A stretch of DNA of 25,087 nucleotides from the IMG/VR virus record IMGVR_UViG_3300047392_000131, positions 1 through 25,087 of that record; one strand, 5' to 3'. Below the pieces are notes generated by a model. It did no database searches, had not been told where the DNA came from, and saw only the letters and a list, made by a program, of their open reading frames with translations. How positions within the stretch are numbered: the stretch's first letter is position 1; each line of letters opens with the position of its first letter. The DNA is from a virus. Shown here in pieces: positions 1-25,087 of this stretch. The translations under genes were made by a program, and so were the position numbers.

Positions 1-3000
1 CAAACTCGGCCAATTGCTCGGCGCTAGCGGGTTTGTTGTTGCGCTTGTAGTAGCGCACGTCCTTCTGTTCTGACAGGTCCTTGCGCAGGGCATCCAGGCG
101 TCGGGCCACGTCTTCGCGCGACTTGGCCACGAACTGGTCGGCCTTCGCCGTATCTTCGACGTACTTCTCTGCCTTGCTGAACATCGTTTCCATGACGTTC
201 TTGTAGGCGTCACGCAACTCCTGGCGCACACCAGAATTGACGCGCTTGAAGCCACCGCTGGCCATGTCGTTTTCAGCGCCTTGAATGTCAAACGTCTTGG
301 TGCCGTCGGCTCCCACGCGCCACTCGCTTGAGGCTTTGCCGTCTTGGCGTCCAAAGTAGTGATCCAGGGCGTGAAGCCACTCATGCGCCAAAGCGCCTGC
401 ACCGTTCATCTTGGTCAGGTTGATGACGGCACGGCCGCGTTCGTAGTGCGCCACGGCGCTGGACAATCCCTGGCCGCGTGCACCAAATGCCAGCGCCAGG
501 TCGCCATTGAGACCGATGGCTTTGGCCGGGATTTGCATCACTTCGGCCAGGTCCATCAATCCGTCGTAGGCGGCATTCATCACCTCTTGGCGCTCGGCCT
601 GGTTGTTCCAGTTGCCAAACTCCACGCCACGGAAACCAAAGGTCACCATGAAGTCCTTGCCCTCCACGTCGCCCGTGCGGCGCGCCACACCTGTTCGGGC
701 GGTGTTGTCTGGCCTTGGCAGGTCGGCTTCGCCAAACGTCGTGTTGGTTTCCAGAATGGCCTGGGCGTTCTTGGCCATGTACTCCATCGCGGCCACGCGG
801 CTGGGGAATGTCTGATCCACCACCTTCACGCGCTTGCGGTCGTTGATGTCGCGCCAGATTTCATAGTTGTATTCGCCGTCTTCGCGCTTGGTGCCCGTCG
901 GTACCGCGCGGTGCTTCATGGACACGGCGGCCAATGGGATGGCATCCAGTGCCTCTTGCTCGGTGGCGAATGTGTTGTTGCGGCCGCCCACTTGTTTGGG
1001 CTGGCCCATCCAGTCCTTGCTGCGATTGTCGTGAATGGTCCAGCGGCCTTCGTTGTCACCGGCCACGATCTGGGACACGTCAAAGCGACGGGCCCATGCT
1101 GGCCGCTCGTCTTTGGTTTTGGTGCGGCCAGTGCGGCCGGTGCTGACTGCGGTGTCTTTGCGTGCGCCACCGATCTTTTCGCCGAAGTCCTCAATCTTGC
1201 CGGCCGGTTTTGCCGCTGCTCGTGGGTCTGGCGTTGGTTGCACGGTCGTGATGGCCACACCGCCGTCAAATGGATCGGTACTGGTGGCAGCCAGCTCGCC
1301 ATCCTCTGGGTTCCACCAAAGCGTCAATGGCTTGCCGACTCGATCGGCCTGCTTTTGAATTCGATTGGCCATTTCCGTTGCGTCAGCATCGGTGGAGCCT
1401 TCTTTCTTGAAGGCGTTGGCAATCGCTTCGCTCGGCGTCATGCCAGGCGTCGGCATGGGCGCTTGCGCATCCTGCGATGCGGGCGGGCTACTGAAGATGT
1501 CGGTCTGGCCACGGGATGCGGCCACGTCGGCAGGTCGATCGCTGCCAGTCAGAGCGAAGTCGTCGCGCTGGGAATCGGCCTGCGCGCGCTGCTCGGCTTC
1601 GCGTTGTTGCTGCTGGCGCTCCTTCTCGGCTTGTTCGAGCTTGGCCAGGCGGTCTTCGATTTCCTGCGGGGTATAGCTGGTCAGGCCTTCGGCTTGGCCG
1701 TCTTCGGCGGGTCGGCCCGCTTGAGCTGATCCAGTGTCTTGCGGTCTTGCGGGTCGGGCTGCTTGCCCGCCAGCATCTTCTTGAACAGGCTCACGCCCTG
1801 CGGGCTGCGCCAGACTTTCTTGGCTTCCTCGTTCATTCGCGGGCCTCAGTTGGTTGATGACATCGCCACGGCTTGCGCGCGGCACTTCCCCGAACATATC
1901 CGAGGCGGGCTTGTTCGCTTCAGTGTAGGCCATGTCAGCGGCGGCTCCGAGCGCTTCGACCACGGGCTTGACGCTGCGCGAGTTGCGCACAAACAGGTCT
2001 AGCACTTCGCCGACGAGCGGATCGGCGGTCATGTCCCTTTGCTGCGCGGCCTTGGCCAGGGCGATGCCCTCGCGGCGCGCGTTCACGGCAATCTCGGCCG
2101 CCTGCGTCACCACGTCGCGGATGTCCAGCGCGCCGGCACCTTCCAGGCGGGCCATCTTCGGGGCTACCTGGGACAAGGCCGACAGGATCAGTCTCGCCTC
2201 GGGGTCTTGCGCCTGCGCGTACAGGCGTACGAGCTGGTCATTGCCGTAGGCGCGGGCAAACACCGCCGCCGCGATCCGGTCCACCGCCTGCTTGGTCGGC
2301 TGGCCGTTGGTGTCCAGCAAGCCGCCCTGCTCGGACTGCGGCATGGCGCGCACGAACTGGCGCACCGTCTCTGGCGTGATGGAGCCGTCTTCAGCGAACT
2401 GAAGCGCATCCAGGCTCACGCGCTGCGCGTCATTTTTGGCCTGCTCCACGGGCGACAGCGACAGGTTGCCGACCGTGTTGGAGACATCGCCGATGTCGGC
2501 GGTCAGCGAATCCTTGGGCATGATGCGCACCAGGACCGGCTGCTTCATGCCCTTGATGATTTTCTTGTCGATACCGTGCAGGGCGTCGTCCATCAGCTCC
2601 TTGCGGTAGCCGTTGGCCTTCGCGTTGCCGTAGGCAGTCTGCAAGCCTGCGATGCGGCCATTGCCTGCAATCGCACGGATCGCCTGCACCTGGTCGTTGC
2701 CATAGTCCACATTGGCCGTGCCATCGGACTTGTTGGAGGCGAGCACCTGGTCGGCTTCGACCACGGCGTACTGCACGGGGATGCGCCGGCCATCGCTGGC
2801 CACGGCCACATCCGACTTGCCGATCTGCTTGGCCGGGACCGTGCCGCCGGAGACGACGGGTGCACCATTGGCAAAGTCGCGCGAAAAGCCCAGGCGGCCG
2901 TAATCCGGATTCGCCGCGATGCTGGTCATCTGCGCGACCGAGGAAGGCGTCGCACGGTTGCGGTTCTGGAGCACCATGCCGTCGCTCTGCGCAGCGGGCG

Positions 3001-3637
3001 GGGTCCATCCGGAGCCCATCAGGCGCTGGATCAGGTCGGACGGGGTGGAGACTGGGCTAGGCTCGGGCGACTGGGCACGCTGCGCGGCCGCGCGCTGCAC
3101 ATCGGGCGTCAGCCCCAGATTGTTCATGCGCTCGACCTCGGCCTGGATGGCGGCCTGCTGGTCGGATGGCATAGGGCTCGCGTTGCCCTGCGGATCGACC
3201 TGCATGGTTGGCTGCGGGTTGCGCACGGCAGGATCGAAGCCCAGCGCCAACGGTTGCGGATCGGGTTGCGACGCTGGCGCAGGCTCCTGGCGCTTGGGCA
3301 TCTGGTCGAAGATGCGCGCCACGGTCTGCTGGATGACCTGCGGCGTCTGGCGGTCGGCGATGTCCTGCGCGGCCTCGTCGATCGCTCGGGCGACCTGGCG
3401 CTCGATGCCGCCCTTGCCGATGTTCGCGGCGTTCGTGGCCACGTCAGAACCGGCCCCCACGCCCAAACCGATCATGCCGCCATACAGGCCCTGCTTGCCC
3501 ATGGCGTTCAGGTCGATCGCCTCGCCCTTGGCGGTCTGCTTGCCGACGTAGTTGGCGGACTCTTCCCCGCCTTCTTGCAGGAACTCCTTGGCTCCAGTCT
3601 TGACGGCGGACTTACCCGCCTCAATGACGCCAGCAAC
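1..3637 (-). CDS. Giant polyvalent protein, frameshifted continuation (ddrB-ParB-like and HEXXH domains; runs off left edge)
   Basis: A frame that is one base back from the preceding ORF is open from 4066 to the window edge, without a stop. It resumes the protein at 3637 (VAGVIEAGKSAVKTGAKEFL). No ATG, GTG or TTG occurs in this frame before ATG 3502, so an independent start is unlikely. Domains in order: low-complexity helical text to about 3000; a ddrB-ParB-like domain at about 2960-2400 (GRRIPVQYAVVEADQVLASN, AGNGRIAGL, LSLSPVEQAKNDAQR); a Gln-rich linker; and a large polyvalent-protein-associated (LPD-type) domain at about 1090-340. The latter carries HEWLH (bases 371-385), an HEXXH zinc-binding motif, in the text AHEWLHALDHYFG. 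Proteins of this type are thought to be ejected with phage DNA and to act on host defences or DNA. The exact LPD number is from memory. Confidence 0.78.
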
Positions 3638-4269
3638 TTGCCCAGCACCAGGGATGCAGCGCCGCTGATGCCAGCGCCCTGGTACCGATCGCCCAGAGCC
3701 TGACCCTCGGTATCGGCAAAGGTCTCGGCCGCGTTCTGCGCTGCGCCAGTGACGACAGAGGCTCCGGTCGCGGCTGCACCTGGCGTGACGCTGGCAGCGC
3801 GAGGCATGATCTTGGCGATGGTCGGCAGTGCCTTGACCGCACCGGCAGCAGCGCCAGCCGGCAGGAACATCGAGCCCACGGTAGAAATCGCCGTGTCGGC
3901 CGCCGCACGCGGGTTTTGCAGAACGATGCCAGGCAGGTCCTTGATACCGACGTTCGGGTCTTGCAGCGCCTGGTTGATATTGGCCTTCTGCGCGTTCAGC
4001 GCATCGGAGCCAATCACCTCGTCGATGGCCTTCATGCCCTTGGACATGCGCTTGGACACACCGAGGTCAATGGTGTCACCCGTGAGCATGTTGCCCAGGT
4101 CAGCCACGCCCTTGACCAGGGTCGGGCCGATTTTCAGGCCAGCGGCTGCAACATCCCGAAGGTTGTCGGTCCAGCTCGCGTCAGGAGAAGATGTTTCCCC
4201 ATCGAGCTTCCCGGTGAATTCTTTTAGCTTCGGCTGGTCAAGTTGGCCGGAAAACTCTTTCAGGGGCAT
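3508..4269 (-). CDS. Giant polyvalent/ejection protein, N-terminal part ending in a frameshift
   Basis: The ATG at 4269 has GGAG upstream. The first 210 codons encode natural text: a repeated LKEFSGQLDQPKLKEFTGKL opening, then helical and Ala/Gly-rich segments (IGPTLVKGVADLGNMLTGDT; GSMFLPAGAAAGAVKALP). After about codon 211 the frame turns into Ser/Pro/Arg-rich text and stops at 3508. The natural continuation lies in another frame (see the entry at 1-3637). So this ORF is the head of a much longer gene, cut by an apparent 1-base loss near 3637 (a missing G would make AAG GTT GCT continue the protein). The last 40 residues of this ORF are therefore not likely to be native. Confidence 0.7.
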   Translation of the reverse strand: MPLKEFSGQLDQPKLKEFTGKLDGETSSPDASWTDNLRDVAAAGLKIGPTLVKGVADLGNMLTGDTIDLGVSKRMSKGMKAIDEVIGSDALNAQKANINQALQDPNVGIKDLPGIVLQNPRAAADTAISTVGSMFLPAGAAAGAVKALPTIAKIMPRAASVTPGAAATGASVVTGAAQNAAETFADTEGQALGDRYQGAGISGAASLVLGKLLASLRRVSPPSRLEPRSSCKKAGKSPPTTSASRPPRARRST

Positions 4270-4272
4270 GCA

Positions 4273-5397
4273 TCACTCCATGACGTACTTCTTCCCGTCG
4301 GGCGCTTGAAAGACAGGCTTGCCGTTAGAGGTGCCAATCTGCTTGTAGCCTGCGGGGACTTTCGCCTCCATTTTTTGGTCGCCAGTGCTCGGCGCCGGAT
4401 TTTTGTTTCCGGTGATGCCGCGTCGGGCCAGGCGTTTGTTCACTTCGGCGGTAATTTGCTCTTCGGTGTAGCTGGGGTAATCTTTTTCGACAGCCGCGAT
4501 GATCGCGTTGCGAGTCTTCGCATTGGTCGCATCCACGCCAGTGCCTTTGGCTGGAACCACGCCAATCGTGCGGGTCTCGCCACGGGTCGGAATGGCCGTC
4601 ACCGTGGCCTGGCCAGTCTCGTCGTCCACAATGGTCACGGGCTTGTCCAGGCCGCTCACCACACGGTCACGACGCGCATTGGACAGGCCGGCGGATGCGT
4701 TGGCGTTTCCGGCTTGCGCCAGGTTCTCACTGGCCTTGGAGCGCTCGACTTCGCCGAACAGTTTGGCCAGCACCGGATTGGCCTCGAACTGGCCACCGGT
4801 CAGCGCATTGAGGGAAAACCCGGTGTTGCCCACGTTGTCGAATGGGGCCTTGCCGCTCGTGGCGTAGAAAGCCTGCGCAGTCGGCAGCGCCAGCGCAGGG
4901 TTCTGGATGACAGCGGCCCGGTCGCGCATTTTTTGCTCAATGTCGGCCGCCTGAGCCATGTCGTCCACCTTGCCACCCACACCCAGCGTCTTGTTGAAGA
5001 GGGCGATCGAGCGGGCAATGTTGCTCATCTTGGCCGGATCGACCGGCGCGGGTTGCACCGGGCCGACTCCATCGGCCGGCACGTCATAGGACGGACCGAA
5101 GCTGCCCGACTGGATGAAGCTCTCAATGGCCGCGCGACGATCCAGCGGCACCTGCTGCTCGATCATCACGGTCTTGAGCGGATCGCGTTGCAGACCGAGC
5201 TTTTGGGCCAGCAACTCGGCTTCGGTACCGGCCTTGTTGGCGGCCATGTTGTGGTGGTAGACCTGCGCGCCCTTAAGAACGGCGTCCTGCTCGGCGTTCT
5301 GGCGGTACATGGGCGCGAGCGCTGCGGCTTTGAACATGTTGGCCAGGCCCTGGCCAGCGGCGAGCGCACCGCCGTTTCCGTCAATGGTGAAGTTCAC
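4273..5397 (-). CDS. Internal virion / ejection-type protein, 374 aa
   Basis: The start is GTG at 5397, overlapping the previous stop (GTGA), with GGAGG upstream. The N-terminal 120 residues are helical (NMFKAAALAPMYRQNAEQDA); the middle is Ala/Asn/Gly-rich with ENLAQAGNANASAGLSNARR at about residue 227. Near the C-terminus lies a well-defined helix (SYTEEQITAEVNKRLARRG) and a short GYKQIGTSNGKPVFQAPDGK end, a common C-terminal pattern in phage structural and internal proteins. The next gene is the giant polyvalent protein, which places this in the ejection-protein block. No enzymatic motif is visible. Confidence 0.6.
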   Translation of the reverse strand: MNFTIDGNGGALAAGQGLANMFKAAALAPMYRQNAEQDAVLKGAQVYHHNMAANKAGTEAELLAQKLGLQRDPLKTVMIEQQVPLDRRAAIESFIQSGSFGPSYDVPADGVGPVQPAPVDPAKMSNIARSIALFNKTLGVGGKVDDMAQAADIEQKMRDRAAVIQNPALALPTAQAFYATSGKAPFDNVGNTGFSLNALTGGQFEANPVLAKLFGEVERSKASENLAQAGNANASAGLSNARRDRVVSGLDKPVTIVDDETGQATVTAIPTRGETRTIGVVPAKGTGVDATNAKTRNAIIAAVEKDYPSYTEEQITAEVNKRLARRGITGNKNPAPSTGDQKMEAKVPAGYKQIGTSNGKPVFQAPDGKKYVME

Positions 5398-6125
5398 TGC
5401 CCGATCCTCCGAAGTGCGTCCAGCCAGGACGTGTTGCCCGAACCCGTCCAGCCCTTAGATGCGTTGAGCGTAGCGATCGGGTCGGCCGTGGCGTTGGCCG
5501 CAGCGAGGTCAGCCCCCGTGACCTTGCCCGTCGATCCGCCTGCCATGAGCCCAGCCGACCCCACGCCCTGGAGCACGCTCCCGCCAAACTGGAGTCCAGC
5601 ATCAGGCCGACCAGCAACCTGGATGGCAATCTGGTCGGCACCCTGGTTGCCGCGCGAAAAGTTTCCAAGCTGGTCGATCGCCTGCCCGGCGTCCATCAGG
5701 CGGATGCCCTCGTTCATGCGCAGGCGATTGGCCGACGTGGACTTGCCCAGAAGGCGGGCCAGTTGCTCGGCCGCCTTCAAGGACTGCACGTCCGATGCGG
5801 CCTTGGCCGTGGTGTAGTCGTTGGAGACGTTGCCTTGGGTCGTGCTCTGCTGCGCACGGATCGCCTGGCTCTCACTGACCGGGGCCAAAAGCTCCTGCGT
5901 GATCTGGTCAGCAATCTGAGTCTGCTCGGTACGACGGTCCTCGGTGTTGAACTCGCGCGCCGTGCCCATGGCCTTTTGCTCGGCCTGGATTTGCAGATCG
6001 CGCTGGCGCTGGAGACCTTCGCGAATGGCCGCGTTTTGGCGTGCCTGCGCATCCTGCGCGGCTTTGTACTGCATGGCCGAGCCGGCGACCATGGCAACAA
6101 GTGAGGCGATGGTAATCGGGTCCAT
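5394..6125 (-). CDS. Internal virion / ejection-type protein with N-terminal hydrophobic segment
   Basis: The gene follows a strong GGGAGG ribosome-binding site. Residues 1-18 (MDPITIASLVAMVAGSAM) form a hydrophobic, membrane-active start; a long Gln/Ala-rich coiled-coil region (about 20-160) follows. The C-terminus has Gly-Ser-rich segments with a GLMAGGSTGK stretch. Podovirus internal proteins such as T7 gp14 have this layout: a short hydrophobic N-terminus followed by helical, Gln/Ala-rich text. The product would be ejected with DNA to help cross the cell envelope. Its stop overlaps the next gene's GTG start. Confidence 0.65.
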   Translation of the reverse strand: MDPITIASLVAMVAGSAMQYKAAQDAQARQNAAIREGLQRQRDLQIQAEQKAMGTAREFNTEDRRTEQTQIADQITQELLAPVSESQAIRAQQSTTQGNVSNDYTTAKAASDVQSLKAAEQLARLLGKSTSANRLRMNEGIRLMDAGQAIDQLGNFSRGNQGADQIAIQVAGRPDAGLQFGGSVLQGVGSAGLMAGGSTGKVTGADLAAANATADPIATLNASKGWTGSGNTSWLDALRRIGQ

Positions 6126-6138
6126 ATCTCAACCTCCC

Positions 6139-6801
6139 TCAGTTGCCTGCATAGCGCTGGGTTGGCGCGGATACGCCGTACCACTGCTGGCCATAGCCGG
6201 CACCGGTCGCACGCCCCGCGTTCGCCTGGTTGGCCAGGTATGCCTGGCTCAGGTCGTTGAACAGGCTGCCGATGCTGGAGCCCGAGCGCTGCTGCGCTAC
6301 GCTGTCCGCGTTGACCTTCAAGCCCTGCAAGGCCATCTGCGAGGCGGTACCGGTGTCGATGCCCGACTGCGCCATGCTGATGAGATTCGAGCGGGTCTTT
6401 TCATCGGCCGCTCGCAGGTCCGCCGCCGCCTGGTCGGCAATACCCCCTGCGCGAAGCAGGCCCTCGTTGGTGCGCCGGTTCAGCTCCATGTTGCTGTCCA
6501 CGTCCACCGAGCCGCCCAATAGACCCGTGCGCGCCAGGGCAAAGCGGTTGGTCCGCTCGGCTTCCTTGGCCTGGCGGTCAACCTCAGCCTTGTTCAGGTC
6601 GTAGACCGTGCTGCGCTGATCACCATAGAGCGTGTCGCGCGCCTTGGCCGGATCGCCTGCGACCCAGTTGCCACTGGCGTCCTTCACCTTGTTGGCAAAG
6701 ATGTTATTGATTTCGTCCGTGGCCGCCTTGATACGCGCCTGACGATCTTCCTCTTGTCTCCGGCTTTCGGCTGCCGGATCGCCACCACCACCACCGCCCA
6801 T
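6139..6801 (-). CDS. Internal virion / ejection-type protein, 220 aa
   Basis: The ATG at 6801 follows the previous stop directly (TGAAATG). The N-terminus is glycine-rich (MGGGGGGDP). Next comes a helical Glu/Gln/Arg-rich stretch (QEEDRQARIKAATDEINNIF), then Asn/Ala/Gln-rich segments with NKAEVDRQAKEAERTNRFAL. The C-terminus is Gly/Tyr/Gln-rich. This composition and the position among internal proteins fit small ejection proteins (like T7 gp14-15 type or P22 gp7-type), which leave the capsid with the DNA. No transmembrane segment is visible. No exact family is recognised. Confidence 0.6.
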   Translation of the reverse strand: MGGGGGGDPAAESRRQEEDRQARIKAATDEINNIFANKVKDASGNWVAGDPAKARDTLYGDQRSTVYDLNKAEVDRQAKEAERTNRFALARTGLLGGSVDVDSNMELNRRTNEGLLRAGGIADQAAADLRAADEKTRSNLISMAQSGIDTGTASQMALQGLKVNADSVAQQRSGSSIGSLFNDLSQAYLANQANAGRATGAGYGQQWYGVSAPTQRYAGN

Positions 6802-6802
6802 T

Positions 6803-7222
6803 TCAGACCTCCAACTTCTGCCGCACCACCGTGTAGGCCGGCTCAAACCCCTTGCGGGCGAGCAACCGGGTCATGCCCGGCGCGCACCGCGCTTCAATCA
6901 CTTCGGCCCCGGCTTGCCGACACCACTGCCTGAACGTCTCCCAAAAGGCGTCCATGGCCGCATCCATTTGCTCGCCGGCAATCGCCATGACGTTCACCGC
7001 GAGCTGACGCGGGTAGTGGATGAACTCAAAGGCCCCGGCCAGCACTGGCTGATCACCCTCGTACACCGCACCGATAACCGCCCTGCCATCGCGCACCATC
7101 CCGAACAGGTCTTGTGGCTCGAAGTCACCGCAGGCCGGGCAGCGCTTCCACAGCGCCAACATCGCGTCCTGCTGATCTTCAAGCCCCTCGTAGTCGCCGA
7201 CGGAGAAAAATCGCACTCGCAT
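6803..7222 (-). CDS. GNAT-like acetyltransferase-fold phage protein, 139 aa
   Basis: The start at ATG 7222 overlaps the previous stop. The middle (RAVIGAVYEGDQPVLAGAFE) and C-terminal part (RLLARKGFEPAYTVVRQKLE) show the strand-helix-strand shape of a GNAT fold: an antiparallel sheet, a helix with FWETFRQWCRQAGAEVIEAR, and an end in which a glycine turn precedes the last strands. The usual acetyl-CoA loop (Q/RxxGxG/A) is not evident, so enzymatic activity is uncertain. Podovirus genomes often carry a GNAT-like small protein in the tail or internal-protein region (T7 gp13 region by position). The role is inferred only from place. Confidence 0.6.
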   Translation of the reverse strand: MRVRFFSVGDYEGLEDQQDAMLALWKRCPACGDFEPQDLFGMVRDGRAVIGAVYEGDQPVLAGAFEFIHYPRQLAVNVMAIAGEQMDAAMDAFWETFRQWCRQAGAEVIEARCAPGMTRLLARKGFEPAYTVVRQKLEV

Positions 7223-8610
7223 CAGGTTGGCCCCAGGTCGTCGAAGTACAGCGTCACCGCGTCCAGACGGAAGGGCTTGCTGTCCAGGTTTCGGAACTTC
7301 AGCGAGAACTCGGTGCCGCAGCACTCCACCGGGATCAATCCTCCGCCGCGCGTGTTGCCCTTGACCCTCACCGGGTCGGTGAAGGCCGTGGGATCGCGCA
7401 CGTCAAAACCGACCGAGAACTCGCAGCGCCCCTCCATCACCAGGTCTGCGCCATAGATGCGCTTGTTGCGGCCGGGTTTTTTCAGGTCCATGTACGGGAG
7501 CTGGATGACCACCTCGAAGGGCTGCCCCTGGTCGGCATGCACATCCGGGTCGAGCTTGTAGACCGCATCGCCGCAGCGGATGTACAGCGTCTGGCCCAGC
7601 TCGGCAAAGGCGTCCGCCGTCGCCGGCAGGAAGTAGTGCGACCAGGCCGCGATCTTGGCCGTGCGGGAAATTGAGTAAACGAAAAGCTCGTTGCCCATGG
7701 CGCAGACGTACTGACCCGTGCCGTAGAAGTAAAACGCCTTGGGCGTGAAGCCCCCCGCCTTGACGCGCGAGCGCACCAACGAGTCGATCGGCGAGCCCAC
7801 GTCCACGTCTGCCAGGTTGTTTGTGAGCTGGAGCGTCGTGATCGAGCGAAAGCCGTAGTCCGAAAGGAAGTACAGGTCGCCCGAGACGTTGGAGACCGTG
7901 CGCGGGTAGCTCGTGCCGACGTTCTCCACGATGTCCTGGAGCGCCATGGCGGCCGGGTCCGGGTCCACCTTCCAGACCTGCGCGCCGTCCTTGGACAGCA
8001 CGATCAAGTTGTTCTGGTAGACCCCGAGCGCGTTGGCCCCGCGATCGCCGCGCGAGTTGAGCCCGGTCGGCAGGAAGCCCGCATCGTTGGCAGCGCTCCA
8101 GTCGCGCGGGTTGCCGGTCTTGCAGTAGCGCACCGTATCCCCGTTGACCGCGAACACCTTGGATGCAAGCTTGACGACGCCAGCCGTGTCCGGACAGGCC
8201 AGGTCGGCAATGTGCGTCGATGCGCTGCCGTCCAGGTAGTGATGCTCCTGAAACCCGCCCTGGTACCGGATGGCCGCGTAGATGAAGCCATTGAAGACAT
8301 CGGCGAAGGACACATCCTCGACCGGGTAGCTGCCCGAGGAATACGGCACGCGATTGGCCTGGAACAGCGCATTGGCGTGCGTCACCGTGCCCTGGCCGTA
8401 GAACGTGTGCAGCTTGCCGAAAGCCGCGAACAGGCCCTTGGTGCCCGGCTCCAGCGTGGCCACCAACGTCAGACCAGGGCGCTTTTCCGTGGCCAAGCCC
8501 GTCGTGACGTAGGCGTTCTTCATCTCCAGCAGCCGGTTGGCATCGGAGACGGACGCACCCTTGCGCAGGTCTATGCCCAGGTCGAAGCGGTTGAAGGTGA
8601 TGTCCGCCAC
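7222..8610 (-). CDS. P22 gp10-like packaged-DNA stabilisation / tail hub protein
   Basis: This 462-residue beta-rich protein begins with GTG at 8610 (GTG GCG GAC), with AGGGG upstream. The opening (FNRFDLGIDLRKGASVSDAN, then a MKNAYVTT segment and RPGL) and the repeated blade-like strands fit P22 gp10-type proteins, which plug the tail channel and keep packaged DNA in place; tail tubular protein B of other podoviruses is similar. Blades are visible as recurring G-x-L-Y-F or AFYFYGTGQYVCAMGNELFV units through residue 380. The C-terminus has a short beta extension (FRLDAVTLYFDDLG). The next gene starts inside its stop (TGATG), so the two are coupled. The assignment is by pattern and order; homology is from memory. 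Confidence 0.7.
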   Translation of the reverse strand: MADITFNRFDLGIDLRKGASVSDANRLLEMKNAYVTTGLATEKRPGLTLVATLEPGTKGLFAAFGKLHTFYGQGTVTHANALFQANRVPYSSGSYPVEDVSFADVFNGFIYAAIRYQGGFQEHHYLDGSASTHIADLACPDTAGVVKLASKVFAVNGDTVRYCKTGNPRDWSAANDAGFLPTGLNSRGDRGANALGVYQNNLIVLSKDGAQVWKVDPDPAAMALQDIVENVGTSYPRTVSNVSGDLYFLSDYGFRSITTLQLTNNLADVDVGSPIDSLVRSRVKAGGFTPKAFYFYGTGQYVCAMGNELFVYSISRTAKIAAWSHYFLPATADAFAELGQTLYIRCGDAVYKLDPDVHADQGQPFEVVIQLPYMDLKKPGRNKRIYGADLVMEGRCEFSVGFDVRDPTAFTDPVRVKGNTRGGGLIPVECCGTEFSLKFRNLDSKPFRLDAVTLYFDDLGPT

Positions 8611-8611
8611 T

Positions 8612-9313
8612 TCAGCCCCTCAGCCGGTACCCGTCGCCGGACTTCACGACTTGCGCCTCGCGCGGCTCCTTGCCGCCCGCGAAGTAGCGCTGGCCTTCCT
8701 TCTGCCTGGACTTCTCCTTGTTCAGCATGGTCTGGAACGCCTGCGCCGGGGCCTGCGCGTCCGGATGACGGTAATGCGCCTTGGCGTTGGCCAGGGCGTA
8801 GAGGAACACCAGGCGGTCAGGAACGCTTGGGCGATCGCCAGCCTGGCTGAAGCGGCTCTTGATCGCCGTGTGCTCGACGATCAGGTCATAGGCGCGCTCG
8901 GGCACGGGCCAGACTTCGAGCTGGCCGTTGAGCGTGCCGTACTTCTGGGGTTGCTGGCGCAGGCTCTCGAAGGACCGATCGCTCTCGGTGATGCCGTAGG
9001 TCAGCGGCTCGCGGATCGTGCCCGAGACCTTCACCCAGACGGAAATGACGGCTGCCGGGTCGATGTCCTCGCCGGCCGCATCGTCGTGCCAGTCGTAGAG
9101 GTACGAGTCAGCCTGCGTCGTGATGATCGACTTCTTGCGCATGGCCGGCGGGTCCAGCTCCGCGAAAACGAAGTCGTGCGCTTCCTGAAGGTAGCTCTTC
9201 AGGGTCGCCTCGTTGTTCTTCGCGGCCGAGCCCTGCGCCACGAAGCCCAAGCGAACCCGCAGCTCGGTCAGCAGCTCACCGAGGGTCTTGTAGCGCTCCG
9301 CGAGCCCGTTCAT
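8612..9313 (-). CDS. Putative head-tail adaptor (tail tube A-like) protein
   Basis: The N-terminal helical part (LGELLTELRVRLGF, followed by NEATLKSYLQEAHDFVFAEL) resembles the start of podovirus head-tail adaptors such as T7 gp11-type and similar proteins that sit under the portal ring. It is followed by a beta-rich part with SYLYDWHDD and LNGQLEVWPVPERAY, and then by a helical stretch (LVFLYALANAKAHYRHPDA) and a basic tail. The length (233 aa) and the position before the gp10-like gene fit. The assignment is by gene order and gross pattern, since sequence similarity in this family is weak. Confidence 0.6.
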   Translation of the reverse strand: MNGLAERYKTLGELLTELRVRLGFVAQGSAAKNNEATLKSYLQEAHDFVFAELDPPAMRKKSIITTQADSYLYDWHDDAAGEDIDPAAVISVWVKVSGTIREPLTYGITESDRSFESLRQQPQKYGTLNGQLEVWPVPERAYDLIVEHTAIKSRFSQAGDRPSVPDRLVFLYALANAKAHYRHPDAQAPAQAFQTMLNKEKSRQKEGQRYFAGGKEPREAQVVKSGDGYRLRG

Positions 9314-9585
9314 TGGCCGGCCTCCATGCCAATCATGGACAGGGCCTTGTCGCGCATTGGATGCGCTTCTGGCGCAGGCTGCCAGTCGGTCGGGATGCTC
9401 AGGTCCTCGGGTACGCGTGCCATGACAAGCGTGCCGGCATCGAGCTTGAAGAAGTGATCATTGATGTTGACCACCAGCACGCCAGCCGCGTCGCGTTGCT
9501 TGAACGGCACGCGGGTTAACGCAGTATGAAAGGCCGCCTGGTTCCAGTAGGCCTCGTTTAGAACAGGTTGATCTTGCTCTTCCAT
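9310..9585 (-). CDS. Hypothetical phage protein, 91 aa
   Basis: The chosen ATG at 9585 has an AAGGGG ribosome-binding site and starts just after the previous gene's stop. The longer frame from 9660 would overlap the membrane-protein gene and adds Cys/Gly-rich text. The protein contains VLVVNINDHFFKLDAGTLVM, a beta-like segment, and ends in a short helical tail (MRDKALSMIG). It may be a small structural or tail-assembly protein, given its coupling (ATGA) to the head-tail adaptor candidate. I do not recognise a family. Confidence 0.55.
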   Translation of the reverse strand: MEEQDQPVLNEAYWNQAAFHTALTRVPFKQRDAAGVLVVNINDHFFKLDAGTLVMARVPEDLSIPTDWQPAPEAHPMRDKALSMIGMEAGQ

Positions 9586-9587
9586 GC

Positions 9588-9782
9588 TTACCCCTTTGGC
9601 AGTGCCCCGTGACTGGACAACCACATCGCCAGGCCCAGCACAGCCGCACCGGTCAGCCATGCAAGCTTTTTGAGCACGTTCTTGCCGACCTCGGTGTAAA
9701 CCTTGTTCAGCGCCACTTCAGCCGCTCGCTCAGCGATGGCTTCAATTTGTTCGTCGGTCAATGGAATGTCCTTTTGCGGCAT
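9588..9782 (-). CDS. Small single-pass membrane protein, 64 aa
   Basis: A strong AAGGAGG ribosome-binding site sits between the radical SAM stop and this ATG. The N-terminal 38 residues form an amphipathic helix (LTDEQIEAIAERAAEVALNK). One hydrophobic segment (residues 40-57, LAWLTGAAVLGLAMWLSS) is a likely transmembrane helix, followed by a short hydrophilic end. This layout is seen in small phage proteins of unknown role near tail genes. A holin role is possible in principle, but no endolysin gene is nearby and holins usually have two or more segments or other features. No function is assigned. Confidence 0.65.
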   Translation of the reverse strand: MPQKDIPLTDEQIEAIAERAAEVALNKVYTEVGKNVLKKLAWLTGAAVLGLAMWLSSHGALPKG

Positions 9783-9793
9783 CGGCGTCCTCC

Positions 9794-11146
9794 TTATGCG
9801 GCCACGGATTGAATGGGGATCACGCGCTTTTTGGGCGCGTCGGGCACGCCATTCACCAGACCGAAAATGTCTTTGCGGTCCTCGCGGAAATCGCCGTCAA
9901 TGAAAACCGGCACGCAGCCGGTCAGGAACTCAATACCCGCCGCGAAGATCGGCACGGCATCGGAGTAAGCGTTGTCGCAGGATCGGTCCCACAGAGGGCC
10001 TTCCAGGAACATGCAAGAGCCCTGGCAAATCTGGAGCATCGGGCAGCTTGGACAGTCCTTGCGCTTGCTCCAGTGCGTGGACGTGTTGAGCATGACGGCA
10101 GCCAGGTCGGAGACATGGCCGATGCGATGCGACTCACCATTTGGAGCCGCACTGGCGGCGCTCACGTTCTGGCAGGTCAGCACATTGCCGCGCAAGTCAA
10201 CGGCAATGTTTTCGCCCTTGTCCATGCCGCACTTTTGCCCAAGGCTGGATGCAGGGCGGCCAGTGCGGATTGAGTTGACGAAGGACGCGACGCGGTTACG
10301 TACTGCCTGGACGTTGGCGGCCTGGCCGGTGCGGACCTCGTGGAACGCCAGATTGCGGAAGCCGTGCAGCTCGTCGGCCTGGAGCGACTGCGCCAGACCG
10401 CCCTCGTCGTAGGCATCCACGAAGCCGCCCTCGCCGATCGGCACCATCTGATCGCCGGTCAGTTCAACGAAGAAGCGCTGGATGGCCGCGCGCGAGACGT
10501 TCGAGCGGTTCACCATCGCGTTGAAGCTGATACGACCCTGCGGAGCCAAGCGGGCGTACAGCGCCATGATGGCGGCGCGCTTCTCTGGGTCTTGCAGCGG
10601 ATCAGGGCCGCGCACATGCTGGCCAGGACCGTCGTGCGAGATACCGACGTTGAAGCCCATCTGGTCTAGCCAGTCGTTGGTCTCTGCATTGAGCAGCGAG
10701 CCGTTGGTGATGACCGATAAAGCAGCGTTGGGGTACTTGGCGCGGATCGCCTCGGCCAGCGGGCGCAGGGTCTTGATGTAGACCAAAGGCTCGCCTCCCC
10801 AGAACTCAACCGCCTCGGGCGGCGTTGTCACCCACGAATCGAGGCCGCTGATGAAGGCATCCACGTCGCCGGGGTTGGTCTCATCCGCACGGGGTACAAA
10901 CCTCTGCGAGCAATATTCGCACTCGTAGTTGCACGACAGGCCCAGGCTGATCTTGAGCACGCGCGGACTGGCCTTTGCCAATGGGGTGTCGCGCGAGACA
11001 ACAGGCGCATCCGGGAGCGGCTGCACGGGCAGGCGCGTGCCAATGTTGTTGCCGCTGGCATCCGCGAGGTCGCTGGTCTGGTTGTCGTATTGCATCCAGA
11101 CGATGGAGCCGTCAGGCTTGCGGGCGTGGATGGTGAACTTAGCCAT
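9794..11146 (-). CDS. Radical SAM protein with SPASM domain (putative peptide-modifying enzyme)
   Basis: The 450-residue protein has the radical SAM cluster motif CX3CX2C (C72, C76, C79), the SAM-binding GGEP (117-120), and a C-terminal SPASM domain. The latter shows C306-X13-G320-X4-C325, then C365-X2-C368-X5-C374-X3-C378, then C390, exactly the seven-Cys pattern that binds two auxiliary [4Fe-4S] clusters. SPASM enzymes mature peptides and proteins (sactipeptides, PqqE, sulfatase maturases). Residues 1-60 are an extra N-terminal part with strand-like text (FTIHARKPDGSIVWMQYD) that may bind the substrate; no standard RRE domain is obvious. The gene follows the oxygenase with an 8-base overlap. 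The nearby substrate candidate is the Cys/Asn-rich tip of the fibre. The specific reaction is unknown. All key residues are present. Confidence 0.9.
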   Translation of the reverse strand: MAKFTIHARKPDGSIVWMQYDNQTSDLADASGNNIGTRLPVQPLPDAPVVSRDTPLAKASPRVLKISLGLSCNYECEYCSQRFVPRADETNPGDVDAFISGLDSWVTTPPEAVEFWGGEPLVYIKTLRPLAEAIRAKYPNAALSVITNGSLLNAETNDWLDQMGFNVGISHDGPGQHVRGPDPLQDPEKRAAIMALYARLAPQGRISFNAMVNRSNVSRAAIQRFFVELTGDQMVPIGEGGFVDAYDEGGLAQSLQADELHGFRNLAFHEVRTGQAANVQAVRNRVASFVNSIRTGRPASSLGQKCGMDKGENIAVDLRGNVLTCQNVSAASAAPNGESHRIGHVSDLAAVMLNTSTHWSKRKDCPSCPMLQICQGSCMFLEGPLWDRSCDNAYSDAVPIFAAGIEFLTGCVPVFIDGDFREDRKDIFGLVNGVPDAPKKRVIPIQSVAA

Positions 11147-11753
11147 TGATGCGATCGACCTTGATATTGAAGAGGATATTCATAAAGGGCTGCTCGCCGA
11201 CATAGGGCTTTTGAAAGTGGATGGCCCTGGAATCAAAGGCGACAAGCAGGCCGCGGTGCGGTTTGATCCAGAACTTGGCATGGGCCTCCCATGGCATCAG
11301 AAGCCCACCAAAGCCCGAAGAGCGCCAGGCCGGATTGCAGATGGCAAAGCCATTGGGCCCGTACTGGTTGACTTGCTCCATCAAATCGGCATTGGTGTCC
11401 AGCTCGGGGCCAAACGGGAAATAAACCGCTTGCAGGTCGCACTCGTCTTCATCGTTGTGCGGCATGATTTCTGTGCCATGGTGGCGCACGACTTCGCGGC
11501 CTTGCACATGCTTGATGCGGCCATGCGGACCCATTAGCTCTTGAATCTTTTGTGCAACATGGGCCAGCAAAACGTTGCAGCTTTCGATGCTGCCGTCAAA
11601 GATGTTGTGGGCCTGCCTATTCCAGATTTCTTCGCCATCGGTTTTCATGGCGCTATGGACTTGCAGCAGGTCCTCATACAGCGTCTGGTCGAACGCAGTG
11701 GGGGCATTGAGGGCCCAAAGGCCTGCCACCGTAGGAAACAGGTTCAACCTCAT
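11139..11753 (-). CDS. Probable 2-oxoglutarate/Fe(II)-dependent oxygenase
   Basis: The protein (204 aa) has the C-terminal signature of 2OG-Fe(II) oxygenases. A possible iron triad is H99-x-D101 (MPHNDEDE) and H179 (FDSRAIHFQKPY). The LLVAFDSRAIHFQKPYVGEQ stretch followed by ILFNI strands is what prolyl-4-hydroxylase-like enzymes show around their distal His. The 78-residue spacing is normal. One departure: the Arg/Lys usually found 9-10 residues after the distal His, which binds the 2OG carboxylate, is Gln188 here, so another residue may do this, or the activity differs. It is coupled to the Ig-like gene and overlaps the radical SAM gene by 8 bases. Its natural target may be the collagen-like fibre, but few Y-position prolines exist there. 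No experiment is known to me. Confidence 0.68.
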   Translation of the reverse strand: MRLNLFPTVAGLWALNAPTAFDQTLYEDLLQVHSAMKTDGEEIWNRQAHNIFDGSIESCNVLLAHVAQKIQELMGPHGRIKHVQGREVVRHHGTEIMPHNDEDECDLQAVYFPFGPELDTNADLMEQVNQYGPNGFAICNPAWRSSGFGGLLMPWEAHAKFWIKPHRGLLVAFDSRAIHFQKPYVGEQPFMNILFNIKVDRING

Positions 11754-12607
11754 TGCACGTTCACCATCAGGTCATCGGTGCCTGTAAAGAACTTGAAGCC
11801 CACCTTGATCTTGGCCACTTCACCCGCGCTCATGCCATCAGTCCGAAAGATGGTGGAGCCCAATCCTGCGACCGTCATTTGTCGGCGCGCCACCAAGTAG
11901 CCCGCAGTCGATTCAAGGTAAACCTCGGCCTCCCGGTCAACAATGAGCTGGCCATTGGGAGTTTCCAAACGGAACTGGATGGTGGCCTCGCCGTTGGCTT
12001 GGAGGTCGATGGATGGGCCGCCAACAAATCGGACAACTGGCAGCGTTTCTTCGCGCACCAGGGATAGGGTGATGGATGGTATGACCTCGATGTCGCCGCT
12101 GACCTTGACCAGCTCAGGAGAGAACACGTTAAAGCCCAGCGTCCAGTCATCAATTGGCGATGTTTTAAAGGGCACCAGGATGTGGCCTACCGGATGGGTC
12201 TGCAGCACAGAAGCATGGAAGGCCTGCGCATCCATCTTGGAAGCCATGGTGGCCGCGTACAAGTTTGGTGTCTGCTGGTAGACGCCATCGGTCGCGCTGG
12301 ATCGCTCCATCATGCCGACCGGCGCATAAAGCATGAAGCTTGCATGGTCAGAAAACTCTGCATGCTGGCGCAGGCTGGCAAGGTCAATAGATCGCTTGTA
12401 CATGGGTTCGCCATGCACCCCATAGTTACCGCGCCACTCGACAATCATGGCTTGGTTAAAGTATTTTCCGCCGCTTGGATGGTTCTCCAGTGGGTTGCCC
12501 ACAAACTCGCGCTGCATGATGGCGCGAACGCTGTAGGTCAGCAGCGTGCCGTCGAGCGTGACATCAAGGGCGAAGGGGGAATTTTTATTGCCCGTGTAAA
12601 GTTTCAT
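11750..12607 (-). CDS. Unknown fibre-cassette protein with probable Ig-like C-terminus, 285 aa
   Basis: The gene starts 9 bases after the fibre stop with a good AGAGGG ribosome-binding site, and its stop overlaps the oxygenase start (ATGA). The first 190 residues are unfamiliar; they contain an aromatic, mixed alpha/beta segment with MIVEWRGNYGVHGEPMYKRS near residues 54-73. The last 85 residues show the strand-turn rhythm of bacterial Ig-like (Big_1 or invasin-type) domains, with IDLQANGEATIQFRLETPNG, a VYLESTAGYL strand pair and a final KIKVGFKFF strand. It could be a second fibre subunit or tip, a chaperone, or a substrate-presenting partner for the downstream enzymes. No signal peptide, no membrane segment and no Cys residues are visible, so it is not an obvious thioether substrate. 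Confidence 0.6.
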   Translation of the reverse strand: MKLYTGNKNSPFALDVTLDGTLLTYSVRAIMQREFVGNPLENHPSGGKYFNQAMIVEWRGNYGVHGEPMYKRSIDLASLRQHAEFSDHASFMLYAPVGMMERSSATDGVYQQTPNLYAATMASKMDAQAFHASVLQTHPVGHILVPFKTSPIDDWTLGFNVFSPELVKVSGDIEVIPSITLSLVREETLPVVRFVGGPSIDLQANGEATIQFRLETPNGQLIVDREAEVYLESTAGYLVARRQMTVAGLGSTIFRTDGMSAGEVAKIKVGFKFFTGTDDLMVNVQ

Positions 12608-12616
12608 GTTTCCCTC

Positions 12617-14284
12617 TTAGCAGCAGTCGCAGTTGCAGTTGCAGTTGTAGCGGGTGCTATATGCTCCTAAGCGAATCGTTGAGCCTCCATCAAACAATGC
12701 GTAAAGTTTGTAAGCGTCATTTGGGTTCTGATCGCCGCAGTTGAAGCAATTGTCGGTAACAGTACAGTTGGCTGCGCCTTGAAAACCCGAATTAACGTTA
12801 TAGGTGCGTATGCAATTGCTTACCGCTGAAAAAAAGTAGTCGTGCAGCCAGCCGTAGTTAGAGGACCAGAGCTGCCCGCCGTTGTTGTCGTAGAAGCGCC
12901 AGTTCCCATCGCTGCCCAATAGGCCAAGCGTTCCCTGGTTGTGGTGCACATGGCGAGTGCCGCCCCAGTCGGTGTCCTGCATGCGCAGATAGTTCGCCGA
13001 GCTGGAAATCGTCAGATCAGGGACCGTGAGCGCACCGCTCATCGTGTCGCCTGTCTTGGCGACGCGACTGGTCACGTCACCGGCAGGACCTTGTGGACCC
13101 TGGGGACCTTGCGGACCTTGCGGTCCAGTCAGACCTTGAGGACCAGCAGGCCCGGTCGCTCCGGTCGGCCCCTGCGGGCCGGTTGCACCTTGCGGGCCAG
13201 TTGGTCCAGTCGGACCAGCGGGACCGGTCGGGCCTTGGACACCCTGAACGCCTTGTATTCCTTGAGCTCCTTGCTCGGCGAGCTTGCCCCATTGGGTTAA
13301 TGCGGCGTCGGAGGGGACGACGTTGGTAGACGACTGCTTAGCAATCCACGAGCGGCCGTTGTAGAAGACGGCATCGTCGGCAACGTAGGCGGTCGCGTTG
13401 CTCCACTCGCCTCGCCAAGTCATGCCGCGCATGCCCTGCGGGCCTTGGATGCCTTGCGGCCCCTGGATGCCTTGCGGCCCTTGCGGACCCATAGGTCCGG
13501 TCATACCGATCGGGCCGGTTTCACCTTGCACGCCTTGCACGCCTTGGGGTCCAATGGGACCAACCGGGCCCATAGGACCAACCGGGCCTTGCACGCCCTG
13601 ATCGCCCTTCTCACCTTTGCCGAATGGCACGCCACCGGACCACACGCCAGGCGTTGTGCCCAAGCGCAAGTACAGAAAGCCATTGTCGGTGGACAGAAAA
13701 GCAAAGCCGTGCGGCTCGTTGTTGTAGTTGGCGCGGTCGGAATAGACGCCCACGGCATCCACGTCAAAGGACATGCCGGCCACGCCCTGGATACCTTGCG
13801 GGCCTTGTGCACCTTGAGGGCCTTGCGGACCGATTGGTCCCTGAAGCCCTTGCTCCCCCTGCGGGCCTTGCGGCCCGGTCGCACCGGTCGCGCCAGTGTC
13901 ACCCTTGACGCCCTGAGGACCTTGCACGCCCTGCGGCCCTTGCGGACCAGTCAGGCCTACCGGACCACGCTCGCCAGGCAGTCCTTGCGGGCCCACGGGA
14001 CCAGGTGCGCCCTGAAGGCCTTGCATGCCCTGCGGGCCAGTGGCTCCCTGCGGACCCTGCGGGCCGGGGACACCGTTGCGCAGTTCGGGCTTAAGTTGAT
14101 CAAGGCCGACGACCTGGTTCTTGAGTGAGCCGTCGTCTTTTTGAATCTGGGCCAGATTTGTGCGAATCTGGTTGATGGATTGCGCAGCCGCGTCCAGCTC
14201 CGCGTTCAGGGCGGCATGGTCGGTGTCATCGCCCTCGCGCTCGGTGAAATCGGTATCGCGGGAATACTCTTGCGGCTGCGCCAT
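12617..14284 (-). CDS. Collagen-like tail fibre with Cys-rich C-terminal tip
   Basis: This 555-residue protein is a probable trimeric fibre for host adsorption. Residues 1-70 form a helical, coiled-coil-like base. Gly-X-Y collagen blocks occupy 71-170, 224-287 and 339-402 (about 75 triplets, mostly Gly-Pro-Gln). Between them lie small beta modules at about 171-221 and 288-335; the second ([20 protein letters not shown], then a WIAK strand) resembles the carbohydrate-binding-type modules common in phage fibres. The C-terminal domain (403-555) starts with the typical GDTMSGALT fibre motif. All nine Cys residues are at 491, 507, 513, 516, 548, 550, 552, 554 and 555, and the tip reads NCNCNCDCC. 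Enzymes encoded just downstream (oxygenase, radical SAM) may modify it. GC falls to about 38% over 12781-12840. A GGAG ribosome-binding site supports the start. Confidence 0.85.
12623..12646 (-). repeat. Hexanucleotide tandem repeat coding for Asn-Cys
   Basis: Four units of GCAGTT (the first is GCAGTC) lie in tandem at the 3' end of the fibre gene. Three give Asn-Cys and the variant gives Asp-Cys. Gain or loss of a unit would keep the frame and change the number of Cys residues at the fibre tip. Confidence 0.75.
13079..13270 (-). repeat. Collagen-like repeat block 3 (21 Gly-X-Y triplets)
   Basis: This block encodes 21 triplets plus Gly, with many Gly-Pro-Thr and Gly-Pro-Gln units. It joins directly to the C-terminal fibre domain. 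Gly-Pro-Thr is a known O-glycosylation site in some bacterial collagen-like proteins; there is no evidence for that here. Confidence 0.9.
13424..13615 (-). repeat. Collagen-like repeat block 2 (21 Gly-X-Y triplets)
   Basis: This block encodes 21 triplets plus Gly. It begins with a charged GEKGDQG cap, which is a common nucleation or trimer-stabilising text in collagen-like proteins, and ends at GMRG. Confidence 0.9.
13775..14074 (-). repeat. Collagen-like repeat block 1 (33 Gly-X-Y triplets)
   Basis: These 300 bases encode an uninterrupted run of 33 Gly-X-Y triplets plus a final Gly, dominated by Gly-Pro-Gln. Only three prolines are in the Y position (residues 73, 94 and 103), the position that collagen prolyl 4-hydroxylases modify. 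Thr is common in Y. Confidence 0.9.
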
Positions 14285-14305
14285 CGTTGCTTCTCCTGCC
14301 GGGGA

Positions 14306-14620
14306 TTACTTCTCGACCTTTTCGGTCTTCTCGGCTTTGACCTTCACGGCCGACTTCGTGACCAGCTCGGTCAGGCGCTCGCCTTCGTCATCGCCGTAGA
14401 CCTTGGAGACCTTGCCTGCGCCGTACTTGGCGCTCAGGCGCTCGTACTCGGTGGCGGCATCGACCTCGATGACAGCGGCTTGATCGCCTTCGATGACGTT
14501 TTCCTTGCCGAACATCTGGCGCAGAAGGGTCAGCTCATAGGGCGGGACAGTGACGGGGGTGATGGTGTTGGCATCACGGCGGATCGTGACGTTCAACAGG
14601 GGGACATTGGTCTTGCTCAT
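14306..14620 (-). CDS. Hypothetical phage structural-region protein, 104 aa
   Basis: This small protein follows the capsid gene and precedes the fibre gene. It has a GAGGA ribosome-binding site. The N-terminal half is beta-like (LLNVTIRRDANTITPVTVPP) and is followed by a helix (YELTLLRQMFG). The last 25 residues are almost entirely Lys, Glu, Val and Ala, which suggests a flexible charged tail. It may be a minor head protein or part of head-tail joining, but I do not recognise a family. No catalytic motif or membrane segment is visible. Confidence 0.6.
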   Translation of the reverse strand: MSKTNVPLLNVTIRRDANTITPVTVPPYELTLLRQMFGKENVIEGDQAAVIEVDAATEYERLSAKYGAGKVSKVYGDDEGERLTELVTKSAVKVKAEKTEKVEK

Positions 14621-14649
14621 GTGTTCCTCGCGGACTGGGGTTTGAAGAA

Positions 14650-14677
14650 GCCCCGGCTGGGGTGAGCCGGCCGGGGC
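14650..14677 (-). terminator. Hairpin after capsid gene (weak or partial terminator)
   Basis: A perfect 8-base inverted repeat (arms at 14650-14657 and 14670-14677, GCCCCGGC with GCCGGGGC) with a 12-base loop lies in the 71 bases after the capsid stop. On the transcribed strand it is followed by CTTCTTC rather than a clean run of T. It may reduce read-through into the fibre cassette or protect the 3' end of capsid mRNA. Confidence 0.45.
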
Positions 14678-14691
14678 ACTGGCATCGCCGA

Positions 14692-15738
14692 TCAGGCGAT
14701 GGCGAGGACAGCCTGGGCGTTGCGGCGGTTGGTGGACAGCGCGCAGCGGAGGTTGACCATCGCGTACATTGCCAGCACGTCGTGCGGGCGGATGGGGGTC
14801 ACGATGTCCATGTCATCGTCGCGGTACTTCATGTGCTTGGTGTTCAGGAAGTAGCAGCGCTTCTCCCATTGCACGGTTGGAGTGGTCAGGGCATCCAGCT
14901 CCTCGAATTGAGGGTCCCAGATGATTTCCACGCCCTTGAAGTACATGCCGGTGTTTACGCCGTTGCCGACGCCAGCATCCAGCTTCTTCACGTCACCAGC
15001 GTTGGCGTTGTTCGTGACGACGATTTCCTTGCGGTATGCGTCGATGAACTTGCCACCGGCCAGGATGAAGTTGGGACTGCCACCGTTCTTGATGCAACGA
15101 CGCCAGCCAGCTTCCATGGCCTGGGCCAGCGTGCCCACGGTGCCAGTTTGGATACCGGTCGCGGCATGGTTGCGCCAGTAGGTCGCAGTTGCGCCGTCCA
15201 GGCCGCCTACGACGCCAGTGGCCGGAGCGGTGGACACCAGTGTGTCCAGACCAGCAACAGCGTCGGCGTCTTGCGTGCCGTCGCGATGCAACTCCAGGTC
15301 CAGCTTCTGCATGAAACCTTCGCGCAGGGATTCCATCTGCTCATCCAGCAGGTTCAGCAGTTGGACCTTCTCGTTCTGCTCCAGCTTGAACGCGCCGCGA
15401 TCGCCTTCACGCACCTTGATACCGGCACCGAAAAGACGGTCATAGTCGATGTACAGGCCATCGACGGCACGACGCCAGGGGAAGGCGGCTTGCTCGGTCG
15501 TGTTGCGTTTGTTAAAGGAGACCGCCTCTTCGCCATACGCCCAGGCGAAATTGCTGCCGTAGGTCTTGCGGACGTTCTCGACGACGTTTTGCTTGGCCCC
15601 CAGAAAAGTCTTGCGACCTTCCATGAGTTTCTTGAGAAGGGGGCGCTCCGTGGCGATCTGGTCCACGGGCATGTTGCGCAGGTACTCGTCCAAGGAAACC
15701 TTGGCCAACTCCTGCAAGTCTTGATTGGAAATGGGCAT
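14692..15738 (-). CDS. Major capsid protein (HK97-like fold)
   Basis: This 348-residue protein fits the podovirus major capsid proteins in length and place, downstream of terminase, portal and scaffold. The first 40 residues form a charged helical N-arm (LDEYLRNMPVDQI). A long helical spine segment (KLEQNEKVQLLNLLDEQMES) lies near residue 120, and beta-rich stretches with GGKFIDAYRKEIVVTNNANA near residues 228-247 fit the peripheral domain. WDPQFEELDALTTPTVQW follows, and the C-terminus contains MYAMVNLRCALSTNRRNAQA. I recall similar proteins from Burkholderiales podoviruses. A GGAG ribosome-binding site lies before the ATG. A GC-rich hairpin follows the stop, as often seen after capsid genes. 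Confidence 0.88.
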   Translation of the reverse strand: MPISNQDLQELAKVSLDEYLRNMPVDQIATERPLLKKLMEGRKTFLGAKQNVVENVRKTYGSNFAWAYGEEAVSFNKRNTTEQAAFPWRRAVDGLYIDYDRLFGAGIKVREGDRGAFKLEQNEKVQLLNLLDEQMESLREGFMQKLDLELHRDGTQDADAVAGLDTLVSTAPATGVVGGLDGATATYWRNHAATGIQTGTVGTLAQAMEAGWRRCIKNGGSPNFILAGGKFIDAYRKEIVVTNNANAGDVKKLDAGVGNGVNTGMYFKGVEIIWDPQFEELDALTTPTVQWEKRCYFLNTKHMKYRDDDMDIVTPIRPHDVLAMYAMVNLRCALSTNRRNAQAVLAIA

Positions 15739-15761
15739 GTCGCTGCTCCGAAATGAAAGGT

Positions 15762-15965
15762 TTAAGAAACACCTTCCACACCGTCCACGGCAGACCCTTC
15801 CCGTGCGTTCAGCGCATCAGATTCCCGGCGCGACTCGGGTACGGCTTGATCTGGTGCACTTGGTCCTGGTGGACGCGACCCCACCGGTGCAGCGACTAAT
15901 TCGGCGTGTACCGCATCGAGGTACTGGCTGATCCACTGCGGGAGGCGATCCCCGCTTACGCTCAT
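15762..15965 (-). CDS. Doubtful small ORF, 67 aa, between staple-like and capsid genes
   Basis: This is the only sensible frame in the 305 bases between the staple-like gene and the capsid gene. It starts with a helical SGDRLPQWISQYLDAVHAEL segment and then becomes Pro/Ser/Glu-rich and disordered. There is no clear ribosome-binding site before the ATG. The bases 15966-16043 contain no gene. They include a TTGACG that could be a -35 box, but no convincing -10 box follows, so no promoter is called. The protein may be a small structural accessory or a non-coding remnant. Confidence 0.4.
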   Translation of the reverse strand: MSVSGDRLPQWISQYLDAVHAELVAAPVGSRPPGPSAPDQAVPESRRESDALNAREGSAVDGVEGVS

Positions 15966-16043
15966 TGCAGACCGGTCAGCACAAAGATGCGGAACTGGCA
16001 GAGAGGATTTTCTGGCCGCGTCAAGCCCCTGCCGGATTTTTAT

Positions 16044-16415
16044 TTACATGCCGCGCATTTTTTGCGCGACTTTGCTCATTGCACCGGCCTGGCCGCGCGT
16101 CAGCTCGCCTTCTTTGACCTCTTCATCCGTCTCACCTTCTTCCAGGTCGATGTGCGTGATCTGAAGCTCGACGCTGCGGTTCTCGGAGCCCTCGGTCGCG
16201 GACTGGCGCGAGCCGACTACCTTGGCCTTGGCCTCAAACATGAGGACCGTGCCCACGGCCGGCAGCGCCTTCATGCCCAGCTTCTCTAGGGTGTCGTTGT
16301 TCAGGTCCAGGCGCAGGCCATAGGGGTAGCGCTCCTGGTCGGACGAGCCGATGACCATGCTTTCGCTCTTGGTCTTGGCTTCCTTCTTGGTGATCTTCAG
16401 GTCTTTCATGGCCAT
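16044..16415 (-). CDS. Small capsid staple/decoration-like protein, 123 aa
   Basis: The protein starts with a basic MKDLKITKKEAK stretch and has a segment reading YPYGLRLDLNNDTLEKLGMK, followed by LPAVGTVLMFEAKAKV. This pattern (short arm, then beta strands ending in a LQITHIDLEEGE strand) is found in phage proteins encoded just before the major capsid gene that are annotated in some collections as capsid staple proteins. I recall the family but cannot verify it here. The gene has a strong AAAGGAGG ribosome-binding site. Highly expressed head-stabilising proteins commonly occupy this place. The C-terminus is basic and ends in KMRGM. Confidence 0.5.
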   Translation of the reverse strand: MAMKDLKITKKEAKTKSESMVIGSSDQERYPYGLRLDLNNDTLEKLGMKALPAVGTVLMFEAKAKVVGSRQSATEGSENRSVELQITHIDLEEGETDEEVKEGELTRGQAGAMSKVAQKMRGM

Positions 16416-16440
16416 GCCCGGCCTCCTTTCGTGTTGCGGG

Positions 16441-17601
16441 TCAGATGCCCAGGTTGTCGAGGTGTTGGGCCAGGCGGTCCATCGGCGAATTGCCCTGCGC
16501 GGCGGGCGTGCCTAGTTGCGCAGGACGCGAGCGCAACGGCTGGGGTTGCGCGCTCGGCGCGGCCTTGGGGACCACGATGCCGTCGTACATCATCTGGAGT
16601 GCAGCGGTCCACTGCTTGGGCTCAAAGGTCTGCACAAAGCGTTGAAGGTTGGCCGCATTTTGGAAATGCTCGCCAATGATCTTCAGGCGTGCGGGATGGT
16701 CGGCTTCTTTGGCTCGGGTTGACAGATACGCTTCCATCGCGCTTGCGGCCGATTGCACGGTCTGACGGTATTGCTCCTGGTTCTGTGCGCGCTCGGTCTC
16801 GACTTGCTGACGCTGCGTCAGGTCGGCTTGGGTCTTGCGCAGCTTGGCCAGCTCCAAAGCCTTGTCGCGCGTGATTTCCATGTTCTCGACAGCGGACTTC
16901 AAGTCATCGTGACCGGCCAGCAAATCAACGCCTGGCGCTTCCACCCCAAGCTTTTGGTACAGCGCCGCGCGCTGGGTCTCAATCATTTCCAGCGCGACGC
17001 GGATGTTTTTCTCGTCGTTGGAACTGACCAGGCGGCCGAACTCCAGCGTCTGCGCAAATTCCTGCGCGCTCATGCCGGTGGATTTCACCAGGTCGCGAAA
17101 CTCGGTGATGTCGGCCTCAAGCTGCTTGCGCTCGGCGAACACTGCCTTGATGCGCTCACGGCCGCGCTCAGACTTCACGCCTTCCAGTAGCTCGGCTTCT
17201 TCCTGCTCGGCAGTCTTGGCCTGCGTCCCATCGGCGGCCGGCTTGTCGCCAGTTGCCTGGCCTGCGGGCTTGTCGTCGGCCTTGGGCGCATCGGCGGGCT
17301 TGTCACCTGGTGTCTCGGCAGGCTTGTCGCCGGACAACTCATCGAGCAGTGCCAGCATCTTTGCGGACTGCAGCTTGTCGGTCGGCAGGTCCTCTGTGCT
17401 CGTGTTGTCTGCGGGCTCATCGCTGGCGCTGGCCTGCGGATCGGCACCGGTACTGGCATCATCGTCGCCGGGCGGCGTGCCCTCGTCATCGGTACCGGAG
17501 TCGGTGGACGTGTCGCCCGATGCGCCGCCGCCCAGATCGCCGCCCGCATCGTCGGCGGGCTTCATCAGGCGGGCAAACATTCGCTGCTTCCAGAGTGGCA
17601 T
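16441..17601 (-). CDS. Scaffolding-like protein with acidic N-terminus
   Basis: The position between portal and capsid genes and the composition point to an internal scaffold, which guides capsid assembly and then leaves. The first 130 residues are acidic, Asp/Gly/Thr-rich and disordered, and include a four-fold GDKPA/DDKPA repeat at about residues 90-122. Residues 130-330 are strongly helical and rich in Gln, Glu, Lys and Arg, compatible with coiled coils. The C-terminus is Pro/Gln-rich and ends in a short amphipathic helix (MDRLAQHLDNLGI), which in scaffolds often docks to the capsid protein. An AAGGAA ribosome-binding site precedes the ATG. There is no visible protease motif. Confidence 0.72.
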   Translation of the reverse strand: MPLWKQRMFARLMKPADDAGGDLGGGASGDTSTDSGTDDEGTPPGDDDASTGADPQASASDEPADNTSTEDLPTDKLQSAKMLALLDELSGDKPAETPGDKPADAPKADDKPAGQATGDKPAADGTQAKTAEQEEAELLEGVKSERGRERIKAVFAERKQLEADITEFRDLVKSTGMSAQEFAQTLEFGRLVSSNDEKNIRVALEMIETQRAALYQKLGVEAPGVDLLAGHDDLKSAVENMEITRDKALELAKLRKTQADLTQRQQVETERAQNQEQYRQTVQSAASAMEAYLSTRAKEADHPARLKIIGEHFQNAANLQRFVQTFEPKQWTAALQMMYDGIVVPKAAPSAQPQPLRSRPAQLGTPAAQGNSPMDRLAQHLDNLGI

Positions 17602-17631
17602 GGTGGATTTCCTTGTGGTGGTTGAGAAAAC

Positions 17632-19548
17632 TTAGGCGCTGCTGCCAGCGCCAGACAGTGCGGCCAGCGACGGGGGCATAGGACCGCCAGGCATGGGCGC
17701 TGGCATGGCGGGAGCTTTGGGGATGAACTGCTCGACATCCAGACGCTCGTCGAAGCGCTTGATGGTTTCGCGCAGCAAGTTGATAAGGGGTTCGGCATCC
17801 GCGCTTTGCATGCGCGCCTGCATGATCCCCATAATCAGGTTCTGAATAACCGGTAGGACCTTGCCCCAGTTTTCCTGCTCTTCGAGCTTGTCGGGGGCTC
17901 CGGTCGTGCCGGCGCGAATCCGCATCTCGACCATCTCGAAGACCTGATCGCGCGAGAGCTGCGGCCAGTCGTAGGGCTTGACCTCGACCACCATGGGCAC
18001 GCCGCCCGTGTTGATCGTCTGCGGCTCGGGCGGACCCATCATCCGCTCGACTTGGGCAGGGGTCAGCTCCTGCAAGAGAATCTGGGCCGCGTACTGGGCA
18101 ATTTCCTGAAGCCAGTCCTCAACCTGATCGCGAAACTCGCTGGTCCGACCCGACAGCGACTGCTGCATGATCGACGCCTCGGTCGCGGTCTTGGGCTTGA
18201 CCACGGTGGAGCGGGCAGCATCCTGCAAACCCGTGACCTGCTCCCAGTCGTAGCGCACGGCGCTGGTGTCGTACACCACCGGGTCAATGGCCGGGTGCTC
18301 ACGCGGCATGATGACCTGCGACAGCGGCTTGCCCTCGGTGTCGACGATCGTGATTTCGCCCAGCTCACTGTCCTTGAAGCGCTTGATACTCTTCTCGCTC
18401 ACTTCGCCGGATGCGACCCAGCCAGGCAGGCACAAGTCGCGGTGCTCATTGAAACGATTGCGCGCCTGGTTGTGCTCTTCCTGGAGGATGGATGTCAGGT
18501 CCACCAGGCTCGGGGCCACGAACTGGCCATCGACCACCTGGTAAGGCAACAGGAAGAACGGGTACCAGCGTTCACCGGCCTTGCGCGGGGAATACGGCTC
18601 GCGCAGCCAGAAGTCGCAGCCCTCGGCCATGGTGTAGACGCGCTGGGTGTTCTTGTCCCAGATTTCGAGGATGGCGATCTGCTTGTCCTCGTCCAGCATT
18701 GCCGCGCCACTGGCGAGCCGCCCGTCCTTCTTGGGCATTTGCTGGTTGTCCTGGTACGCCTTGGCATTGGTCAACTTCATGCCATAGGTCGCCTCGGCCG
18801 TGGACTTCTTCATGGGAATGATCTGGCAAAGCCAGTCCGAATCCCGGTAGTCAAAGAACTCGCACACCGACGGATCGATCAGCAGGTTGTCAGTCAGAAC
18901 ACGGTCGATGACCAAGCCCTCGGCTGCGACGACTTCGACCTGTTCCTTGAGCGCGGCCATGAGCTGGCGCAACTCTTCGAGGTTCGCTTCCTGCGCCTGG
19001 CGCTGGTCGGGATCGTCGATGTCCGCCATCAGGCGCTCGGCCTCGGCGATGTTGTCCTGGGTGTCGTTGATGCGCGCCTGGATGATCGGGTCGCTTTGAA
19101 TGTCACGCTGGTACATGACCTTCACGATGCCGAAGGATGACGTGAGCGAGCTGCGCACCGTGGCCTTGGCTCGGTCCTTGAGTCGCGCGCGATCCAGACA
19201 GCGATTCGTGACCGTCTCGATGGTCTTGCAAAACAGCTTAAGGTTTTCCGCCCGGTACAGCGGTGTCGCACTGATTTCCGGGTTGCGCGCGTAGATGCTG
19301 GGCAGGATCGCGGTGATCGTGCCGTGGATCAGGTTGGCCCGGTGCTTGTAGAAGTCTTTGGCCTTGGGGTCGGCTTGCCAGTTGAAGCCGGCCACCTCGG
19401 CGCGGTTGTGGCGCACCCGCTTGTGAAACTTGTCCCAGTACGCGCGAGCGCTGGAGATTCGTTGGTTCCACTTGCGCGCCAGCTCGTCGGGCTTGGGCGT
19501 CTCACGCGAGCCGTCGGCTGCGGTCTTGTTCTGTTCGGTCATCGGCAT
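17632..19548 (-). CDS. Portal protein
   Basis: The portal forms the dodecameric channel at the capsid vertex through which DNA enters and leaves. The protein is 638 residues long from the ATG at 19548, which has a GAGGG ribosome-binding site 7 bases upstream; a TTG at 19554 overlaps the terminase stop and is an alternative. Visible features are a helical clip and stem region with a predicted coiled coil at about residues 160-210 (Gln/Glu/Leu-rich). A central part contains WYPFFLLPYQVVDGQ and QEEHNQARNRFNEHRD, followed by TGLQDAARSTVVKPKTATEA, typical of podovirus portals. The C-terminus is a Pro/Met/Gly-rich tail. The assignment also rests on its position between terminase and scaffold. Confidence 0.88.
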   Translation of the reverse strand: MPMTEQNKTAADGSRETPKPDELARKWNQRISSARAYWDKFHKRVRHNRAEVAGFNWQADPKAKDFYKHRANLIHGTITAILPSIYARNPEISATPLYRAENLKLFCKTIETVTNRCLDRARLKDRAKATVRSSLTSSFGIVKVMYQRDIQSDPIIQARINDTQDNIAEAERLMADIDDPDQRQAQEANLEELRQLMAALKEQVEVVAAEGLVIDRVLTDNLLIDPSVCEFFDYRDSDWLCQIIPMKKSTAEATYGMKLTNAKAYQDNQQMPKKDGRLASGAAMLDEDKQIAILEIWDKNTQRVYTMAEGCDFWLREPYSPRKAGERWYPFFLLPYQVVDGQFVAPSLVDLTSILQEEHNQARNRFNEHRDLCLPGWVASGEVSEKSIKRFKDSELGEITIVDTEGKPLSQVIMPREHPAIDPVVYDTSAVRYDWEQVTGLQDAARSTVVKPKTATEASIMQQSLSGRTSEFRDQVEDWLQEIAQYAAQILLQELTPAQVERMMGPPEPQTINTGGVPMVVEVKPYDWPQLSRDQVFEMVEMRIRAGTTGAPDKLEEQENWGKVLPVIQNLIMGIMQARMQSADAEPLINLLRETIKRFDERLDVEQFIPKAPAMPAPMPGGPMPPSLAALSGAGSSA

Positions 19549-19550
19549 CG

Positions 19551-20933
19551 TCAAACCCTCATGCGATAGGTGTCGTCGTCATATTTTTTGGTTGGCTCGT
19601 CCAGGTCGGCGGATATTTGTTCCTCGTCCGGACTGCGGCGGCGGCGCATCACGCCGTAGCGCGTGGCATCCCAGGCGTGGTCCTCGGCATCGGTGTCCAC
19701 GTCCTCGGGGTTGTCGTCCGATGGCGGCAGGCTGGGCACCGTGCGCAGCCAGTGCTTGCAGGTCGAAAACACCTTCAACCGATCCTCGGACAGCAGGCGA
19801 ATGACCTCCTGCGCACCGTTGACCCGGCTACCCTTGGCGTTCCAGGCTTCGGCCCACTTCACGCCGCCCTCGCGGAATATCTGGCCGATGGAGCGGTCTG
19901 CGCCGATCTTGGCGAAGATGGCCGGGTCCGCCAGGTTCAGGCGGTACTCGTAACCCAGGCGCTCGTCGTGTTCCTCGATGGCCCTGATCTTCCTGGCCAC
20001 CTTTGCCGCATCCTCCCGGCTGCCCTCGTTGGGTTTCTCGCCAATGCCGTACAGCTCGCGCCAGATGTAGTGCACGCCATCCGGGTCCATGGCCATCCAA
20101 TAGACGGCATACGGGCGCGCATAGCCCCAGTCCATGGACTTCCAGACCTTCCAGCTCGCAGGGATCGGGAAGGGCTGCACGACGTGGCGCTTGGCGTCCC
20201 AGACGCCTTCGAGGAAGCTACCGACGTGGATGTCCCAGTCGCCGTCGAGCCATGCCTTACGGCGGTTGGGGTCCTTCAGGGCCTGGAGCGTTGCCAGGTA
20301 GTCCGGGTCATTGGCCAGCAGGACCTTGTTTTCGTAGATGCTGGAGCGGATCGCCACGCGCGGCTTCTCGCCCTCGATGCGGATGACCTGGCCGGACGGG
20401 ACGCCACCCTCGCCCAGCTTGAAGCGCTCCTTGACCGCGCCGTGCCCCTTGCCGAACGGGTTGCAGGTCGCGCGCACCATGCGCGGCATGCCGGGAAAGG
20501 ATGACCGGCAGGTCGAGTGCATGGCCTCGTAGAAGCCCAGGTCTCGCCAGTTGGTCAGCTCTTCAAACCCGAGCCAGGGGTACTCGTGGCCGTGGTAATT
20601 CCAGTAATCGTCCTCGCTCGCGCCGTAGCGGAAGAAGAGCATTTCCCCGGTCGGCCACTCCCAGTAGTGCTCGGCCTTGTTGAACTTGGCTTCAGGAAAA
20701 AACTGGGTGAACCATCGCCTGGACTTAGCCACCACGTCCGCGAGCTGCGGGTAGGTCAGGCGGAAAAGCACACCCCGCCAGTGCTGGCCGAATCCCTTGC
20801 CCGTGTGCTGGGCGAACGTCATCAGCAGCGAGTCGGTCTTGCCACCCCCGCGCGTGCCGTGCATCAGTGCCTCGAAGGTCGGGCACGTCAAGAACTGAAA
20901 CTGCGCACCAGGCAGCGGAGCCCAGCGGGTCAA
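19551..20933 (-). CDS. Terminase large subunit (packaging ATPase-nuclease)
   Basis: This 460-residue protein has the two functional parts of a large terminase. The ATPase carries the Walker A motif GTRGGGKT (residues 26-33) and a Walker B segment LGFEEL (121-126) with its catalytic glutamate. The RNase-H-like nuclease is marked by acidic residues at MDWG (D268), LADP (D336) and EDHAWD (D418 and D422). The length fits the Terminase_6/Terminase_3-like group. The enzyme cuts concatemeric DNA and pumps it through the portal, whose gene follows directly. The C-terminal 30 residues are highly charged and may contact the portal. No damage is visible. Confidence 0.95.
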   Translation of the reverse strand: MTRWAPLPGAQFQFLTCPTFEALMHGTRGGGKTDSLLMTFAQHTGKGFGQHWRGVLFRLTYPQLADVVAKSRRWFTQFFPEAKFNKAEHYWEWPTGEMLFFRYGASEDDYWNYHGHEYPWLGFEELTNWRDLGFYEAMHSTCRSSFPGMPRMVRATCNPFGKGHGAVKERFKLGEGGVPSGQVIRIEGEKPRVAIRSSIYENKVLLANDPDYLATLQALKDPNRRKAWLDGDWDIHVGSFLEGVWDAKRHVVQPFPIPASWKVWKSMDWGYARPYAVYWMAMDPDGVHYIWRELYGIGEKPNEGSREDAAKVARKIRAIEEHDERLGYEYRLNLADPAIFAKIGADRSIGQIFREGGVKWAEAWNAKGSRVNGAQEVIRLLSEDRLKVFSTCKHWLRTVPSLPPSDDNPEDVDTDAEDHAWDATRYGVMRRRRSPDEEQISADLDEPTKKYDDDTYRMRV

Positions 20934-21523
20934 ACCTGGCCCTCCTGGTGCTTGGCCATCATCTTTTCCCAGCTCGCCTCGTCCATCACGCCGGGCACCA
21001 CCAGAACACCCTTGGGAGCCTCGGGTACCAGGTCCTTGCCGTTGGCCCCGGTGATTTCCTGCTTCTTGACCAGGTAGCCCTTCAGCTCAGCCAAAAAGCG
21101 CAGTGCACCCAGTTTGTCATGGGTCTTGAGCTTCAGGCTGCCGCCCTGCGCGCTGAAGGTCTCGGCCACCTCATGCACGGCTGCCGCCTGCTCGTTAGTC
21201 AGCTCGTCGCTGGCGCGCAGCTTCACGCCCTGCGGTCCCCAGGTCATCAGGTCGCGTTGATTGGCAAAGGCGATCTTCACCACCTCGGCAACGATCCGCT
21301 CGATCGTGACCTCGTTGGCCTCGGCCGCTTTCCCTCGAAGCTCCTGAATCCTTGACTGAACCTTGGTATCGCCGGCCAGCTTCGATGCCCGCTGCCAGAC
21401 AGACTCATCCTTCCATCCCCGCGAGTTGGGAAACGCCTGGCGGTAGGCTTCGGCCTGAGACAGTCCGGCCGCGACGTTCGTGGCGAAGGCTTCCTGCTTC
21501 GGGGTCAGTGGCTTGTCGCTCAT
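20930..21523 (-). CDS. Terminase small subunit
   Basis: The small terminase recognises the phage packaging site and hands DNA to the large subunit. The N-terminal segment (LTPKQEAFATNVAAGLSQAE, followed by AYRQAFPNS) is the typical helix-turn-helix opening of Terminase_2-type proteins. Helices about DNA-end binding and oligomerisation follow (VQSRIQELRGKAAEANEVT). The C-terminus carries a Pro/Gly linker and a short amphipathic helix that probably contacts the large subunit. The ATG at 21523 overlaps the preceding stop (ATGA); an in-frame ATG at 21541 is also possible. The large-subunit gene follows at once, with a 4-base overlap, which confirms the role. Confidence 0.88.
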   Translation of the reverse strand: MSDKPLTPKQEAFATNVAAGLSQAEAYRQAFPNSRGWKDESVWQRASKLAGDTKVQSRIQELRGKAAEANEVTIERIVAEVVKIAFANQRDLMTWGPQGVKLRASDELTNEQAAAVHEVAETFSAQGGSLKLKTHDKLGALRFLAELKGYLVKKQEITGANGKDLVPEAPKGVLVVPGVMDEASWEKMMAKHQEGQV

Positions 21524-21930
21524 ACCCTGGTCCTTTCCCATTCCCGGCTGTGCTCGTCGTAGATCAGGGCGGCCTCAATCACAACCTCAATCGGAGTCAC
21601 TTCGATGATCCGGGCTGCTGCCTGCATCCCGCTCATGAGTGCGCCCCGGTCCATGTCGGTGATGCCAGGGCGCTTGGCCAGGTCATCCAATGCGTTCACG
21701 CTGGCGCGCACGATCCGCATGTCCGGCTCGTCCCCGGTCCAGCCCATGTGCATCGCGCAGGCGCTGGCCACGCAGAAAAGGACGGACCCATGCGCCAGCA
21801 GGCGCTCCCGATCCGCGCCGGTCAGGGCATGAATCTGAGCGATCACGGCCTCTGCGTTCCACTTGGCGCGGGCGGCCTGCTTCACAAACGGATGGACACC
21901 GACCTGCTTTCGTCGTGCGCTTTTTTTCAT
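21520..21930 (-). CDS. Hypothetical helical phage protein, 136 aa
   Basis: The start chosen is the ATG at 21930, which overlaps the previous stop (ATGA). The longer frame from 21966 would overlap that gene and adds unnatural text. The protein opens with a basic stretch (KKSARRKQ), has a helical WNAEAVIAQIHALTGADRER segment and a CVASACAMHMGW hydrophobic patch, and ends in further helices. It lies just before the terminase small-subunit gene, with coupled translation. Proteins in this position are sometimes regulators or packaging accessories, but no domain is recognised here and no function is assigned. Confidence 0.55.
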   Translation of the reverse strand: MKKSARRKQVGVHPFVKQAARAKWNAEAVIAQIHALTGADRERLLAHGSVLFCVASACAMHMGWTGDEPDMRIVRASVNALDDLAKRPGITDMDRGALMSGMQAAARIIEVTPIEVVIEAALIYDEHSREWERTRV

Positions 21931-22130
21931 GCCAGCACCACCCTTCCATCGCGGTAATGCAAGCACTTGCCGATTCGACTAGGCAGGTCAAGCGCATTGG
22001 TTGCACCTGCTCGGCCAGTGAACGGACGCAGCTCGGACCCGTCGTAAAGCATGCCGCGCGGTACGTTGGCCGCCACGGTAGTCCGGGGGCCGGCAACGGT
22101 TGGCGTCGTGGGCTGGGTGTTCTCGCTCAT
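21927..22130 (-). CDS. Hypothetical phage protein, 67 aa
   Basis: The ATG at 22130 overlaps the rusA stop and has a strong AGGAGG ribosome-binding site. The protein starts with a Thr/Pro-rich, probably flexible tail (residues 1-22), followed by PRGMLYDGSELRPFTGRAG and a short basic end with HYRDGRVVL. This second half looks like a small beta structure. The pattern is seen in short proteins of Burkholderiales phages as far as I recall, but I cannot name a family. No catalytic or metal-binding motif is visible. Confidence 0.55.
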   Translation of the reverse strand: MSENTQPTTPTVAGPRTTVAANVPRGMLYDGSELRPFTGRAGATNALDLPSRIGKCLHYRDGRVVLA

Positions 22131-22492
22131 GCCGCCTCCTTTTTTGGGGCCACCGAGACCTTGACCATGCCGCCGATGTCGTCCGAGACATCAAAAGTCA
22201 CATGAAAGGCGCTGTCGTCTACCTTCAGGGCATCGGCCAGGCCATCGAGCCCGGCCTTCATGCTGGCGATCATGTTGTCCATGTCGCGGTTACGCCGATC
22301 CGGCGGGTAAAAGATCAGATGAACTTCGGCTTCATCGGCCCCCATCAGGGTCGCGGCGGACATACCGGCTTTGCGGGCTTGCAACCAGCAGGCGGTGCGG
22401 TAGGCCTTCTTTGCCCGATGCAGCGCCATGTAGTGCATGCGCGCGTTTGGGCTCAGTTCTTTGGGTGGCCAGGGTAGGACTACGGTGCTCAT
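22127..22492 (-). CDS. rusA: Holliday junction resolvase RusA
   Basis: RusA-family enzymes are Mg-dependent homodimers that cut Holliday junctions. The 121-residue length matches the family. The N-terminus has the typical PWPPKELSPNARMH opening (E. coli RusA has a similar PPxxNxxxR start). The catalytic region is clear: D70 and D72 in NRDMDN, and D92/D93 in KVDDS, close to the D70, D72 and D91 active-site triad of E. coli RusA. The segment between them (IASMKAGLDGLADALK) is the usual helix. It sits in the nin-like region, where phages resolve branched replication or recombination intermediates before packaging. Its ATG overlaps the previous stop, and the stop overlaps the next ATG. Confidence 0.92.
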   Translation of the reverse strand: MSTVVLPWPPKELSPNARMHYMALHRAKKAYRTACWLQARKAGMSAATLMGADEAEVHLIFYPPDRRNRDMDNMIASMKAGLDGLADALKVDDSAFHVTFDVSDDIGGMVKVSVAPKKEAA

Positions 22493-22722
22493 GCTTCGAT
22501 TTTTGGTACCGGCTCCTTCTCCGGCGGATATTTGGTCAGTAGGTGCGGCTGGAGCGTCACCAGGTCATGGCGGCCCCCGCCATCAAGACGCACGGTCAAA
22601 CGCTGAAAGTGATCCAACTTCGATTCAGCGCCCCGGTGCTTGACGACGGTTCCGACCCGGCCGGTCGGCGTCATCACGCGCGTGCCCACGGGGAAGTCAT
22701 CCATGTCAAGCATCCGATTCAC
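22489..22722 (-). CDS. Small SH3/KOW-like protein, 77 aa
   Basis: The most likely start is the GTG at 22722, which overlaps the preceding stop (GTGA). Starts further upstream give text that is out of character and overlap the nuclease gene. The core, PVGTRVMTPTGRVGTVVKHR followed by RLTVRLDGGGRHDLVTLQPH, has the glycine-spaced strands of a small SH3-like or KOW-like barrel, a fold often used for nucleic-acid or protein contacts. The C-terminus is short and charged. The function is not known; the neighbours (Ref-like nuclease upstream, RusA downstream) place it in the recombination block. The stop overlaps the rusA ATG by 4 bases. Confidence 0.6.
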   Translation of the reverse strand: MNRMLDMDDFPVGTRVMTPTGRVGTVVKHRGAESKLDHFQRLTVRLDGGGRHDLVTLQPHLLTKYPPEKEPVPKIEA

Positions 22723-22988
22723 GCAAGCAGCCTTTCGACAGTGCGCGCAAGCGCATCCAGCTCGTCGAGCTTTCGGATCGCCCAGGCCCGACGCTGGCCA
22801 TGCAACCCCATCAGGGAGCCGGTATGGCAGGACTGGCACAAGGCCACAGACGTGAACCACTGGCCTTGCTTGATTTCGTGGCAGTCGCTGGGTCCGGTGT
22901 CGTCGCACACGGAACACGGCAGCGCCTTCACGCGCTCGATGTGGCGCTTCTCGGCGGCGGTTGGGGCTTTCTTGTTCTTGCTCTGCAT
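22719..22988 (-). CDS. HNH/Ref-like nuclease (RecA_dep_nuc type), 89 aa
   Basis: The sequence shows the hallmarks of the small phage HNH-like family related to the P1 recombination enhancement protein Ref. AEKRHIERVKALPCSVC is followed by CHEIKQGQWF, then ALCQSCHTGSLMGLHG, and finally a helical KLDELDALARTVERLL end. The two CX2C pairs (residues 25-28 and about 51-54) probably hold a structural zinc, and the His residues around CHE, CHTG and LHG form the putative active site. Ref cuts DNA in a RecA-dependent way; whether this protein does so is inference. It begins 2 bases after the DUF1367-like gene and its stop overlaps the GTG of the next gene. Confidence 0.65.
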   Translation of the reverse strand: MQSKNKKAPTAAEKRHIERVKALPCSVCDDTGPSDCHEIKQGQWFTSVALCQSCHTGSLMGLHGQRRAWAIRKLDELDALARTVERLLA

Positions 22989-22990
22989 GC

Positions 22991-23443
22991 TCAGCCCCAG
23001 CCCAGGATGATGGTTTCCAGCAGGCGGTCGGCCGTTTCCCGGTCCATGTCGGTCAGGACGTAGCGCAGCACGCCGTCAATGGCCGCCTGGTAGAAGGTCT
23101 CGAATTCGTCTTGGTCCATCGAGTCGTAGGCGATGGACTGCGGCACTTGCGTCAGCTCGCCCGTGCGCGGGTCGATCACCGGATCGGCGTAGCCGGTCAC
23201 CAGCTTTACGGCCACCAGCGCCTTCTCGGTGGTGTCGTAGGTCTCGGAGTTGTCGGCCACCAGCGCCAGCAGGGCGAACAGCTTGCGGTGGTGCGCGCCG
23301 TGGCGCGGGCGCTTCCACTCCAGGCGCAGCCAGGTGCCTGGCGTCATGGTGTCCAGGCGGCGCTTGAACTTCAGCCAGGCGTCGTGATCGGCCGGGGTTG
23401 ATCCGCGAAGGCCCTTGTCCGTCTTGATAAGCAGGGCCTTCAT
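22991..23443 (-). CDS. DUF1367-like phage protein
   Basis: This 150-residue protein matches what I remember of the DUF1367 family, found in the recombination regions of lambdoid and related phages. The N-terminal part has an alternating strand pattern with a WLRLEWKRPRHGAHHRKLFA segment at about residues 38-57; the Arg-rich HHRK stretch is the family's most recognisable feature. The middle carries an ETYDT turn and PQSIAYDSMDQDEFETFY at about residues 100-117. The C-terminus is helical (LTDMDRETADRLLETII). The biochemical role of DUF1367 is unknown to me. Its place beside a Ref-like nuclease and RusA suggests a part in phage recombination. It starts inside the previous gene's stop (ATGA). Confidence 0.7.
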   Translation of the reverse strand: MKALLIKTDKGLRGSTPADHDAWLKFKRRLDTMTPGTWLRLEWKRPRHGAHHRKLFALLALVADNSETYDTTEKALVAVKLVTGYADPVIDPRTGELTQVPQSIAYDSMDQDEFETFYQAAIDGVLRYVLTDMDRETADRLLETIILGWG

Positions 23444-23649
23444 GCAGCCACCTCAAACAGGTCTAGCGTCTGCGGGTGCTTCTGCTTCTCAATGCGACGG
23501 CGCTGCACAGGGAACACCAACCCGCCTTTGCGCTGGGCTAAGGGCATCAGGCCGGCGCGCTGGGCGCACTTCGGACCGACCGGAAGGCTTCCAATCAGCA
23601 CAGCAGCCTGGTCCATGGGTCGGCCGCACAACGCGCAGTACAACTTCAT
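23440..23649 (-). CDS. Small zinc-finger-like protein, 69 aa
   Basis: The N-terminus reads MKLYCALCGRPM, with a CX2C knuckle at residues 5-8. A single Cys (C28) follows in the GPKCAQ segment, after a conserved-looking GSLPVGPKC turn of the type seen in short phage and plasmid zinc proteins. The rest is basic (RRRIEKQKHP) and ends in a hydrophobic tail. Metal binding is plausible but only three cysteines are present, so a full four-Cys site would need a histidine or dimerisation. The gene lies in the nin-like block between replication and recombination functions, and its stop overlaps the next ATG by 4 bases. The function is not recognised. Confidence 0.6.
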   Translation of the reverse strand: MKLYCALCGRPMDQAAVLIGSLPVGPKCAQRAGLMPLAQRKGGLVFPVQRRRIEKQKHPQTLDLFEVAA

Positions 23650-23696
23650 GGCAGCACCCCCACTGCCAGACCGAAGGCGATTTCCTGCTCGCTCAA
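23646..23696 (-). CDS. Possible 16-codon coupled mini-ORF
   Basis: A TTG overlaps the stop of the preceding zinc-ribbon gene (TTGA). It opens a 16-codon frame (LSEQEIAFGLAVGVLP) whose stop overlaps the ATG of the next gene (ATGA). This fills the 43 bases between the two genes with an unbroken chain of coupled starts. It may be a real micro-protein or only a translational bridge that keeps ribosomes on the message. Nothing beyond the overlaps supports it. Confidence 0.2.
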   Translation of the reverse strand: MSEQEIAFGLAVGVLP

Positions 23697-23920
23697 CGGC
23701 GTTTCTCCAACATCTGGCGCACGCGCTCCGTCACGTCGGCCGGGCCAAACGTAGATGCAAAGCGGGCGATACTCCGCTTGACCACGCCCATCATGGCCGC
23801 CGCTGCCCGCCGATTCGGATAGGTGCTGGCCACCAGGCGCGCGCAACACTCCAGGCACTGCATCTGGTATTGCCCAGAAGGCAGCCGTTGCTTTGATGAT
23901 TCGCAGGCCGGGCATGTCAC
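23693..23920 (-). CDS. Small zinc-ribbon protein, 75 aa
   Basis: The protein carries two Cys pairs (CPAC at residues 3-6 and CLECC at 22-26), which probably bind one zinc ion in a ribbon. A basic helical segment (VVKRSIARF) and a charged C-terminus (VRQMLEKRR) follow. Such proteins are common between phage replication genes and may bind nucleic acid, but no specific function is known to me. The ATG overlaps the stop of the helicase-loader gene by 4 bases (ATGA), so translation is likely coupled. The real frame is preferred over a longer overlapping frame because of the paired cysteines and the coupled start. Confidence 0.65.
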   Translation of the reverse strand: MTCPACESSKQRLPSGQYQMQCLECCARLVASTYPNRRAAAAMMGVVKRSIARFASTFGPADVTERVRQMLEKRR

Positions 23921-24615
23921 GCAGCCCCCCTCGGTATGGCCATGCGCTGGCGTAGGCCTTCGATCAGATCGCGCACCCTCTCCGGGTTCGCGGTCGCCTG
24001 GCCAGGTGCGGGCAGCGCTTCCATGCGCGGCGGGACCGGCGGTAGTTCCTCCTTGGCAAGTTGCTCATCGAGGATGCGAGTCCAGCGCACCTTCGCGCGA
24101 TCCCAGCTCGCCTGCCGCAACTCCCATGAGCCAAACTTCACGGCAGCCCAGTAGATGGCTGGCTTGCTCCAGGTGTCCGTGCCGTTGTCGCGCTGGCGCA
24201 TTTGCTTGACGGCCTCGATGAACGCGGCTTCATGGTCCACGGGTGGACGGCACAGCAGCAAGAATTCGGGCAGCGTTGGTGGCCAGACGCGCGACATGCA
24301 AGCGGACAGTCCGCGCTGGACTTCCTCAGGCGTGTAGCTGGACAGAGCAAAGCCCCACATGGCTCGCATGTCTCGTGGCGTGATCCCGCGCCACTGATCG
24401 TTAAACTTCTGACCATAGATGCAGATGAGGACTTTCATCAAGCCCCGCATCTGATCGTCGCTCGCAACCCATTCAACAGGAACCGTCATGCCAGAAGCAC
24501 TCAGGAAGCACTCCATCGAATCCATCGAACGTGCGTTCTCGGACGCACTCGAACGGCTAACCGGAAAAGCCGTGTCCGTGTCCATCAAGTCGGTGGATTT
24601 CGGGGCGTTAGACAT
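23917..24615 (-). CDS. Lambda-P-like replication protein (putative helicase loader)
   Basis: This 232-residue protein resembles the lambda P family, which recruits and loads the host replicative helicase DnaB at the phage origin. Visible hallmarks are LICIYGQKFNDQW at about residue 62, PPTLPEFLLLCRPP at about residue 112, and a middle segment reading TWSKPAIYWAAVKFGSWELR near residues 147-166. The same layout (MYGHKF-type, PTISEF-type and HPAVYLA-type text) is known to me in lambda-P-like proteins. It overlaps the initiator by 8 bases. A GGGAGG ribosome-binding site precedes the ATG at 24615, which supports that start. The first 42 residues are Ser/Met-rich and lie antisense to a candidate plus-strand ORF. 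Translation could therefore begin instead at ATG 24489, giving 190 residues, though no good ribosome-binding site is seen there. Confidence 0.7.
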   Translation of the reverse strand: MSNAPKSTDLMDTDTAFPVSRSSASENARSMDSMECFLSASGMTVPVEWVASDDQMRGLMKVLICIYGQKFNDQWRGITPRDMRAMWGFALSSYTPEEVQRGLSACMSRVWPPTLPEFLLLCRPPVDHEAAFIEAVKQMRQRDNGTDTWSKPAIYWAAVKFGSWELRQASWDRAKVRWTRILDEQLAKEELPPVPPRMEALPAPGQATANPERVRDLIEGLRQRMAIPRGAA

Positions 24616-24694
24616 TTCCGCCTCCCTTCAACTCAGCGTCCACAACCGCACCGACGGCACCGACCCGTTCGCCGTAGAACAGCCCAGCGCTTGA
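24488..24694 (+). CDS. Candidate antisense small protein, 68 aa (unknown function)
   Basis: This is the only plus-strand ORF in the window that looks like a natural protein. It predicts an amphipathic helix (about residues 8-26, with IESIERAFSDALERL) followed by alternating beta-type text (VSVSIKSVDFGALDISASLQ). A ribosome-binding-like AGGAA lies at suitable spacing before the ATG. About 70% of third codon positions are G or C. On the other strand, the same DNA encodes the Ser/Met-rich, poorly ordered N-terminus of the helicase loader and the atypical tail of the initiator. These observations favour the plus-strand reading, but no promoter or homologue is known to me. It could equally be a chance ORF. 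Its ATG shares a CATG palindrome with an alternative minus-strand ATG at 24489. Confidence 0.3.
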   Translation: MPEALRKHSIESIERAFSDALERLTGKAVSVSIKSVDFGALDISASLQLSVHNRTDGTDPFAVEQPSA

Positions 24695-25087
24695 GCATGA
24701 TTCGGGCGTGATGTCGATGACGTTGGATGTCGTGCGCCCGATCAGCTCATCAACCCATTCCTGATCGGCCGCCTGGCGCGCGGCCTTGGACTGCGGCACG
24801 ACCACGCCAGGCTTCTGCCCGGCAACCCAATCCGCCTTGAAGCCCTGCCAGCCACGGGCGCAGCACATGGCCAGCGCATCGTGCAGGCCCATGCCGGCCT
24901 TCGCGGCTTCGCGCTGGATGCCGTCCAGGGCGGTCTGGGTCAGCGGTGCGCGCTTGGCCTTGCGCATGGCCATGAAGTCGGACCAGACACGCTCAGAGAC
25001 AATCTCGGGTCGCTCGATGGGACGAGAGCGCGGAGCGCGTTTATCTTCTGAACGTAGTGAAGAAGATATAGGTGATGGTGAAGGGCA
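24608..25087 (-). CDS. Phage replication initiation protein, C-terminal part (runs off right edge)
   Basis: The reading frame is open from the window edge to the stop at 24608, giving 159 visible residues, so the N-terminal DNA-binding part lies outside. The visible part begins with a Ser/Arg-rich linker. It continues with a segment reading VWSDFMAMRKAKRAPLTQTA and then a helical stretch with CCARGWQGFKADWV. That pattern is well known at the C-terminus of phage replication initiators of the lambda-O-like or DUF1376-containing type in proteobacteria. The gene is followed directly by a lambda-P-like gene with an 8-base overlap, which is the usual O-P order and supports a role in origin recognition and helicase loading. 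The internal ATG at 24973 is probably not the true start, because the frame and the conserved text continue upstream of it. The last 30 residues look atypical and overlap an opposite-strand ORF. The family assignment is from memory. Confidence 0.7.
   Translation of the reverse strand, partial: CPSPSPISSSLRSEDKRAPRSRPIERPEIVSERVWSDFMAMRKAKRAPLTQTALDGIQREAAKAGMGLHDALAMCCARGWQGFKADWVAGQKPGVVVPQSKAARQAADQEWVDELIGRTTSNVIDITPESCSSAGLFYGERVGAVGAVVDAELKGGGNV

Follow-up and report, generated by a model that had tools for sequence, protein, structure and literature searches.

The window, by which we mean the whole 25,087-base stretch of an IMG/VR virus record analyzed here, carries a series of phage genes that leads up to a giant gene at its left end. 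Upstream of the giant gene, the transcript order is terminase, portal, major capsid protein, collagen-type fiber, SU10-type head-tail adaptor, and three proteins without a family, and a similar order of ORF sizes is found in the relatives L004, L005, and L006. The adaptor (8612..9313, minus strand; PF24175, E 3.8e-16) supports the assignment of the region to the late operon of a short-tailed phage. Neighboring genes closer to the giant gene encode a protein at 6139-6846 and a candidate internal protein at 5394..6125 (minus strand), both without a convincing family match, and a candidate internal or ejection protein at 4273..5397 (minus strand), which has no family match and is matched by no phage record. 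An acetyltransferase-like (GNAT) protein, recognized by eye and without a family match, is encoded at 6803-7324 (minus strand), between the adaptor and the internal-protein genes. No phage record is close to the window at the DNA level. For near relatives, the hosts are MAGs assigned to the Burkholderiales (three loci), and the short-tailed phage in the window most likely has a Burkholderiales host.

The main open frame of the giant gene, P0001, occupies 2..3637 on the minus strand and runs off the left end of the window; its 1,212 residues bear out the first-pass annotation, which had described a giant protein with more than 1,200 residues visible. The earliest ATG within this frame is at 3502. 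An N-terminal piece of the giant protein lies in a separate frame at 3508..4269 (minus strand), identified as an ORF and from the intact ORFs of relatives. Near position 3630, the window is missing 58 bases compared with all five aligned relatives (L004, L005, L006, L009, and L044), and because this gap is not a multiple of three the two pieces are in different frames. Each of the same five relatives has a single continuous giant ORF of 2,683-2,981 aa, so intact copies of the giant gene exist; among the sequences compared, the frame break is confined to this contig. Either a misassembly or a genuine variant could account for the gap. The window holds a fragment of a giant polyvalent protein whose whole length, judging from the relatives, would be roughly 2,800 aa.

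The ddrB-like ParB domain named in the first-pass annotation was recovered by Pfam (PF18763) at 2522..2977 (minus strand; P0001 residues 221-372) with E 2.4e-15 and 57.2 bits, above the Pfam cut-off of 27.6. It contains the GNGR motif with the ParB/Srx arginine (2654..2665, minus strand), and residues N117, G118, and R119 of this motif are unchanged in 17/17 aligned relatives. An AF2 model of the ParB part reached a pLDDT of 79, and structures of ParB, KorB, and Noc fill rows 1-7 of its structure comparison, with Z values of 3.6-4.9. Among the sequences of solved structures, there was no match to P0001.

The second effector domain is a zincin, with a core at 320..667 (minus strand) delimited by an NCBIfam match and by structure comparison. 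The NCBIfam family CLCA_X (NF041907) matches P0001 residues 981-1119, around HEWLHALD, with E 2.7e-32, and the presence of an HEXXH, a downstream Asp, and this significant profile match place the domain in a broad CLCA_X zincin clade, the score of 112.2 bits (106-138 bits in three full-length relatives) being below the curated family cut-off of 260 bits. HEWLHALD (362..385, minus strand) is an HEXXH zinc site with an Asp at +3. In the numbering of the 401-aa piece, H253, H274, E275, H278, and D281 are invariant in 16/16 aligned relatives, and HEXXHxxD is kept in 78/78 evaluable zincin loci, drawn from the best 80 of 547. The HEXXH is therefore no chance match, the metal site looks intact, and the loss of HEXXH in homologs, which had been named beforehand as evidence against a zinc-dependent domain around HEWLH, is not seen. 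One phage-type zincin clade has been described as having an Asp three residues past the HEXXH and a conserved His ending strand 2 (PMC5512222); the invariant His of AHYE (H253; 446..448, minus strand) is probably that strand-2-end His of Iyer et al. The prediction of a zincin-like fold around HEWLH fared less clearly. For the AF2 model of this part (pLDDT 69), the VIA rows are mainly zinc metalloproteases aligned over residues 178-316, all with Z below 8, and Foldseek returned nothing at E ≤ 0.001, so that the model is consistent with a zincin fold without being proof of it. In three of the full-length relatives (ORFs L006, 9269-17320; L004, 9308-18253; L005, 9311-17488; all plus strand), another HEXXH (HEILH or HELFH) follows the first at a distance of 246-458 residues and perhaps marks a second zincin.

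The domain between the conserved island (described below) and the zincin, defined by profile at P0001 residues 846-966 (740..1102, minus strand), does not reach E 1 with Pfam LPD5. LPD5 does match directly ahead of the zincin in L004 and L007, and our guess is that the domain is a divergent LPD5. LPD1, LPD5, and LPD38 are all found in full-length relatives and none reaches E 1 in the window's part of the protein; L004 has LPD5, LPD1, and LPD38, L006 has LPD1 and LPD38, and L007 has ART, LPD5, LPD1, LPD3, and a PLxRFG domain. With two unrelated effector domains, ParB and a CLCA_X-clade zincin, in one large frame, and with profiles, conservation, and gene order in agreement, the giant protein is almost certainly a polyvalent protein, as first proposed. 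The giant gene thus belongs to a known kind of protein, the polyvalent proteins of Iyer et al. 2017, which are likewise large, multidomain, encoded in late operons, and equipped with ddrB-ParB and zincin-like metallopeptidase domains; they share LPD domains with the window's full-length relatives, and their phage-type zincin clade shares the Asp three residues past the HEXXH and the conserved upstream His (PMC5512222). The window protein differs from them, as far as they are described in the parts of that paper compared, in its DFGEKIGGARKD island, described below, and in the coupling of this island to one zincin clade.

Different parts of the giant gene have different closest relatives. The stretch from 6199 to 1158 of the window is about 81-86% identical in DNA to L005 and L009, the stretch from 1203 to 1 is 95% identical to L006, and the ParB cassette from 2991 to 1701 is 87% identical to L007, a 64-kb contig that elsewhere in the compared region has no DNA-level match to the window. 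The proteins behave similarly, with P0001 residues 1-832 being 89% identical to L005 and residues 813-1212 being 97% identical to L006. The limits of the relatives' alignments and the L007 identity delineate an exchangeable ParB cassette at about residues 222-718 of P0001 (1484..2974, minus strand), and many ParB relatives align over about 206/222 to 696/718 only. L006, which comes closest to the window in the protease part, lacks a ParB match. Among the 38 giant ORFs that were collected, 23 have a HEWxH-type zincin site, 14 are without the CLCA_X zincin, and 1 is truncated. The mosaic DNA and protein identities and the zincin-less giants therefore show, at the level of sequence, that ParB and protease are inherited, and exchanged between phages, as separate cassettes. 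An obligate unit of ParB and zincin was rejected on the same 14 of 38 ORFs and on L006. Such cassettes account for the presence of different effectors in the same gene of closely related phages. The domain calls and protein class of the first-pass annotation stand, and what it overlooked were the separately exchanged cassettes and the conserved motif at their junction.

The change-over between the two parental sequences falls at 1203-1158, around GKIEDFGEKIGGARKD. Among sequence pairs with 80% or more identity on the downstream side of the island, 16/34 are unrelated upstream, compared to breaks in 1/144 and 0/27 for an HEXXH control at the same threshold. These counts come from related, non-independent sequences in which the linkers upstream of the island change rapidly, and the HEXXH control itself often breaks in one direction once the threshold is lowered to 60% (461/1,295); we therefore relied only on the 80% rows and on the DNA comparison.

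The zincin module starts with a nearly invariant 12-residue island, DFGEKIGGARKD, located inside a variable linker; in the window, the island IEDFGEKIGGARKD was identified by sequence comparison at 1154..1195 (minus strand), which is also the change-over point. When 36 non-redundant members are compared, the information content is about 4 bits at most of the 12 positions and about 1 bit per position in the flanks, which are rich in disorder-promoting residues, and AF2 gives a pLDDT of about 29-35 to blocks containing the island. A search of 2.9 million viral contigs with the 10-residue core written as degenerate DNA found at least 119 stretches. Among the 119 listed, 103 have a zincin downstream in the same ORF (69 sequences once near-duplicates are removed), 15 end within 420 residues, and 1 (L062) has no zincin; none has a zincin upstream of the island, and there is one island copy per ORF. 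The same 119 stretches contain 104 distinct 30-mers and use every synonymous codon, so selection on the island acts at the protein level, and a DNA or RNA signal was rejected. In the reverse direction, loci were collected by zincin patterns only, and of the best 80 of 547, which lean toward the window's close relatives, 78 show 9 or more of the 12 island residues upstream of the zincin; the other two have only 62 and 148 residues upstream. At these best 80 loci, the controls reached a maximum of 6 of 12 in the downstream part and 7 of 12 with shuffled motifs. Among the 23 zincin-bearing giants, 21 have the strict island, L043 has 11/12, and L007 has 9/12. Island and zincin start are separated by about 150 to 330 residues, and the spacer is of two or more types.

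CLCA_X was found in 22 genomes (23 matches) among 299 searched, and the 17 standalone chromosomal CLCA_X proteins (frames of 256-333 aa) carry the island in 0/17 cases; the zincin fold therefore does not need the island, and a reading of it as a requirement of the fold is contradicted. Three giants among these CLCA_X matches do carry it, with 10-12 of 12 residues. A further giant, L271, shows no more than a degenerate form (about 5/12 by eye) in which GG is absent and F-G-E-K-L is kept, and the matches L268 and L272 are fragments that stand outside the island count. In the 299 genomes of G001's family, the island pattern has three matches. The Cupriavidus plasmid protein L274 has the island at residue 1,504 of the portion read, and the annotated frame of the Bosea plasmid protein L275 has none. 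In two proteins from other mobile elements it stands at the N terminus, with no cargo ahead, namely in L131 (residue 4 of the piece read) and in the Magnetospirillum plasmid protein L273 (residue 10), and a pure cargo-release site is therefore disfavored. L062 (giant ORF 7059-14459, plus strand) keeps the island and has no zincin: 26 residues past the island, its sequence is joined to a segment that in relatives lies 488-559 residues past the island, as if the protease module had been lost in one piece. A literature text search for GEKIGGARKD, IGGARKD, and GGARKD found none, peptide strings not always being printed as text, and the island is absent from the compared parts of PMC5512222 and of the other key paper; such searches are weak evidence of absence, and the island appears to be undescribed so far.

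P1 DdrB, which belongs to the Dar antirestriction system, is an obvious point of comparison. It has a ParB-like domain (about 26% identity over P0001 residues 335-583) and, like the window protein with its predicted virion location, combines this domain with a zincin in one late, virion-associated protein. It differs in being 995 aa long, in having an HELGH zincin of another type, and in lacking the island; the window protein, which probably has nearly three times this length, shares neither zincin type nor length with it and does not qualify as an orthologue. The CLCA_X family is the closest named zincin family, with its HEXXH and downstream Asp (PMC3650047; NF041907), but the window's 112 bits are below the 260-bit cut-off and the standalone members are without the island (0/17). 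Among 19 phage records that match the module there are no Burkholderia phages. One likeness is to the E. coli phage PhiR12_3 (L276), in which a late gene encodes a giant protein of 2,789 aa containing LPD5, LPD1, and LPD38 together with an HEWFH site; it differs in having a MuF_C domain in place of a ddrB-ParB match and a degenerate island (8/12, without GG). In Pseudoalteromonas phage Y3 (L277, 12392-15475, plus strand), an annotated ADP-ribosyltransferase directly follows a giant gene with ParB and zincin.

The earlier placement of the giant gene in an ejection-protein position fits the gene order, with its SU10-type adaptor, three family-less proteins, and then the giant gene, and the fit stops short of proof. 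The JC1 protein gp69, DarB-like and from the Bcep22-like podoviruses, offers an analogy in position only: it is the giant product of the last gene of the virion operon, 4,515 aa long, and was detected with 51 unique peptides in purified virions, as reported for JC1 (PMC9144972). P1 DdrB is likewise described as present in P1 virions (PMC9024508). By analogy, the giant gene occupies the locus where comparable podoviruses encode virion-internal proteins, and its product is probably located in the virion. Exit from the capsid and protection of the entering DNA, which had also been proposed for the protein, would follow by analogy from what is seen in P1 DdrB and in other giant proteins of virions.

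We propose that the giant protein would be packed in the phage head and enter the cell together with the DNA. There, the ParB cassette would work on DNA or nucleotides and, in the manner of P1 DdrB, help the genome past host defense. The zincin, presumably a protease, would cleave or otherwise act on its own polypeptide. The island would then be a cis element, either a cut site between the N-terminal effectors and the remainder or a docking or gating segment. Self-cleavage at a conserved site is known for CLCA proteases (PMC3650047). P1 DdrB undergoes processing ahead of packaging, and Iyer et al. suggested that the protein's own metallopeptidase does this (PMC5512222). We therefore favor a cis-acting zincin, with the island as its recognition, cutting, or gating element. 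The two-way coupling of island and zincin counts in favor of the island as a cis element of the protease, serving self-processing or regulation, and this is its most likely role. Action of the zincin in cis is slightly favored, and a cut made exactly at the island is rather unlikely. A further, tentative step takes DFGEKIGGARKD to be a signal, so far undescribed, that acts in cis within a transplantable protease module consisting of the island, an LPD5-type domain, the CLCA_X zincin, and LPD1. Phages and plasmids would place this module in giant injected proteins, where it would cut the N-terminal effectors or switch them on. Against the explanation stand the islands without cargo in L131 and L273, the GG-less forms, the absence of the island from P1 DdrB, the loss of the zincin in L062, and the mediocre zincin model, and we regard the account as a whole as evenly poised between right and wrong. 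In many phages the genes for giant polyvalent proteins rank with the largest, and the processing of these proteins, although predicted, has scarcely been put to the test. An element of 12 near-invariant residues that goes with a single protease clade makes self-processing directly testable; if the account is true, one short peptide would reveal the processing point of many uncharacterized phage virion proteins.

The island could instead serve the protease module as an intramolecular segment for regulation or docking, with no cut site, such as a helix packing against LPD5 or against the zincin, or a segment that blocks the active site until ejection. Its retention without preceding cargo in L131 and L273, the F-G-E-K-L of the GG-less L271, and its variable distance from the zincin are what such a segment might show, whereas its location in a variable, disorder-promoting linker of low pLDDT and the known self-cleavage of the characterized CLCA cousins (PMC3650047) point the other way, and we consider this version possible, if somewhat doubtful. 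A zincin that cuts host proteins after injection, with the island merely marking the module boundary, would suit the free exchange of modules, as expected of effectors, and Iyer et al. name activity following injection as one alternative (PMC5512222); yet a passive boundary would not need most of its 12 positions to be conserved at about 4 bits each, and all 17 standalone CLCA_X proteins do without the island, making this reading improbable. Least probable is that the giant protein is a structural or assembly part of the head or tail that is not injected and whose domains are relics. DarA and Hdf are head-shape proteins of P1, and the gene is placed among late structural genes, but the metal-site and ParB residues remain invariant while whole cassettes are swapped, unlike what is seen in a structural part.

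Elsewhere in the window, a radical SAM protein (9794-11146, minus strand; PHROG 1802, E 7e-60) is encoded near the collagen-repeat tail fiber (12617-14284, minus strand), which has a C terminus ending in NCNCNCDCC. A third protein (11139-11753, minus strand) has an H-x-D...H pattern by eye, and the three proteins in 9794-14284 are a possible fiber-modification set.
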